A model generated the notes under the pieces. It was not told the origin of the DNA. It saw only the letters and a list, made by a program, of their open reading frames with translations, and ran no database searches. Positions 1 through 64,000 of a stretch of DNA of 64,000 bases are shown piece after piece; within the stretch, counting starts at the first letter, position 1; each line of letters starts with the position of its first letter. Origin of the DNA: Chitinophaga agri (GTDB lineage Bacteria; Bacteroidota; Bacteroidia; Chitinophagales; Chitinophagaceae); NCBI RefSeq assembly GCF_010093065.1, contig NZ_CP048113.1, forward strand, positions 6,404,001 through 6,468,000, read 5' to 3'. A program made the translations under genes and the position numbers.

Positions 1-1
1 A

Positions 2-262
2 AGTAAAATTAAGCCTGTAACAACGGTGTTTTTGACTAAAGATGAATTAAGTAGGATAGAGGGAAAGATTTTTGACATTCCACGATTAGAGAGTGTAAAA
101 AAGATTTTTCTCTTTCAGGTTTATTCTGGCCTATCTTATATAGATTTAAAAAATCTGCAATCTTCTCATATCATTGATTTGCTTGGCCAACAATGGATAT
201 TTACTACAAGGACAAAAAGTAAAATACCTGTTCGGGTTCCATTAATTGTAAGTATCCGGTAG
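2..262 (+). pseudogene. Tyrosine recombinase fragment (cut by IS66)
   Basis: The frame is open from the second base of the window, so the gene begins upstream. It encodes FLTKDELSRIE, then FLFQVYSGLSYIDLKNL, then WIFTTRTKSKIPVRVPL, the usual succession at the start of the catalytic domain in Bacteroidetes transposon and genomic-island integrases (phage-integrase family). The genuine part stops at base 247. The last codons, up to an in-frame stop at 260-262, are read inside the terminal inverted repeat of the IS66 element. The C-terminal catalytic His-x-x-Arg and Tyr segment is therefore missing, and I did not find it on the far side of the element. It should be inactive and probably marks an old integrative element or island end. 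The family call is by recognition of conserved phrases; the truncation is seen directly. Confidence 0.8.
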
Positions 263-270
263 ACAGCACC
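248..270 (+). repeat. IS66 left terminal inverted repeat
   Basis: Begins gtaagtatccggtagacagc and matches the reverse complement of the other end at 20 of 23 positions. It lies downstream of tnpC and forms the junction with the broken recombinase. Confidence 0.85.
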
Positions 271-292
271 TATGTAATGATTTTGGAGAGCG

Positions 293-1783
293 TTACTTTT
301 GCTTCGTGATCCAGATATGAGGTAGGAGCTCTTTGATTCTGTTGATGGGATGGTCGTTAATGACCATTAAAACGTCCTTTAGCCAAAGGCTGGGATTAAT
401 GTTATGTAGTTTACAGGTTCCGATCAGGCTGTAGAGCATTGCAATTCGCTTTGCTGATTCATGGCTCCCGGCAAAGAGGTAATTCTTTCGGCCTATAAAA
501 GTCGCTCTTATAGATCTCTCAGCCGCGTTATTATCTGGATGTAGCTTTCCATCATACACGAAGGCACAGAGTTTATCCCAGCGTTTTATACTATAGGCAA
601 GGGCTTTTCCTATCGGGCTTTGTGGAAGTACCTGCTTGTATTGGTCTTCCATCCAGCTTCCTAATTTCTTCAGTATAGGTAAGGAGTGCTTCTGTCTTGA
701 AGCTGCTCGTTTTTCATTGTCGTGATTTAACGCTCTGCTATCGCGTTCAATCTGATAGACGAGCTGTAACTGTTCCAATACATATTCTGCTCTTTCCCGG
801 TCGCTGTAAATAGCGTCAGATAAGTACCTTCTTGCATGAGCAAGACAGTGGATCAATGTTATATTATTGGTATCAACGATGCTATTATATGCAGAGTAAG
901 CGTCTGTTTGCAGCGTACCATAAAAATCTTTCAGCATTTCTGCGGGTCCTTCCCGGCCACGCCCGGGTTGATAATCAAAGACAAGCAGCTTATTAATACT
1001 ATCCTGATAGAGCCAGTAATACCCCCGATGAGTGCTCCCTTTCTTATCCTTGTCGAGCACTGGTACCGATGTCTCATCAGCCTGCAAATAGTCAGCGTTG
1101 AGTACTTCTGTTACCAGCGCTCTGTAAATAGGAGTAATTAACGCAGCTGTCTTAGCAAAACCATCACTCAGCGTTGAGTATGGTAGCTTTATGCCATCTC
1201 TTTCCAGACGTTGTTGCTGGCGATGCACGGGGAGATGATCGCAGATCTTCTCAACAACCAGTTGAGCCAGTAAGCCTGGCCCCATCATCGATTTTGCAAC
1301 TGGTAATGTTGGCAAAGGTCCAACAATAATTTTTGACGACGTCTCATTCGCAGATGGGAGAAGGTACTTGTTACGGATGTAACGGACTACATAAATTTCA
1401 GCGGGTTTGTATTCCAGCACTTCAGTTTCAGTGGTGCCAATATGTTTACTACCAGCTGGTATATGGTCTGGATCTATAATTACATCTTCTCTTCGTAAGT
1501 GAGATGGTATGGTATGACGGCTATCTCTGGCTTGAGTCGCATCTTGTTTTACAACTTTGACATAAGTCACCTTCTTTGCATCTAACACGTTGCAAACAGC
1601 AGCAGATTGTTCTGTTGGAATATCGAGTGCCAGTTGATTCTTATCTGCGGGAATAAATCGCTCCTGGCGAACTCCGAAAATCATCTTCTTGAGCTGATTC
1701 AATTCATGCTGCAGCTGCTCAACCTTGTTGATGGCAGACTCATAGAGCTGTTTGTAATCATTATCTTTTGCTGACGTACTCAT
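293..1783 (-). CDS. tnpC: IS66 transposase TnpC
   Basis: A 496-residue DDE transposase, normal length for IS66. The N-terminus (about residues 10-40) is a short leucine-rich coiled coil (YKQLYESAINKVEQLQHELN), followed by a linker region that lacks the cysteines of the classical IS66 zinc finger, as in other Bacteroidetes members. The catalytic core has ADYLQADETSV (Asp about 236), LQTDAYSAYN (Asp about 294) and HPDNNAAERSIR (Glu about 422), with the family-typical RKNYLFAGSHESAKR after the Glu. It cuts and joins element ends together with TnpA and TnpB, whose genes lie upstream on the same strand. A 49-bp gap separates it from tnpB. No frameshift is visible. Confidence 0.95.
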   Translation of the reverse strand: MSTSAKDNDYKQLYESAINKVEQLQHELNQLKKMIFGVRQERFIPADKNQLALDIPTEQSAAVCNVLDAKKVTYVKVVKQDATQARDSRHTIPSHLRREDVIIDPDHIPAGSKHIGTTETEVLEYKPAEIYVVRYIRNKYLLPSANETSSKIIVGPLPTLPVAKSMMGPGLLAQLVVEKICDHLPVHRQQQRLERDGIKLPYSTLSDGFAKTAALITPIYRALVTEVLNADYLQADETSVPVLDKDKKGSTHRGYYWLYQDSINKLLVFDYQPGRGREGPAEMLKDFYGTLQTDAYSAYNSIVDTNNITLIHCLAHARRYLSDAIYSDRERAEYVLEQLQLVYQIERDSRALNHDNEKRAASRQKHSLPILKKLGSWMEDQYKQVLPQSPIGKALAYSIKRWDKLCAFVYDGKLHPDNNAAERSIRATFIGRKNYLFAGSHESAKRIAMLYSLIGTCKLHNINPSLWLKDVLMVINDHPINRIKELLPHIWITKQK

Positions 1784-1832
1784 TGCAATTGCAATGTTAT
1801 CAAATGGAAATCAATTATTTGTTAGCGCGATG

Positions 1833-2189
1833 TTAATGATCGGAAGATTGTCGAAAATACCGCCTGCGGTACTGGACTTTATCCATCTGAATGCCTTGCA
1901 GAATAAGCATCAATTGTGTAGAAGTAAGCGAGGATTGTACCCCACCTGGTTTAGGAATCTCAAATGTTCCCTTCTCAAGCCGCTTGTAATAAATCGCAAA
2001 TCCATCTTGCTGCCATTGAAGTAGCTTGATATGTGTAGCTCTGCGGTTAAAGAAAATATAGACATCCCCGGTTAAAGGATCCAAATGCATCTGTTGATTG
2101 ACAATAGCCGCCAGTTTGTAAAAGCTACTACTTATCATGATTGGCTGAGTATACAGAAAATACCTGCATGAGGACGAGAGTGCCAGCAT
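1833..2189 (-). CDS. tnpB: IS66 accessory protein TnpB
   Basis: A 118-residue IS66 Orf2-family protein. The family signature MHLDPLTGDVYIFFNRR, then HIKLLQWQQDGFAIYYKRLEKGTFEIP, is present. It is required with TnpC for transposition in IS66 elements, with an unclear biochemical role. Its ATG directly follows the tnpA stop (TAAATG), so the two are translationally coupled. An internal methionine at MISSSFYKLAA would give a product closer to the usual N-terminus, so the first 17 residues may not be used. Confidence 0.92.
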   Translation of the reverse strand: MLALSSSCRYFLYTQPIMISSSFYKLAAIVNQQMHLDPLTGDVYIFFNRRATHIKLLQWQQDGFAIYYKRLEKGTFEIPKPGGVQSSLTSTQLMLILQGIQMDKVQYRRRYFRQSSDH

Positions 2190-2546
2190 TTATTTACTGT
2201 TTAGTAGCTCTTTTAGCATGTCTGTGTTGACCGCCGAATGAAAAATTATCCTGTTACCTGATAAAGATACCACCTCCGCGAATGGAAGTGCAATATCTGG
2301 TATACTCGCCCTAGAAGGTGTGAGCTGAATGAAATGTTTTCGTCTGGGAACTTTTGCAGGAGTGGCAAACTGCTTCCTCCAGTTCTTGAGCATGGAGACC
2401 GTGATTCCATGATTATCACAAAACACTTGCATCTTTACGTTTGACTGGCTCCATTGCATCGCGATATTCTTCTTCTCCGATATTGTAAATGAACGTATCG
2501 TGGAATTATTGGTTGGTTGCATACAGGGCATATTTAAACAACGCAA
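2190..2546 (-). CDS. tnpA: IS66 TnpA, helix-turn-helix protein
   Basis: A 118-residue protein with a Tnp_1/HTH-type N-terminal half: FTISEKKNIAMQWSQSNVKMQVFCDNHGITVSMLKNWRKQF (residues about 20-60) is a transposase-type helix-turn-helix. The C-terminal half (FAEVVSLSGNRIIFHSAVNTDMLKELL) matches the end of IS66 TnpA, which resembles the phrase used by other members before TnpB. Probable start is this ATG or the MQPT methionine nine codons on. It is the first gene of the element and probably binds the inverted repeat that lies 28 bp upstream. Confidence 0.88.
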   Translation of the reverse strand: MRCLNMPCMQPTNNSTIRSFTISEKKNIAMQWSQSNVKMQVFCDNHGITVSMLKNWRKQFATPAKVPRRKHFIQLTPSRASIPDIALPFAEVVSLSGNRIIFHSAVNTDMLKELLNSK

Positions 2547-2574
2547 ACATAAACCCTCAGACTTACATGCCGAA

Positions 2575-2597
2575 GATGCTGTCTACCGGAACCTTAC
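2575..2597 (-). repeat. IS66 right terminal inverted repeat
   Basis: Read on the minus strand it is gtaaggttccggtagacagc followed by atc, pairing with the left end. It lies just upstream of tnpA. Confidence 0.85.
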
Positions 2598-2975
2598 ATA
2601 TATACTCACCAACACTTCTTTCCTCAGAAAGTAATTTTACAACTGGTCCGGTGATCAGGTTGAACGCATAAAAGTTACGGCCAAACAAGATGAAAACTTG
2701 CTATCATCAGTATCACCGAAATACTTGCAGTTTAAGGGCATAACTTTAAAAATGCACTAAAGCCTAATCCCTCTGGGATATGCAGTACCTACTTTAGCTA
2801 TCGGTTTATATCTTTTTATGTCAGCCATATCCCTCATTTCCTTCGAGGCAATAATGACGATAATATAAAGGGACGTACCGGTGGATTAGCCTTGGGACTT
2901 CAATTAATTTCCGCAACTGGTTCACCGATATTTGCTATTCACACACCAAGGATACTACCTGTCTAATATAAATAT
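2598..2975. other. Gene-free stretch with unrecognised remnants
   Basis: No intact gene. Several short frames have protein-like composition without a start. On the minus strand, from the IS edge to about 2675, a frame reads FILFGRNFYAFNLITGPVV. On the plus strand, about 2775-2963, a frame contains RGNNDDNIKGRTGGLALGL and ends in a stop before the next gene. I do not recognise either. They could be debris left by the rearrangement next to the IS66 element. Confidence 0.4.
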
Positions 2976-4697
2976 TTACATATTTTCTTGCAGCAGGCTG
3001 CCCATTATCTGAGCGGAAGCTGCCTCGCAGAAATCAAGCCCCGAGTAATCCGGGTTGAAGCCTCCAATAAAAGGCACGGTCATCACATAGATCCGTTCAT
3101 TGATGGCATTGAATTCATCCAACGCCTGAAATTGATCGTTAATAGCAATTCCGGGGACAGTTAGATAATATTGATCATCTTTGCTTACAGATACATTTAC
3201 TTGACCCTCGCGTTGAAGCCGCTGTCCTTCAGTTTGATCACGGAATTTGATTTTAGCACGGCTAAATGAATGATTAACAATAAGACTTTGATAGGGGATA
3301 TCTTCAAAGTTCAGATGTGGTTGCCCGATACAGTCTATAAAAAGGCCAAATCTGTCTTCTTTCGAATGGCCATTCTCATCCAGGTACTTATATATAGCTC
3401 CTTCTGATTCTCCTGGCCTTACTTCACTTTTTTCGCCAACGGCTATCATATCTAAACGTCCAGCATTATGAAGTGCAATTAAAGTTTCAGCTGAACTTTG
3501 TGGTACAAAAGCAATGACAATGGAGATTAAGGGCATCAGCACTTTTTGTAATCGCAGCGTATCTTCAGCAGAGAAATACTTGGCAGGGTAATTCATGGTG
3601 AAACTCAAAACGGCCAGCATTTCTTTCCAGTAGATCGATTCTTTTCTTTTTATTGATTTCTCTGCTTCTTTGTATTCGGCTTTCAAAAGTTCAAAAGGAT
3701 CCAACCGCTCTCTCAACTCCATCACATACTCCACAAATTCTTCCATTTTAAAGCTCCTGATCGCCTCATAAAATTCAGGATCCTGTCGCCTGATGCCTTC
3801 TTTAAAATTTTGTTCAAATACATAGTCTAAAGATAGGAAACCTTCATTGGACGCTCTATTCTCCAGTATCTGTTGTGGAGTTAATATTGTTCCCTTGCCA
3901 AGATGTGAATCCTCTAAATGGAAGCGGACTGCAGGTAATAATCCATTACGCGACATCATGGTAATTTTGAAATCCGGGCTATCGGCATTCACATCAAATG
4001 TCAGGATACCGTTCTCCTTCCTCGAAAACACACCATTGTGTTTGGCAAGGGTCCGGATCGCGTCAATTGCAGTTAGAGACGCTCCCCTGATAGCAATATG
4101 CTGATTGCATTGTTTGGATATCTTTACAGGTGGATAAGGAGAATCGAACCATCCTGGTATTTTACCCTCATATTTTTTAGGCCATAGATGTCCGGTACAA
4201 ATAATAATTTTATCATGTATGTATTTGGATCCATTAGATAGTACTACGCAAATAGTTCCACTTTTCGGATCATCAATAACATCATTGATAAGACTATTAT
4301 AATGAATAGTTGTGACTAAACCCTGTTCCCGGGCCTGTTTATGCAAAAGGCTGAACTGGTCGGTCAAATATTGACCAAATAGCAGGCGCGGTAAGACTTT
4401 ATAATCGTTGAACCGGTTAATATCAATATTATACTTATCTAAACTTGATTTAGGGAGTGTTTTCATCCATTCTGTAACTGACATTGTCAGTTTCGGAATT
4501 TCATTTGCAGACACATTTGTGATATGCTCATCCCCGGCTCCGCTGGAACTATAAGGCATGCCACTTCCCAGACAGGGGCCTTTCTCGTAAATTGTTACTG
4601 TAAAATGGTTGGCCTGCGATTCGACCAGACGCTTATACATAAAAAGGGCACTTGGCCCCCCACCAAGTATAGCTATAGAGCGTTTTTCCTGTTTCAA
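2976..4697 (-). CDS. FAD/NAD(P)-binding protein (NAD_binding_9 / YdhS type)
   Basis: A 573-residue cytosolic flavoprotein-like protein. The N-terminal dinucleotide fold is SIAILGGGPSALFMYKRL with the acidic end of strand 2 at TIYEKG, followed by GSGMPYSS and HITNVSANEIP, typical of the NAD_binding_9 family. Further nucleotide-binding elements are ICTGHLWPKKYEG and IAIRGASLTAIDAIRTLA, and the C-terminus has VPFIGGFNPDYSGLDFCEAAS. The substrate is unknown. Members of this family are annotated from context as hydroxylase- or oxidoreductase-like. It stands alone: the IS66 element lies downstream and a divergent peptidase gene upstream. The clan also holds Lys/Orn N-monooxygenases, but nothing here shows that activity, and a link to the nearby peptide cluster is not supported. 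Confidence 0.8.
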   Translation of the reverse strand: MKQEKRSIAILGGGPSALFMYKRLVESQANHFTVTIYEKGPCLGSGMPYSSSGAGDEHITNVSANEIPKLTMSVTEWMKTLPKSSLDKYNIDINRFNDYKVLPRLLFGQYLTDQFSLLHKQAREQGLVTTIHYNSLINDVIDDPKSGTICVVLSNGSKYIHDKIIICTGHLWPKKYEGKIPGWFDSPYPPVKISKQCNQHIAIRGASLTAIDAIRTLAKHNGVFSRKENGILTFDVNADSPDFKITMMSRNGLLPAVRFHLEDSHLGKGTILTPQQILENRASNEGFLSLDYVFEQNFKEGIRRQDPEFYEAIRSFKMEEFVEYVMELRERLDPFELLKAEYKEAEKSIKRKESIYWKEMLAVLSFTMNYPAKYFSAEDTLRLQKVLMPLISIVIAFVPQSSAETLIALHNAGRLDMIAVGEKSEVRPGESEGAIYKYLDENGHSKEDRFGLFIDCIGQPHLNFEDIPYQSLIVNHSFSRAKIKFRDQTEGQRLQREGQVNVSVSKDDQYYLTVPGIAINDQFQALDEFNAINERIYVMTVPFIGGFNPDYSGLDFCEAASAQIMGSLLQENM

Positions 4698-5045
4698 TTG
4701 CTTACTGTTTTTTTCGCTTTGTTTTTTTACTTTAACTATTTAATACTGCCGATTACCAATCAGGTAGACAAAAATGATGCGAGCTTATGAATTAACTGAA
4801 TCGACCCGTGATCAGGCCATTGCCAGCCATCCAACCGCAGAATACACCCTGTATTCTGCTAACCTGCACAAACTGTGTATATCTTGCGACATGTTTTACG
4901 AACAGAGTCGTGGAAAATAGCAGCATAATCTAAAAGAACAGGGATCTGATAACGCTGCATACCGCCTTGCCCAATTTAAATTAATCATTTACCTTTAGAA
5001 CAAGACCTGACACTAGTATATACATCTAAAACACCAGTTGATATA
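4698..5045. promoter_or_regulatory. Divergent intergenic region with a perfect hairpin
   Basis: No gene. It separates the divergent FAD-protein and peptidase genes, so it must hold both promoters, though I see no clear TAnnTTTG box. At 4837-4859 a 10-bp perfect stem (gcagaataca / tgtattctgc) closes a ccc loop. As no gene ends here it is more likely an operator or an untranslated-leader hairpin than a terminator. Confidence 0.4.
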
Positions 5046-6500
5046 TTGCTATCCTCAAAACGATATACTCTTTTGTTGATCTGTTCTTTTTATATGCAAA
5101 CAGTCTTCGCACAAAAAAACATCCTATTAAATGACCTCAGTCTCTTCAAAGGTATTTTGGAAAATGCGCATGCAGGACTGTATAAATACCATTCCCGTCA
5201 GCAGATAGACAGTATCTTCAACCATTATGCGAGCCAGATCAATGAAGAAACCACTACGCTGGCATATTACAAGTATCTGTCTGCGGTACTCTCATACGTA
5301 GGTAGCCTGCATGATGATATCTATCTTCCATCAGATGTCAAAGAGAAACTGGAAGCCGAAAGGACGTTTTTTCCCTATCCTGTGAAGATGATTGACGGCC
5401 GGCTACTTGTGAATACAACTGCCGGAGAGATCCCCCTGGGAGCGGAGATCGTTAGTATTAATGGCCGCAGTATCGAACAGATCTTACCCGATCTCTATAA
5501 GTATTACACGACGGATGGGGTGAATACTACGGGTAAGCAAATGGGCATTAATGCACGTTTTGGATGGTTCTACCGACTGGAGTACGGAGCAGTCAAGATG
5601 TTTGATATTGCATACCGGATCAATGAACAGGCATCTGTACAAACTATCAGACTGTCACCTGTGACCTGGGCAGATGTAATGCTTCTTTACAAAAGCCGTC
5701 ACTCACTGGCCTTCGATACGACCAATACGAAGACCTATTCCTTTAACATCATAGACGGCCTTAATACAGGCGTCTTAACCATTCCTAGCTTTTCCCTGGG
5801 CAATGAGCATTCCGCCAAGCATAAAGCGTATAAGCGCTTCTTAAAACGAACGTTTACTATACTGAGAGAAAAGCATGTCAGCAATCTGATAGTGGATATC
5901 CGGCACAACGGTGGTGGATCTGATCCTAATGATCTGCTGACTTTTTCTTACCTGGCTACGAAGCCATTCAGGGAGAATAGTGAAGCATTTACCATCTTCC
6001 AGAAGATCCCCTATCGTCAGTATTGTACAGATCCGCGCGCCGACAAACTTGATATACAAAGGAATTTCAGAAAGGAACATAATGTTTTCAACAACGGCAG
6101 ATATTTTCAGCATCCTAAATATAATCCTGTCTGGCAGGTAAATCCGCTGGCATTTTCAGGAAAGATCTACTTACTGGTGAGTCCTGCTGTTGCCTCCGCG
6201 GCATCACTGTTTGCCGCTATGATAAAAAGTGAAGGAGCTGCTACTGTTATTGGTGAAGAGACAATGGGCGGCTATTATGGTCATACCGGGCATAATAAGG
6301 TCAATTACCGGCTTCCCGGAACAGGCATTGCGTTCCGTATCTCTGTGGTCGATATTGAGCAGTTTGTTACCCCGAAGGAAAATATTCCTTTTGGTGTGGG
6401 TGTGCTTCCTGATATTACTGTCAGACAAACCCTCTCCGGTTTCATGAATAACCATGATACGGTGTTGGATACCACCCTGCGGCTGATTAAGAAGAAATGA
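5046..6500 (+). CDS. S41-family (tail-specific) peptidase, exported
   Basis: A 484-residue serine peptidase of the CtpA/Tsp (S41) family. The N-terminus, read from a TTG start, is a signal peptide (KRYTLLLICSFYMQTVFAQ). No ATG or other upstream start fits, since the next ATG lies inside the signal peptide. A PDZ-like segment around residues 120-150 includes GAEIVSINGRSIEQILPDL. The peptidase core has GVLTIPSFSLG, NLIVDIRHNGGGSDPNDL and LLVSPAVASAASLFAAMIKSEG, where the family nucleophile serine lies, then ATVIGEETMGGYYGHTG. It probably acts in the periplasm on an unknown substrate. It converges with the outer-membrane barrel gene, whose stop is only 6 bp away, so it is not in the RiPP operon. 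Confidence 0.85.
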   Translation: MLSSKRYTLLLICSFYMQTVFAQKNILLNDLSLFKGILENAHAGLYKYHSRQQIDSIFNHYASQINEETTTLAYYKYLSAVLSYVGSLHDDIYLPSDVKEKLEAERTFFPYPVKMIDGRLLVNTTAGEIPLGAEIVSINGRSIEQILPDLYKYYTTDGVNTTGKQMGINARFGWFYRLEYGAVKMFDIAYRINEQASVQTIRLSPVTWADVMLLYKSRHSLAFDTTNTKTYSFNIIDGLNTGVLTIPSFSLGNEHSAKHKAYKRFLKRTFTILREKHVSNLIVDIRHNGGGSDPNDLLTFSYLATKPFRENSEAFTIFQKIPYRQYCTDPRADKLDIQRNFRKEHNVFNNGRYFQHPKYNPVWQVNPLAFSGKIYLLVSPAVASAASLFAAMIKSEGAATVIGEETMGGYYGHTGHNKVNYRLPGTGIAFRISVVDIEQFVTPKENIPFGVGVLPDITVRQTLSGFMNNHDTVLDTTLRLIKKK

Positions 6501-6506
6501 TATAGT

Positions 6507-8972
6507 TTAATTCAATCCCTTTATACGTTTCAGCTCGTCCGTATTACTGGTTTTCTCCCTGCTTGTTTTTTTCTTTTGATTCCCAAATTTATAAGTCAGG
6601 TCAAAGGAGATGACCCTGCTGTCATTCCGGTTGGTAAACTCCTGATTTAAGTTCCCAATACGATTGATGCCGTTTCTGCGATAAATATAGAAGATGTCAC
6701 GAGCGGCGACCTTTAAAATGAGTTTCTTGTCAAACCAGCTTTTCCTATATCCCAGATCTACTTTGTAGCGCGAAAGGTTCTTTTTTATGCCATCTAATGT
6801 AGGCGAGCGATAGATTCCTGTCAGTAAAAGGGCGCTGTTCCCAGGTAAGGAAAACTCTGTAGTCAGGTTTGTGTTAACATTGATGATATTGTTCTTAAAT
6901 GCCTGCGTTTGGTAAAAAGAGGAGAACTCTTCATAGAAGATGTCCGCGTTACAGGACAGGTGCCACCAGTCAAAGAGGTCTTTGTCCAGTGACAGGCTTG
7001 TTCCCAGGCTGCGATAGCGGTTAAAGTTGCTGATACTTTCCTTTGTGACTTTCGTCGTATCATTCAGATAACTTAGATAGGTAAAGTAGTCTTTGGTATG
7101 GCTGTAACTGAAGGATACGAGAAATTCATCATTCAGCGAATATCCCAGTTCCAGCGCATTTGTAAACTCGGGTCTGAGCGATGTATTCCCCTGATAATAT
7201 GAGTAGGGAGAGTTGTAGAATATAAAAGGATTTAGATCCTCATAAGAAGGTCTGTTTATTCTTCTCCCGTAAGAGAAGTTGATCTGGTGCGATGCTCCCA
7301 ACTTCCTGCTAATAAAGAAAGAAGGGAAGAACTGAAGGTAATCATTTTTGTTGATGAGGTTTCCGGTGATCAGGTTGCCGGTATTATTTGTTTGCTCAGC
7401 TCTCAGACCGGCCTGTATCTCATAGGCACCGATCTTTTTATTTACATTAAAATAGGCAGCGTTGATATACTCGTCATAAATAAAGTGATTGGTCTTTCCA
7501 GTGTCTGTATGCCAGGAATCTCCGTATTTGTTATCAAACCGGATATCACTATCGGTTCTTACGATACTTGATTTTAACCCTGCCATAATAGTCATGTCCA
7601 TTTTGCTTACAGGATGTGTGTAGTCCATTTTTGCACTACCGATTTTAATGGATACCTCACTGTTATTCCTGAGTTGTTCCACCTCTCTTAATAACCCACC
7701 ATCCTGATCCATATAAGAGTTGCTGAAGAGCGCGTCGGTCGGTGCGGAGAACGTAGAGTAGTCGATATTGGTAGTCAGTTTCCGTCCCTTGTTATTAATG
7801 TTGAAGTTATGATGGAGGTTCCAGGAGAGATTGTTGTAATCAGATTGCTCGACGTTATAGACTCTCAGAGAAGAGTCCATTTTGTTCTGAATAAACTTCG
7901 TGTTGAAATCTTCTCTGGAATTACTTTTTAATATATCTCCTGACATAGAGATACCGATCAGCTGCTTTTTACCTATTTCATAGTCTAAACCGATGTTGAA
8001 ATTCTGAGAGGAATTATGCGCTTTGGTATGCCCGGTTTCATCAAATACCAGTTGGTCAATGATGCGTTTACTCGTATATTTTCCAAACCCTGTAGTATTG
8101 GATATATTATAATTGCCAAATAGATTGAGCCGGTTGACCTTGTAGTTAAGGATCACACCACCATTATACTTGGGATAAACACCAAAGCCAGCGGAGCCAT
8201 TGATACTGCCATTGAAACCGTCTACCTGCAACTTCTTGGTAACAATGTTAATAATGCCTGCGCTTCCGGCAGCATCATTCTGTGCAGATGGATTGGTTAG
8301 GATCTCTATCCGGGTGACGGCACCCGCCGGGAAATTCTGCAGTATACGCGTCAGGTCGGAAGAAGACAGGCTGCTGGGCCGTCCATTGATCATAATGGTG
8401 ACACCCTTCTTCCCTTTGATGGAAATAAGGTCATCAGTAACGGAAACGCCAGGCGCAGTCTGTAGCACATCCATGATGGAACCACCTGCTGACGCCGGAC
8501 TGCTTTCAACGTTTAGCACCAGTTTGTCGACCTTTCGCTCTATAAACTGTTTTTTAGTGACAACGGCAATCTCCTGCAGCGTTGTTACCCTTGTTGCAAG
8601 GTAGAGCGTATCTATATTGATATCCGAATTAATAATGGTCACCTTTTGTTGCAATCCCTCATGCATGATGTCTGAAAGCCTGATAATAAAGTGGCCAGTG
8701 TCAGCCACCTGGAAACTAAATTTTCCTGTGGAGTCACTGGTGGTACTTTTAATCTTCGTAAGAGGACTGGCATTGTAGAGCTCAATGGATACTGCACTGA
8801 CCGGTTTTTTACTGGTCTCATCGTATACATGTCCTTTTACCTGAAAGTTTTTATGCTGCGAATACGAAGGCGTGGTTCTTATCAGACCAGCCAGCGTCAT
8901 CAAAACACTGGTATATACAATTGTTTTTGTTTTGGTGAAACTATTAATCCGGGTCAGATTCATGTGGTGCAA
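6507..8972 (-). CDS. Outer membrane beta-barrel protein (OMP_b-brl_3 type)
   Basis: An 821-residue TonB-receptor-like protein. After a signal peptide ending near PSYSQ comes a CarboxypepD_reg-like domain (FQVKGHVYDETSKKPVSAVSI). A plug-like domain follows, with VLQTAPGVSVTDDLISIKGK, GVTIMINGRPSSL and GSAGIINIVTKK, and then a barrel rich in aromatic and Asn-containing beta strands ending SFDLTYKFGNQ. The fourth codon is also ATG and may be the true start. Either start lies inside the end of the upstream oxygenase gene (20-29 bp overlap), so translation is probably coupled. The coupling suggests it moves, binds or senses the product of the peptide cluster at the outer membrane. No downstream SusD-like partner is present. 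Family call is firm; substrate is inference. Confidence 0.85.
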   Translation of the reverse strand: MHHMNLTRINSFTKTKTIVYTSVLMTLAGLIRTTPSYSQHKNFQVKGHVYDETSKKPVSAVSIELYNASPLTKIKSTTSDSTGKFSFQVADTGHFIIRLSDIMHEGLQQKVTIINSDINIDTLYLATRVTTLQEIAVVTKKQFIERKVDKLVLNVESSPASAGGSIMDVLQTAPGVSVTDDLISIKGKKGVTIMINGRPSSLSSSDLTRILQNFPAGAVTRIEILTNPSAQNDAAGSAGIINIVTKKLQVDGFNGSINGSAGFGVYPKYNGGVILNYKVNRLNLFGNYNISNTTGFGKYTSKRIIDQLVFDETGHTKAHNSSQNFNIGLDYEIGKKQLIGISMSGDILKSNSREDFNTKFIQNKMDSSLRVYNVEQSDYNNLSWNLHHNFNINNKGRKLTTNIDYSTFSAPTDALFSNSYMDQDGGLLREVEQLRNNSEVSIKIGSAKMDYTHPVSKMDMTIMAGLKSSIVRTDSDIRFDNKYGDSWHTDTGKTNHFIYDEYINAAYFNVNKKIGAYEIQAGLRAEQTNNTGNLITGNLINKNDYLQFFPSFFISRKLGASHQINFSYGRRINRPSYEDLNPFIFYNSPYSYYQGNTSLRPEFTNALELGYSLNDEFLVSFSYSHTKDYFTYLSYLNDTTKVTKESISNFNRYRSLGTSLSLDKDLFDWWHLSCNADIFYEEFSSFYQTQAFKNNIINVNTNLTTEFSLPGNSALLLTGIYRSPTLDGIKKNLSRYKVDLGYRKSWFDKKLILKVAARDIFYIYRRNGINRIGNLNQEFTNRNDSRVISFDLTYKFGNQKKKTSREKTSNTDELKRIKGLN

Positions 8973-10293
8973 CTATGGTTATACTTCTTCGGTTATATAA
9001 TAATGAGAGAATATACAGCGCTACTTCCTTCGGCATTTCACTGAAGATCTCATGGGCAATATGAGAGATGTCCAGTGCCTCGCCTTCATTTAGTTTATCT
9101 ACCAGTGCCACGATCTCCGGATGATAGTTGAATTCTATTTTGGAGCCGCGGGCAAAGAGATGTAGTTTTCCTTCTTCTTCAACGTGTCTATAGAGTATCC
9201 TGAAAGGATGCAGCAATTGTACGATTTTATTGTCAAGATTCTCATAATTATCTTCGTCGTACGCAAATTCCTGAGTAAGAGATAACGGACAGGTAGACCA
9301 ACCGGCATTACTGAATAAAGAATACATTAGTTCTTCATATACGGTCTTCAGAAATTCAGGAAACGTTTTCTGTTTCAGCCGCTCATCCATTTTGAGTACT
9401 GCGCCGATGTCCTGAAAGCCATGCAGCTCATGCATGCTTTTTTCCGGCATGATAATATTCATATCTTCCATGTCCACATATTGCAGTTTCCAGGAGTCGA
9501 AGATATTACTCAGTACACGCCTCCTGGTATGATTGTCAAACCAGAGGGTTACACCAACGGAAAACTCATCAGACTGTCCTATATGGAACTGGTTCCATGG
9601 CATAAAATAGATATCACCCCGGTTGAATGGATAGTCCTTTGCATGAGGTAGCAGTTCTTCCAGCGGAACATCTGCTTTCTCTCTGCCATTCAGCAGTTGT
9701 TTAAAAAGCCCTTCTTCCCAGTTATACATTATTTTACCACCAGGCCCCAGGTGAAAATGGATCACGTTTGCGCCGGTATGATCCTGATGGATGCCTAACG
9801 GTGTCTTGCCATAGTTACCAATGAAAATAGTAGTATGAAGTCCATTCAGCGGAATGCCCATTTTCTTGAGTAATGGACTTGCATAAATAGCGAGTCTTTG
9901 CGCAAGCTCGCTCGAGAATTTCTCACCACTGTTAATGATCAGCCCGAATTTTTTATCTTCGAATATACGTTTAGCCCAGTCTTCAAGAGATTCTCCCAGG
10001 CCAGGAGGCTGCAGAAAAACTGTGTTTTCCAGTTGTTGCCAGTTCATTTTCTTACCATCCTGGTAGGCCCTGAACCCATATGCATCTGTTTTGAGTTTGC
10101 ATATCTCACGTATCGCTTTTACGACCATGGTTTCCATCTCACCGCATTCAGTGTCGGACATGACGTCTTTCACCACGGTAGTCGAAGTCAGGTTATTAGA
10201 TGTTTGCAGGAACTGCTCCCACCAGGCATCATCAATGTTATATTTAGTAGTAATTGTTTGTGCAGAGATCACTTCAGGGATTAAGGTGTCCAT
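8944..10293 (-). CDS. JmjC/cupin-8-like Fe(II)/2OG oxygenase with RRE-like C-terminus (copy B)
   Basis: 449 residues. The centre matches the JmjC/cupin-8 pattern: GIHQDHTGANVIHFHLGPGG with metal ligands His169 and Asp171 and a candidate 2-oxoglutarate lysine at 187, then GDIYFMPWNQFHIGQSDEF with distal His237, ending VTLWF as in JmjC hydroxylases. Residues about 365-445 (SKIEFNYHPEIVALVDKLNEG, then helices to LYILSLLYNRRSI) resemble a PqqD/RRE-type winged helix, the leader-binding module of RiPP enzymes. The winged helix of ribosomal oxygenases (YcfD/NO66 type) is the alternative. It lies 50 bp after its paralogue in the same operon and overlaps the barrel gene. The expected reaction is hydroxylation of a peptide side chain. 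Oxygenase fold is confident; peptide substrate is inferred from context. Confidence 0.75.
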   Translation of the reverse strand: MDTLIPEVISAQTITTKYNIDDAWWEQFLQTSNNLTSTTVVKDVMSDTECGEMETMVVKAIREICKLKTDAYGFRAYQDGKKMNWQQLENTVFLQPPGLGESLEDWAKRIFEDKKFGLIINSGEKFSSELAQRLAIYASPLLKKMGIPLNGLHTTIFIGNYGKTPLGIHQDHTGANVIHFHLGPGGKIMYNWEEGLFKQLLNGREKADVPLEELLPHAKDYPFNRGDIYFMPWNQFHIGQSDEFSVGVTLWFDNHTRRRVLSNIFDSWKLQYVDMEDMNIIMPEKSMHELHGFQDIGAVLKMDERLKQKTFPEFLKTVYEELMYSLFSNAGWSTCPLSLTQEFAYDEDNYENLDNKIVQLLHPFRILYRHVEEEGKLHLFARGSKIEFNYHPEIVALVDKLNEGEALDISHIAHEIFSEMPKEVALYILSLLYNRRSITIVAPHESDPD

Positions 10294-10343
10294 TTTAGTT
10301 AATTTTTCCAGGTTACAAAATTGATCATCAATTGTGCAGATTA

Positions 10344-11651
10344 TTAATGTAGGATCTGAATGCCTCTTCTGTTATACAACAGTGACAGGAAATAATAGCC
10401 GACTTCTTCCGGCCATTCCTTTGCAAGGTCAGCTATGAGATCGTTGCTTAGATAGCTATCACCTGCATTCAGTTTGTCAATGATGTTCAGAAATTCCGGA
10501 TGATAATTGATTTCAATTTTAGAGGCTCTGCAATAGATGATCAGCTTACTACCGCCTTCTGCCAGTGTATGATGCAGGACAAAAGGTGTTATTTTCTGGA
10601 TAGTCTTATCTCTTAGGAATTCAAAATCGTTTTCGTCATAGTTTATTTCCTGTTCCAGTGAGAGTGGCCTGGAACGCCAGCCGGCATTGCTGAATAATGC
10701 CCTGATGTATTCTTTATATGTATGTTGAAGGAACGCTTCAGTGGTCAGATTTTTAACGTCTTCATCAAAGTTGAAGAGTGCCTCTATCTCACTAAACCCC
10801 TGAAGGTTATTGATATCTTTTTCCGGTTTGGTGATGGTGTTATCTTCCTGGTTGATGTATTGACTCATGATAGAGCTCACGAGTTTATCCATCATTTTTT
10901 TACGTGGAAGATTATTGAACCATAATGAAACGCCAATAGACAGTTCATCGGAGTATCCGATATGAAATTTGTCCCATGGCATATAATAAATGTCTCCTTT
11001 CTTAAAAGGATATGCCGTAGCATGTGGCAGCATTTCCTCTATACCCATATAGTTTTGGGAGCCACCTAGTTTTTTGAATTCTTCCGCTTCCCAGTTATAC
11101 ATAATTTTTCCTCCGGGACCCAGATGAAAGTGAATAACGTTTTCTCCTTTATGGTCCTGATGAATACCTAAAGGAGTATATCCGTAGTTACCTATAAATA
11201 TTGTGATACACGTACCATTTACGGGCACGCCAATTTTTTCAAGTAAAGGGCTTACATACTTACCGATCATTTCAGCCATCTCCGGCGAAAACTTCTCTCC
11301 GTAATTCAATATGATACCAAACTTCATGTCTTTAAATGCTCTGGCTGCCCAGGTTTCAAAGCTTTCTCCCGGTAACGGTGGATACGGATAGACATGCTGC
11401 TTCAGATATTCCTCATTCATGCTTTCCGTGCCCTGGTAGAACCTGAAATCATAACTGCTGTTTTGACGATTGCAAATTTCTCTGACAGCACTGAGCGTCA
11501 TTTCGCTCATTGCTTCACACTCATTTTCCGACAGCACATCGGGAACGACAATCGTTTCTGTAAAGTTTTTACACTTCTCCAGAAAAAGGTCCCACCATTC
11601 AGCTGTTATCTTTTGGTCATTGGCTGCAATGACTAGTTTTTCAGTTAACAT
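10344..11651 (-). CDS. JmjC/cupin-8-like Fe(II)/2OG oxygenase with RRE-like C-terminus (copy A)
   Basis: 435 residues, a paralogue of the following gene along its whole length, with long shared stretches such as TPLGIHQDH, NVIHFHLGPGGKIMYNWE and LFSNAGW. Metal ligands are His164, Asp166 and distal His230 (GDIYYMPWDKFHIGYSDEL), with Lys182 as candidate 2-oxoglutarate contact. The C-terminal 80 residues (ASKIEINYHPEFLNIIDKLNAG to FLSLLYNRRGI) again look like a PqqD/RRE or winged-helix domain. Nothing suggests that either copy is degenerate, so the pair may act on different residues, act in sequence or form a heterodimer. It lies about 500 bp downstream of the Glu-Lys precursor gene on the same strand. 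The oxygenase family is well supported by motif; substrate and product are not known. Confidence 0.75.
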   Translation of the reverse strand: MLTEKLVIAANDQKITAEWWDLFLEKCKNFTETIVVPDVLSENECEAMSEMTLSAVREICNRQNSSYDFRFYQGTESMNEEYLKQHVYPYPPLPGESFETWAARAFKDMKFGIILNYGEKFSPEMAEMIGKYVSPLLEKIGVPVNGTCITIFIGNYGYTPLGIHQDHKGENVIHFHLGPGGKIMYNWEAEEFKKLGGSQNYMGIEEMLPHATAYPFKKGDIYYMPWDKFHIGYSDELSIGVSLWFNNLPRKKMMDKLVSSIMSQYINQEDNTITKPEKDINNLQGFSEIEALFNFDEDVKNLTTEAFLQHTYKEYIRALFSNAGWRSRPLSLEQEINYDENDFEFLRDKTIQKITPFVLHHTLAEGGSKLIIYCRASKIEINYHPEFLNIIDKLNAGDSYLSNDLIADLAKEWPEEVGYYFLSLLYNRRGIQILH

Positions 11652-11967
11652 AACACAATGTTTTTTTAATGCTAGGCAAGCTTAAAGGAGTTGAATGATC
11701 TATCAGATCAGAGATATAAAGAAGACAGCTATTGTTAGATGCGCTTCTTTTTCATGGCTGTAATGAATAGTGAAGTGTCCTTCTGATAAGGTGATCGGGA
11801 TTGTCCTGAATCAGCTGTATGATTGTTTCGGCATTTCATATTTTATTGTCACCTTGCTTTAACATAACAGGCTTACGGTTTGGCAATAGCAGCCGCGTTG
11901 CACTGTTTGTGCAGCAGGGTTAAATAAGTAAGTGGAGTAAAAGCATTATATGAAATGCTGCAAATAT

Positions 11968-12075
11968 TTAACTAGTATGTGTCAATGATGCTGGTTCAGG
12001 CTGTTGTTGCTTATAGAGGATATAGAGTAATGTTGTTCCCGTAATTTCCTTTTGGGCAATGCTCTTATTGGCCAT
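11968..12075 (-). CDS. Possible small ORF, 35 residues
   Basis: An ATG-initiated frame in the 500-bp gap between precursor and first oxygenase encodes MANKSIAQKEITGTTLLYIL followed by YKQQQPEPASLTHTS. It has no double-glycine site, no signal peptide and no family I recognise. It starts 34 bp after the strong hairpin that follows the precursor gene, on the same strand. It may be a second small cluster component or chance. I list it because small genes of such clusters are easily missed; support is weak. Confidence 0.22.
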   Translation of the reverse strand: MANKSIAQKEITGTTLLYILYKQQQPEPASLTHTS

Positions 12076-12108
12076 GAGTAAGCACTTTTAGGATTATCAG
12101 AGGGAGTA

Positions 12109-12134
12109 GGCAGATTGGCGAAAGCCAATCTGCC
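12109..12134 (-). terminator. Strong GNRA-like hairpin after the precursor gene
   Basis: An 11-bp perfect stem (ggcagattggc / gccaatctgcc) with loop gaaa lies 12 bp beyond the precursor stop. On the transcribed minus strand no U-run follows, so it is more likely a partial terminator or an mRNA-stabilising hairpin. It would let the precursor mRNA exceed that of the downstream oxygenases, a common arrangement in peptide operons. Confidence 0.6.
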
Positions 12135-12146
12135 AGTGTCTTAAGC

Positions 12147-12302
12147 TTATGCAGCTTGTTTCACTTTTTCTTTTTCTTTTTCTTTTTCTTTCTCAGCTGC
12201 AGCTAAGCCACCAACTAATTTTTCTTGCTCCAGTGGAGAAATAACTTTAGCGCCTAAGAAATCTTTTGGATTCATGTTCAAGGATTTTTTCTCTTGGTTC
12301 AT
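12147..12302 (-). CDS. Double-glycine precursor peptide with Glu-Lys repeat core
   Basis: A 51-residue gene. Residues 1-32 form a leader (MNQEKKSLNMNPKDF, then LGAKVISPLEQEKLVGG) with the spacing of Bacteroidetes GG leaders: hydrophobic residues at regular steps, an acidic turn, and Leu-Val-Gly-Gly. The core after GG is LAAAEKEKEKEKEKVKQAA, 19 residues, with five Glu-Lys units. It has no Cys, Ser or Thr, so lanthionine, thioether or azole chemistry is excluded; only Lys, Glu and Gln side chains are reactive. The repeat is a hexanucleotide (gaaaaa-type) run. Divergent to it is an exporter with a C39 peptidase, the enzyme that cuts after GG. Downstream are two oxygenases. This is read directly from the sequence; the role as precursor is strong inference. 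The product could be a bacteriocin, signal or metal-binding peptide. Confidence 0.78.
   Translation of the reverse strand: MNQEKKSLNMNPKDFLGAKVISPLEQEKLVGGLAAAEKEKEKEKEKVKQAA
12151..12192 (+). repeat. Hexanucleotide run encoding the Glu-Lys repeats
   Basis: On the plus strand tttttc is repeated through this stretch with slight decay at the ends. A unit is exactly two codons, so slippage would add or remove Glu-Lys pairs without shifting frame. Confidence 0.75.
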
Positions 12303-12340
12303 GAGGTAGAGTTTTGAGGGTAAATAAAATGGTTAACCTT

Positions 12341-12372
12341 ATAAAAATAGGTAAAGGTTTTTATTCAACAAA
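12341..12372 (-). promoter_or_regulatory. Probable promoter of the precursor operon
   Basis: On the minus strand TTTG is followed after 19 bases by TATTTTTA, close to the Bacteroidetes -33/-7 consensus TTTG and TAnnTTTG. It lies about 40 bp upstream of the precursor ATG. Match is by eye. Confidence 0.5.
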
Positions 12373-12507
12373 TTTTTTTTTATCGGAGATGGAATGATGT
12401 ATCCTCTGTAGTGCTTACTGGTAAATAGTTTCAGCCGATAATATTTTACTAACTGTTCCGATGATCTGAAATTTCAACTTTATAATAACTTTATGAATCA
12501 CTTTATG

Positions 12508-12515
12508 TACATTTG
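12508..12515 (+). promoter_or_regulatory. Probable -7 box of the exporter operon
   Basis: TACATTTG is a perfect TAnnTTTG box about 95 bp upstream of the exporter ATG. The -33 element is weak, only an AT-rich stretch. Together with the opposite promoter this makes a compact divergent control region for the cluster. Confidence 0.5.
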
Positions 12516-12610
12516 ATAATACCTGTTTTTTGAAGAGACCCGAAGAAGAAATTTAACCCACAATACAGGTTAACCGTTCATACAAGAGACCTTACAAAAC
12601 ATAATCTGAG

Positions 12611-14830
12611 ATGTTATTTAAGCCCACCTATTTCCCATATTATCCGCAGTATGATGCCAAAGACTGCGGCCCTGCGTGTGTCCGGATGATATCAAAGTTT
12701 TACGGGAAGGAGTTTTCCATATCTTACTTACGGGAACTTTGTAATATCGGAAAGGAGGGCGTCTCTGTATTAGGCATCAGCAATGCTGCAGATCAACTTG
12801 GCTTTAACAGCGTCGCACTAAAGGCCACATTCGCAACACTTGAACATCAGATCCAGGTTCCATTCATTGCACACTGGAAACAAAATCATTTTATAGTTGT
12901 ATACAAGATCACAAAAAATTATGTCTTTATAGCTGATCCGGATGCCGGCAAACTCAAGCTGAAAAAAGAAGATTTCCTCAGTTCCTGGATCAGCGGAAAG
13001 GAAGATGGTGAAGACTTTGGAGTTATCATCGTACTGGAACCTACATCTGCATTTCATGACAGGACTGATGAATCTTCGCAGCCGAGTCACGCGAAAACCG
13101 GACTGAGATTCTTATTAAGCCATTTCAGTCAGCATAAAAAAATGCTGATCAATCTCGGAATAGGTGTGATAGTAAGCACGGTGCTGCAGTTAATGTTTCC
13201 TTTCCTTACACAAAGTATAGTTGACATTGGCATCGGCAACAGGGATATCAATTATGTATACCTGATACTCTTCGGACAGATAACAATATTTGCCGGAGAG
13301 ACAGTGATCTCCCTTGTACAAAGCTGGGCACTGTTGTATATAGGCACGCGGGTCAACGTATCTATAATATCAGATTTTCTGAAGAAGCTTATCCGTAAAC
13401 CGGTGAAATATTTTGATACAAAGATGTCAGGCGACCTGCTGCAGCGTATCGATGATCACAAAAGAATAGAAGAGTTCCTTACAAATGGCACCTTCCGTTT
13501 TGTTCTTTCTATCATCAGCTTCTTCGTCTTTACCGGTTTACTTATGTATTACAGCATGATCATCTTCGCTGTATTCATTGGGGGCGGGGCTTTCTTTGTC
13601 GGATGGATCTATTATTTCCAGAAGAAGCGAAAGCAACTGGACTATAAGCGCTTTATTGAAATGGCAAACAATAAGGGAAAGCTGGTAGAGATCATCAATG
13701 GCATGCAGGAGATAAAGCTGCAGAATGCTGAACGACATAAACGTTGGGAATGGCAATCTATCCAGGCCAGATTGTTCCGTATCAATATAAAATACCTGAC
13801 CCTTGAACAGTTTCAGCGGGTAGGGGCGCAATCTATTAATACACTCAAGAACATTGCCGCTACGTTCATTTGTACCAGTCTTGTTATCGGTAATAAGATG
13901 ACACTGGGTGAAATGCTGGCGGTACAATTCATTGTCGGCGAACTGAACGTCCCTCTCGTCAACCTGCTTGAATTTTTAAATGCCTATCAGGATGCGCAGA
14001 TAAGTATTGAACGTATCGCTGAAATACATCTCTCCGAAGATGCGCCTGCAAAGGCGGCTGGAACCATCGCTGATAATGATGCCTTCAGGGAAAATTCTAT
14101 TCATATAAAAGACCTCAGTTTCAAGTATGAGGGCACGCACTATTTTAATGTGCTGAGTGGTGTCAACTTCAGCATTCCAAAGGGAAGGGTGACCGCTATT
14201 GTTGGATTGAGTGGTAGTGGAAAAACTACGCTCCTTAAACTGCTGCTGAAGTTTTACGAGCCCACCGGTGGGATCATTGCAGTCGGGAACCAGGATCTGG
14301 GGCTTGTGGATGAAGATTTCTGGAGAAGCAAATGCGGTGTTGTACTACAAGATGGTTTCATTTTTTCTGACACGATAGCAAAGAATATCGCAGTAGGCTT
14401 CGATGAGATCGATAAGAAAAGACTACTGAATGCCGTGAGAATGGCCAACATAAAAGAATTCATTGAGACCCTGCCACTCGGTTATAATACAAAAATCGGA
14501 ATAGATGGTATGGGCCTGAGCCAGGGCCAGAAACAACGCATCCTTATTGCAAGGGCTATCTACAAGAACCCGCAGTATATCTTTCTTGATGAGGCTACAA
14601 ATGCCCTTGATGCAAATAATGAGCGCACTATTATAGATAATCTCCAGCAGTTCTTCAAAGATAAGACAGTTGTGGTGGTCGCCCATCGCCTGAGTACCGT
14701 AAAAAATGCTGATCAGATCATCGTAATGGAAAAAGGCCGCATCATTGAATCAGGTAACCACAGTGAGCTGATCTCTCTGAAAGGCGCTTATTTCAATCTG
14801 GTAAGAAATCAACTGGAACTGGGCGTTTAA
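12611..14830 (+). CDS. C39-peptidase-containing ABC exporter (bacteriocin type)
   Basis: A 739-residue PCAT transporter. Residues 1-130 are a C39 peptidase: YDAKDCGPACV with catalytic Cys19, HWKQNHFIVVY with His93, and FIADPDAG with Asp109. A membrane domain follows (about residues 160-450) with five or six hydrophobic segments. The ATPase has Walker A GLSGSGKTT (about 530), signature LSQGQKQR (about 635), Walker B YIFLDEATNAL (about 657) and H-loop VVVVAHRLS. All catalytic residues are present. Such proteins cleave double-glycine leaders in the cytosol and push the core through the inner membrane. A GG precursor lies 309 bp away on the opposite strand. It is followed after 16 bp by an adaptor gene. 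The 739-residue length is normal. Confidence 0.93.
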   Translation: MLFKPTYFPYYPQYDAKDCGPACVRMISKFYGKEFSISYLRELCNIGKEGVSVLGISNAADQLGFNSVALKATFATLEHQIQVPFIAHWKQNHFIVVYKITKNYVFIADPDAGKLKLKKEDFLSSWISGKEDGEDFGVIIVLEPTSAFHDRTDESSQPSHAKTGLRFLLSHFSQHKKMLINLGIGVIVSTVLQLMFPFLTQSIVDIGIGNRDINYVYLILFGQITIFAGETVISLVQSWALLYIGTRVNVSIISDFLKKLIRKPVKYFDTKMSGDLLQRIDDHKRIEEFLTNGTFRFVLSIISFFVFTGLLMYYSMIIFAVFIGGGAFFVGWIYYFQKKRKQLDYKRFIEMANNKGKLVEIINGMQEIKLQNAERHKRWEWQSIQARLFRINIKYLTLEQFQRVGAQSINTLKNIAATFICTSLVIGNKMTLGEMLAVQFIVGELNVPLVNLLEFLNAYQDAQISIERIAEIHLSEDAPAKAAGTIADNDAFRENSIHIKDLSFKYEGTHYFNVLSGVNFSIPKGRVTAIVGLSGSGKTTLLKLLLKFYEPTGGIIAVGNQDLGLVDEDFWRSKCGVVLQDGFIFSDTIAKNIAVGFDEIDKKRLLNAVRMANIKEFIETLPLGYNTKIGIDGMGLSQGQKQRILIARAIYKNPQYIFLDEATNALDANNERTIIDNLQQFFKDKTVVVVAHRLSTVKNADQIIVMEKGRIIESGNHSELISLKGAYFNLVRNQLELGV

Positions 14831-14846
14831 ACTTAATGTAACTCCT

Positions 14847-15590
14847 ATGGCAATTGAAATGATGGAAGAGAATATCGAAATTAAAGATGGTGCTTCATAT
14901 GAAGTCCTTGACAGAACTCCGAAATGGCTGATGCGCTGGGGGGTAATGTCTGTTTGTTTGACGCTGTTTGTATTACTGGGACTTGTAGCAATCGTACCTT
15001 ACCATAGAAGGGTCAATGTTCCTGTACGGATCAGCGGAAGATCTCCTGGCTGGGTGGTTGCGCCGGTAACCGGTAAAGTAGTAAGTAATCGGCTGAAAGG
15101 CCGGGAACAGGTCAGCAACGGCGATACAATACTGGTATTGTCTGTGCCTGAGCAGGCCGGCTATACTTATATTACGGCTGCTGAAACAGGATATATCTAT
15201 TATGTGAATAATGCTCTTTTTGACATTACAAACGTAGTTAAGAACGATACCCTGCTTAAGATCTTGCCGGTATTGAATGATCAGGACAGCCTGATCGCAC
15301 TCGGCATCGCAGATGAGAAAATGTATAAATTGCTGGCCACCGTTGATAAAAGACCAGAAGTAAAGCTAAGTACTCCCGATGGCAAAAATATTATTATTAA
15401 AACGGGTACACTACATTTATCTGAGATACCAAACGCGATAAACGGTCATGTGCTGACTATTGGCGTGAATGGTAATGACCTGAAACAGCTGTCTCCAAAT
15501 GGAAGGATATACCAGGGCATGGAGAGTAAAGCCACTATTACAATTAAAAGTGGAAGTATGCTGAGATACATGCTCAACCGTGAAAAATGA
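14847..15590 (+). CDS. HlyD-like membrane adaptor of the peptide exporter
   Basis: 247 residues, short for a HlyD family protein. A single membrane anchor lies at about residues 32-52 (MSVCLTLFVLLGLVAIVPYH), followed by a biotinyl-lipoyl-like half (WVVAPVTGKVVSNRLKGREQVSNGDTILVL, broken here by no long coiled coil) and a beta-rich C-terminal end (GMESKATITIKSG). The missing helical hairpin means it probably cannot reach the outer membrane as HlyD does. Related short adaptors accompany C39 exporters in Bacteroidetes. It forms an operon with the exporter. Confidence 0.78.
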   Translation: MAIEMMEENIEIKDGASYEVLDRTPKWLMRWGVMSVCLTLFVLLGLVAIVPYHRRVNVPVRISGRSPGWVVAPVTGKVVSNRLKGREQVSNGDTILVLSVPEQAGYTYITAAETGYIYYVNNALFDITNVVKNDTLLKILPVLNDQDSLIALGIADEKMYKLLATVDKRPEVKLSTPDGKNIIIKTGTLHLSEIPNAINGHVLTIGVNGNDLKQLSPNGRIYQGMESKATITIKSGSMLRYMLNREK

Positions 15591-15734
15591 AGCGGTTGAT
15601 ACGCATACTTGTTAGTTTAACACTAACTACAATTGTCAGTCTGCGAATTACAAAAACTGAAAGGATATCCTGAAATAAACAGTAAACTTGCAGTATATGT
15701 ATCATGGACTGAACAATAGCACGAAGACGTATTT

Positions 15735-16232
15735 ATGGAGCTCCTTTTAGACATACTCATTCCCTCCGGTGTGAACATTCCTGGTATCTTATTTAAAGTA
15801 CCCCTATATGAATGGCAGGGTGAAAGTTATGCTCAGGGGCCGCCAGAAGCCAGTTTTGGCACTAATTATAAACTTGTTTATACACAGGTGCATAGTTTTG
15901 TGCAACAAAATATTCCTGCCACGTACGCCGCTATTCAGTGGCAGCATGTAAGCGTAAAAGGCCCGGGACTTGATCTATATACCACAAAATTACGGATGGA
16001 TTTCCCGGATGATGAAGAGCCTGAAGATCCCGAAGAACAAAATTATAAGCTGACTGACCTGCTGCACGCCATGTGTGCAGGCAATAAATGGATTGTTGTC
16101 ATTGATAACGACGAACCATTTGAAGTAATGCCGGCCGGCAGCCTTTCGCATGTAATTTCGGCCCTGAATGATGTTATAAAGGGAAATATATCAGAAAACG
16201 GATTCCTTATATGTGGGGAAGGTAGTGAATGA
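15735..16232 (+). CDS. Hypothetical acidic protein, 165 residues
   Basis: I do not recognise this protein. It lacks a signal peptide or membrane segment, begins MELLLDILIPSGVNIPGIL, has an acidic linker (FPDDEEPEDPEEQ, about residues 94-106) and a conserved-looking C-terminal half (HAMCAGNKWIVVIDNDEPF). The gene is 144 bp downstream of the HlyD-like gene on the same strand, so it may be the last gene of the exporter operon. A role such as immunity or regulation of the peptide is possible but unsupported. Confidence 0.55.
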   Translation: MELLLDILIPSGVNIPGILFKVPLYEWQGESYAQGPPEASFGTNYKLVYTQVHSFVQQNIPATYAAIQWQHVSVKGPGLDLYTTKLRMDFPDDEEPEDPEEQNYKLTDLLHAMCAGNKWIVVIDNDEPFEVMPAGSLSHVISALNDVIKGNISENGFLICGEGSE

Positions 16233-16590
16233 AGTATACATCAGTTGGCGAGGTGCAGGTAACTCACATACCTGTTATTTAGATTGCACTAAGATATACT
16301 TCAAAGCTACAAAGCCACATCGGAAGCAGCTATGGACTAATCCTTGACTCGCAAAACATCTCTCTTAGGTCTGTTCAGTACCTGAAAGCTTAGTAACTAA
16401 AGACGGCTTTTGACGCCATTTCGCCCCTTCGTGCCGCGAAACCGACCGTTCGTGCACCTTCATCAGAACTGCGTTAAGTTCCTTGGCAATATTGTGGTAT
16501 CAATCACTGATCAGCAGGGGGGATCTGGGATACTTTGCCGGTTATTGTGATGAAAATAATAAAAAGATAGTGAGCACCGTTGCAAAATAA
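16233..16590. other. Gene-free stretch
   Basis: No gene recognised. A short frame at about 16513-16589 reads RGDLGYFAGYCDENNKKIVS and stops just before the acnB terminator; it has no start and no family I know. Confidence 0.35.
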
Positions 16591-16621
16591 AAAAGGCCTC
16601 ACTGATAGTGAGACCTTTTTT
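16591..16621 (-). terminator. Terminator of acnB
   Basis: An 11-bp stem with one mismatch (aaggcctcact / agtgagacctt) and a gat loop, with A-rich and T-rich flanks on both sides, lies 23 bp beyond the acnB stop. The flanks allow it to work in both directions. Confidence 0.75.
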
Positions 16622-16643
16622 GTATAAATTATCTAAGTGGACC

Positions 16644-19433
16644 TTAGTATGCAACATTGTCTTTGCTCACCATATTTTTCAGTGGAGGCGCAAATTTAGT
16701 CAGATCTATACCGGCTACTGCAGTTTTATACTCTTCCATATTAGGTACTCTTCCGAGGATGGCAGAGAGAACAACTACCGGTGTAGAAGCCAGCAGAGAT
16801 TCACCTTTTTTACGCTCAGAATCTTCTACAACCCTACCCTGGAACAGACGGGTTGAAGTAGCCAGTACAGTATCTCCTTTCGCTGCTTTTTCCTGGTTAC
16901 CCATACAAAGGTTACAACCCGGGCGCTCGAGGTACATCATATTCTCATATTCTGTACGTGCAGTAGCTTTCGGCGCATTATCGTTGAATTCAAAGCCAGA
17001 GTATTTCTGTAAGATCTCCCAATCTCCCTCTGCCCGCAGTTCATCGATGATATTGTAAGTAGGAGCTGCTACTACCAGTGGCGCATGGAATTCAACCTTA
17101 CCTTGTTGTTTTTCCAGATTTTTCAGCATCTGAGAAACAATTTTCAGGTCACCTTTGTGTACCATACAGGATCCTACGAAGCCGAGGTCCACTTTTTTAT
17201 CGCCACCATAGTAGGAAAGCTGACGAATGGTATCGTGCGTGTAACGTTTAGCAACGTCGTCGTTGTTAACATCCGGGTCAGCGATCATTGGTTCAACGAT
17301 TGCATCCAGATCAACTACCACTTCAGCGTAATACTTAGCATTTTCGTCTGGTGTTAAAGCCGGTTTTTCGCCCGATTTAATTTCGGCAATTCTCTTATCA
17401 GCTTTATTGATCAGTCCCTGAAGAACCTGTCTGCTGTTGTCCATGCCCTTGTCGATCATGATCTGGATTCTGCCTTTGGCAATTTCCAGTGATTGGATCA
17501 GGGTATCATCTTCGGAAATACAGATAGAAGCTTTTGCTTTCATTTCTGCAGTCCAGTCAGTAAAGGTGAATGCCTGGTCAGAAGGCAGTGTACCGATATG
17601 CACTTCAATGACTCTGCCCTGGAAAACGTTTTCACCAGCAAATTTCTGGAGCATCTGTGCTTGTGTAGCATGTACAACATCACGGAAATCCATGTGCTCC
17701 TTCATTTGTCCTTTGAAGGTTACTTTCACGGATTCAGGAATCGGCATCGATGCCTCACCTGTAGCCAGCGCCAGCGCAACGGTTCCGGAGTCAGCACCAA
17801 ATGCAACACCTTTTGACATCCTGGTGTGAGAGTCACCACCTATAATGATGGCCCACTCATCCACTGTGATATCGTTCAATACCTTGTGGATAACGTCTGT
17901 CATAGAATGGTATTCACCTTTCGGGTCGCGGGCAGTGATCAATCCAAACTCGTTCATGAACTTCATGAGTTTTGGAATGTTTGCCTGTGCTTTCTTATCC
18001 CATACGGAAGCAGTGTGACAACCTGACTGGTAAGCACCGTCAACTATCGGAGAGATCACAGTTGCCGCCATAGATTCCAGTTCCTGAGCAGTCATCAGAC
18101 CGGTCGTATCCTGAGAACCTACGATATTTACTTCTACACGAACGTCTGAACCTGCGTGAAGTAATTTACCTGGAGTGGTACCAACTGCGTTTTTATTGAA
18201 GATCTTCTCTACTGCTGTCAGACCCTGACCTTCGTGAGAGATTTCTTTTGGCTGAGCAAATACAGGTGGAATATCAATGCCAAGCAGCTTAGCCGCTATG
18301 GTCTGGATCTTTTTACCGAATACGATAGCATACGATCCGCCAGCTTTGATAAACTCCATTTTCTGAGGCGTCAGTGCCTTGGAAATGTCTATCAGCTCTT
18401 TATCGCCATTATAAAGTTTCTTCTTTTTGGTGTTGATTGTCAGCACAGTGCCGGTAGCAACAGAATAAACTTCCTCGAGAATATGTTCGCCTTTGTCATT
18501 GCGGACAAGCTTACCATTTTCATCTAATTTTTTCACCCAGTTCTTGAGGTCAATACCGATACCACCCGTAACATCAACAGTCGTAAGGAAAATAGGAGAG
18601 ATACCGTTTGTACCACCAACGATAGGCGCAATGTTCACAAATGGAACATAAGGACTTGCCTGTTTGCCGGTCCAGAGTGCCACGTTATTTACACCGGACA
18701 TCCTGGATGAACCCACACCCATCGTACCTTTCTCTGCGATCAGCATCACGCTCTTGTCAGGGTGTTGCGCCTGCAGTGCTTTGATCTCGGCCTGCGCCTG
18801 AGGAGTGATCATGCATTTACCATGCAGCTCACGGTCTGATCTGGAGTGCGCCTGGTTACCCGGAGAGAGCAGGTCAGTCGAGATATCACCTTCACCAGCA
18901 ATAAAAGTTACTACCTTGATTTCTTCAGGTACATCCGGCAGTTTTGTGAAAAACTCAGCCTGTGCGTAACTTTCAATAATTTCTCTTGCAATTGGATTTT
19001 CATTTTTGAATGCCTCTTTCAGGCGGTCGGTGTCCGCATCATAAAGGAAAACCTGCGTTTTAAGCACTTTTGCAGCTTCTTTCGCAATAGCGATATCATT
19101 ACCCAGTGCCAGGTCCAGTAACACTTCAATGGAAGGACCACCCTTCATGTGTGATAATAACTCAAAGGCAAAAGCAGGTGTAATTTCTGCTACTTTAGAT
19201 GTACCAAGAATGATTTCCTTTAAAAATTTAGCTTTTACACCAGCAGCACTCGTAGTTCCTGGTAACACATTATAAATAAAGAAATTGAGAGAATCTTTCC
19301 TGTGCACATTTCCCTCGTCTTTGATCTGCGCAATGATTTCACTCAATAATTCCGCTCCATCAATTGGCTTCGGATGAAGATCTTGACCTCTTCTTTCTTC
19401 AATTTCCTTAAGGTATTCGTTATAACGGCTCAT
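16644..19433 (-). CDS. acnB: Bifunctional aconitate hydratase 2 / 2-methylisocitrate dehydratase
   Basis: AcnB of the TCA cycle (citrate to isocitrate), about 929 residues, somewhat longer than the enterobacterial enzyme. The N-terminus MSRYNEYLKEIEERRGQDLHPKPIDGA, broken by the HEAT-like domain, is typical. Fe-S ligands are visible as VGSCMVHKGDL (Cys about 755) and GCNLCMGNQEKAA (two Cys about 838-841). Active-site stretches SGCHTASVW and IIGGDSHTRMSKGVAFGADSG are intact. An upstream in-frame ATG at 19463 would add ten residues, but it overlaps the -7 promoter box, so the MSRYNEY start is preferred. A single-gene unit, closed by a terminator. Confidence 0.95.
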   Translation of the reverse strand: MSRYNEYLKEIEERRGQDLHPKPIDGAELLSEIIAQIKDEGNVHRKDSLNFFIYNVLPGTTSAAGVKAKFLKEIILGTSKVAEITPAFAFELLSHMKGGPSIEVLLDLALGNDIAIAKEAAKVLKTQVFLYDADTDRLKEAFKNENPIAREIIESYAQAEFFTKLPDVPEEIKVVTFIAGEGDISTDLLSPGNQAHSRSDRELHGKCMITPQAQAEIKALQAQHPDKSVMLIAEKGTMGVGSSRMSGVNNVALWTGKQASPYVPFVNIAPIVGGTNGISPIFLTTVDVTGGIGIDLKNWVKKLDENGKLVRNDKGEHILEEVYSVATGTVLTINTKKKKLYNGDKELIDISKALTPQKMEFIKAGGSYAIVFGKKIQTIAAKLLGIDIPPVFAQPKEISHEGQGLTAVEKIFNKNAVGTTPGKLLHAGSDVRVEVNIVGSQDTTGLMTAQELESMAATVISPIVDGAYQSGCHTASVWDKKAQANIPKLMKFMNEFGLITARDPKGEYHSMTDVIHKVLNDITVDEWAIIIGGDSHTRMSKGVAFGADSGTVALALATGEASMPIPESVKVTFKGQMKEHMDFRDVVHATQAQMLQKFAGENVFQGRVIEVHIGTLPSDQAFTFTDWTAEMKAKASICISEDDTLIQSLEIAKGRIQIMIDKGMDNSRQVLQGLINKADKRIAEIKSGEKPALTPDENAKYYAEVVVDLDAIVEPMIADPDVNNDDVAKRYTHDTIRQLSYYGGDKKVDLGFVGSCMVHKGDLKIVSQMLKNLEKQQGKVEFHAPLVVAAPTYNIIDELRAEGDWEILQKYSGFEFNDNAPKATARTEYENMMYLERPGCNLCMGNQEKAAKGDTVLATSTRLFQGRVVEDSERKKGESLLASTPVVVLSAILGRVPNMEEYKTAVAGIDLTKFAPPLKNMVSKDNVAY

Positions 19434-19460
19434 ACAATGTTCTTTTTGTCTGCTAGTGCG

Positions 19461-19491
19461 CAAAGGTAATTAATGTCCATAATATTACACA
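19461..19491 (-). promoter_or_regulatory. Probable acnB promoter
   Basis: On the minus strand TGTG-N19-TACCTTTG, the second box a perfect TAnnTTTG. It would start transcription only about 15-20 bases before the MSRYNEY codon and thus decides that start. Confidence 0.6.
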
Positions 19492-20031
19492 GTGATCTAA
19501 ATAAGATCCCTCGTAAATGGACTGTTAAAGGCATTTCTTCAATAATTTATCCTCCTTCAGTTAACTGATAAATCAGTTGTCTGTTAATAGTTTATGTGGG
19601 AGGAGGTGTGTAAGGGTGCTTTTACCTGATTCCTAAAATCGCTTGTAGACTTTGCAAAAAAGCTTCAATATTAATTAGGGAGTATGTTCATTATTTGTGT
19701 AACACTAAAGTGTTATGTTGTTTTTCATTCTATTTATTGACATTTATGGGCAATTCACATTATATATTTCTGACCATATATGGAGATATATTATTATTTA
19801 TATTTTTTTAATACAAAATTCAGTTTTTACATATGGAAATCAGTTAATCTCAACCATTGTCTATCAGCCAGCTGATAAATTGACATGTTATGAGAAATGT
19901 CATGTGTTATGCAATGATCCTTTTGGTAAAATTTACCCAAATACCTTAAGTTTTTACCTCTTGATATAATTGTCAATTACCCTTTACCGTAGTATAATAA
20001 TCAATTACCCTTTACCTTTTCAAATTTAGCG
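19492..20031. other. AT-rich gene-free stretch before the YD/RHS genes
   Basis: No gene is supported. The stretch is strikingly AT-rich from about 19680. It contains a near-palindrome taacactaaagtgtta at 19700-19715 and a pair of direct repeats listed separately. It must carry the promoter of the RHS genes. Confidence 0.5.
19973..20016 (+). repeat. 16-bp direct repeat upstream of the YD/RHS operon
   Basis: tcaattaccctttacc occurs twice, exactly, with a 28-bp period, ending 15 bases before the ATG. It could be a tandem regulator site. The second copy overlaps a TACCTTTT sequence resembling a -7 box. Confidence 0.6.
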
Positions 20032-23000
20032 ATGAAGAAATCGTGTTTGGTTGCTGCACTTTGGATATTGCAGAACCTAACGGCTTCGGCGCAAGAAATT
20101 ACGCCACCTAAAACAACTTTAGGAAATTTTGTTTCTGCGTCTCCCGAAGCTTCAGCAATTGCCCTATATCAAAATTACCCTGTCGATTTTGTATCTGGCG
20201 TACCGGATATAAGTATCCCGTTATTTGAAGTACCTACCCGGGTTGGAGTTATACCATTCAAATTAACGTATCATGTTGGTAAATTAAAACCCTCCGAGCA
20301 GATAGCAGGACCAGGATGGGGATGGACGTTATCTCCTAATCTTGGAGTATCCAGAGCCGTTAAAGGGGGGATAGATGGTGTCGGGGGCGGTTATCCTGCC
20401 AATACCCAATTTGGCCAAAATACGCAGGACTATCTTCTTGGAGCCGCACTTAACGGGTATGATGAACAGCCGGACGACTTCTTTTATTCCCTACTATCAA
20501 AAAGTGGCCAGTTTATTTATAATCGTTCTGGCCAGTTTGTACCAGTATCTTATGATGCAGCAAAGGTATCGCATCCGGATAACAACACTTTTATTATCAC
20601 AGATGATGATGGTACAATCTATAAATTTGGTAAGTATTCAACTGGAAGTCAGACGTTGACAGAGTACTCCGGAAATGGCACACTTACTACGCTTGCAGCA
20701 TGGAAGGTGACAGAGATCATCCCATATGATAAATCGGATACTATACGTTTTACTTATGGTGTACGCTCCACTTTTACAACACCGTATTACAACATTCAGT
20801 GGAAATTAATAGAGTATGTGGATGCGTATGGTCTATCGGGCCATAAAACACCGCATATGTTTTTGAATGTTTTTAATTCATCTTCGGGAGTAAGTTCAGG
20901 CCTTAAAGTATTGAGACCTACGTCGGCATCTAAAGGCCCCTATTATCCTTCTGAACCGTTTGATTGGTTGCCATTATTTCAAATCGGAGAGCAGGAATAC
21001 AAATTCACATTGACAACAGGATCGCCGTCTACACCTAATGTGCAGGCAGCTTGGAGAAATATGGACTATGGAACAGATCAATCACAAGAAGTGACTTTTG
21101 ATAATGTGGCAGATCAGCTACCATTGAGTGAAATCAGCTTCAAAGGTGGTCGTTTAGCTATGTTTTATTCTGACCAGAAACAATTGTCTTCTATTTTATT
21201 GTACTCTGGTAATCAGATAATTAAAAGAGTGAGTCTGTTTCAGCATGCTTTACAACATGACAACGGCGAACAGCCTTATTCCTACTATGATAATCTGAAC
21301 ACGAGATATGGACTTGACTCGGTGAAGATATTAGGAATAGATAATAATAAGCCACTGGTCTATAAAATGGACTATGATGTTAAAAACGGAGAATCCTGTG
21401 TTGGCGTTTATTCCAATTACAATACAGATTTCTGGGGATTCCTCAATGATAAACGTGAGTTTATCGTACCACATTTTATGTATTACTCGGAAAGATTTGT
21501 ATGGCATAGTGCATTGGAAAATCCCAATACGGCCGATACAAGTGGCGCTACGAAGTCCGGAGGTGGCTGGCTCAATATTGGTTCCCAGCAGGAAAAGGAA
21601 ATGCCCGGTCGTATAGTGCCAGGCATTATCAAACGTCTTTATTATCCTACAGGTGGATATGCAGAGTTTGACTTCGAAAATAATCAGTATGCATCCTCAA
21701 TGGATTATACTAAAATAATTTATGGTGGAGGATATCGTATAAGACAGATTAAATATGCAACTGGTGATAAAAGAGATTCTATTACCAAGGTGTATAAATA
21801 CGGTGTGAATGAAGATGGTGTAGGAAAAACTAAATATAAGAACTACACAGCCAACTTTGTTTCTGTACAATACGTAAACTCTACTACAAATGGAAGAGCA
21901 GACAACTATCTGCAGAAAATAAGTACGTTCAACTCAAAGCCTTTTCTAGATATGTCTTTTGCATCAGGTGCGGCCGTATTATATCCTAGAGTTACGGAAT
22001 ACGTTGTGAATCCGGGAACGAATCAGACAATAGGAAAAACGGTATATGATTATATTATTGATGCTAAGAATGATATGTGGGTTAATAATACACCGCTACA
22101 TTCAGATCCAAAAGATGATTGGAAGATAATTTCGATGAAAACAATATCAAAATATCGTTTTCGCAATGGTACTTATAATATCGTGAGCAGGAAAGACCAT
22201 GAATATACAGATTATTATACTGACACGGTTCCTGCAGCACAGACTTATCTAAGATATTATAATGTTATTCCTGCGAACGGATCTGATATTCTCGCTGGTG
22301 ATCCACCGCAGGTAGGAGAAAAATTTTCCCGTATCAGTTACAATATTTATTGTGGAGGACATAAGCTTACTGCAATAAAAGATACGTTATTTGATGTAGA
22401 TGATTCAACTAAATACTTCGCTACTATTAAGAACTTTAATTATGAAAATGTACACCTGTATAAAGACAGTGAATCGCGCAATGATAGTAAGGGCGCTGTA
22501 AAAAAGACAACGTTTTACTATGCTCATCAAGTGAACGCCATTCCTGATCTTGTAACAGGACAGTTATCGTTGATCTCATCGCTGGAAGCAGAGAATGTAT
22601 TAAAGTTGCCAATAGAAAGTAAAGAGTATATAGGAAGCACATTATTACGTACTGTTCAACAGAATTTTGCACAATATCCCAATAATAGGGTATTCCCTTC
22701 TGCAGTCTATACATCGACTATGAATAACCCATTGGAAAAGAGGATTGAACAGGTTCTGTATGATATCAATGGTAATGTATTAGAGCAACGGAAGAGCGGG
22801 GATATGAGTGAAGTTTTTATTTGGGGATATCTTTCTCAGTATCCTGTGGCAAAAGTAGTTGGCAGCAGTTACGATTCTGTGAAAAAATATATTAGTCAGA
22901 CTATCCTCGATAACGCACAGAACTATACGGACACGCAAATAAGGGTAGAATTACAGAAGATTCGTACCGGGCTTTCAAATACTTCAGCTAAAGTCACTAC

Positions 23001-23166
23001 CTATACTTATAAGCCTTTGGTCGGGGTTACAAGTGAAACGAATCCCATAGGCATAACCCAATACTATGAGTATGACAATTTTGGCCGTTTGGTGGTAGTC
23101 AGAGATCAGGACGGCAACATTCTGAAGCAAATGGATTATCAATATCAAGCCCCCATTACAAAATAG
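20032..23166 (+). CDS. Exported YD-repeat protein preceding RHS
   Basis: A 1044-residue protein with signal peptide (SCLVAALWILQNLTASAQ). The N-terminal region has the phrase LYQNYPVDFVSGVPDISIPLFE, common to large Bacteroidetes surface proteins that stand upstream of RHS genes; it resembles the start of SpvB/Tc-toxin-like and RHS proteins. A YD repeat closes the protein (GITQYYEYDNFGRLVVVRD, then GNILKQMDYQYQ). The gene is followed after 9 bp by the RHS gene, so the two are cotranscribed and may form one surface or secreted complex. AT-rich third positions set it apart from the genes on both sides. Confidence 0.75.
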   Translation: MKKSCLVAALWILQNLTASAQEITPPKTTLGNFVSASPEASAIALYQNYPVDFVSGVPDISIPLFEVPTRVGVIPFKLTYHVGKLKPSEQIAGPGWGWTLSPNLGVSRAVKGGIDGVGGGYPANTQFGQNTQDYLLGAALNGYDEQPDDFFYSLLSKSGQFIYNRSGQFVPVSYDAAKVSHPDNNTFIITDDDGTIYKFGKYSTGSQTLTEYSGNGTLTTLAAWKVTEIIPYDKSDTIRFTYGVRSTFTTPYYNIQWKLIEYVDAYGLSGHKTPHMFLNVFNSSSGVSSGLKVLRPTSASKGPYYPSEPFDWLPLFQIGEQEYKFTLTTGSPSTPNVQAAWRNMDYGTDQSQEVTFDNVADQLPLSEISFKGGRLAMFYSDQKQLSSILLYSGNQIIKRVSLFQHALQHDNGEQPYSYYDNLNTRYGLDSVKILGIDNNKPLVYKMDYDVKNGESCVGVYSNYNTDFWGFLNDKREFIVPHFMYYSERFVWHSALENPNTADTSGATKSGGGWLNIGSQQEKEMPGRIVPGIIKRLYYPTGGYAEFDFENNQYASSMDYTKIIYGGGYRIRQIKYATGDKRDSITKVYKYGVNEDGVGKTKYKNYTANFVSVQYVNSTTNGRADNYLQKISTFNSKPFLDMSFASGAAVLYPRVTEYVVNPGTNQTIGKTVYDYIIDAKNDMWVNNTPLHSDPKDDWKIISMKTISKYRFRNGTYNIVSRKDHEYTDYYTDTVPAAQTYLRYYNVIPANGSDILAGDPPQVGEKFSRISYNIYCGGHKLTAIKDTLFDVDDSTKYFATIKNFNYENVHLYKDSESRNDSKGAVKKTTFYYAHQVNAIPDLVTGQLSLISSLEAENVLKLPIESKEYIGSTLLRTVQQNFAQYPNNRVFPSAVYTSTMNNPLEKRIEQVLYDINGNVLEQRKSGDMSEVFIWGYLSQYPVAKVVGSSYDSVKKYISQTILDNAQNYTDTQIRVELQKIRTGLSNTSAKVTTYTYKPLVGVTSETNPIGITQYYEYDNFGRLVVVRDQDGNILKQMDYQYQAPITK

Positions 23167-23175
23167 TCGAACCTA

Positions 23176-26100
23176 ATGAAATCTTTATTATACATTAAAA
23201 AAACGGTGGGTTGTCTGGTGACTATTATCGCTCCGCTAGTATCTGTAGCGCAAACACCTAATATACCCACAGGAGCTATTAACTCCGCAGTACCGATAGC
23301 GCCTCCTGCAGCTTATAGCAATACAACAATAAATTATGTCAGGACATGGATACCTAATTTGCCACTAAAGGATACTGCGGTTGTAGCCGCTACTTCCAGA
23401 AGTATACGGGAGGTAAAACAAACGACACAATATTCAGACGGATTGGGGCGGCCTATTCAACAGGTGGCCAAAGGAATAAGTCCGAATGGAAAGGATATGG
23501 TTGAAATGTCTTTATATGATCAGTATGGCAGACAACAGTATAGGTATCTTCCTTATGCTCATCAGGCAGCTGGTGATGGTAAATTTAAAATGGATCCTTT
23601 TAATACGCAAAATGCCTTTTATAAAAATGGTGTATTAAATCCTGGGGCTGTAGGGGAGAGTATATTTTATGCTAAAGTAGAATATGAAGCTTCACCTCTC
23701 GACAGAGAAATAAAGATCTATCCATCTGGTAATAGCTGGGTAACGCGTCCAAAGGAAATGCAGTATAAGATGAATGCTGATAACGACTCGGTAAGAAAAT
23801 GGACATTAGGCTCCGGTCTACCAGTCAGTACCGGGTATTATTCTGGAGGAGAATTAATTAAGGCAGTTACCATAGATGAACAGGGAAATCAGAAAATTGA
23901 ATATAAAGATAAAGATGATAAAGTCATTTTGAAGAAGGTTCAAGTGGAAGATGCCCCGGCAAATGGTGCATCTGGATGGCTCTGTACTTACAATATCTAC
24001 AATGATCTGGGTGATCTGCAGTACGTGATACCTCCATCCGCAGTGGAGGCCATAAAGAGTAACTGGACGATGACCAATGCGGTTGATACCGGATTATGTT
24101 TTCGTTATGATTACGATGCTCGACAGCGTATTATTGTGAAACGTATTCCTGGACAGGGACGAGTGTTTATGGTATACGATATTCGTGACAGACTTGTGTT
24201 TACACAGGATTCTGTGCAACGAGCAAAGTCGCCCATGGAGTGGATGGTGATGTTTTATGATGACATTAATCGTCCGGTAATGACAGGGATTTATAAAAGT
24301 ACAACTACGCCGGATGTGTTGCAGAGCAGCCTGAATGCTGCATCCGGATCGCTGACAATTTCTTATGTATCCCCTCCGCAGGAAGATTTGGCTGTATATG
24401 AGCATGATGGAAGGGCTTCATATACAGCGACAAACAGTGTACTGATTCTTGATGGTTTTGATTCCGGAACAAATCCTGAATTTGTTGTTGAGATTAATTC
24501 CACTACTACGGGTGATACTACAAAGTCGGTAGTAAGCAATCCGTTACCTGGTTTGCAAACATCCGCATTGACACCATTGACCTATACATTTTATGATAAT
24601 TATAATTATAGCGGTAGACTATCGTTTGTAGGGAGTGATACATTGAAATTGTCTGGAGCTGATACACTGTTTCCTGAGAGAAGACCTGTTTCTTATAATG
24701 CTGAGGGGCTTATAACAGGCGTCAGATCAAGGATACTTGGTACAGATAAATGGTTGACCACTACCAACTATTATAATGACAAGGCAAGGCTTGTGCAGAT
24801 AGTTAGTGAAAACCATATGGGAGGTAAGGATGTTACATCGATGCTTTACAATTTTAAAGGTCTGCCGCTTGCAGTATATCTTCGTCATCAAAATCCGAAA
24901 AGTGTTACTCCTCAAATGACAATGTTGACTCGTAAAACATACGATCATGCTGACCGACTGCTGACTATTACCAAGCGGTTGAATGATGATGCTAGCCTGG
25001 AGAGGATAATTACATCTGATAGTTATGACGAGTTAGGTAGGTTAGGTCTTAGACGTCTTGGCGTATCTTCCTCCGGCGATATTATCGATACATTGAATTA
25101 TACGTATAATATTCGCGGCTGGTTGCAAGGCATCAATAAAAGCTATGTAAATAATGATGCTTCCACCTCTAACTGGTTTGGACAGGAACTGAGTTATGAT
25201 TATGGATTTACGATTAAGCAATACAGCGGTAATACGACTGGCGTTACATGGAAAACCCGCTCAAATAGCCCTAGTGCATATGGTTTCAATTTTGATAAGG
25301 CTAATCGTCTGACCGGCGCTTATTTTTCACAGAAAGCAAGTGGAAGCTGGTTACAGGGAGATAAGAACTTTTCTGTGGGTAATCTGACTTATGATGCGAA
25401 TGGTAACATCAGGACGATGTTGCAAAAAGGGATGGTCGGTACAGTAAGCAAAACAATTGATAGTCTGACATATACTTATCCTTCCAACAGCAACAGATTA
25501 CTGGCGGTGAAGGATATAGACTCATCTGTAACGAAATCTGCCAGAATAGAAGATTTTATTGATGGCAACACGACAACAAAGGATTATTCATATGATGCCA
25601 ATGGTAATATGATAGCAGACCTGAATAAAGGGGTTACTTCAATTACTTATAACCATATGAATTTACCATCCCTTATAACAATGGGAAGTAAAGGAACGAT
25701 CACTTATCAATATGATGCTGCCGGAAATAAACTTTCTAAAGTAGTCGTAGATAACACCAGTGGTTCTCCCAAAACAACAAGGACAGATTATGCTGGGGCG
25801 TTTGTTTACAGGCAGGATAGTATTGAGCTGATTAGTCATGAAGAGGGTAGGATCCGTCCATTATATGTAACAGGACAGCCTATTGCATATGTATATGACT
25901 ATTTTGAGAAAGATTATCTGGGGAACGTTAGAACAATATTGACAGAGCAGACAGATTTCAGTATGTATGCAGCGACGATGGAAATAGATGCTGCAGCAAA
26001 AGAGACGGCCTTATTTAGTAATGTAGAAGAAACCCGTGCTGAAAAACCTGTAGGTTATCCACAGGATAATAAATCGTCACAAAATAAATTTGTGGCAAAA

Positions 26101-27564
26101 CTAAGTGCACGAACTGGTGGTAAAAAGATCGGCCCCTCTCTTGTATTGAGAGTAACAGCAGGTGATACTGTCCAGATAAACGCCCAGGCGTTTTATAAAT
26201 CTCAGGGACCTAAAGATAATGGTCAGACGCCTCCGGTAGAAGATATGCTCATCGGTCTTGTGGAAGCTTTCGGAGGTAATATGAAAACTGAAGGGGTGCA
26301 TGCCGCAGGTACAGCTAACGCACTACCTTTCAACGCAGATTTCTACAATAATGAATATCAACGTTTGAAGAACAGGAATGCAGAATCTCCCAATAGTGAC
26401 CGTCCTAAAGCGTATTTGAATTTCGTGTTATTTGATGATGATTTCAAATTAATAGAAGATAACAGCGGCGCCAGACAAGTAAAAGCAACACCAGATGAAC
26501 TACAGGAGTTAGCCGTGCCCCAAATGGCCATCCCAAAGAGTGGATTTTTGTATATTTATACAAGTAACGAAAGTCAACAGGACGTATACTTTGATAATAT
26601 CATAGCCGGATTGAACAGTGGACCATTTTTGGAGGAAACACACTACTATCCGTATGGTATGAAAATGGCGGGGATCAGCAGTATAGCGTTGAAAGATGCG
26701 AAGTATCCTGAGAACAGATATAAGTACAACTTTGCTGAATTTAATAAGGATCTCGACGTAAACCTTTACGAGTTCCGCAACAGAATGTATGATCCAGCAA
26801 TTGGCAGATGGCATGGGATTGATAACAGACCCAATGTTGACTATAGTTTGTATACGCCTATGGCCAATAATCCAATAAATCATACGGATATTTTGGGCGA
26901 TACTACATATAGATTTAATAGTTCAGGAGAATACATTGGAATGTTTGATACAGATCAGCAAGGAATACTGGGACAGATTGGTGATTATCAAACCACAATA
27001 AATACTAAAGGGAAAAAGCAGCAAGTATTCATGCCAACCAGTACTTTTCATTTTAATGATGAGCAGATAGATAGAGAGCAGTTGAATGCTCTGCAAAAAG
27101 GTAGCTCTGAAATCTTGGTTATCACAGACGAAAACATTAACTATATAATGAAAAAGTCTTGGATTCATTGGAAGCCTTTGGAAGTTAGGTGGGCTTTTGC
27201 CTTTGCGGAAAGCCGAGGCAGAATGGATTTTAATGGCAGTTATCTTTTGCAATTGAAGGAGATTTTTTTGACAGGTAGTAGCCAGTCTGCTGCTGCTGCT
27301 GATGGGTTAGGTGGATTTGTTATATTCGCTGGACGTCCGTACGTTGCTTATAATCTAAATGATGGTGGTCAATTCCTATGGGGGCACGCTATGCGGAGAT
27401 TAGGTTTCTCTTATTCGTCTGCAAAATTTGGCTCTCAAGCGAATGAGCTGTTTAGGGATACAAAAGCAGATCAGACGGCGATTTCCACCGGTTTTCATTA
27501 CCATGTTAAAACGGATAAAAGAGAAGCGGGCGTGTTTGAAACTGTGCCTAGGTCAGGATTTTAA
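23176..27564 (+). CDS. RHS-repeat polymorphic toxin (DUF6443 N-terminus)
   Basis: 1462 residues. A signal peptide ends near SVAQ, followed by a DUF6443-type region (YSDGLGRPIQQVAKGISPNG). Many YD/RHS repeats then run through the middle (for example YDANGNIRTML, YDANGNMIADL, YQYDAAGNKLSKV). The RHS core near residue 1195 is NLYEFRNRMYDPAIGRWHGID, then NNPINHTDILGD. The last 225 residues differ in style from the shell and have no repeats; this is where such proteins carry a toxin domain. I see HAMRRLGF and STGFHYHVKT but cannot name the activity. A small membrane protein gene follows, as expected for an immunity gene. Confidence 0.85.
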   Translation: MKSLLYIKKTVGCLVTIIAPLVSVAQTPNIPTGAINSAVPIAPPAAYSNTTINYVRTWIPNLPLKDTAVVAATSRSIREVKQTTQYSDGLGRPIQQVAKGISPNGKDMVEMSLYDQYGRQQYRYLPYAHQAAGDGKFKMDPFNTQNAFYKNGVLNPGAVGESIFYAKVEYEASPLDREIKIYPSGNSWVTRPKEMQYKMNADNDSVRKWTLGSGLPVSTGYYSGGELIKAVTIDEQGNQKIEYKDKDDKVILKKVQVEDAPANGASGWLCTYNIYNDLGDLQYVIPPSAVEAIKSNWTMTNAVDTGLCFRYDYDARQRIIVKRIPGQGRVFMVYDIRDRLVFTQDSVQRAKSPMEWMVMFYDDINRPVMTGIYKSTTTPDVLQSSLNAASGSLTISYVSPPQEDLAVYEHDGRASYTATNSVLILDGFDSGTNPEFVVEINSTTTGDTTKSVVSNPLPGLQTSALTPLTYTFYDNYNYSGRLSFVGSDTLKLSGADTLFPERRPVSYNAEGLITGVRSRILGTDKWLTTTNYYNDKARLVQIVSENHMGGKDVTSMLYNFKGLPLAVYLRHQNPKSVTPQMTMLTRKTYDHADRLLTITKRLNDDASLERIITSDSYDELGRLGLRRLGVSSSGDIIDTLNYTYNIRGWLQGINKSYVNNDASTSNWFGQELSYDYGFTIKQYSGNTTGVTWKTRSNSPSAYGFNFDKANRLTGAYFSQKASGSWLQGDKNFSVGNLTYDANGNIRTMLQKGMVGTVSKTIDSLTYTYPSNSNRLLAVKDIDSSVTKSARIEDFIDGNTTTKDYSYDANGNMIADLNKGVTSITYNHMNLPSLITMGSKGTITYQYDAAGNKLSKVVVDNTSGSPKTTRTDYAGAFVYRQDSIELISHEEGRIRPLYVTGQPIAYVYDYFEKDYLGNVRTILTEQTDFSMYAATMEIDAAAKETALFSNVEETRAEKPVGYPQDNKSSQNKFVAKLSARTGGKKIGPSLVLRVTAGDTVQINAQAFYKSQGPKDNGQTPPVEDMLIGLVEAFGGNMKTEGVHAAGTANALPFNADFYNNEYQRLKNRNAESPNSDRPKAYLNFVLFDDDFKLIEDNSGARQVKATPDELQELAVPQMAIPKSGFLYIYTSNESQQDVYFDNIIAGLNSGPFLEETHYYPYGMKMAGISSIALKDAKYPENRYKYNFAEFNKDLDVNLYEFRNRMYDPAIGRWHGIDNRPNVDYSLYTPMANNPINHTDILGDTTYRFNSSGEYIGMFDTDQQGILGQIGDYQTTINTKGKKQQVFMPTSTFHFNDEQIDREQLNALQKGSSEILVITDENINYIMKKSWIHWKPLEVRWAFAFAESRGRMDFNGSYLLQLKEIFLTGSSQSAAAADGLGGFVIFAGRPYVAYNLNDGGQFLWGHAMRRLGFSYSSAKFGSQANELFRDTKADQTAISTGFHYHVKTDKREAGVFETVPRSGF

Positions 27565-27582
27565 AAAAAAAAAAATACCTAT

Positions 27583-27912
27583 ATGGAGAATGAAGAACTT
27601 GAAAAGACATTTATTAAATCATGGAACCGTAAACATCTTGTGTACAATCTGTGCCTGATACCTTTGACCTTTGTCATATTATTTATCTCCCAACGGGTTA
27701 ATCCAGCTTCGGTTAATTTTTTCATGACGCCGTTTGTTATTTTTGACTTTTTAGTCCTTAATTTTTTTTATCGGATATTAGGTGGATGGTGTCTCTATAA
27801 TTTTAATGTGCGCAACCTCAACGTTAATCGCATTGTTGCCTGGTATACCGTAATAAGCTTACTGATTAATGCGGGGTTAATGACTTACGCAGTCCTAAAG
27901 ATTAAGTACTGA
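27583..27912 (+). CDS. Putative immunity protein, three membrane segments
   Basis: 109 residues with three hydrophobic segments: about 22-40 (NLCLIPLTFVILFISQ), 48-68 (FMTPFVIFDFLVLNFFY) and 86-106 (WYTVISLLINAGLMTYAVL). No family recognised. The gene lies 18 bp after the RHS toxin stop, separated by a run of 13 A residues that begins in the stop codon, and it shares the AT-rich composition of the toxin. The position is the classical one for a cognate immunity protein; a membrane location would fit a toxin acting at the inner membrane. Function is inferred from position only. Confidence 0.6.
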   Translation: MENEELEKTFIKSWNRKHLVYNLCLIPLTFVILFISQRVNPASVNFFMTPFVIFDFLVLNFFYRILGGWCLYNFNVRNLNVNRIVAWYTVISLLINAGLMTYAVLKIKY

Positions 27913-27991
27913 TGGCAAGGATTAATAGTGTAACTGGAGTTAATTGTTTCACATAAACTGGTTTTAAATAACCGTCAAAGCGAATAATAAT

Positions 27992-28024
27992 AAAAGGTGT
28001 TTATCTTATGATAACACCTTTTGT
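27992..28024 (+). terminator. Terminator of the RHS operon
   Basis: An inverted repeat aaaaggtgtttatc / gataacacctttt with one bulged base and a short loop, followed by gttatt, lies 80 bp after the immunity gene. Confidence 0.75.
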
Positions 28025-28429
28025 TATTAAATATTATTTTATATTTGACAATATAATTAAGAACTATATACACTATATAGTTGTATGCAAAATCTTTCCC
28101 CCAATAAAAATTAGCTACTTGTTTTATTAAAATTAGTTACCTATTTTTAATCTGATTTAAGACCCTAAGGAAAGATGAACCCCTTTCCAAGACAGAAATA
28201 CCATTGATTTTTGACCAGATGTGCTAAAGAGAAGCCCACAACAATTCCACGGAATCCCAGAAGGACACAATATTTGACGGTCACCTTATTTTAATTTACT
28301 TATCAGGGGAACTATCTCCTAACGTTTAAAAAAAACAGCAAAGAAAATGTCCTGACATTTAAACTCCATTGATGTATTAAGGATAAAATAATTGAAGTCA
28401 TTACACACTGTAATGAATAGGTACTTTGT
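28025..28429. other. AT-rich gene-free stretch with a perfect inverted repeat
   Basis: No gene recognised. At 28062-28082 aactatata and tatatagtt form a 9-bp perfect inverted repeat around cac, an operator-like site. The rest is low-complexity AT-rich sequence. Confidence 0.45.
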
Positions 28430-29082
28430 TAGCCGGATACCATCGCACAGCAGTTTAAGTTTACTTCACTCATCGATATCAATAGCAATAAAGTGAACTA
28501 CGTGCATAAGTATCCTTATGCGATATATGGCCACGGGTTTCTGTGCGACGAACCGATGTTCACCGGTGTATACTATGATGTGATGCCCGACCATAAAAAG
28601 ATGGTATACAGTTTTCCTGTGTCTCATGACCTCGTGATCTCCGATCTGCCGATCTGAACACGGATAAAGAAACGACGGTATACGGTGGTAGTAACGAAGC
28701 GGGCAGTATTACGTCGCTTGATGCAGATAAGTTCAGCAAGAAATCAGCCGCTCCCAATGAATACATTTATCAGAAAGCTTGTACCAGTGATCTATATGGT
28801 GGTATTCTCTATGATAAATACCGGAACGTTTATTATCGCTTTCTTAGAAAAGCATTGCCTGAAAAAGGGGTCAGACTCCGCTGGGAGAATAAAAAAGTAT
28901 CCGTAGTAGTGATGGACGCCGATTTTAAATATTTAGGCGAAACAGAAATAGGTGACCTGAACGAGTTTTAACCTGATAATTTATTTGTAACAAAAGAAGG
29001 ACTGAACGTGGAGTATGCGTCCCCTAACGATGTGGAAGAGAAGTTCCTGACGTTCAGAATTTTTACATTAAAAGATATTTAA
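28430..29082 (+). pseudogene. DUF4221-family protein, broken
   Basis: The C-terminal part of a DUF4221 protein can be followed across two lesions. The first frame reads QQFKFTSLIDINSNKVNYVH to HDLVISDLPI, then a stop near 28656. The neighbouring frame continues LNTDKETTVYGGSNEAGSIT, YIYQKACTSDLYGGILYDKY and RNVYYRFLRKALPEKG, down to GDLNEF, where an in-frame TAA occurs (about 28969). Coding sense then resumes (PDNLFVTKEGLNVEYASP) to the final stop. No start or N-terminal part is found upstream. Thus the gene is truncated, frameshifted and carries a nonsense codon. It sits directly before a lipoprotein gene, a common partner of DUF4221 genes. Confidence 0.75.
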
Positions 29083-29093
29083 AGCTTGCTATC

Positions 29094-29552
29094 ATGAAAC
29101 TGAGAATTATTGTATGTTACCTTATGCTGGCTATGATCGCATCATCCTGCGAACAAACCGAAGCAAATAAAGAAGACATGGTCATTGAAGATGGCATAAA
29201 AGAGATTAAATTGAAGTCCGAATACGACTGGCTGGTTATTTTACCCGGACTCGGCTGTAGAGGTTGTATTCAGGAAGCGGAAGCCTTTATGCGTGACTAT
29301 ATTGATAAACCGCATATCTTGTTTGTCCTGACCAAAGTGCAGTCCCTGAAGATCCTGGAACAGAAAATAGGAAAAGAGTTACATAGTCGTACAAACGTCT
29401 ATCTTGATAAACAGGGCTTCTTTGATATCCCGACTAATAACACTATTTATCCCTGCATCGTGCAGCTCGACAAAGGAAAAGCTGTCCAGCACCAGTTTCA
29501 ATCACCGGAAAACGGACAGGCCTTTCAGCTATTAAAGACACAAATTGAATAA
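29094..29552 (+). CDS. Thioredoxin-like lipoprotein, 152 residues
   Basis: A lipobox (MIASSC, Cys19) marks a periplasmic or outer-membrane lipoprotein. The rest looks thioredoxin-like: a beta strand DWLVILPG is followed by GCRGCIQEAEAF with Cys55 and Cys58 at the start of a helix, and later strands HILFVLTKV and CIVQLDKG. The CxxC could be redox active. The gene starts 12 bp after the DUF4221 remnant and is followed after 14 bp by an MG2-type gene, so the three formed an operon. Function is inferred from the motif only. Confidence 0.65.
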   Translation: MKLRIIVCYLMLAMIASSCEQTEANKEDMVIEDGIKEIKLKSEYDWLVILPGLGCRGCIQEAEAFMRDYIDKPHILFVLTKVQSLKILEQKIGKELHSRTNVYLDKQGFFDIPTNNTIYPCIVQLDKGKAVQHQFQSPENGQAFQLLKTQIE

Positions 29553-29566
29553 GAAAATATCCACGA

Positions 29567-31834
29567 ATGAATTGTACCATACGAATCTTCTTTATTGTTT
29601 GTCTGCTTGGTATTATGATGAAGGCATCTGCTCAACCTCCGCGGGCACTTATAGATAGCTTGGCTCAACGCATGGAAGCTTATACTAAAACGGGCAAAAC
29701 AAGCGTCTACCTGGCCACTAATAAAGATATTTACATAGCAGGTGAAGATCTATGGTACAATGCTTTCATACTGGATCAGCAAACTTTCGGTCTGGCAGAA
29801 CAGGATAACATCCTGTACCTGCAACTGACGAAGGAAGGAAGCGATTCCGCTGTCTGGAAAGAAATGTATCCTGTTACGCACGGTATTTCTGCAGGACATG
29901 TGTATCTACCACAAACCTTGCTGGACGGAAAATACCTGCTGAAGGCCTATACCGCACATTCCTTTTTTTCCCCACAGCCCTACTTTTATGCTGTAACGCC
30001 TGTCCAAATCGTACAGGACCCACGGTCTATAAGGAATAACTGGCAGTTGGGACAAACGAAGCAGCTTAGTCAGGGGGAACAGGTACGCATGACGTTTTAT
30101 CCGGAAGGAAACAGACTGATAACGGGAATAGAAAATACGGTAGCTTTTAAAGCTGTTAATAAAGACAACGAACCTGTCAGCCTCAGTGCACAACTCTATA
30201 AGAATGGAACACCGGTATCAGTAGTGAAGACACAGCATGGTGGTATAGGGATATTTAGGTTTACCCCGGAAGCAGGTGCGTACTATCAGCTACGTTACGA
30301 AGGACGTGATGCTAAAATACCACCCGCTATAGAGAACGGTGTCAGCCTTCATCTGCAAAGCAACAGCAATGACAGCCTGCTGTTTAAACTTCGCTCACCT
30401 CATGCTAATGCGCAAAATGTATTGTTAAGGGTACAGGTGCGTGGAACGGTACAGGTGATCGCCGCTGGGGTGCTGAAGGATAGTTTGCTGATGAAGATCC
30501 CTATTGCAGACCTGCCGCCCGGAGTGGCAGAAGCGACACTGTTTGATGAACAGTTACATGTATTGGCCACCCGCCTGGTATATGTACATCATGATAAGAA
30601 ACTGTATGTGCGTTTCAGTCAGTTGAAAGAAGCATATGCTCCCAAAGAACAGGTAACCGTTAAGATCAGCACGACAGACGAACAGGGACGACCTGTCCCT
30701 GCGGCGCTGAGTCTGCGGGTGTATGACCGCCTGTTTGGTAACCGCAAGAACACCCGTGACGTTGTCAATTATTATCAGTTGTCAACACAACTGTCTGATA
30801 CACTCTATGATCCCTCTTATTACTTTGATAGTACCCATATTGACAGGAAAGCAGCCATAGACCTACTGTTACTGACGCAGAAGACGGAGCAATATAACCT
30901 GGGTGAAGATAGAATGAAAGGAGATCATTTAAAGAAGATGGTATTGGCGGATAGTCTGAAAGGCACAGTAACTGCACTCAGCAGGTCTGCAAAAATGAAG
31001 GCGCCTATTTCTCTCATGCTTTTTGACTATAGCAAAAGCATCAATCAGTTAGCAACAACCGATAATGAAGGGATCTTCTATCTCAATGCGGAGAATCTGA
31101 CTATCGGACAGCGCTTCTTCATTAAATATTTTTCCGAAAAAGAACACGGTATTAATGTAACAGATCCTTTTAAGGCGATCAGCACATGTGAGAGGGAACA
31201 GCATCCGGTGAACCTGTTAAGTGAGCGTGGTATTGTAATCGAAGAGCAAGGGGCAGATAGTAACCGTCTTCAATATGGCAATATGTTAAAAGAGGTGATT
31301 GTTCAAAGTAAAGGCCGTGGATTCGGTGATCGTTATATGGGATATCTGGATAGCATTGCGCGGTTTGAAGGTAATATGGATTATATAGGTCAGTGCGGCT
31401 GGCTGAACTGTCCAGCCTGTGGAAGCGGTACGCGGCCGATTGAAGGCGTGATGTACTCAGAACTGATAGAGCCTAAGAGAAGCCAGATAGGGAGTCATCC
31501 ATTTTCCTTTGGTGCTAACGATATGAAAAAAGAGCCTTACCACTATCCGAAATACACAGAGGAAGAATTACTGAAGAAATTTAAAATGATTATAACCAGG
31601 GGATTTTATCAACATGCTGCATTCTATTCACCGGATTATGTAAAAGAAGATACAATGGTGACCGATACCCGCAATGCACTCTACTGGAACCCACTCATTG
31701 TGACTGATCAGCAGGGAGAAGCCACTGTCCGTTTTTTCTGCTCCGATATACGGAGTGGATTTATTGGTGTGGCAGAAGGAGTGAGCGGAGGCGGATATGT
31801 AGGTGCTGGTACCTTCACTTTTGGCGTCAGATAA
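29567..31834 (+). CDS. MG2-type (alpha-2-macroglobulin-like) surface protein
   Basis: 755 residues with a signal peptide ending at KASAQ. The N-terminus has KTSVYLATNKDIYIAGEDLW, an MG2-domain phrase of large Bacteroidetes proteins, followed by successive Ig-like repeats (PVSLSAQLYKNGTPVSV; KEQVTVKISTTDEQGRPVPA). The C-terminal part includes a cysteine-rich insert CGWLNCPACGSG and the closing phrase ALYWNPLIVTDQQGEATVRF, then FFCSDIRSGF. Family members often have a TonB-plug segment in the C-terminal half; here VIVQSKGRGF may be a degenerate trace of it. Probably anchored at the outer membrane, role unknown. It is the last gene of its operon. Confidence 0.7.
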   Translation: MNCTIRIFFIVCLLGIMMKASAQPPRALIDSLAQRMEAYTKTGKTSVYLATNKDIYIAGEDLWYNAFILDQQTFGLAEQDNILYLQLTKEGSDSAVWKEMYPVTHGISAGHVYLPQTLLDGKYLLKAYTAHSFFSPQPYFYAVTPVQIVQDPRSIRNNWQLGQTKQLSQGEQVRMTFYPEGNRLITGIENTVAFKAVNKDNEPVSLSAQLYKNGTPVSVVKTQHGGIGIFRFTPEAGAYYQLRYEGRDAKIPPAIENGVSLHLQSNSNDSLLFKLRSPHANAQNVLLRVQVRGTVQVIAAGVLKDSLLMKIPIADLPPGVAEATLFDEQLHVLATRLVYVHHDKKLYVRFSQLKEAYAPKEQVTVKISTTDEQGRPVPAALSLRVYDRLFGNRKNTRDVVNYYQLSTQLSDTLYDPSYYFDSTHIDRKAAIDLLLLTQKTEQYNLGEDRMKGDHLKKMVLADSLKGTVTALSRSAKMKAPISLMLFDYSKSINQLATTDNEGIFYLNAENLTIGQRFFIKYFSEKEHGINVTDPFKAISTCEREQHPVNLLSERGIVIEEQGADSNRLQYGNMLKEVIVQSKGRGFGDRYMGYLDSIARFEGNMDYIGQCGWLNCPACGSGTRPIEGVMYSELIEPKRSQIGSHPFSFGANDMKKEPYHYPKYTEEELLKKFKMIITRGFYQHAAFYSPDYVKEDTMVTDTRNALYWNPLIVTDQQGEATVRFFCSDIRSGFIGVAEGVSGGGYVGAGTFTFGVR

Positions 31835-31907
31835 ATAGTATGAAGATGCGTGGAAGGACTATTGAGATTTCGATGCCAGGGATAATGGCCAACACTGACA
31901 GCCACAG

Positions 31908-31946
31908 AATAAAAAATAGCGCTACCGTTTTCCAACTGATAGCGCC
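31908..31946 (-). terminator. Terminator of the HopJ-like gene
   Basis: On the minus strand ggcgctatc pairs with ggtagcgct (wobble pairs at two ends), followed by attttttatt. It lies 15 bp after the stop. Confidence 0.65.
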
Positions 31947-31961
31947 ATTATTTATAACAGA

Positions 31962-32303
31962 TTACTTTGCAGTGAGCGCCTGTCCTTCAAACGCAATACC
32001 TGACCAGCCATGCTGCATAAACTGCCTGATGTTCTGATGATCAGTAGCATCTGGTGTATTTAACACCGCCTGATAATGCTCGGCAAATAAATACAGTGTA
32101 TCTTCTTTGCTCAGGTTATTCAGTTGAGCAAAAGAGAACACCTTCGCACTTCCCTGATTCTGTGTCGCTTCATTATAAGCCTCTCCATTTTTGAAGGCAG
32201 TCGGCTGATGCTGATAATAAGTTTCTATATATTCAATCACCTCTTTGAAAGGAAGTGCATTGCTTTTTAATTGCTCAATCAAAGTCGTTACGGGTGCTTG
32301 CAT
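31962..32303 (-). CDS. HopJ type III effector-family protein
   Basis: A 113-residue cytosolic protein of the HopJ family. The characteristic start is LIEQLKSNALPFKEVIEYIE, followed by YQHQPTAFKNGEAYNEATQNQGSAKVF (shown here as two motifs, the second being the family hallmark) and a helical end with NIRQFMQHGWSGIAFEG. The name comes from a Pseudomonas homologue; in free-living Bacteroidota there is no type III system here, and the actual role is unknown. It is a single-gene unit with its own terminator. Identification is firm, function is not. Confidence 0.85.
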   Translation of the reverse strand: MQAPVTTLIEQLKSNALPFKEVIEYIETYYQHQPTAFKNGEAYNEATQNQGSAKVFSFAQLNNLSKEDTLYLFAEHYQAVLNTPDATDHQNIRQFMQHGWSGIAFEGQALTAK

Positions 32304-32481
32304 GCAGAAAATAATTGTAATTGGAATAAATGTAAGGCCGCTGAACCAGTCACCTGATCACTGCATACCTTATTTAACCGGGCAAAACTAAAACTAAAGT
32401 CCCAGCTTTTCAACATCACCTGTCTGATCGTAATTTGTTCGTATTCCCGGATCCCTTGTTTTATTACTGATGATGGAAATA

Positions 32482-33450
32482 TCAGCCTGCCACCACCAGA
32501 CGCTTACTATGTCTCCATGCATTCCAGAAATGAATACTGATCCCTGATAACACGATCACAAAACCGATCTGCGCATACAATCCGGGAAAATGCGCCCCTT
32601 TCAGCACCATTTCACCAATCAGCGTAAAGAAGATCTCAAACACCTGCGTAGCTTCTATCGCTGCCAGCGAAACTGTATTTTTGCTCACGATCTGTGTCGC
32701 CTGATAAAAGCCTACTCCCCCAAGAAAGCCGGAGAACAAAGCTGATAGTAAAGAAGATTCGCATTGTGCTAATGACGGCGCTCCGCTTTTCACAAAACCG
32801 ATCACAGACAATATGATCAGTAAGGGCAGGCACCCGATGCTCATGCCCAGTACACGTTGCAGGGCATTTAAACGAAGCCCTTTATGCTCCAGATCTACCA
32901 TCAGCTTACGGTTGCCCAGCGGCCATACAATAGCGCCTGCTATCACGGTAAAAAAGCTCAGTATTGTATTGCCCACGGCGTGCAATTGAGACAGTTTTTC
33001 GAATTGCATAATGAATACGCCAGAGAGGATTACCACAGAGATGATCAGCGCTCTTTTAGGAATCACCTTTCGCTCATCAGGATAGATCAGTGGTGCGAGC
33101 AAGATGCCCGCCAGGATATTGATCTGGAAGGTGGCCGCTACCATCCAGCCGGGTGACCATAACGAGGCTACTGCCAGCAATGTGTATAAACAGCCAAAGC
33201 CGATAAGCCCCCATTTGATGAAGATCACTGGTGCCTGTCTCATAGCATGCATGGTACTTTTCAGTTGCCCTGCCAGGAATACCACCAGTCCCAGAATCGG
33301 AATAAGAAAGAGACTCCGTAAGGCGGCTGTCCAGGCCCAATATCCACCGGAACCTGATATGAGACTATTGATGATGAAAGTAGAAGAGAGGAAGAGGGAG
33401 GCCACAATTCCCCAGACGATAGCCTTTGCGGCATTCTTTTGTGCTGACAT
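32482..33450 (-). CDS. EmrE-type multidrug-resistance transporter family (DMT superfamily)
   Basis: A 322-residue inner-membrane protein with about ten hydrophobic segments, beginning with IVWGIVASLFLSSTFIINSLI and the motif YWAWTAALRSLF. It fits the putative multidrug resistance efflux family of the drug/metabolite transporter superfamily (PF13536) by its length and by phrases such as TFQINILAGILLAPLIYPDER and VSLAAIEATQVFEIFFTLIGE. The substrate is unknown. It stands alone, downstream of and in the same direction as an AraC regulator that is 58 bp away, so the regulator may control it. Confidence 0.75.
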   Translation of the reverse strand: MSAQKNAAKAIVWGIVASLFLSSTFIINSLISGSGGYWAWTAALRSLFLIPILGLVVFLAGQLKSTMHAMRQAPVIFIKWGLIGFGCLYTLLAVASLWSPGWMVAATFQINILAGILLAPLIYPDERKVIPKRALIISVVILSGVFIMQFEKLSQLHAVGNTILSFFTVIAGAIVWPLGNRKLMVDLEHKGLRLNALQRVLGMSIGCLPLLIILSVIGFVKSGAPSLAQCESSLLSALFSGFLGGVGFYQATQIVSKNTVSLAAIEATQVFEIFFTLIGEMVLKGAHFPGLYAQIGFVIVLSGISIHFWNAWRHSKRLVVAG

Positions 33451-33508
33451 ACCGCAAAATTAACCGGCTGGTGACTGCCGGTCTGGTACATTTCGGGTAA
33501 TTTATAGT

Positions 33509-34387
33509 TTATGTCATTCGGGTATCCCGGAAGGTGGCTGATGTGAGTCCCGTATGTCTTTTAAAGAAACGACCGAAAAAAGCAGGGTCGTTAAAGCCCA
33601 GCTCATAACTGATCTCTTTCACCGATTTCATGGATGTCTGTAATAAGATCTTGCTCTCCGTGATCAGTCTTTCCTGCAATAGTTCAAACACCGTGAGATG
33701 GGTGGATGATCTGCAGATACTATTCAGCTTTTTGATATCTGTACGTAGGGTGTCAGCATAGAATGCCGCCAGGTGCTCCTGCCGGAAATACTGCTCTATT
33801 AACTGTTTCAGCTGATGGAAGAGCGTTCTGTGTGCCAGCGTGGATGGTGGAAGGGGATGCTGTACATTATGCTCATTATTGGCGTGTAACAGTAACAGCG
33901 ATACATAATGCAACAGAATGTGTACATCCGGATTGATCGCCGTGAGCTCCGTTTGTATCTGTGCAATGATAAAGGTCGCGATACCAGATAACTGTCCATT
34001 CAGATCAATATACGGATAAGACGTATAGGCATCCAGTAATCCCTGTCCATCTTCATGCCGGTGGATGTTCACAAATCGTTTGAACAGCTCTTCTCCGAAC
34101 AATATCAGCCAGCCATCACGATCGAAAGGATGAATGATATGTACCTGTCCCGGATGAATGAAATAAAGACGTTGTGGTCGTATCTCAAACGTTCTGAAGT
34201 TGATAGAATGCACGCCCTCACCAGCTGTGACGAGCATCAGCTCATAATGGTCATGACGATGTGGAATAACAGAAAGGTCGTTCAGGTCTTTGTGCAGTCG
34301 TACCACACGCAGGTATTCCCCTTCCAGCAGCTGCTGAACCGGCAAATGACGATGATGACTATGAGAGGCGTTATCATTCCCTGACAT
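33509..34387 (-). CDS. AraC-family transcriptional regulator
   Basis: 292 residues. The N-terminal half is an arabinose-binding cupin (IPHRHDHYELMLVTAGEGVH, then YFIHPGQVHII). The C-terminal 100 residues have the two helix-turn-helix units: FYADTLRTDIKKLNSICRSST and VKEISYELGFNDPAFFGRFF, followed by KRHTGLTSATFRD. All conserved AraC landmarks are present. It probably responds to a small ligand and controls itself or the EmrE-like gene downstream. Its upstream region is shared with a divergent gene and contains a strong hairpin. Confidence 0.88.
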   Translation of the reverse strand: MSGNDNASHSHHRHLPVQQLLEGEYLRVVRLHKDLNDLSVIPHRHDHYELMLVTAGEGVHSINFRTFEIRPQRLYFIHPGQVHIIHPFDRDGWLILFGEELFKRFVNIHRHEDGQGLLDAYTSYPYIDLNGQLSGIATFIIAQIQTELTAINPDVHILLHYVSLLLLHANNEHNVQHPLPPSTLAHRTLFHQLKQLIEQYFRQEHLAAFYADTLRTDIKKLNSICRSSTHLTVFELLQERLITESKILLQTSMKSVKEISYELGFNDPAFFGRFFKRHTGLTSATFRDTRMT

Positions 34388-34468
34388 GACTGAATAACTG
34401 TTTACTGAACATTGGACGCGTGCGATCTTACCTGCAAGATAAACAAGGGATCGACGTAGTGCAAATTC

Positions 34469-34490
34469 CTGCCGGGATAATTCCCGGCAG
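34469..34490. promoter_or_regulatory. Perfect hairpin in a divergent promoter region
   Basis: ctgccggga and tcccggcag form a 9-bp stem around taat. No gene ends here, since the neighbours diverge, so a terminator is unlikely. It may be an operator for the AraC regulator or a leader hairpin. Confidence 0.5.
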
Positions 34491-34656
34491 CAGTAATTAA
34501 ATAATTATCAGATCTGTTGCATGCTGTACGTAAATGTATTTCAAAGAGACAATAATAGTTATCAGATAATTTGAACAATACGAAGCGATAAGCGTTATAC
34601 CCTAGCTAATCAAATGACCATTAGAAACATCATCCTTTAAAAAACCACACCAACCA

Positions 34657-35115
34657 ATGGCACATTCAACACATGTTTTTATTCAGGTAGACACGACTCG
34701 CCTGATCGCTGCTATGGGCGGCAATCCGCCAACTAATGACCTGGTAAGGGAGTACACCGCTATTTATGACCAGGGCTCAATGGCACTGGGGAGCCCGGTA
34801 GAAACCTTCGCTATCCCCGTAACCGCAGACGCAGATGTTTTTTTCACCATCCTGCCGCTTGTGCTGTTCTCCTATCACAAACTGTACTTCACCGACTTTC
34901 AGGTGGCCAATACCAACGGTGGTATATCCGTTCCCGATAATATTTCGATCGACGGACATCAGGTAAGCTTCAAACTACCTATCGGCAGTGTGAGCCAGGG
35001 TGGTGCACTTAGTTTCTATCTCTCTGCGGTACTGGAATACAAACAGGGTAATGAAACCGTGAAAGTACCGATCGTAATTGATCCGGTACTGAGAGCGAAT
35101 CAGGGTAACGGTTAA
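34657..35115 (+). CDS. Hypothetical protein (weakly AidA/PixA-like)
   Basis: 152 residues, no signal peptide, rich in beta strand. The start THVFIQVDTTRLIA and the end KVPIVIDPVLRANQG, with a middle VTADADVFFTILP, faintly recall AidA/PixA inclusion-body proteins, but I would not rely on that. It precedes a histidine kinase gene by 13 bp in the same direction, so it is probably cotranscribed with the two-component pair and may be the input or output of that system. Confidence 0.5.
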   Translation: MAHSTHVFIQVDTTRLIAAMGGNPPTNDLVREYTAIYDQGSMALGSPVETFAIPVTADADVFFTILPLVLFSYHKLYFTDFQVANTNGGISVPDNISIDGHQVSFKLPIGSVSQGGALSFYLSAVLEYKQGNETVKVPIVIDPVLRANQGNG

Positions 35116-35128
35116 TCTGTATGCAACC

Positions 35129-36982
35129 ATGAGACCGGATGTCAGAAGATGTATACAACTGCTATGCTACCTTTTTTGGGGTATCAGTAGTACTGTATCC
35201 GCACAGGACCAGGGTAAAGCAGATAGCCTTAAATTGATACTGATCAGCAATGATACCCTGTCGCCGCTTCCCCGGATGAGTACCTTTGCGAAGATTGCCG
35301 CTTATTCGTCCTCTCCCAACGAAGTACTGCTCTATGCAGATACGCTATTGAAAATGGCAACTGCACATCGGCATACCAGCTATATTATTGAAGCGCTGCA
35401 ATCCAAAGGCGTGGCTTACAGGCTGATGGGTAACCTGCAAAAGTCACTGGAAAGCCTTTTCAGTAGTGCCAACCTGGCGATAGAAAAAGGAGAGCACAAA
35501 CGTCTGACAACCGGTTACCTGGAAATCGCCAACACCTATATCGCCAATAATGACCTGAAGAATGCCCTGCTGTATAATAATAAAGCGGTTAAATTAATCA
35601 GGCAGCATGGCAATAAAGAGCAACTCGCCATCAACCTCCTGAACACTGGTTACAGCTATTATTCATTAAATAAACTAGACTCAGCCTTGTTGTTATACAA
35701 TGAGGCTGAGCCAATTTTTGAAGCGATCGGACTGAAGATCGGTAAGGCCTATGCGGTGGGCAACAAAGCCCTGGTCTACTGGAAACAGGGCTATTACAAT
35801 GAAGCCAGACAGGGCCTGTTACTCGCCATAGAAATGCTTGATCCGCTAGGTGACCAGTTTGGCATGGCGGACTATCACAATCAGCTGGGTAAGTTGTACG
35901 CAGAACAAAACAATATAAAAGAAGCTATTCTTCACACACGCAAGGCTTTCGATATGGCGGAGGCACTCGACCTTAAAGAACAGATGCGGGATGCCTCCCT
36001 GCTACTATCCAGGCTGTATCATACGAAGAAAGATTACCCCAGGGCATTCGATTATCAAAGCCGGTATATTGTTTACAAAGACAGCATAGAGAACTCAGGA
36101 ACGACCAAACAACTGGCGAACCTGCGTACAGAATTTGAGGTCAGCCTGAAAGAAAAAGAAATCGCACTGCTTGAGAAACGCCAGCTGTTAAACAGGATCT
36201 ACATCGTGATTGCCGGTTTCTTCCTGGTACTGGCAGTCCTGATGTTATTGTATTTCCGTCAGCGTTTCCTGAATGCCCGCCTGATGGCACAGAATGACCG
36301 GAAAACGCATGATGAGAAGATCCGGCAACTATTGAATACACAAGAGACCAGGGCGTTGCAGGCGATGGTACAGGGTCAGGAGAATGAACGTAAGCGCCTC
36401 GCCCGTGAACTGCATAACCATTTTGGGAGCCTGCTGGCCACCATCAAGGTGAACATGAATGCCATAGATGAAACAGCGATTGCCAACTACAGCACATTAT
36501 CCCGGCTGATAGACCAGGCCTGTAACGATATACGTAACCTTTCCCACTCACTGAATGTAGGTATTGCCGATAACTTCGGTCTGGTACCTGCGTTAATGGA
36601 ACTGACCACACATCTCCAACAGGCGAACGGACTGAAAGTGGAATTTTCTGCTGCAATGTGCGCACAACAAATGGGAGCGGAGAATGAGATCATTATATAC
36701 CGGATCGTACAGGAGTTAGTAAGCAATGTATTGAAACATGCACAAGCTACCCGCTTGTCTATCCTGTTAACCTGTTTCGATGAAGAAAACCTGGTCAATA
36801 TTATGGTACAGGACAATGGCAAAGGTTTCGATGCGGAGCAGAAAGCCACGTCAGGAATGGGGATCAGCAGTCTGAAAGAAATGATCACTGACCTGCAGGG
36901 AGAGATCCGCTTTGACAGTAATCCGGCAAGCGGCACTACAGTTAATATTGACCTGCCTATTACACCGATAACACTCAACTGA
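35129..36982 (+). CDS. TPR-containing sensor histidine kinase (HisKA_3 / NarL-type)
   Basis: 617 residues. A signal peptide ends near TVSA, then about 300 periplasmic residues of tetratricopeptide repeats (YNNKAVKLIRQHGNKEQLAI; YNEARQGLLLAIEML; HTRKAFDMAEALDLKEQ). One membrane helix follows (IYIVIAGFFLVLAVLMLLYF, about 350-370). The dimerisation helix NERKRLARELHNHFGSLLA has the phosphoacceptor His at about 430. The ATPase has an N-box (IVQELVSNVLKHAQA) and VQDNGKGFD. It phosphorylates the LuxR-type regulator encoded 5 bp downstream. The signal sensed by the TPR domain is unknown. Confidence 0.88.
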   Translation: MRPDVRRCIQLLCYLFWGISSTVSAQDQGKADSLKLILISNDTLSPLPRMSTFAKIAAYSSSPNEVLLYADTLLKMATAHRHTSYIIEALQSKGVAYRLMGNLQKSLESLFSSANLAIEKGEHKRLTTGYLEIANTYIANNDLKNALLYNNKAVKLIRQHGNKEQLAINLLNTGYSYYSLNKLDSALLLYNEAEPIFEAIGLKIGKAYAVGNKALVYWKQGYYNEARQGLLLAIEMLDPLGDQFGMADYHNQLGKLYAEQNNIKEAILHTRKAFDMAEALDLKEQMRDASLLLSRLYHTKKDYPRAFDYQSRYIVYKDSIENSGTTKQLANLRTEFEVSLKEKEIALLEKRQLLNRIYIVIAGFFLVLAVLMLLYFRQRFLNARLMAQNDRKTHDEKIRQLLNTQETRALQAMVQGQENERKRLARELHNHFGSLLATIKVNMNAIDETAIANYSTLSRLIDQACNDIRNLSHSLNVGIADNFGLVPALMELTTHLQQANGLKVEFSAAMCAQQMGAENEIIIYRIVQELVSNVLKHAQATRLSILLTCFDEENLVNIMVQDNGKGFDAEQKATSGMGISSLKEMITDLQGEIRFDSNPASGTTVNIDLPITPITLN

Positions 36983-36987
36983 GACCT

Positions 36988-37620
36988 ATGATAAATGTAC
37001 TGATCGTTGATGATCATCATCTCTTTGCAGAAGGAGTGATATCACTCTTTAAACCTGAAGATGGTATTGCCGTTGTCCGGCATACCAGTAACGGGCATGA
37101 ACTGCCGGAACTGTTGTCAGAAAACGACATAGACGTCATCCTGCTGGATATTGATATGCCTGTATTAAATGGTATTGCCTGTATGGACCTGCTGAAAGAT
37201 AAAGGATACGATAAACCGGTTGTTATGCTGACCATGCACCAGTCTATGCGACAGATCAAAGCAGCACTTGAAAAAGGTGCACAGGGATATATTCTGAAGG
37301 ATGCCTCCAAAGCTGAACTCCTACAGGCAATCCTCAATGCCAGCGAACGAAAGAACTATTTTCATCCCAGGATAAATGACCAGGTATTCGATTATTTCAG
37401 AGGGATGAATACTACCCACTCCGGATCAACAGCACTATCTGAAAGGGAAAAAGAAATTATCCGGTGCCTGGCGGAAGGAATGAATACAAAGTCTATCTCC
37501 GGTACCCTCTATATCAGTGAACATACCGTAAAGACCCACCGAAGGAATATCATGCATAAACTGAATGTAAAGACCTCTGCCGAGCTCATAAAGCTGGCAG
37601 TTGACAAGGGCTTTATCTGA
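36988..37620 (+). CDS. NarL/LuxR-type response regulator
   Basis: 210 residues. The receiver domain has VLIVDDHHLFAEG, the phospho-accepting Asp in VILLDIDMPVLNG, and VVMLTMHQS and GYILKDASK with the conserved Thr and Lys. The C-terminal LuxR helix-turn-helix is ALSEREKEIIRCLAEGMNTK, then ISEHTVKTHRRNIMHKL. It forms an operon and a cognate pair with the preceding kinase. Confidence 0.93.
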   Translation: MINVLIVDDHHLFAEGVISLFKPEDGIAVVRHTSNGHELPELLSENDIDVILLDIDMPVLNGIACMDLLKDKGYDKPVVMLTMHQSMRQIKAALEKGAQGYILKDASKAELLQAILNASERKNYFHPRINDQVFDYFRGMNTTHSGSTALSEREKEIIRCLAEGMNTKSISGTLYISEHTVKTHRRNIMHKLNVKTSAELIKLAVDKGFI

Positions 37621-37968
37621 CCCGTCTGCTGTCCTTTATCCCTTATACATTGCGGCGCATACCCCTATTGGGGTATAGTTAAAAATCATCCTTTCTGTTG
37701 ATAACGGGAGATGATATATTCTCCAAATTTGTAGTGTCTTTAATGCGCATTTACATAAGACAGGGCGAATCCGAAAAGCCTGAACAGAGTAGGGTCATAC
37801 CAAAATTTATTCACCACGTCCCAAGTCAGTTCGGACCACGGTCGGCGACGATGAAGCAGATAGCTACTGCTGCATGCGCTGCGGGTTTGAAAAGAGGACA
37901 ATTAAAAGAAAGTAGCTGCTGGAGCAGTGTTATTGAACAGTCCAAGATGGTTTTTGAGTCAGAGAAAT

Positions 37969-37998
37969 GCTCTTCACTATGAAGAGCGTTTCTTTTTT
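37969..37998 (+). terminator. Terminator of an unassigned transcript
   Basis: gctcttca and tgaagagc enclose cta, followed by gtttcttttttaatt. It lies 350 bp after the response regulator, so it could end that operon or a separate small transcript. Confidence 0.7.
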
Positions 37999-38015
37999 AA
38001 TTAGGATTCTTTTTT

Positions 38016-38063
38016 AATTAGGAATTAGGAATTAGGAATTAGGAATTAGGAATTAGGAATTGG
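38016..38063 (+). repeat. Heptanucleotide tandem repeat (aattagg)6
   Basis: Six perfect copies of aattagg followed by a partial copy, 80 bp upstream of the TlpA-like gene. It is not in a coding frame. A decayed copy (aattagga) sits just to the left, at 37999-38006. Confidence 0.9.
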
Positions 38064-38142
38064 TTAGCCTGACAATCATGTTTATCCTATCCTTTATACA
38101 CCGGGAAACGAACCAGAATAACTCATCAACCAAAAACCCACC

Positions 38143-39210
38143 ATGCCCAGCCATTTCTCCGGTTTCTTATTATTACTGTGTTGCCTGATAGGACTCAGCA
38201 GCCACGCACAGGAACGTTTTACAGTTCGTGGTACTGTTCCTCATTACAACGGGAAAATTTACTTTGACAATGAAGGTCATACGGATACTGTTCTCATAAA
38301 GGATAAGAAATTCCTCTATGAGGGTACTATAGACCGTCCGTTCGTGCTATGGTTCAGAATAGACGCGGGTATACCGATAAGTGGAAACACCTTCATCCTG
38401 GAACCGGGAGAGACAGTTATTTCCATGGACACCATTATCAGAAGGACAGGAGAAGACACGTGTGAGATCAGCCTGAAATACCAGAAAATGGGGCCTGTCA
38501 ATAAAGTACTTGTACCTTATGAAAAAAGACTAAAGATCGAAATTCCTAAGATCAGGTTCGCCCCGGAGGAAGAGCAGTTACGTTTTGTGATGAATGATAT
38601 GCGCACGCTTATCCTGAAAAACAGGCAAAGTCTGGCGCCTTACTATTACATTATAAATACCGGCATTTATCAGGTATTACCAGAAGGGTTGCTGGACTCC
38701 GCTTATCGTGATATGCCCGTAGCCTATAAGAACGGTTATTTCGGCCAGCAACTTAAGAGACACCTGGAATATCTGGACCAAACCCGTGTCGGACAGCCGA
38801 TGAAAGATTTCACACTGACGGATCTTAAGGGAAACACTATCCATATCAGCGACTACAAAGGGAAGTTCGTATTAGTGGATGTCTGGGCTTCCTGGTGTCA
38901 ACCCTGCAGGGCTGAAATCCCTTTTCTTAAGACCGTTTACGGGAAATACCATGGCCAGCAGTTTGATATACTTGCCCTGTCTATCGATTACGATAGACAA
39001 CCATGGATAGATGCTGTGCAGAAAGAACAGATCACATGGGCCAACGCCATAGATGCCAGGGGTTTTGATGCGGAGTTGATGCAATACTTCCGCGTAAGCA
39101 GTGTGCCGTTCAATATGCTGCTGGATCCCAATGGGATAGTCATTGCGGTCAATCTGCATGGTGAGCGGCTCGCCCAAAAACTGGAAGAGCTGCTTCCCGG
39201 TAAAAAATAA
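38143..39210 (+). CDS. TlpA-like thiol-disulfide oxidoreductase with DUF4369-like N-terminus
   Basis: 355 residues with a signal peptide ending at SHAQ. The N-terminal half (FTVRGTVPHYNGKIYFDN) resembles DUF4369. The C-terminal half is a thioredoxin fold: GQPMKDFTLTDLKGNTIHIS, FVLVDVWASWCQPCRAEIPF with the redox CQPC motif, and the cis-proline region SSVPFNMLLDPNG. Such proteins reduce disulfides in the periplasm, often for cytochrome maturation or oxidative defence. It is a single-gene unit with a strong terminator and an array of tandem repeats in front. Confidence 0.88.
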   Translation: MPSHFSGFLLLLCCLIGLSSHAQERFTVRGTVPHYNGKIYFDNEGHTDTVLIKDKKFLYEGTIDRPFVLWFRIDAGIPISGNTFILEPGETVISMDTIIRRTGEDTCEISLKYQKMGPVNKVLVPYEKRLKIEIPKIRFAPEEEQLRFVMNDMRTLILKNRQSLAPYYYIINTGIYQVLPEGLLDSAYRDMPVAYKNGYFGQQLKRHLEYLDQTRVGQPMKDFTLTDLKGNTIHISDYKGKFVLVDVWASWCQPCRAEIPFLKTVYGKYHGQQFDILALSIDYDRQPWIDAVQKEQITWANAIDARGFDAELMQYFRVSSVPFNMLLDPNGIVIAVNLHGERLAQKLEELLPGKK

Positions 39211-39240
39211 CAATCCTTATAGATTATAATTTATATACAT

Positions 39241-39282
39241 AAAGAAGCCGTCCGCCTTCACTTATTGGCGGACGGCTTCTTT
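39241..39282. terminator. Strong bidirectional terminator
   Basis: A 16-bp perfect stem (aaagaagccgtccgcc / ggcggacggcttcttt) with a 10-base loop between two convergent genes. Confidence 0.9.
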
Positions 39283-39302
39283 GTGTATTGTATCCCCTGT
39301 CT

Positions 39303-40064
39303 TTATAAAAACATACCACCTGACGCTTCTATACGCTGTGCAGTGACCCAACGCGCCTGATCTGAACACAGGAAGGCGACAACGCCACCAATGTCGTCAG
39401 GTCTGCCGATACGTCCGAGTGCGGTTTGTGAAGAAATAAATTCCGCCGTTCCGGGATGTGAAAGTGCGTCCTTTGTGAAATCCGTCTCTATAATACCAGG
39501 TGCCACCATATTGACATTGATCTGCCTTTTTCCGAGTTCTTTTGCCATGTATTTGGTGAGTGTCTCGATCGCTCCTTTCATAGATGCATAGGCCGCATAA
39601 CCAGGTGTTGTAAAACGGGCTAAGCCTGTTGACGTATTCACGATGCGTCCTCCGTCTTTAATAACAGGTAATAACGCCTGCGTTAAAAGAAATACACCTT
39701 TGAAGTGTATGTTATAAAGTGCGTCCAGTTGTTCTTCTGTCGTTTGCTCGAAAGAGGCTGCCCGGTCTATACCGGCATTGTTGATCAGGAAATTGAAGCG
39801 GTGAGTTTTCCAGACTTGTTGCAATACTTCGGTGAGCCTTGATCTGAAATCTTCAAACGTCTTCGCTTCGGCAGTATCCAGTTGTAATGCAGCTGCTTTA
39901 CGGCCCAGTGCCCCTATCTCCCGGACTACATTATCAGCTTCTTCTTTTTTACTTTTATAGGTGATGATCACGTCAATCCCATTCTTCGCCAGTGTAGTGG
40001 CTTCATTCTTGCCTAATCCCCGGCTGGCCCCGGTAACCAATGCAATTGGTGTCGTGTGTTCCAT
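39303..40064 (-). CDS. SDR-family oxidoreductase (FabG-like)
   Basis: 253 residues, a classical short-chain dehydrogenase. TGASRGLGK is the nucleotide-binding motif, LINNAGID the structural NNAG, and YAAYASMKGAIE carries the active Tyr and Lys (YxxxK); the Ser lies upstream in VNTSTGLAR. The end IEASGGMFL is typical. The substrate is not predictable; annotated homologues are 3-oxoacyl-ACP reductase-like. It is 45 bp downstream of an esterase gene, in the same direction, so they form an operon. Confidence 0.9.
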   Translation of the reverse strand: MEHTTPIALVTGASRGLGKNEATTLAKNGIDVIITYKSKKEEADNVVREIGALGRKAAALQLDTAEAKTFEDFRSRLTEVLQQVWKTHRFNFLINNAGIDRAASFEQTTEEQLDALYNIHFKGVFLLTQALLPVIKDGGRIVNTSTGLARFTTPGYAAYASMKGAIETLTKYMAKELGKRQINVNMVAPGIIETDFTKDALSHPGTAEFISSQTALGRIGRPDDIGGVVAFLCSDQARWVTAQRIEASGGMFL

Positions 40065-40109
40065 ATTGATATTTTGTAGTTATTAATAGATGATAATGAC
40101 GCTGGAATA

Positions 40110-41144
40110 TTATTTAAAGGCTGCATTAATAGCACGTATCGCATCCTGTATCGACTGCTGTACGGCCGGTACCTGGTTAATGCCATTCAGCAAGCCAAAG
40201 TCATGTATCATGCCAACGTATCTTACAGTGGTACTATTTACGCCAGCTTCTCTTAGCTTCCTGCCATATGCTTCTCCTTCATCACGTAAAGGATCATTTT
40301 CTGCTGTCTGAATAAGGGTGGTAGGCAGTCCTTTCAGTTGTTCAACAGTAGCTGCCAGGGGAACGGCGTAACGGTCTTTCCTGGTAGCCGCATCAGGCGC
40401 ATACAGGTTCCAGCCGTATTCCATAAAATCTCTTGTCAGGAAGCGGTCATTAGCAAATTCTTTGTAAGAGCTGGTATTGAAATCAGCGCCTACAGCAGGG
40501 TAGAGCAATACCTGTATTTTAATCGCGGGGCCATGTTTGTCTTTTGCCATCAGGGCAATGGCAGCCGACATGTTTCCGCCAACGCTGTTACCTGCTACCG
40601 CAATACGGCTTACATCTGCATGCAGTTCCTCTCCATGTGATGCTACCCAGTTGAGCGCGGCATAAGCCTGATTGATCTGTGTAGGATAACGGGCTTCAGG
40701 TATCAGTGTATAATCAGGGAATACGGCGATAGCGTTTGTACCGACTACCAGGTCACGTACAAAACGTTGATGGTTTTCAAAATTGCCTACCAGCCATACG
40801 CCCCCGTGATAGAACATGATAACCGGCAGTTTGCCTGTTGCGCCTTTCGGACGAACAATATGCACGGGTACTGTCACGCCATCCTGTGTGATGGTTTGAT
40901 GAGAGACCTCCACACCTGAAAGGTCGACGGGTGTTTGATTCTGTAATGCTGTCAATGCATCTGCCGGACCTGTGCCTGGTAATTTGTAAATAGGCGTTTG
41001 TCCCTTGCCTGCTGTATTCAGTGCTTTCAGAAAAGTCCTTACCTGCGGATCGATCCGTGGATCAATACTAGCATCGATCTTTTGCGCTGTTGCGGATGCT
41101 GTAATACCTAAGAGGGCTGCCGGAATAACATTTTTCATTTTCAT
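40110..41144 (-). CDS. Exported alpha/beta hydrolase (HSL-type esterase)
   Basis: 344 residues with signal peptide (VIPAALLGITASATAQ). The hormone-sensitive-lipase oxyanion motif is FYHGGVWLVG. The nucleophile elbow is VAGNSVGGNMSA (Ser in GNSVG), the Asp lies in TAENDPLRDEGEAYG and the His in GMIHDFGLLNG. All triad residues are present. It probably hydrolyses short acyl esters in the periplasm. It is the first gene of a two-gene operon with the SDR protein. Confidence 0.88.
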   Translation of the reverse strand: MKMKNVIPAALLGITASATAQKIDASIDPRIDPQVRTFLKALNTAGKGQTPIYKLPGTGPADALTALQNQTPVDLSGVEVSHQTITQDGVTVPVHIVRPKGATGKLPVIMFYHGGVWLVGNFENHQRFVRDLVVGTNAIAVFPDYTLIPEARYPTQINQAYAALNWVASHGEELHADVSRIAVAGNSVGGNMSAAIALMAKDKHGPAIKIQVLLYPAVGADFNTSSYKEFANDRFLTRDFMEYGWNLYAPDAATRKDRYAVPLAATVEQLKGLPTTLIQTAENDPLRDEGEAYGRKLREAGVNSTTVRYVGMIHDFGLLNGINQVPAVQQSIQDAIRAINAAFK

Positions 41145-41317
41145 GTCGGTTGAGTTTTATGTTGATAACTGTGTTGTTTACGAACAATGACTGGTTGTTG
41201 TCATTGCTTTCTTTTGTAAAACTAACCGACATGATACGCGAAGGAAATGGGGAGTCGTTAAACAGGCAGGACCGCTCGTCAGAATCCATATTGATAACGG
41301 TCTTTTAGGACTTTACT

Positions 41318-42697
41318 TTATTCATACCACCTGGGCTTTTTAATGCCCAGCTTTTTCATTCTTGAGTTTAGTGTAGACACATTGATGTTCAGTATTTCGG
41401 CAGCACCGTTTTTCCCCGCTACTTTCCATCCACATTTTTCCAGTACCCTGAGAATATGGTTCCGTTCATTTTCTTCCATTGTAAGCGATGTATCCTTGCT
41501 ATCAGCTGTTTGTGGAAGTGAAACCGAGAGCCGGCTGATCTCCGGACCATCATTCAGTAACACACTACGGAATATGACATTCTGTAGTTCCCGCACATTG
41601 CCAGGCCAGCCGTAGTGCATTAACTGCTTCAGCACACTATCAGTAATACCTGTGAAGTGTTTTCCTGCATCCTGTGCGTACCGCTGCATAAAATGTGCTG
41701 CCAGCAATGGTATATCTGATGTATGTTCTCTGAGTGCAGGTACGTTCACAGGAAACACGCTCAACCGGTAATACAGGTCCAGCCGGAAACGTGCATGTGC
41801 TATTTCATTTTCAAGGTTTCTGTTCGTGGCAGCCAGTATACGGACGTTGATCTTTTTTATATTACCTCCGATTGGTTCTATTTCCCGTTCCTGCAATACG
41901 CGCAGGAACTTCACCTGTATGTCAATAGGTAGCTCACCTATTTCATCCAGGAAGATAGTACCGCCGTCTGCCTGCTCAAATTTTCCTGTTCTTTTATCAA
42001 TAGCACCGGTAAACATACCTCTTTCATGACCGAACAGCTCTGATTCGATCAGCGTAGCAGGAAGTCCGGCACAGTTGACCACCACAAATGGTTTGTTACA
42101 TCTGTCAGAGAGCTGATGGATCTCTCTGGCCACCAGTTCCTTGCCCGTGCCGCTTTCTCCCTGTATCAATACAGAAATATTGGAACCGGCAGCTGTTCTG
42201 ATCTGCTCATATAAATGAGCAATGGCTGGACTGTTACCGATCAGAACAGGGGTGTTACAGCCCGTTTTAGACCGGTTGCTATTATTGGCAGTCTTTGATG
42301 CTATGTTCCCTGAAAGGGGCTCTTTTTTCTGTTTATGAAGATACCAGGCCACATCCAGCATGATAAGTACGTCTTTCTGGCGGAACGGTTTTACCAGGAA
42401 ACCATAGGGCTGCGTTCTTTTGGCCTGTTCAAGTATCGTCCTGTTTGAATTAGCCGAAAGATATACAAAGGCAATATTCCGCTGATTAAGCCGCTCCGCC
42501 AGGTCAATACCTGTCAAACTCCCCTTCAGCTGAATATCCAGCAGTACCATATCTACCGGCTCTTTATCAATGACCGCCAATGCTTCCTGCACAGACGTTG
42601 CGATGTCGCAAACCATGTAGCCGGCACGTAACAGCATCCTTTCCAGCGCATGTGCCTCAATAAACTGGTCTTCTACGATGAGTATCTTTGCTTTCAA
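41318..42697 (-). CDS. Sigma54-dependent response regulator (NtrC type)
   Basis: 459 residues. The receiver has ILIVEDQFIEAHA and Asp54 (VLLDIQLKG). The AAA+ domain has Walker A GESGTGKE (about 180), Walker B GGTIFLDEIGELP and arginine-containing sensor regions. The sigma54-contact loop is GMFTGA (227-232), where almost all family members have GAFTGA. A Fis-type helix-turn-helix closes the protein (AAEILNINVSTLNSRMKKLG). It lies 11 bp after a HisKA_2 kinase gene and is probably its partner. No sigma54 -24/-12 site was found in the window. Confidence 0.92.
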   Translation of the reverse strand: MKAKILIVEDQFIEAHALERMLLRAGYMVCDIATSVQEALAVIDKEPVDMVLLDIQLKGSLTGIDLAERLNQRNIAFVYLSANSNRTILEQAKRTQPYGFLVKPFRQKDVLIMLDVAWYLHKQKKEPLSGNIASKTANNSNRSKTGCNTPVLIGNSPAIAHLYEQIRTAAGSNISVLIQGESGTGKELVAREIHQLSDRCNKPFVVVNCAGLPATLIESELFGHERGMFTGAIDKRTGKFEQADGGTIFLDEIGELPIDIQVKFLRVLQEREIEPIGGNIKKINVRILAATNRNLENEIAHARFRLDLYYRLSVFPVNVPALREHTSDIPLLAAHFMQRYAQDAGKHFTGITDSVLKQLMHYGWPGNVRELQNVIFRSVLLNDGPEISRLSVSLPQTADSKDTSLTMEENERNHILRVLEKCGWKVAGKNGAAEILNINVSTLNSRMKKLGIKKPRWYE

Positions 42698-42708
42698 ATC
42701 TCAATAAA

Positions 42709-44958
42709 TTAATAATCTTCAATAACCGGTGCGTGCAGGGGAAACCGTATGCTGATATGCACTCCATTGTCACTTTTTATATCATATGCCGCATTGAGGT
42801 CCCTGCAAAGCCCCTGGATAAGTTTAAGTCCGAGGGAATCTGCACGACTGGCGTCTTTGTTAACGGTCATACCAATACCATTATCTGCTATGTTCACTTG
42901 TATGTCTTCATCTGTCTGGCTGACGGAAATGCTGATAATGTTATGGGTACTTTCGGGAGGAAAGGCGTATTTGTTGGAGTTGGATACGGCTTCATTGATG
43001 ATAAGACCTAACGGTATGGCCACTGAAATATCCACTACCAGAGGTGCAATATGCAACTGATAACTTACGCTGGTGTCCATGTCAAAACTGCTTCGCAGGT
43101 AACTGACCAGCTCCGGTATATAGGATGAAAGGTCTATGATGTTGGGATTCTCTGCATCATAGAGTTTCTGGTGTATCAGCGACATGGCGTATATTCTGTG
43201 CTGACTGTTCTCTATCGCTTTCAATGCATCATCTTTCAGGAACTCTGCCTGCAGGTCCAGCAGACTGATGACCGTATGCAGGTTGTTTTTGACACGGTGA
43301 TGTACCTCTTTCAGTAGCCACTCTTTTTCACTTAACAGGATCTTTAGTTGTTTATTCTTCTGGTTGATAATGCCGGCCAGTTTGACCTTGTTACGAAATT
43401 GTGTGTAATAGATATATGTACTCACCATTAACAGCAATACTGCCAGTATGCTGATATTCCTGATCAGTTCTGCTTTTTGCTGTCTGGCCTGATGTATCTG
43501 ATCACTCTTTTTCAGCAGGTCGATCTGCTGATTCTTTTTGTCTGTTTCGTATTGCACCGTTAATGACTGGATTTCTTTTACTTTCGTCTGTTGGTAAATT
43601 GTCAAATCACATTGTCTGTTGGCATTCAGATAGTGCATGGCAGATTTATAATTGCCTATACCCGAATCCGAGAGATAATGCATGTAGTAGAGGTGGCTTC
43701 TCGTCTGTACAGGTGTTGTGCCACCAAGCTGCTTAATGGCACTGTCGAGATAGGGGAGTGCTTTGGAAAAACGGGCGCTTTCGACGTAGAAGAACGCTAT
43801 CCGGTGATAGGCCTCTTCATTCAGCGCATTGACCTGTTTAGCGGCATTGAACTCTTTGAGGAAATACTGCTCCGCCCTGGTATAATCCTTCAGTTTCAGA
43901 TAGCAGTCGCCGATGTCGCCTGTCATGGTCTTACGCTCCAGGTAGTTTTGTGGCGGGTACTTTTTGTATTCCGTCAGAAAGAACCGCAGGGCCTCTTTAT
44001 ATTGGCGTTGTCCAATCATTACATGTCCCATCCCCTGTATACAGGCAATCAGTGATCCCTGGTAACCACGATAGATCTTATAATGTTCAAAGGCCTGGCG
44101 AAAGTTTTCTACCGACTTTTCCAGTTGACCGGTGTTTCTGAATATCCTTGCCAGACAAAAATACGCATCGCCTGCAGCGGCCGAATCGCCGGTCGTCTTA
44201 ATGTAGTCCATGGATTGAAGCGCATAGGACAGCGACTGGTCGTATTCTCCCTTTATCCAGTATAAGGTGGACAGACTGAGAAATACATATTGGAGTTTTT
44301 TGTTGCCATTGGTCCGCTGTATGTTAATCGCTTCTCTGAAAACCTTTTCCGCCTCATCATATTGGCCTGCAGACAGCAGCAGGTTGCCTTCTGTCAACTT
44401 CACATAGATATTGTATTGCAGGTAGCCTGTTTGCTGTATTAAAGCGGCTGCTTCATGAAGGAACGCCGTTGCTTTTTCTCTGTTGAGCACTTCATTGCCT
44501 TCTGCTCTTTCCAGGTATTTATAACTTAGCGTGAGTTGTAATCTGATCTTAGTAAGATTGTTCAGTAATGGGAGTAGTTGCGCCGCTTCTTCATACCGGT
44601 CACTCAGGATAAGTGCATATCCTTTGAGTAACAGGGCCTCATTATGCTGGTCCTGGCAAAGCTCCCTGCTGCTGATCAGGGCAGCCTGTTCTGCATACTG
44701 TATACTGGCGGCTAAATCCCCCGGCCGCCTTATGGGTCTGGAGGCATAGAGATTAGCGAGCGTGAGCAGCAGACCAATACGGGCAGTATCGGCTGACTGA
44801 CTACTGAGCTTCCGTAAAAGGAGCATCTCACTGTTTGCATTCGCCGGAGCAGGCATCGGATAGAACTGTCCATGTCCGACGAACGGTGTCATCAACAGTA
44901 TCATTGCCACTCCTGCTATAATCGTTTTTTTACTGATAACATTCAACATAACATACAC
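42709..44958 (-). CDS. TPR-containing sensor histidine kinase (HisKA_2)
   Basis: 749 residues. The signal peptide is near residues 4-30 (VISKKTIIAGVAMILLMTPF), so the fourth codon, also ATG, may be the start. Tetratricopeptide repeats fill about residues 60-460 (YDEAEKVFREAINIQRTNG; LEKSVENFRQAFEHYKIY). One membrane helix lies near residue 500 (ISILAVLLLMVSTYIYY). The HisKA_2 motif is LLKEVHHRVKNNLHTVISLL with the phosphoacceptor His, and the ATPase has NEAVSNSNKYAFP and ADNGIGM. It probably feeds the sigma54 regulator encoded directly downstream, which is an unusual pairing as HisKA_2 kinases often pair with smaller regulators. Confidence 0.88.
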   Translation of the reverse strand: MYVMLNVISKKTIIAGVAMILLMTPFVGHGQFYPMPAPANANSEMLLLRKLSSQSADTARIGLLLTLANLYASRPIRRPGDLAASIQYAEQAALISSRELCQDQHNEALLLKGYALILSDRYEEAAQLLPLLNNLTKIRLQLTLSYKYLERAEGNEVLNREKATAFLHEAAALIQQTGYLQYNIYVKLTEGNLLLSAGQYDEAEKVFREAINIQRTNGNKKLQYVFLSLSTLYWIKGEYDQSLSYALQSMDYIKTTGDSAAAGDAYFCLARIFRNTGQLEKSVENFRQAFEHYKIYRGYQGSLIACIQGMGHVMIGQRQYKEALRFFLTEYKKYPPQNYLERKTMTGDIGDCYLKLKDYTRAEQYFLKEFNAAKQVNALNEEAYHRIAFFYVESARFSKALPYLDSAIKQLGGTTPVQTRSHLYYMHYLSDSGIGNYKSAMHYLNANRQCDLTIYQQTKVKEIQSLTVQYETDKKNQQIDLLKKSDQIHQARQQKAELIRNISILAVLLLMVSTYIYYTQFRNKVKLAGIINQKNKQLKILLSEKEWLLKEVHHRVKNNLHTVISLLDLQAEFLKDDALKAIENSQHRIYAMSLIHQKLYDAENPNIIDLSSYIPELVSYLRSSFDMDTSVSYQLHIAPLVVDISVAIPLGLIINEAVSNSNKYAFPPESTHNIISISVSQTDEDIQVNIADNGIGMTVNKDASRADSLGLKLIQGLCRDLNAAYDIKSDNGVHISIRFPLHAPVIEDY

Positions 44959-45091
44959 TAACTGTCTCCCGGTACTTTAAGTACAGAATACCTTCAGATG
45001 AAATTTTTCGTAAGGATAGTAAAAATAAATGTCAGAGAAACGTTAATTATATCCGGCACTGTCCTTCATTTTCCAGGGCATTAGAATTATT

Positions 45092-45137
45092 GAAATATCA
45101 CTAGTGACGCTCTGCAAATATAGCGAAATATCAATAG
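45092..45137. repeat. Near-direct repeat in a divergent promoter region
   Basis: gaaatatcactag and gaaatatcaatag are 33 bp apart, about three helical turns, between a kinase gene and a regulator remnant. They could be two half-sites for one regulator. Confidence 0.4.
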
Positions 45138-45232
45138 TTTAACTGGTAGTATTTATGGTAAATAACTGAAAATTAGCGGGTTGAAATGGTTGGTATGGGA
45201 ATTGTTTACCGGCGCTCTATAGTTATTCATCT

Positions 45233-45742
45233 ATGCTAAGAAAAAATATACCTGTATATGATGTAGACCATGTTTCTGTATGTAACCAGCAGGATATATG
45301 CCTCAGTCGCGTTGCTCCTTACCTGGCCATTCATGCGAATCTGTACCTCGTACATAAGCACACATTTTATCAATTGTTTGTACAGCTGATTGCGGAAAGT
45401 GAAATGCGCAGGGAATCCGGTGTGGATGTAATAAATACACAGCTATTACAATTATTTTATACTATCAGTAATATACATCTTTGTTCACAAGACGACATTA
45501 AACATAGTCAGCAACATCTGCTGCTGAATCATTTTATAAAACTGATGGAACGGCGTTATAATGAACGCAGATTGCCTGAACCGTATGCTGCGCAACTGGA
45601 TGTAATGCCCAATCACCTGCATGCCCCTGAAAAATTCAGTAGATATATAATCAACGCGGTACGGCAAGAGCGCCAGTACGCGGATGAAAGAATGCAAATA
45701 ACCGGCAACTTAAATTTTGTATATGAACTGCCTCATTATTGA
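45233..45742 (+). CDS. AraC-like regulator remnant lacking most of the HTH region
   Basis: 169 residues. The middle looks like the region just before and into the first helix-turn-helix of AraC regulators: LLNHFIKLMERRYNERR, then YAAQLDVMPNHLHAPEKF. After this the sequence (SRYIINAVRQERQYADERMQI) does not match AraC continuation, and the second HTH is absent, as is most of the cupin domain. Either a truncated gene or a small protein derived from one; the start codon and reading frame are intact. It overlaps the next gene by 20-26 bp in another frame, so translation could be coupled. Confidence 0.5.
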   Translation: MLRKNIPVYDVDHVSVCNQQDICLSRVAPYLAIHANLYLVHKHTFYQLFVQLIAESEMRRESGVDVINTQLLQLFYTISNIHLCSQDDIKHSQQHLLLNHFIKLMERRYNERRLPEPYAAQLDVMPNHLHAPEKFSRYIINAVRQERQYADERMQITGNLNFVYELPHY

Positions 45743-46418
45743 CGATAACCCGATTGCCCGGGCGACACTGCAACAACTGGCAACTGCTGTTATCGGCCTT
45801 CATGTCGTGTGTGAATGCAGCACGGCCATAGATGCCTACAATATTTTACAGGAGAAACAGGTTGATCTGCTCCTGTTGGATATTGAGATGCCAGATATGA
45901 CAGGTTTAGAACTCACCAGGAACCTTGGTAATAAAGATCTCATCATCATTTTTACCACGGCGAAAAAGGATTATGCTGCAGAAGCATTTGAGCTGAACGT
46001 GGCGGACTATCTCGTGAAGCCTGTCACACCTGCCCGCTTTTTGCAAGCCATAGATAAGGCGAAGTCCCTGCTGGAAAGCAGAAAGGAAGAGGTAAAGCTG
46101 GTCCATGATGAGTTTATTTTTATACGCGACTCCAATATTGTAAAGCGACTGAAGCTGGATGATATCCTGTATGCCGAAGCCATGGGAGATTATGTGAAAT
46201 TTCATACCCGGAAGAAGGACTATGTGATCCATGTGACGTTTAAAGCAACAGAGGACCGGTTGCCTGCATCCAGGTTCATGCGGGTGAACAGGTCCTATAT
46301 TGCAGCCATTGATAAAATAGATACGATGCAGGATGGTGGACTCGTCATCAATGGGAAATTTATTCCTATTACCGAGACATACAAGAAGGCCGTCATTAAA
46401 AGGATCAATGTAATGTAG
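45723..46418 (+). CDS. LytTR-family response regulator
   Basis: About 231 residues. The receiver domain starts MNCLIIDDNPIARATL, with the phospho-Asp in LLLLDIEMPDMTGLEL and the conserved Lys in YLVKPVTPARF. The LytTR DNA-binding domain is FIFIRDSNIVKRLKLDDILY, then YVKFHTRKKDYVIHVTFKA, then RFMRVNRSYIAAIDKID. An upstream in-frame ATG two codons earlier is possible but MNCLIIDD fits the family. It overlaps the AraC remnant and is followed after 5 bp by a kinase-like gene that lacks phosphoacceptor histidines. Confidence 0.9.
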   Translation: MNCLIIDDNPIARATLQQLATAVIGLHVVCECSTAIDAYNILQEKQVDLLLLDIEMPDMTGLELTRNLGNKDLIIIFTTAKKDYAAEAFELNVADYLVKPVTPARFLQAIDKAKSLLESRKEEVKLVHDEFIFIRDSNIVKRLKLDDILYAEAMGDYVKFHTRKKDYVIHVTFKATEDRLPASRFMRVNRSYIAAIDKIDTMQDGGLVINGKFIPITETYKKAVIKRINVM

Positions 46419-46423
46419 AGAGA

Positions 46424-47575
46424 ATGCTCAGTATGCCACAGACATTTTTATTAACCAACCATAAGACTCCCGGGGAAATGCCGCGTAAGCAGTCCGGCCT
46501 TTTTAATGAATATTATCGGCTGATATATATTATGCTTGTTTCGTTTGTCACAGGTGCCTTGTTGCTGATCGCCATCATGTTAATTGGTGAGGTGAAAGAT
46601 AATGGTGGAATAGCAAAGGTTTACGGTGCGGTGCTGGCAGTACTTATCCTCCTGAGCATTGCCGCCCTCGCAGGATGTATCATCAGACGTCTTAGAAAGC
46701 AGCATCGTCTCACCATACAGCAGGATATTTCGGATAGGAAGACCAGGGAAGCAGCTTTCAGTATACGCGGTATGATGCAGTTGATCCAGACACTGTTTGC
46801 AGAAAGGGTGAAAAGTAAGGGACTCTCCCTGCAGGTGATCTTCGATCCTATATTGCCGGATACTATGATCGGAGATGCTACGCGCCTTACGCAGATACTG
46901 GTCAATCTCATTGGTAATGCACTTAAATATACCGAAAATGGAGAGATCACTGTGATTGTGAATGGTGAACACAGAACAGCAACATCCATCCGCTTGCGTT
47001 GCTATATATCTGATACAGGTATTGGTATCAGTAAAGAAAAGTTGCCTTATATCTTTGAACATTTTAAGCAGACGCAGGAGGCGATGCTCCCTGATTACGG
47101 TGATCCGGGATTAGGTCTTGCCAATGTGAAAGATCTGGTCATCTTGCAGGATGGAGACATTACCGTGGATAGCGAAGTAGGCAAGGGTACTACCTTTTCT
47201 TTCAGTATTCCCTATCATATCGCGGACGAGCCACTATTCCGGTATATTCACCCGGCATACATCAGAGGTGTCAGTAAGGGTGACCGGCAATATGAAAAAA
47301 CGGTAACAGGGCAATTTATAGCACTCATACCTAAAAGGCTGATTGAATTGCGGGAGGCCTTACAGGCAAACGACCGGCACCAATTGTCGCTTATTGCACA
47401 GGATATGAAGACCAGCATGGCGGCGATGGGAGTGACGGGCGTTGTCATCGAATTACTCAATGAAGTGTCAGGTGTACCTTTGAATGAAATGGAAAAGAAG
47501 ATCGCACTGATAGAAGAGATTTGTACCGCAGCCGTGAGAGAAGCGGTTATGTTTAACGAAACATTGGCAGAATGA
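46424..47575 (+). CDS. Histidine-kinase-like ATPase without phosphoacceptor histidines
   Basis: 383 residues. Two membrane helices (about 33-55 and 66-88) are followed by a short linker and then directly by the segment that normally comes after the phosphoacceptor helix (AAFSIRGMMQLIQTLFAERV). The H-box helix itself is missing. The ATPase domain is intact: N-box LTQILVNLIGNALKYTENGE, G1 DTGIGIS, F-box YIFEHFKQ and G2 DPGLGLANVK. The C-terminal 90 residues look like an Hpt domain (LIELREALQANDRHQLSLI, then AQDMKTSMAAMG), but the phosphotransfer His is replaced by Gln. It is 5 bp after the LytTR regulator, so it may modulate it by binding instead of phosphorylation. Confidence 0.72.
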   Translation: MLSMPQTFLLTNHKTPGEMPRKQSGLFNEYYRLIYIMLVSFVTGALLLIAIMLIGEVKDNGGIAKVYGAVLAVLILLSIAALAGCIIRRLRKQHRLTIQQDISDRKTREAAFSIRGMMQLIQTLFAERVKSKGLSLQVIFDPILPDTMIGDATRLTQILVNLIGNALKYTENGEITVIVNGEHRTATSIRLRCYISDTGIGISKEKLPYIFEHFKQTQEAMLPDYGDPGLGLANVKDLVILQDGDITVDSEVGKGTTFSFSIPYHIADEPLFRYIHPAYIRGVSKGDRQYEKTVTGQFIALIPKRLIELREALQANDRHQLSLIAQDMKTSMAAMGVTGVVIELLNEVSGVPLNEMEKKIALIEEICTAAVREAVMFNETLAE

Positions 47576-47732
47576 TCGCAGGAAACTGGTAATAGTTCCC
47601 TACGCCCCCGAAACTTTTGTATTCATTACGGGTCATCTTGTTAAAATCCTCGCCCCTGCCGCTTAAGTCAAAATGTATTCAGGATTCCCACCTAGCTTCG
47701 TATCAGAATGTTTTATTAAAACAGAGAATACG

Positions 47733-48878
47733 ATGGGAACGTTCAATATCAGACCGCTTTTTATAGTCGTTTTTGTTTTCCTTGCTGCATGTAAAAGCAA
47801 GACGTCTTCTTCGGTGAAAACTACCCCGCAAAGTTATCCGGTGATATCGCTGGAACCCCGGAATGCCACTATCTATACCGATTACCCTGCCACTATACAG
47901 GGTATTCAGAATGTGGAAATAAGACCTAAGATTGACGGATATGTAGACGGCATTTATGTAGATGAGGGGGCATCCGTACGTAAAGGACAGCTATTATTCC
48001 GTATCAGTGCACCGCAATACGAAGAGAACGTACGTACTGCCGAAGCTAATATCAAGATAGCGGTGGCTGATGTCAATGCCGCACAGATGCAGGTCAACAA
48101 GGTAGAGCCGCTGGTCAGACAGGATATTATCAGTCACTTCGAACTGGAATCGGCACAATATACACTGGAAGCAAAACGCGCGGCGCTTGCCCAGGCAAAG
48201 GCGGCGCTCAACAATGCCCGGACCAATCTGAGTTATACGACCATTAATAGTCCGGTGGATGGTGTGATCGGCATCCTGCCGTATAAGATCGGGAGTCTGA
48301 TATCCAGTACAACGGCAGAACCATTAACGACCGTTTCCAACATACAAAATATCTACGCCTATTTCTCCATTAACGAAAAACAGGGACTGGACTTTTTCCT
48401 GGCTTCCGGTAAGGGTACGATGCAACAGAAGCTGGCGGCATTGCCACCGGTGAAGCTGGTGCTGGCGAATGGGACGATATTTCCGCAGGAAGGTAAAGTG
48501 GAAACAGCCAGTGGGTTGATCAATGCGCAGACTGGCGCCGTGAACATGCGGGCGACCTTCTCCAATCCGGATGGCCTCGTACGCAGTGGCAGCAGTGCTG
48601 TTGTAAGAATGTCCCAGCAGATAGATACTGCGTTGCTGATCCCGCAGAAGGCGACTTATCAGATACAGGGGAAATTGTTTGCCTATCTCGTAGGTAAGGA
48701 TGATAAGGTCAATTCTGTAGAAGTGATCACGAGCAACAGCTATCTGGATTATTATGTCGTGACTTCCGGTGTGAAGCGCGGTGACCGGATTGTAGCAGAT
48801 GGTATCAGCAACCTGCGGGAAGGTTTACAGATCAAACCTGCTGTATACACAGATACGACGTTGAATAAAACAAATTAA
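47733..48878 (+). CDS. RND efflux periplasmic adaptor (lipoprotein)
   Basis: About 381 residues, AcrA/MexA type. The lipobox VFLAACKSK supports this start, which avoids a 20-residue extension without signal character. The lipoyl halves are visible (VEIRPKIDGYVDGIYVDEGA and INSPVDGVIGILPYK) around a coiled-coil hairpin (ANIKIAVADVNAAQMQVNKV; LEAKRAALAQAKAALNNART). It links the inner-membrane pump to the outer-membrane channel, whose genes follow in the same operon, 20 and 18 bp apart. Confidence 0.93.
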   Translation: MGTFNIRPLFIVVFVFLAACKSKTSSSVKTTPQSYPVISLEPRNATIYTDYPATIQGIQNVEIRPKIDGYVDGIYVDEGASVRKGQLLFRISAPQYEENVRTAEANIKIAVADVNAAQMQVNKVEPLVRQDIISHFELESAQYTLEAKRAALAQAKAALNNARTNLSYTTINSPVDGVIGILPYKIGSLISSTTAEPLTTVSNIQNIYAYFSINEKQGLDFFLASGKGTMQQKLAALPPVKLVLANGTIFPQEGKVETASGLINAQTGAVNMRATFSNPDGLVRSGSSAVVRMSQQIDTALLIPQKATYQIQGKLFAYLVGKDDKVNSVEVITSNSYLDYYVVTSGVKRGDRIVADGISNLREGLQIKPAVYTDTTLNKTN

Positions 48879-48898
48879 TAAGCGTGTAATTGTAGTAT

Positions 48899-51800
48899 AT
48901 GTTACGAAGATTCATTGAAAGGCCGGTATTATCGACGGTGGTTTCCATCATTATCGTCACACTGGGTATACTGGGCATGTCATCATTGCCCATCTCACAG
49001 TATCCTGATATTGCACCGCCGACAATTCAGGTACAGGCTTCTTACAGCGGTGCCAATGCCGATGTGGTATTGAAGAGTGTCATCGTGCCGCTGGAACAGC
49101 AGATCAATGGCGTCGAGAACATGGACTACATCACTTCTACGGCAGGGAATGACGGTTCCGCTAATATCACTGTCAGCTTTAAGATCGGGAGTGATCCGAA
49201 TATGGCCGCTGTCAATGTACAGAATGCAGTGTCGAGAGCGACGCCATTATTGCCACAGGAGGTGACAAGAGCAGGTGTGACCGTGCAGAAAAAGCAGACC
49301 AGTACTGTGCTCATATTCTCTGTTTACAGCGATAACCCTGCCTATGATCAGAGCTTCATTCAAAGCTATGCTGAGATCAATATTCTGCCGGTTATTAAAC
49401 GTATACAGGGCGTCGGAGACGCGTCTTCTCCCGGACAGATGACCTATGCGATGCGTATATGGCTCAATTCACAGGCCATGGCGTCTTATGGGCTGGTACC
49501 CGCGGATGTCACAGCTGCGCTGGCGGAACAGAATATCCAGGCAGCGCCGGGACAGTTTGGTGAGCGTTCCGGACAGGCCTTTCAATATGTAATACGCTAT
49601 CCGGGTACGCTGGTATCTCCGCAGCAGTTTGGTGATATCATTATCCGTTCCAATTCCAGGAGCCGGTTGCTACGCCTGAAGGATATTGCGCGTGTGGAAT
49701 TAGGTGCGCTGAGTTACTTTAATAATACAAGAACGAATGGTTTAAACTCTGTGTCTATCGATGTGGCTCAGGTAGCAGGATCAAACGCAAAGGCAGTGAT
49801 CACGCAGACCTTACAGGCGATGGATGAAGCAGCTAAGTCATTCCCTGATGGCATTCACTATGTGGTGATGCAGAATATAGATGATTTTCTGACTGCTTCC
49901 ATCGATAAAGTGCTGCATACATTATTCGAAGCATTCGTACTCGTTTTCCTGGTCGTATTTATATTCCTCCAGGACTTCCGTTCTACGCTGATACCGGCCA
50001 TCTCTGTGCCGGTCGCTATTATCGGTACCTTCTTCTTCCTGAATGTACTGGGCTTTACGATCAATCTGCTGATTCTCTTTGCATTGATATTAGCCATCGG
50101 TATCGTGGTGGATGATGCGATCGTGGTAGTAGAAGCCGTACACGCAAAACTGGACAGCGGGTATCAGTCCGCCAGGCAGGCAAGCACGGATGCATTGGGA
50201 GAGATATCCGGTGCGATCATTTCCATTACCCTGGTGATGTCGGCGGTATTTATACCCGTAAGTTTCATCGGAGGATCATCGGGCATCTTTTATAGACAGT
50301 TCGGATTAACACTGGCGATTGCGATCATTTTGTCTGCCGTGAATGCGTTGACACTCAGTCCGGCGTTATGTGCCCTCTTCCTGAAACCACATCACGACGG
50401 CACAACTAAACATCACCTGCTGTCCCGGTTCTATATTGCTTTCAATGCCTCCTTTGCCCGGATGAGTGAGCGATATGGGCAGGCCATCGGATTTTTTAGT
50501 AAGAAGAAATGGATACCCATCACGGTACTCACCTTGTTTGTACTGTTATTGGGTACTTTGGCAGTGAATCTGCCGAAAGGCTTTGTGCCCAATGAAGACC
50601 TGGGTTCTATCAGCTGTAATATCAGTCTGCCACCCGATGCCTCGTTAGAAAGAACAGACGCCGTAGCGCGTAAGATAGAAGCCATTGCTAAGACCATCCC
50701 CGAAGTGAATAATGTACTGGCGGTAACAGGACGTGGTCCGCTATCGGGCAGTGGGAATAACTACGCGACTGTCATATTACGACTGAAACCCTGGGCGACG
50801 CGTAAACGGGACGTACAGGCTATCACTAAAGAACTGTTTGCACGGACAACAGATATTACGGAAGCGGAGATCAAGTTCTTTGCACCGCCTACTATCCAGG
50901 GCTTCGGTAACTCGAATGGTTTCTCTTTCCAGTTGCAGGATAAGACAGGTGGTGATATCGCGAAATTCTACAAGGTCAGTAAGGACTTCCTGAGTGCGCT
51001 GAATCAACGTCCGGAGATACAGTTTGCCACTACTGCCTTTAATCCGAATTTCCCGCAGTACCTGATGAATGTCAATGTACCCAAGATAAAGGAGGCGGGC
51101 CTGAATGTTACGGACATCACGGGTGTCATGCAGGGGTACTTTGGAGGAATATACGCTTCTAATTTCAATGAGTTCGGACAGCAATACCGGGTCATGATAC
51201 AGGCAGATCCTCAGTTCAGGATGACACCTGAAAGTCTGAACGGTGTGTTCGTGCGTACACCTAACGGTCAGATGGTACCGGTGACAGAGTTTATAACCCT
51301 GACACAGGACTATGGTCCGCAGACCATCACCCGTTTCAACCTGTTCACATCTATCAGTGTGAATGGGGCGCCTAATACCGGGTACAGCTCGGGTCAGGCG
51401 ATCCAGGCTATCAAAGAAGTAGCTGCACAGACACTGCCTGCCGGATATGGATACGAGTATTCCGGTATTATCCGGGAAGAGCTTTCCGGTCAGTCGCAGG
51501 CATTGTTCATCTTCCTGCTTTGCCTGGTCTTTGTCTACCTGCTATTGAGCGCGCAGTATGAGAGCTATATCCTGCCGTTATCCATTCTGCTGACGGTCCC
51601 TGTCGGTATTGCAGGTGCATTGGCCTTCGCATGGTGTTTTAACATCGCCAATAACATCTACGTACAGATCACGCTGGTCATGCTCATCGGATTACTGGCC
51701 AAAAATGCCATTTTAATAGTCGAATACGCGCTTGAAAGGAGAAAGTCAGGTATGAGTATCAGCCAGGCAGCAATGGAGGGTGCAAAAGCCAGATTAAGGC

Positions 51801-52027
51801 CTATTCTCATGACCTCATTCGCATTTATACTGGGGTTGATCCCTTTAATGCTGGCTTCAGGCGCCGGCGCGAATGGCAATCACTCCATCGGAACCGGGGC
51901 AGTAGGTGGCATGCTGACGGGTACCTTGTTCGGACTATTCATCACCCCGACGTTATTTATCATCTTCCAGGGACTACAGGAAAGGATCACCGGACCTGCT
52001 GTCAGGCCTGCCGGCGCACATTCATGA
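48899..52027 (+). CDS. RND efflux permease (AcrB/HAE1 type)
   Basis: 1042 residues, the expected length. It begins MLRRFIERPVLSTVVSIIIV and SSLPISQYPDIAPPTIQVQA, hallmark of the HAE1 family. Two sets of membrane helices enclose two periplasmic loops. The proton relay is IGIVVDDAIVVVEAVHA, with adjacent acidic residues, in helix 4 and LLAKNAILIVEYALERR with the conserved Lys in helix 10. It pumps drugs or solvents by proton antiport. Intact. Confidence 0.96.
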   Translation: MLRRFIERPVLSTVVSIIIVTLGILGMSSLPISQYPDIAPPTIQVQASYSGANADVVLKSVIVPLEQQINGVENMDYITSTAGNDGSANITVSFKIGSDPNMAAVNVQNAVSRATPLLPQEVTRAGVTVQKKQTSTVLIFSVYSDNPAYDQSFIQSYAEINILPVIKRIQGVGDASSPGQMTYAMRIWLNSQAMASYGLVPADVTAALAEQNIQAAPGQFGERSGQAFQYVIRYPGTLVSPQQFGDIIIRSNSRSRLLRLKDIARVELGALSYFNNTRTNGLNSVSIDVAQVAGSNAKAVITQTLQAMDEAAKSFPDGIHYVVMQNIDDFLTASIDKVLHTLFEAFVLVFLVVFIFLQDFRSTLIPAISVPVAIIGTFFFLNVLGFTINLLILFALILAIGIVVDDAIVVVEAVHAKLDSGYQSARQASTDALGEISGAIISITLVMSAVFIPVSFIGGSSGIFYRQFGLTLAIAIILSAVNALTLSPALCALFLKPHHDGTTKHHLLSRFYIAFNASFARMSERYGQAIGFFSKKKWIPITVLTLFVLLLGTLAVNLPKGFVPNEDLGSISCNISLPPDASLERTDAVARKIEAIAKTIPEVNNVLAVTGRGPLSGSGNNYATVILRLKPWATRKRDVQAITKELFARTTDITEAEIKFFAPPTIQGFGNSNGFSFQLQDKTGGDIAKFYKVSKDFLSALNQRPEIQFATTAFNPNFPQYLMNVNVPKIKEAGLNVTDITGVMQGYFGGIYASNFNEFGQQYRVMIQADPQFRMTPESLNGVFVRTPNGQMVPVTEFITLTQDYGPQTITRFNLFTSISVNGAPNTGYSSGQAIQAIKEVAAQTLPAGYGYEYSGIIREELSGQSQALFIFLLCLVFVYLLLSAQYESYILPLSILLTVPVGIAGALAFAWCFNIANNIYVQITLVMLIGLLAKNAILIVEYALERRKSGMSISQAAMEGAKARLRPILMTSFAFILGLIPLMLASGAGANGNHSIGTGAVGGMLTGTLFGLFITPTLFIIFQGLQERITGPAVRPAGAHS

Positions 52028-52045
52028 AACTAATGCAGTGATATT

Positions 52046-53431
52046 ATGAAACGAAGACTTAATAAATATGGCGGACTGCTGATCGTACTGATGACTGGTA
52101 TGCTGTCCTGTAAGGTAAGGGAACAATATACTGCTCCATCAACACCTTCAACTGCACTTTTTCGTGACGTATCATCCGCCAGTACGAACAATATAGCCGA
52201 CCTGCACTGGAAAGAAGTGTTTACTGATACATTGCTGCAACAACTCATTACCACCGGCATCGCTAATAATCCGGACCTGCTGACCGCCTACTCACGCGTC
52301 AGGCAATCGCAGGCTTACCTGGCGCAAAGCCGTATGGCCTTTCTACCTTCATTGAATGCAGGGGTGACTGCGACGCTGAATAATGCATCAGACCCGGCTA
52401 TAGCAGGTAATAACGCAGCTGTTGACAGACATGAATTACTCACCGGTGCCAGCTGGGAAGCTGATATCTGGGGGAAATTGCGTAGCAATAAACGGGCTTC
52501 CCTTGCAGCTCTTTTACAGTCGGATGCTAACGCCAGGGCTGTTATGACGGGACTGATCGCTAATATTGCGACGTATTATTATCAGCTGTTAGCGCTGGAT
52601 AAGCAGTTGTACTACACGCGGGAAAGTGTGCGTAACTGGCAAACGACGGTAAATGTGATGAAAGAACTGAAGAAGTCAGATGTTGTCACGGGTGCGGCTA
52701 TCGTCCAGAGTGAAGCCAGTAAATATGGGATTGCAGCTACTATACCCGATCTGGAACGCAGTGTCAGGGAAACAGAGAATGCATTGAATCAGTTGCTGGG
52801 AAGGGCGCCGGCCGCTATTCCCAGAGCAGAGATAGCGGCGGAACAACCGTTGGCCCTATTGTCAACAGGCGTACCTGCGCAATTACTGTCTAACCGACCG
52901 GATGTGCAGGCGGCAGAACAACAGTTCAGGTACTATTTTGAACTGGTGAATGCGGCCCGCGCCTATTTTTATCCGTCACTGACATTATCTGCTTCTGCCG
53001 GCTATCTTACTGTTGATAAGCTATGGAGCCCCGGCTCATGGATCAGTAGTATTGTCGGCGGGCTCACACAACCCATCATTGCACAGGGTGCTAATAAGAC
53101 CAGACTACAAGTAGCACGTGAACAACAGCAACAGGCGCTGATCAATTTTCAGAACGTCCTGCTGACGTCCGGTCGCGAGGTTTCCAATGCCCTCTATGCT
53201 TATCAGGCATCTGTAGACAAAGCGAATGTAAGAGATAGTCAGCTGGTGAATTTAGATAAGTCTGTTACATATACACAACAACTGGTACGTTATGGCTTTG
53301 CCAATTATACAGAAGTACTGACTGCACAGCAAAGTATGCTGAATGCGCAACTTAGCCAGGTCAATGACCGTTTACAACAACTCACGGCTGTTGTACAGTT
53401 ATACAAAGCGTTGGGTGGCGGCTGGAAATGA
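52046..53431 (+). CDS. Outer-membrane efflux lipoprotein (TolC/NodT family)
   Basis: 461 residues. A lipobox (TGMLSCKVRE) anchors it. Two OEP repeats are visible: NPDLLTAYSRVRQSQAYLAQ to SLNAGVTATL and the second VQAAEQQFRYYFELVNAARA to YPSLTLSASAGYL. The family phrase NRPDVQAAEQ and the C-terminal end LSQVNDRLQQLTAVVQLYKALGGGW are present. It completes the tripartite pump. Confidence 0.94.
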   Translation: MKRRLNKYGGLLIVLMTGMLSCKVREQYTAPSTPSTALFRDVSSASTNNIADLHWKEVFTDTLLQQLITTGIANNPDLLTAYSRVRQSQAYLAQSRMAFLPSLNAGVTATLNNASDPAIAGNNAAVDRHELLTGASWEADIWGKLRSNKRASLAALLQSDANARAVMTGLIANIATYYYQLLALDKQLYYTRESVRNWQTTVNVMKELKKSDVVTGAAIVQSEASKYGIAATIPDLERSVRETENALNQLLGRAPAAIPRAEIAAEQPLALLSTGVPAQLLSNRPDVQAAEQQFRYYFELVNAARAYFYPSLTLSASAGYLTVDKLWSPGSWISSIVGGLTQPIIAQGANKTRLQVAREQQQQALINFQNVLLTSGREVSNALYAYQASVDKANVRDSQLVNLDKSVTYTQQLVRYGFANYTEVLTAQQSMLNAQLSQVNDRLQQLTAVVQLYKALGGGWK

Positions 53432-53445
53432 GGCAGCTGAAAGGA

Positions 53446-53475
53446 GAAAGGCCGCCGTATGCACAGCGGCCTTTC
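53446..53475. terminator. Convergent-gene terminator
   Basis: A 10-bp stem (gaaaggccgc / gcggcctttc) around a 10-base loop lies between the convergent efflux and HEAT operons. T-runs are weak. Confidence 0.65.
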
Positions 53476-53484
53476 CGGTGGAAG

Positions 53485-56271
53485 TTATTTTGCCTGCTCT
53501 TCGAGTCTGAGCAATGCATTGTTGATATTGCTTAACTGTTCCTTCACTAATCTGGTATGACTGTAATGCGCTACCAGTTCTTTCAGCAGCTGATGCCCCC
53601 TATCCATCTCTCCGGATTGTAAGGCTTTCGCTGCCTGCTGATATAACTGCTGCGCAGCATCCTGGTCCGGATCTGCTTTCGGGAAATGCCTGTATTCAAA
53701 GATCTCCCATAGTTCGCTTGTCCAGGGCCACTGTTGATGAATGATCTCCTTATTCATCCCTTTCAGGATCTCCGGGAATTTCTTACCGGAAAAATCTGGT
53801 TCAAGACGCTGTTGCACCTTGCAGACAGCCACATACACTTCTGCTGCCGCATTGGACAATTCAGGAGGTACCGGACTACCATTCATCGCTCTGACATAAT
53901 CATTCCACTTTTTCCAGTACACATATACCATCCGGTCACGCAATCCGTTACCGTCCGGCAGGATCCTGATATTATCAGATAATAACCGCAGGAATGTGGC
54001 CATGTTGTCCGCATTGCCAAAGACGCTTTTCGCCCAGGTATTGCCTGATTTTCTGAAAAGATGTTCCAGTACTATATATTGCAGGGTGGCTTCCGGTGCA
54101 TCCCTGGGAGAAGGAGGCGCGGAGAACAGTTGTGTGATAAGTGTGCCCGGTTCCATGGAGAATACCAGTTCAGCTATAGGCCAGTCAGTGTATGCACTGT
54201 ACCAGCCGCTGTACTCCCAGTCATTCAGCGTGCCATAACGCTTTTTAGCATGAAGCCCTGATATGTTGTGCTGTATATAGCGACGGAAGTTTTCCTGTGT
54301 AAATAATACCATCACCCTGTTCCGGTACTCCAGATCAAGGAAGCCTGTGCTTTCCAGGTATTTTCTCACCAGGTAGGTGCCGTCTTTATCAATGGACGTG
54401 AGCAGGTAATCAAGACTGATCTGCACCAGTTCAGGCGTAACGAGTTTGCCGGTCTGCATGATATTGAGCAGGCGTTGTAAGATGCCATCTGTCTTTGGCA
54501 AACTAAGCAGCATCCTATACAGCGCTAAGACCTCTGCTTTTTTTATCGTCCTGTTCTGCCATGCCTCGTTCAGCATCCGTTCTGCTTCCATGAAGGACTG
54601 CATACCATTCTTCTTCAGCAATGTCTGTTTAAAGGCGGGTAGGAAAGCCCCTGTCTGATCACTCTTCTCTGTTTCCGATAATAACCAGTTGGCTTTCGTG
54701 AGTGATACGATATAAGGAAGCTCCGCACGTATCGCCGCATCCTGTGCCGCCATCTTACCCAGTTGTTGTACCCACTCGTCCAGCGGCGCCTGTGGATAAC
54801 TGGCGATATGCCGGTACAGGACATTGATCATGACCGGAGCCAGCTGATGAAGGTCCGTCTCCAGTGTTTTGAGCAGCTTATACGCTTCTGCAACTTCCGT
54901 GATATCTTTCGCCTGTTCCAGCATCACACCCAGGCTTTGTTTCAGCTCAGGGGAATCGCTGTAGGAGAAGGTGCGGAGTCTTTCCCTTACCTGCATTTTG
55001 ATATGTTCAGGGAAGTAAACACCCTCCATGATCTCGCGGAAGAGCTGCAATAGCGATGTTTTATTTTCCGCTGTAACCGGAAACTGTGTTGCTGCTTCCG
55101 CCAGCTGTATCTTAAGCCGGTGATCTGTTTCCGCCAATGCCAGTGTGATCAGGGCCGTTTCCGTATCTGCCGACTTCCGGCCTGTATGTATCAGTACATA
55201 TAGTAACTCGCTGCGTAATACAGTCAGCGGCTCTTTTTTAACCGCTGCCACTAACGCCGGTTCTATCAGGGACTGATGACGGGTAAAGTGCTGATGCAGA
55301 TAGGGAAGGGTCGCTTCCCGGACATATGGGTTACTGTCATGCAGACCGCTGATCAGCAGGTCCGGGATGTCACTATGTTGTAATAACGTCAGCAGACTGA
55401 TTTTTAAGCCTGCAGCCGTGCTTTCTGTGAAAAGCCGGGATAACTGTCCGGTAAGTTCCGGATGTGCCGCTAGGCGGTCTTTAATGAGCAAAAGTAATTC
55501 CGGCTGGTCGGGCATATGGTGTAGTGCAGCAATGATTCCGGCAAAGAGGGAGGGATCAGTCGTTTTCAGGCCAGACAGAAACTGTATGATAGCCTTCCGT
55601 ACCAGTTGATCGGTCTCCGTCAGGAACTGCAATGACAGCGTATTGATCACGACAGGAAGAGGCGCCGGCAGTGATGCCAGGAACTCAACTGCTTCCAGAC
55701 GGGTATGGCTGCTTTCCATTGGTGCAAGAAAGTGCAGGGCCTGTTCCGCAGCCGCCGGTAATGGGAACTGCTTTACCAGTTGTAACAGTCCCGGTTTACA
55801 TACCGCAGGTGCTACGGGAATGAAAGCACTGATCTTTTGAATCGTGTCCGCTGTTTTATGTACCGTATTGCCCAAACCGAAAATACAGGCCAGTTGTATC
55901 CTGGTATCAAAGTCATTGACCAGGGTATCTGCCAGGATCTCCTGCACAGTGTCCACGTGTGCCGCCAGCACTGCCAGCTGCTGCACTGCCTGTAGGCGTA
56001 AGGCTCTTTCGGGTTCCAGGCAGGCAAACCAGCAGAAGGTGTCAATATAGGCTGCCCGTTGTGTTAAACGGGTAACCGGAATGGCGCATAACAGGAACAA
56101 CATTTCCGTCCGTACAGTAACGGAGGCCTCATCCCTGGCCGCAACGGACAGTTTCTCCGCCGCTTCATCTGTTGAAAGAAAAGGCCGGAGACTGTTCAAC
56201 GCCTCCAGGCGTTCTGCCTCAGGGCGTTCATGAGACAGGAGTATATCGAATAAAGCTAATTCTTCAGGCAT
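53485..56271 (-). CDS. HEAT-repeat protein, 928 residues
   Basis: Mostly helical with tandem HEAT-like pairs for the first 450 residues (LVNDFDTRIQLACIFGLGN; DQLVRKAIIQFLSGLK; LHDSNPYVREATLPYLHQHF). The second half is less regular, with conserved-looking phrases (EYSGWYSAYTDWPIAELVFSM), Trp-rich segments near residue 700 and 840, and a final coiled-coil tail (LLRLEEQAK). It has no signal peptide, membrane segment, CxxCH or enzyme motif. It is the last gene of an operon with a Sm-like gene and two other HEAT proteins, 48 bp after the second. Probably a scaffold. I do not recognise a family beyond HEAT. Confidence 0.65.
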   Translation of the reverse strand: MPEELALFDILLSHERPEAERLEALNSLRPFLSTDEAAEKLSVAARDEASVTVRTEMLFLLCAIPVTRLTQRAAYIDTFCWFACLEPERALRLQAVQQLAVLAAHVDTVQEILADTLVNDFDTRIQLACIFGLGNTVHKTADTIQKISAFIPVAPAVCKPGLLQLVKQFPLPAAAEQALHFLAPMESSHTRLEAVEFLASLPAPLPVVINTLSLQFLTETDQLVRKAIIQFLSGLKTTDPSLFAGIIAALHHMPDQPELLLLIKDRLAAHPELTGQLSRLFTESTAAGLKISLLTLLQHSDIPDLLISGLHDSNPYVREATLPYLHQHFTRHQSLIEPALVAAVKKEPLTVLRSELLYVLIHTGRKSADTETALITLALAETDHRLKIQLAEAATQFPVTAENKTSLLQLFREIMEGVYFPEHIKMQVRERLRTFSYSDSPELKQSLGVMLEQAKDITEVAEAYKLLKTLETDLHQLAPVMINVLYRHIASYPQAPLDEWVQQLGKMAAQDAAIRAELPYIVSLTKANWLLSETEKSDQTGAFLPAFKQTLLKKNGMQSFMEAERMLNEAWQNRTIKKAEVLALYRMLLSLPKTDGILQRLLNIMQTGKLVTPELVQISLDYLLTSIDKDGTYLVRKYLESTGFLDLEYRNRVMVLFTQENFRRYIQHNISGLHAKKRYGTLNDWEYSGWYSAYTDWPIAELVFSMEPGTLITQLFSAPPSPRDAPEATLQYIVLEHLFRKSGNTWAKSVFGNADNMATFLRLLSDNIRILPDGNGLRDRMVYVYWKKWNDYVRAMNGSPVPPELSNAAAEVYVAVCKVQQRLEPDFSGKKFPEILKGMNKEIIHQQWPWTSELWEIFEYRHFPKADPDQDAAQQLYQQAAKALQSGEMDRGHQLLKELVAHYSHTRLVKEQLSNINNALLRLEEQAK

Positions 56272-56319
56272 CGTGTAAAATTATTGGGTCAGCAAATGAG
56301 GTAGCAGGAAGATCAGTCG

Positions 56320-58485
56320 TCAGTCTGCGAATCCTGGTCCTTCTTCATCGGCAAATCCCGGTTTCTCCGGAACAGCACTCAGCAACATTTTTTCCAGGTC
56401 CATACCAGCATTCCGGGTTGCCTCTTTTAGCGCGCGCATGGCATCTGCGTCCTGTTGTACGAATGGACGCTGCACGATCCAGTGCAACAGTTCCGGTACC
56501 GGTGACCAGGAGCTGTTGGCAGTCAGATAGCTGATGTAGGGAATGATGCCGGCCGCGGTCTGCTGCCGTTCCAGATGCTGCCGGAATACGGACAGTAACT
56601 CATTACCCCAGATAAGCTGATTCAGTTCATCCAGCTGTATGAGATGAATATATCTCCCCCGCTTTTCCAGCAGCGTCCATAGCCCTTCTTTCAGTTCTTC
56701 AAATGCCGGATTACTTTTTAGTATGAGTAGATATTGTTTAAACTTTGATTCATTCCCCAGGTCAGTCGTTAGCAACTGGTTCAGCGCATACCGGCTCAGG
56801 TTATCATCAATGCCTGATCTCACTGCCAGGAAACGAAGTATTTCCACATCAGATACCCGCTCCTGGTAAAGAGAGGAACTACCTGCCGGATTTAGCGCAG
56901 CCCATAGGATACGTCGCGCCATGGCAGGATTATCATCATAGTACATCCACAAATGCGGAAATATTCCGGAGAAGTCATGTTCGACATCTGCTTTATGTAG
57001 CCATTGTTCCCAGTTGATATGCTCACCACCCGCCTGTGATATAGCGCTTTCCTGTATGTGGGTGCAGATCTCCCGGATATAACTGTCCTGTTCATGATCT
57101 GCCAGCTGGCTGAACACCTGTATCGTGGCAGATGATAGTTCCGGTATAGTACTGATCTTTTTCGCCAGTGTGCGCCGTAGTGATGTGTTGATGCCAGGAT
57201 GTAACAACACGGGTGCTGCCGCTTCCACCGTAGTAATATTGCTTTTGGTCAGGGGAATGAGCAGGATGCCCCTGATACCGGCTTCTTTGATGTCAGGAGA
57301 AGGTGCTTCCAGTGCTTTCAGGTAGAAGCTGTTCAATGCATCACCTGGCGCCACGACTGCTGCAATGGCATTAAGTATGGCTGCACGGCACTCCGCTTTC
57401 TGTTCCTGCTCAAACAGTCGAAGGAACTTGTCAAATAAGAAAGGCCTTTGCTGTATCAGCTTGCCGAGTATTTCATAAATACGTACAGCGAGTATCGTCT
57501 GAATATTTTGTTCAACCAGTTGCAATAAAGCATTGGAGAGCGCTTCATGCTGTGCGGTATAAGGTGCCAGCAGGTTGATCAGCCCCAGCGCAATACCTGC
57601 ATCTTTTTCCGTGCGCAGGTTTTCGCAGAGATGTGTGATGATATCGGGCGTTAGCTGGATACTATAGGAGAATATGTGCAGTGCCGCCTTTCTTACACCT
57701 GCGTCCGGGTCATTTCTGCCTGATTCCAGCAATACATCCAGGAGTGCAGGATCGTCTATACCGTGAATGGCCAGTAGCTGCATACAACGGATGCAGATCA
57801 GCGGTGACCGGTCTGACTGGATCAGTGTAGTAAGGGCTGCTACCGGTACATAGGATCTGTCAAAACAAAAGCGTAATACCATTTCCTTAATGAGGAAAGG
57901 CTCTTCCGGTGTCAGTAAGTCACTGATCAGGGCGAGGTCCGCTTCATGCTGTAGTAGCAGTCTGTTGACAAGTACCAGCTTATCCGCCTCATCTACCTTA
58001 TTCAGTATACTTTTGTAGAAGATAATATCTTCTGCCGAAGCGTCTGCGGGTATCAGTAGCCACGACAGGATCACACGATTCACATCGGCATTATCCTGTT
58101 GCTGATAAAAGGAGATCAGGTGTTGCCTGGCCTGTTTGTCAGTAACTGAAAACCTGCCCAGTATGGGCAGAATAATATCCCTGCTTTCATCCTGCCCGAG
58201 GGCGGAGATCAGTACGCTGATAAACCGCTCTTTATGCGCTATCTGATGCATACCAGTAGCTGCTAACTGTTGCAGCATATCCGCTTTTAGCTGTGTGTCG
58301 GTTGCCGTTTCTATCAGTGAAAGCCATTTTTCTGCGATCGCAGGATCGTTCAGATAGGGGCTGGCAGAAGAGAGTAGCGAATATTTTGTATCTGTATCAG
58401 AGAGTGGTACCATATCCAGCATCATGAGAGACTGGGAGGTATTAGCGTTTCTCCTTTCTTTTATCTGTTCAATAATAGTACTCAT
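56320..58485 (-). CDS. HEAT-repeat protein, 721 residues
   Basis: All helical, HEAT-like pairs for about the first 500 residues (SDRSPLICIRCMQLLAIHG; GRNDPDAGVRKAALHIFSYS). The C-terminal 200 residues differ and include EQWLHKADVEHDFSGIFPHLW and WSPVPELLHWIVQRPF. The last residues read PGFADEEGPGFAD, a short duplication. Start follows the stop of the preceding HEAT gene by one base, so translation is coupled. No signal peptide or enzymatic motif is seen. Family unknown. Confidence 0.65.
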   Translation of the reverse strand: MSTIIEQIKERRNANTSQSLMMLDMVPLSDTDTKYSLLSSASPYLNDPAIAEKWLSLIETATDTQLKADMLQQLAATGMHQIAHKERFISVLISALGQDESRDIILPILGRFSVTDKQARQHLISFYQQQDNADVNRVILSWLLIPADASAEDIIFYKSILNKVDEADKLVLVNRLLLQHEADLALISDLLTPEEPFLIKEMVLRFCFDRSYVPVAALTTLIQSDRSPLICIRCMQLLAIHGIDDPALLDVLLESGRNDPDAGVRKAALHIFSYSIQLTPDIITHLCENLRTEKDAGIALGLINLLAPYTAQHEALSNALLQLVEQNIQTILAVRIYEILGKLIQQRPFLFDKFLRLFEQEQKAECRAAILNAIAAVVAPGDALNSFYLKALEAPSPDIKEAGIRGILLIPLTKSNITTVEAAAPVLLHPGINTSLRRTLAKKISTIPELSSATIQVFSQLADHEQDSYIREICTHIQESAISQAGGEHINWEQWLHKADVEHDFSGIFPHLWMYYDDNPAMARRILWAALNPAGSSSLYQERVSDVEILRFLAVRSGIDDNLSRYALNQLLTTDLGNESKFKQYLLILKSNPAFEELKEGLWTLLEKRGRYIHLIQLDELNQLIWGNELLSVFRQHLERQQTAAGIIPYISYLTANSSWSPVPELLHWIVQRPFVQQDADAMRALKEATRNAGMDLEKMLLSAVPEKPGFADEEGPGFAD

Positions 58486-58486
58486 A

Positions 58487-60112
58487 TCAGGATGTTTTCA
58501 GCGTATTGGGTTTAATACCTGCCAGCGCATCTGTAAGAGCATCCTGCTGACTGGCATCCAGTGTTAATTTCAGTAATGCGTCCAGGGCTTTCTGCCGGGA
58601 CAGCGAGTCTATCATCTCATTCCGTACAACGGATAATAATACATCAAAACGTTGTGTTACGCCAGGGCGCAGATATCCATCCAGGCAAAGTCGTACTAGT
58701 TCCCTTTCGGTATCGTATAACAATACATCTTCCAGGGCCGGAACTATCTGTGGATAAAGCTCCGCTACACCTGCCAGTGTACCGGCACAGCTAACCCTGA
58801 ACGGAGAACCTGGTTCAGTCAGTTCCGCACAGAAGATATCTACCAGTTCAGGATGACGCGCCACGGATAATGCTTTTACCTGGTTAAATAAGATCTCCCG
58901 CAGTTGTTCGTCTCTTTCCTTCACAAAGAGCTGTAACAGTGGTGCCAGCACCTGTTCGGTCTTCAGTCTGCCGATCAGCAGTGACAATACTTTTTTACGT
59001 TGTGCGGTATTGTTAATTTCTTTGATGCCATTTAGCAGCAATGCGCTGATACTGGCATCTCTGCCTGCATATGGAGCAAGCATATCGACCAGCTGATTGA
59101 ACTCCTCATCATCAAAAACACCTGGGTGGGCACTGAATGATGCAGCAACCGCATTACGTATTTCAGGTAATCGCATCAATGGTTTGAGCAGCTCCAGCAC
59201 GGTGATCCTTACACCTTCCGAACGGTCTGAAGCTAGGGTCTCTGCCAGTTGTATAAGTAGTTCGTTACTGAGTTCCGGCATTTCCTTTTGCAGTAACAAT
59301 GCCTGCTGACGGATGTGTTCATCACTATCTTTCGTAGCTGACCAGTACACCTGTGCCACGATATCGCCGTTCCATGACCTTATGCGTTGCAGGGCTGTCA
59401 ATGCGTGTGTACGCATGTATGGATCGTTATCTGTACGCAGTACGCGTATCAGCAATGGCGCATAGGCGGTATCGAGCATTTTCGCATCTGCCAGGCGTTT
59501 TAATACCCGTATACGTATTGCGCTGTCGTTTTTAACATCCAGGTATGACTGTAAGGCGGTGACGATAGCTGCACCCCACGAAGGACATTTCTCTGCCAGG
59601 GAAAGTGCCTGTTGCTGCAATACCGTAGGTGCGTAACGGTTTTTTTCCAGTGCGGCGAGCGCAATGTCTTCTGTAACAGCCGGCAAGGTGGATAAAGCAT
59701 CCTGTACCGCCAGTTGTTCCTGCTCACTGAGTTGAGTATCTGCTGATAATGTAATAAAGAAGCCAGCCAGGCGACTATCCTGGTGTAGTCCTTCCTGCAG
59801 GCGATATAACAATGCAGTACGCACATCACGGTCTTTTTCCTGCTGAAATACATGCAGCAGTGCATCGAAGAAGGCACTCAGCTCTGTAAACCGGGATGTA
59901 TTCAGTGAAGACAGAAAGAATAGCAGTTTATCGCGGGTTTCTTTGTCCCTGGTTTGTGGTAGCACTTCCAGCAGTGCCGTGGTCACTTCGGGTACATGCA
60001 GGTTTTGTGATGCCAGCTGTATGATCTGGGTCTTGATCACCTGTTCCGAGTGTGGGCTGCCCAGCACTTTCCGGATCAGTCCCGGCAGGGAATGTTGAGT
60101 CGCATTGTCCAT
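58487..60112 (-). CDS. HEAT-repeat protein, 541 residues
   Basis: Regular HEAT-type repeats across almost the whole protein (RTDNDPYMRTHALTALQRIR; DSDEHIRQQALLLQKEMPE; ASDRSEGVRITVLELLKPLM; VRLCLDGYLRPGVTQ). No signal peptide and no other domain. It is the first of the three HEAT genes, 40 bp after a Sm-like gene. The shape suggests a curved scaffold that binds other proteins, probably the two larger HEAT proteins, as a complex. Confidence 0.72.
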   Translation of the reverse strand: MDNATQHSLPGLIRKVLGSPHSEQVIKTQIIQLASQNLHVPEVTTALLEVLPQTRDKETRDKLLFFLSSLNTSRFTELSAFFDALLHVFQQEKDRDVRTALLYRLQEGLHQDSRLAGFFITLSADTQLSEQEQLAVQDALSTLPAVTEDIALAALEKNRYAPTVLQQQALSLAEKCPSWGAAIVTALQSYLDVKNDSAIRIRVLKRLADAKMLDTAYAPLLIRVLRTDNDPYMRTHALTALQRIRSWNGDIVAQVYWSATKDSDEHIRQQALLLQKEMPELSNELLIQLAETLASDRSEGVRITVLELLKPLMRLPEIRNAVAASFSAHPGVFDDEEFNQLVDMLAPYAGRDASISALLLNGIKEINNTAQRKKVLSLLIGRLKTEQVLAPLLQLFVKERDEQLREILFNQVKALSVARHPELVDIFCAELTEPGSPFRVSCAGTLAGVAELYPQIVPALEDVLLYDTERELVRLCLDGYLRPGVTQRFDVLLSVVRNEMIDSLSRQKALDALLKLTLDASQQDALTDALAGIKPNTLKTS

Positions 60113-60152
60113 CCTTTTCCAATTAGATATGATTATTAATAAAAGAGTACGA

Positions 60153-60347
60153 TCATACTATCTCTATCGCCTCTATTTTTTCTGTTCTGATAAAACAGCG
60201 TTTACCTTCGGCCGTCCTGATCTCCACTATGCCGGGGTGCAGGGTGCTGACAATGCCATGCACCGTGGCGCCTGACAAAAATAAGGTTACGCGCTGTTGT
60301 TCGGTATAACTATTTTCCAGTAATTTTTCGAACAGGGTTGTTGACAT
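60153..60347 (-). CDS. Small Sm/Hfq-like protein, 64 residues
   Basis: MSTTLFEKLLENSYTEQQRV (first part) continues VTLFLSGATVHGIVSTLHPG and then IVEIRTAEGKRCFIRTEKIE. A short N-terminal helix is followed by five predicted strands in the order of the Sm1 and Sm2 motifs: compare Hfq, where a strand phrase of the type FLxNGxxLxGxVxxFD is followed by VxLxxxxxQxVYKHAIS. The KTEKIEAIEIV end sits where Hfq has the I-S-T-I strand. The Hfq RNA-binding residues (distal YKH) are not conserved. It leads the HEAT operon. It could be an oligomeric Sm-fold protein; the fold call is by pattern only. Confidence 0.5.
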   Translation of the reverse strand: MSTTLFEKLLENSYTEQQRVTLFLSGATVHGIVSTLHPGIVEIRTAEGKRCFIRTEKIEAIEIV

Positions 60348-60369
60348 GACTTCCGGGTTTATGAGGCTA

Positions 60370-60400
60370 CAAAATAAATAGCAAACGTTTACCGGTCAAA
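60370..60400 (-). promoter_or_regulatory. Possible promoter of the Sm-HEAT operon
   Basis: On the minus strand TTTG-N19-TTATTTTG. The first box matches -33; the second is close to TAnnTTTG with one misplaced base. It lies 23 bp before the ATG. Weak. Confidence 0.4.
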
Positions 60401-60490
60401 AATAACAATTGCATTTTATTTGATCCCCCGAATTTTCTCAAAGGGTTATATTTCCGGCGCATATCTATTTTATTGTCAAACGTAAAATAA

Positions 60491-60534
60491 AAAAGAAAGG
60501 CCCGGGTTCATTATTGAACCCGGGCCTTTCTTTT
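60491..60534. terminator. Strong terminator of the TonB-dependent receptor
   Basis: A 20-bp perfect stem (aaaagaaaggcccgggttca, loop ttat) with A- and T-rich ends. It insulates the receptor gene upstream from the HEAT operon. Confidence 0.92.
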
Positions 60535-60570
60535 TATATGTTTTGCCGTTATAATTAGGAGCAGACGGTG

Positions 60571-63009
60571 TTAGAACCTGAAAGTAGCATTCACAGAAAG
60601 ACGTCTTGGCATCTGTTTTTCCAGGGTAGTCCAGCCACTGAAATATTCCTTATTGGTCAGGTTATCCAGTTTCACACCCAGGCGATAAGCTTTCGCATTG
60701 TAGAACACAGATGCATTCAGTACAGTATAGGAAGGCAGTGTAAATACGCCGGTGGTCAGTCCGTTGGTGATCTTATTGTCGCTGGCGTAGTTACCACCGA
60801 GGCCCAGACCAAGACCTTTTACAGCACCCTTAACGAAGCTATAGCTGATCCAGGCATTTGCCATGCTAGCCGGGCCTGCGGAAACAGGTCTTCTGTTTAG
60901 GAATTCTTTTTCTATTTCTGTTGACTTGCTGTCATTGTAGCTATAACCTGCTACGATGTTCAGTCCTGGCAGCGGAGTGGCAATTACGTCAAATTCAACA
61001 CCTTTACTTTTCTGTTTACCATCCTGTATGGTCACGTTATAGGCAGTACCCTCGCGTTCTACAGTGATCTGGCGGGTCATGTTAGATACCAGGATGTCGT
61101 AGTAGCTGGCAGTCAGGGCCAGTTTGTGATCGAATGCATCTACTTTCACGCCACCTTCCCACTGGTTAGCCTGCTGTGGTTTGAAGATGTTGGTATATTC
61201 AGGCAGTACACGCTGACCCGGTGCTACATTGCTGAAGCCATTCATGTAGTTACCGAATACACTTACTTTATCTTTTAACACCTGGTATACCAGACCGAAT
61301 TTCGGAGATACAGCCGTCTGACCGTATTTATCAGAAGTGGTATTGGTAGAGAAGTCGGTGTATCCCTTATTTTCGTAGCGGTCAACACGTACACTTACCA
61401 TAGCGCTGAACGCGTCAGTGATATTCAGTACGTTGGAGATATATGCGCTATATACCTGTGCGCTGTTACCATCCTTAGTAACAGGCTGCCCGGCAAGATT
61501 CGCATCTACAGCGGCTTTGTTGATCTGGCCATAACGCGGATCGTCATTGCGGCTTACGTTTACGAAGTCAAACAGTGCATAGGCGCTGTTGTTATTCACT
61601 GTGCTCTGATCATTGAAATCCAGACCGAAGATGACGCGGTTACGCATGTTACCGATCCTGAAGTCGCCGATGAAGTTCTGCTGGATATTAGTGGTAGTGG
61701 TCGTAGAGTTCTGGTTGTAGGCAAAACGGCTGGCTAATGTATCATTAGCGCCAATGCCAGCCGGACCCATATCCAGGAACATCACGTAAGAGTAATAGCC
61801 ATCGCTTTTACGGCTGCTTCTCGCCAGTACGGTCTGAGACGTCCAGTTGTTAGAGATCTTATAGGTGGCCTGTCCGTACAGATTTACTGTAGGCGTTTTA
61901 TGTGTCAGGTCATTGCTGGTGTAAGACCTGTTGAAATCCATGTGTAATTCATCCGGTGTACGTGCGATCAGCGGCCGGTATCTGTTCAGGAACAGCATCA
62001 TTGGGTTGGTGGCTTCTGCGTTATAAAACTCGGCGTTCACCAGGAAGGATAATTTATCACTTGCCTTGTAGGACAGGCTTGGAGCAAAGAAGAAGGACTT
62101 TTTGAAACCAGCGTCCTGGAAGCTGCCCTCATTGTGGTAAGCCGCATTTACACGCAGTAATGCACTTTTATCTTTGTTCAGCGGCGCATTTACATCAGCC
62201 GTTACACGACTCAGGCCATATCCACCTGCAGTGTAGCTCACTTCACCACCAAAAGTTTCGTAAGGCTTTTTAGTAACGATGTTCAGCAAACCACCAAAAG
62301 AGATATAGCTGCTGCCAAAGAGCGTGCCGGAAGGGCCTTTGATAGACTCGATCCTTTCCACGTTAGCAGGATCAATACCACCATTGGTCAGACCCGGAAT
62401 GCCATTGATCATAGTGGGCTGTACCGCAAAACCACGCATAGAGAAGTAACCGGCACCGTCAGTAGGACGGCCTGTAGAAGACCACAGTTTGGTTACACCA
62501 GGTGTATTTTTAAGTGCATCGTCAAAGTTAGTGATCACCTGTTCCTGCATCAGTTCTTTGGAAACCACGTTATAGACCTGTGGGTTTTCGAGATTTGCCA
62601 ATGGCAGGCGCGCAACATATTGAGATTCTTTTTTAGCGAACTTGCTGCGACCAGTAGCGACTTCTACTTCCTTCAGCTGAATGTCCGACACAGCAAGCAT
62701 CACCGTTATTTCCGTTGTGTTATCTGCAGTGACAAGTACCGTTTCTTCTTTGGGTGCATGTCCTACGAGTCTTACCTGTAATGTATAATTGCCCGGTTTT
62801 ACATTGTTCAGTACAAAAACACCATTTTCATCCGTTAGGGCTGATTTCTTGGTGTTTTTAAGTATTACAGTTACCATCATGGCCGGTTTGCCGTCAGTTG
62901 TAGTAACTGTACCTTTAATGAGTCCGTTTCCGTCTTCCGTAGTATGTGCGGAGAGCACACATGGACTAAAAGCCAGTAGCATTAAAAGTAGCGTCTGAAG
63001 AAATCTCAT
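60571..63009 (-). CDS. TonB-dependent siderophore-type receptor
   Basis: About 812 residues. The chosen start gives a signal peptide (MRFLQTLLLMLLAFSPCVLS); an upstream ATG would add 13 odd residues. A CarboxypepD_reg-like domain comes first (IKGTVTTTDGKPAMMVTVIL). The plug (TNFDDALKNTPGVTKLW, YFSMRGFAVQPTMINGIPGL, ERIESIKGPSGTLFGSSYIS) matches siderophore receptors (FhuA/FecA type). The barrel ends with LGVKLDNLTNKEYFSGW and the final aromatic VNATFRF. It imports an iron chelate or similar with TonB. The intergenic region upstream has a 20-bp palindrome. Confidence 0.92.
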   Translation of the reverse strand: MRFLQTLLLMLLAFSPCVLSAHTTEDGNGLIKGTVTTTDGKPAMMVTVILKNTKKSALTDENGVFVLNNVKPGNYTLQVRLVGHAPKEETVLVTADNTTEITVMLAVSDIQLKEVEVATGRSKFAKKESQYVARLPLANLENPQVYNVVSKELMQEQVITNFDDALKNTPGVTKLWSSTGRPTDGAGYFSMRGFAVQPTMINGIPGLTNGGIDPANVERIESIKGPSGTLFGSSYISFGGLLNIVTKKPYETFGGEVSYTAGGYGLSRVTADVNAPLNKDKSALLRVNAAYHNEGSFQDAGFKKSFFFAPSLSYKASDKLSFLVNAEFYNAEATNPMMLFLNRYRPLIARTPDELHMDFNRSYTSNDLTHKTPTVNLYGQATYKISNNWTSQTVLARSSRKSDGYYSYVMFLDMGPAGIGANDTLASRFAYNQNSTTTTTNIQQNFIGDFRIGNMRNRVIFGLDFNDQSTVNNNSAYALFDFVNVSRNDDPRYGQINKAAVDANLAGQPVTKDGNSAQVYSAYISNVLNITDAFSAMVSVRVDRYENKGYTDFSTNTTSDKYGQTAVSPKFGLVYQVLKDKVSVFGNYMNGFSNVAPGQRVLPEYTNIFKPQQANQWEGGVKVDAFDHKLALTASYYDILVSNMTRQITVEREGTAYNVTIQDGKQKSKGVEFDVIATPLPGLNIVAGYSYNDSKSTEIEKEFLNRRPVSAGPASMANAWISYSFVKGAVKGLGLGLGGNYASDNKITNGLTTGVFTLPSYTVLNASVFYNAKAYRLGVKLDNLTNKEYFSGWTTLEKQMPRRLSVNATFRF

Positions 63010-63111
63010 ATATATACATTGGTTTAGAGGCCCGCAAAGTTGTACCATGATGGGTAGTGGCTGGTTATATATTCGGGAAATCTTTTTACGCTATCGGGAA
63101 AAAAATGCACC

Positions 63112-63131
63112 CATTACTATTAATAGTAATG
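63112..63131. promoter_or_regulatory. 20-bp perfect palindrome, operator-like
   Basis: cattactattaatagtaatg is a perfect palindrome about 103 bp upstream of the receptor gene and 166 bp upstream of the divergent DUF1343 gene. Its AT-rich dyad is in the style of Fur/DtxR-type operators, but it does not match the enteric Fur box. Confidence 0.65.
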
Positions 63132-63296
63132 ACTATGTGAAGATAGTATCGATATCTGTTAATTAAAGTGGATGCCGGAGCAGGTATGGGTTTTTTCTCG
63201 CATATGATAAGACTGTTGTTTTATCAGCCATCCTGCTGATAGAAGAAGTCGCATTTTGTTACATGAATTTGTAACTTGTTAACGAAACCAGTTCAT

Positions 63297-64000
63297 ATGA
63301 AGATAGTATTCACCATCACTGCGCTTATCATACTCTTTGCCACGTCAGCATATGCGTCTCTTGATAAGAATATTGAGAAAACTTCCGTCTGTACCGGCGA
63401 AGCAGAGCCGATCATTACTGGTGCCGACCAGACTGCGGCCTATCTCCCTTACCTGAAAGGTAAAAGGGTGGCCGTACTGGCCAATCCGACCACGATCATA
63501 GGCCATACACACCTGGTGGATAGTCTGCTGAAGAGAGGTGTTCGTATCGTGAAAATATTCGGACCAGAACATGGTTTTCGGGGGAATGCCAGTAATGGGG
63601 CGAAAGTAAAAGATGAGAAAGATGCGGCTACCGGTTTGCCAGTCGTGTCATTATATGGTACAAGACGTAAGCCTTCTGCCAGCGATCTGAAAGATGTGGA
63701 TATTGTCATATTCGACATCCAGGATGTGGGCTGCCGTTTTTATACTTATATCAATGTGCTGAGAGATGTGATGGAGGGTTGTGCTGAGCAGAATAAGGAG
63801 CTGATGATATTGGATCGTCCTAACCCGAATGGCTATCTGATAGATGGTCCGGTACTTGATATGCGGCTAAAGTCAGGTATCGGGCAGTTCCCGGTTCCGA
63901 TAGCACATGGGATGACCATTGCGGAGTTTGCCCAGATGATCAATGGGGAACGCTGGTTGCCCGGCGGCAAGACCTGTCGCCTGAAAATTATCCCGTTGAA
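63297..64000 (+). CDS. DUF1343 protein (NamZ-like exo-beta-N-acetylmuramidase), partial
   Basis: The gene runs off the window; 234 residues are visible. A signal peptide (MKIVFTITALIILFATSAYA) precedes the DUF1343 start: YLPYLKGKRVAVLANPTTI, IGHTHLVDSLLKRGVRIVKI and IFGPEHGFRGNASNGAKV. Further hallmarks are VVSLYGTRRKPSASDLKDVD, IVIFDIQDVGCRFYTYIN and ILDRPNPNGYLIDGP. NamZ removes terminal N-acetylmuramic acid from peptidoglycan fragments in the periplasm. It diverges from the receptor gene and shares its upstream region. Confidence 0.93.
   Translation, partial: MKIVFTITALIILFATSAYASLDKNIEKTSVCTGEAEPIITGADQTAAYLPYLKGKRVAVLANPTTIIGHTHLVDSLLKRGVRIVKIFGPEHGFRGNASNGAKVKDEKDAATGLPVVSLYGTRRKPSASDLKDVDIVIFDIQDVGCRFYTYINVLRDVMEGCAEQNKELMILDRPNPNGYLIDGPVLDMRLKSGIGQFPVPIAHGMTIAEFAQMINGERWLPGGKTCRLKIIPL

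Follow-up and report, generated by a model that had tools for sequence, protein, structure and literature searches.

What kind of product does a bacterium make from a short peptide gene that lies beside two oxygenase-like genes and a peptide exporter? We address this question for a locus of Chitinophaga agri (7.97-Mb genome, single contig), using a stretch of 64,000 nucleotides, here called the window. The precursor, two oxygenase-like proteins (OxyA and OxyB), and a beta-barrel protein are encoded on its minus strand, and an exporter, an adaptor, and a 165-aa protein are encoded divergently on the plus strand (Table 1). Our main reading, which we hold with a probability of about two in three, is that the cassette would be a RiPP system whose maturase is a ribosomal-oxygenase-like JmjC enzyme, as judged from sequences and predicted structures.

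Table 1. Coordinates of the cassette and its neighbors in the window
Feature	Position	Strand	Evidence or remark
Precursor peptide gene, 51 aa	12147..12302	-	MNQEKKSLNMNPKDFLGAKVISPLEQEKLVGG (leader) then LAAAEKEKEKEKEKVKQAA (core)
Leader, residues 1-32, GG cleavage site at end	12207..12302	-	Conserved positions in 37 precursors
Core, residues 33-51, EK repeat	12150..12206	-	Lag-2 repeat, shuffle test
OxyA, ribosomal-oxygenase-like JmjC protein (predicted), 435 aa	10344..11651	-	239 homologues; predicted fold
OxyA HxD motif (H164, D166), iron ligands	11154..11162	-	Alignment, invariant
OxyA distal iron ligand H230	10962..10964	-	Alignment, invariant
OxyA RRE-like C-terminal winged-helix domain, residues 340-435	10347..10634	-	Predicted structure
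OxyB, OxyA paralogue, 449 aa	8944..10293	-	Alignment; RRE-like domain at about 8947-9255
Outer-membrane beta-barrel gene, likely ATG at 8963	6507..8972	-	OMP_b-brl_3, plug, and CarboxypepD_reg
C39 peptidase-ABC exporter, 739 aa	12611..14830	+	Peptidase_C39, E 1.7e-37
Short HlyD-like adaptor, 247 aa	14847..15590	+	Clusters with adaptors of four other loci
165-aa protein 3' of adaptor, cassette membership unsure	15735..16232	+	Without family match
S41-family peptidase, cassette membership unsure	5046..6500	+	Close relative beside cassette in L004 only, E 1e-154

The gene set described in an earlier, sequence-only reading of this DNA was borne out throughout. It included the 51-residue double-glycine precursor; two paralogous HxD...H proteins, in which H164, D166, and H230 are invariant across a 51-sequence alignment holding both; an outer-membrane barrel gene (OMP_b-brl_3, E 2.5e-100) that overlaps the OxyB gene by 20 nt from its likely ATG; and a divergent exporter with C39 peptidase, ABC membrane, and ATPase domains, which scores 416.7 bits against the bacteriocin_ABC model TIGR01193, under its cutoff of 523.85. 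The adaptor matches HlyD_3 only below the threshold (E 0.061) but clusters with proteins of four other loci, among them an L018 protein with a clear match (E 1.7e-9). The barrel protein has TonB-dependent-receptor features, with Plug and TonB_dep_Rec_b-barrel matches. For the 165-aa protein, no Pfam or NCBIfam family was found, nor any relative in 43 related loci at E 1e-5.

These 43 loci came from a scan of one-genome-per-species contigs and make 44 with the window; a Cupin_8 locus (L001) was left out. They are mostly from Bacteroidota (Niastella, Chitinophaga, Pedobacter, Chryseobacterium, Flavobacterium, Aquimarina, Kordia, Zobellia, Riemerella, and others), with a few from Pseudomonadota (Chromobacterium, Paucibacter, and Massilia). 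The search for the oxygenase beside GG-leader frames elsewhere, proposed earlier as a check, returned a GG precursor at 40 of the 44 loci and a C39 exporter match at 40 (none in L015, L034, L040, and L044), so that GG leader, JmjC-type oxygenase, and C39 exporter are conserved together as a RiPP-like unit. In compact Chryseobacterium loci, precursor, oxygenase, and exporter lie side by side. A related barrel gene is present in 26 of the 44 loci and was not seen in five VRQ-core loci of Chryseobacterium (L006, L007, L010, L011, and L013). Seven loci are flanked by a family of 215- to 236-aa proteins, one member of which matches FeeM weakly (E 0.0011, below the cutoff).

Within the C. agri genome, the leader/precursor profile gave a single match at E ≤ 1, the window precursor (E 1.9e-17), and the oxygenase profile found the OxyA and OxyB genes only. 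With this unique precursor match, the only two oxygenase genes of the genome, and 40 of 44 loci alike, the window cassette stands above chance. By profile A1, hits were found in 2 of 395 genomes in a draw from the phylum (C. agri counted), 3 of 294 in its own family (own genome counted), 7 of 299 in the family of the Kordia genome (three being of a distant subfamily or fragments), and 3 of 398 in the phylum of the Chromobacterium genome (two distant), in samples that are not independent of the earlier loci (L053/L028 and L054/L002 are possibly the same genomes). In Chryseobacterium, the oxygenase occurs in 16 of 173 genomes, and a leader adjoins it in all 16. Eleven of these precursors repeat known leader/core combinations, some probably from the same genomes as earlier loci, and five combinations are new, including an L064 core with TVTVTVTVTVTVTV.

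The GG precursors of the 40 loci are defined by a leader that reads FLxxxxLSPLExxxxxGG or nearly so. Thirty-eight were recognized by the strict pattern, to which we added L024, where the leader is readable and the core is partly masked in the record, and L034, whose leader has PAEE and was recognized by eye among the open reading frames. The remaining loci are two in which the contig ends just upstream (L020 and L033), one on a short contig (L040), and one with a broken frame (L044). Across 37 precursors, L16, G31, and G32 are invariant and F15 is nearly so. For 53 pattern-matched precursors, the distance to the oxygenase gene is at most 886 nt, with a median of 123 nt. A profile search of a protein database returned 79 precursors, the window's own counted, and an NCBIfam scan of the 37 precursors gave only three families with one member each (best E 0.021). 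What defines a RiPP at the level of genes, an encoded leader-core precursor linked to a putative modifying enzyme, is therefore seen at these 40 loci.

The cores themselves are far more varied than the window suggests. They include EKEKEKEKEK in the window and Niastella, VKVKVKVKIK in Aquimarina, VRVVRVVQQVQRV in Chryseobacterium, TTKCKCKCKCK in Tenacibaculum, and poly-Gln in Kordia, Riemerella, and others. His/Asp-rich cores occur in Chitinophaga (HHHDHD), Chromobacterium (HEDHDHVH and VHTDEDHVHVH), and Paucibacter, and further cores read KTVRTVKTVVDVVTTV, VKETVKETVTETN, VRVTERVKVTERVRVTVRK, and KQKQKQ. The types are thus Glu-Lys, Val-Lys, Val-Thr, Val-Arg-Gln, poly-Gln, Lys-Gln, Cys-Lys, and His-Asp. 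The sequence-only reading had taken a Glu-Lys core, and hydroxylation of its Lys or Glu, as the defining features; neither is supported, since other clusters of the family have poly-Gln, Val-Thr, Val-Arg-Gln, or His-Asp cores instead. It had also named clusters lacking any EK-type precursor as evidence against itself. Such clusters exist, but they dispose only of the EK-specific version, since it is the core that differs from one enzyme clade to another, whereas leader, enzyme, and exporter are conserved; the RiPP outline of GG leader, JmjC-type oxygenase, and C39 exporter stands. Likewise, the absence of Cys, Ser, and Thr is true of the window core, which offers no such residue as a lanthipeptide or azole substrate, but not of the family, in which Ser or Thr occurs in 92 of 113 distinct cores and Cys in 4. 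The idea of one target residue shared by all cores was rejected, as no residue is present in all 113; K, R, Q, and H together number at least three in 103 of them, and V, I, and T at least three in 100.

What the cores have in common is low complexity and, on average, a two-residue periodicity, rather than a residue. Compared with random protein segments of the same loci, 36 of 53 cores fall in the lowest 5% of entropy. Among 29 less-redundant cores, identities at lag 2 numbered 170 against 88.9 expected (z 10.8), and, when poly-Gln cores were set aside, 116 against 59.2 (z 8.6). In their leaders there was no such excess (z -0.8), but there was one at lag 5 (z 4.7). Lag 4 was raised in the cores (z 6.9), as a period of two implies, and lag 3 gave z 4.1 with poly-Gln cores and 0.7 without. 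The lag-2 repeat of the window core was reached in none of 2,000 shuffles of that core. This is a property of the set; many single cores fall below significance at lag 2, and several have no lag-2 signal. We do not favor pure DNA slippage as the origin of the repeats, given their mixture of synonymous codons, with both CAA and CAG present in all six unmasked poly-Gln cores among those listed. The codons of the window repeat, however, are nearly pure GAA-AAA.

OxyA has 239 homologues at E ≤ 0.001 (120 among the matches listed). The HxD...H iron triad is present in all 51 rows of alignment A1 and in 59 of 60 locus oxygenases, the exception (L040_2720) sitting on a very long branch. In the predicted structure (pLDDT 92.9), OxyA has the double-stranded beta-helix with HxD...H site of a JmjC 2OG/Fe(II) oxygenase, followed, as in ribosomal oxygenases, by a C-terminal winged helix, and the closest folds are the ribosomal oxygenases YcfD, NO66, and MINA53. 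No Pfam JmjC or cupin model matched OxyA or OxyB at E ≤ 0.1, and JmjC_2 matched weakly in 12 of 51 OxyA relatives (E ≤ 0.01, best 2.1e-4); the JmjC label rests on the predicted fold and on these weak matches. A PDB sequence search gave no match with a single oxygenase and one, at E 0.28, with a profile.

OxyA may carry its own leader-binding domain, since its C-terminal domain resembles both the winged helix of ribosomal oxygenases (ROX) and RREs. Modeled alone (pLDDT 93.7), residues 340-435 are similar to both, and RREs top the Foldseek list at E values of 3.0e-3 to 2.9e-2, a match that is weak by E value (none ≤ 0.001). The winged helix is a common fold. The order of elements in the model, E E E E H H H E, contains the three strands and then three helices by which an excerpt of PMC12710340 defines RREs, with an extra strand at either end. 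In a Pfam scan of this domain alone, no convincing family was found (best E 0.01, in 1 of 27 members).

Core type goes with oxygenase clade. On a tree of 60 oxygenases, 56 with a core label and two L044 frames left out, core class changes 10 times against a shuffle mean of 31.9, and none of 200 shuffles was as low; the classes were defined after the cores had been seen. A branch with SH-aLRT 96 separates the poly-Gln enzymes from the rest, and two changes suffice for the His/Asp cores, with Chitinophaga joined to Chromobacterium and Paucibacter across phyla. The VTI class requires six changes and the "other" class five; for "other," shuffled labels do as well (71 of 500), and both classes are therefore loose. 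The core also follows the enzyme within genera and even within a species: Chitinophaga has a KE core in L004 and HD cores in L030 and L031, Chryseobacterium has VRQ cores and a poly-Gln core in L029, and Aquimarina aggregata carries two clusters, one with a KV core (L012) and one with poly-Gln (L042). This is an association and not proof of specificity; it may be mere co-inheritance, because adjacent genes travel together and near-copies cluster. Two residues near the iron ligands set the core classes apart. At position 157, 14 of 15 His-type enzymes have Asp, and Gly is found in 15 of 17 KE, 11 of 12 VTI, and 6 of 6 poly-Gln enzymes. At position 226, 14 of 15 His-type enzymes have Glu, Trp is found in 17 of 17 KE and 11 of 12 VTI enzymes, and the poly-Gln group is mixed. 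Both positions are candidate determinants of residue choice, and the plain alternative is shared ancestry.

Some relatives depart from this arrangement. A locus from the window's own family (L052) combines oxygenase and C39 exporter with a GG precursor whose core is nonrepetitive, and adjoins grasp-with-spasm ATP-grasp and SPASM genes (TIGR04192 and TIGR04193); the oxygenase can therefore sit with graspetide machinery. In a distant subfamily (L084 and L085), no recognized precursor and no C39 gene were found in the stretches read, and the L085 oxygenase adjoins an Asp_Arg_Hydrox gene. In L091, from Pseudomonadota, an 828-aa frame matches the oxygenase twice, and no precursor was recognized. 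Precursor linkage is hence a property of the main clade and not of every homologue.

Unmodified peptides, too, can have GG leaders and C39 exporters, and the peptide could thus be of the class II bacteriocin or pheromone type, with the oxygenases acting elsewhere, for example on a ribosomal protein for self-protection. The closest folds, being ribosomal oxygenases, would fit this. We nevertheless think it unlikely, because in 40 of 44 loci the oxygenase gene has a precursor beside it, core types differ between enzyme clades, and the oxygenase C-terminal domain resembles RREs; repetitive cores are also, to our knowledge, not typical of class II bacteriocins. As for a ribosomal protein as target, gene linkage points to the precursor instead.

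Hydroxylation might also be tailoring only, on a product crosslinked or acylated by a further enzyme such as an ATP-grasp ligase, a SPASM enzyme, or an acyltransferase. A Glu/Lys core would suit omega-amide formation, and both the L052 neighborhood and the seven-locus family with its FeeM-like member could be read in this way. No such gene was recognized, however, either in the window cassette or in the compact Chryseobacterium loci, and poly-Gln and Val-Thr cores lack the Glu-Lys pair, which makes this explanation very unlikely. A ribosomal metallophore, in which hydroxylated His, Asp, or Lys would bind metal and the barrel would take the complex back up, draws on the receptor-like features of the barrel and on the His/Asp-rich cores; it is improbable given that poly-Gln and Val-Thr cores are poor chelators and that a barrel gene was seen in only 26 of 44 loci, and not in the five VRQ loci.

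Returning to the RiPP reading with a JmjC maturase, we infer the following course. The ribosome makes a precursor of roughly 50 aa, whose leader is conserved and whose core is variable and repetitive. The RRE-like winged helix of OxyA and OxyB would bind the leader, as fold, leader conservation, and gene linkage suggest, and the JmjC domain would use Fe(II), O2, and 2-oxoglutarate to hydroxylate repeated core residues. Given the two-residue periodicity, the core may be bound in the active site as an extended strand, with every second residue presented, and OxyA and OxyB may divide positions or residues between them. In the window, the target would most likely be Lys, at C-3 if the enzymes behave like characterized ribosomal oxygenases, whose site of action is C-3 of Arg or His (excerpt of PMC4543633). 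By this analogy the hydroxyl may be at the beta carbon; BipG, a JmjC RiPP enzyme, acts at the ornithine gamma carbon and not at C-3 (excerpt of PMC12707348). By their families, the C39 domain would cut after GG, the exporter and adaptor would move the product to the periplasm, and the barrel protein would pass it out or take it up; PF14905 barrels have been proposed to mediate export in Bacteroidetes graspetide loci (excerpt of PMC8939145). The most natural product would be an exported zwitterionic or amphipathic strand-like peptide. A bolder version, which we put forward only tentatively, is a RiPP class whose hallmark would be a ribosomal-oxygenase-like JmjC enzyme that has an RRE-like domain of its own, works along a strand-like, low-complexity core, and hydroxylates every second residue, with the target (Lys, His, Gln, or Val/Thr) set by clade.

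Several known systems resemble this cassette in part. YcfD (RoxA), NO66, and MINA53 share 10 to 14% identity with OxyA over the best rows and act on ribosomal proteins, whereas OxyA-type genes adjoin GG precursors and C39 exporters and their substrates would be secreted peptides. In the biphenomycin pathways, BipG/BpmG and the cupin-like PbsQ are likewise JmjC-type enzymes hydroxylating a RiPP core (excerpts of PMC12707348 and PMC12257519), as is predicted here. By those descriptions, however, hydroxylation there is one tailoring step, on ornithine, among those of MNIO, B12-rSAM, and arginase enzymes; here the oxygenase is the only recognized recurrent maturase. JmjC (PF08007) fused to an RRE-like fold, as in OxyA, is described in PMC12710340 (2025), where the closest bacterial homologues are placed in RiPP-like contexts. 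The OxyA family is likely the same; the excerpts of that paper describe no precursor, core, or cassette. Bacteroidota graspetides of the grasp-with-spasm type share GG leaders, PF14905 barrels in some loci, and fast-changing precursors (excerpt of PMC8939145). Unlike them, the window cassette has no recognized ATP-grasp or SPASM gene, and an ATP-grasp ligase was present only near L052.

Taken together, the cassette appears, from its sequences, to be a little-described family of modified peptides, and no description of the class appeared among the matches listed in searches of open-access PMC full texts. It would add a RiPP class with one recognizable type of maturase and with cores (EK, KV, TV, poly-Gln, and HD) that the usual RiPP logic does not predict and that Cys/Ser/Thr mining would therefore easily miss. 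If the target is indeed set by clade, nature supplies matched enzyme/core pairs, which would be a direct test of residue choice by JmjC hydroxylases. The RRE-like winged helix would in turn offer a way to test whether ribosomal oxygenases and RiPP biosynthesis are connected; under the bolder version above, the ROX winged helix and the RRE of RiPP enzymes would share ancestry, tying ribosome hydroxylation to peptide natural products.

Additional genes accompany the cassette of double-glycine-leader precursor, JmjC-type oxygenase and C39 exporter. An S41-family peptidase adjoins it in the window and in one related locus only (L004); that of the window is perhaps a processing protease. Directly upstream of the precursor or cassette, a family of 215 to 236 aa is encoded at seven loci (L007, L010, L011, L012, L023, L026, and L028) from four genera, in most cases with an adjoining LuxR-type regulator. 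Of two members tested, one gave a weak match to FeeM, an N-acyl amino acid synthase, at E 0.0011 and thus below the cut-off, and the other was without any match; this upstream family may have a role in acylation or signalling. Within the cassette itself, a family of 116 to 143 aa recurs at nine loci (L005, L022, L042, and six others), and Pfam returned nothing convincing for the three members tested (3/3).

Features located in the window and in related loci
Feature	Locus	Coordinates
S41-family peptidase	window	5046-6500
116-143-aa family member	L005	12599-12964
116-143-aa family member	L022	11983-12351
116-143-aa family member	L042	11332-11682
Distant oxygenase subfamily	L084	8091-9320
Distant oxygenase subfamily	L085	7778-9808

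The Tenacibaculum locus L026 has six precursors, one of them (9632-9784) with a core of alternating Cys and Lys (TTKCKCKCKCK). One source gives two Chromobacterium precursors of the cassette family (P0180 and P0187) the name "Benenodin family lasso peptide", for which there is no hint in their sequences.

No precursor was recognized at either locus of a distant oxygenase subfamily (L084 and L085), the latter with an Asp_Arg_Hydrox protein as the oxygenase's neighbor. Nor was one recognized at L091 (6273-11334), from a Pseudomonadota genome, where a frame of 828 aa contains two oxygenase matches and the next frame is of 862 aa. At L052 (3979-9939), grasp-with-spasm ATP-grasp and SPASM genes adjoin an oxygenase, a C39 exporter, and a double-glycine precursor, and it is possible that this is a hybrid graspetide/JmjC locus.
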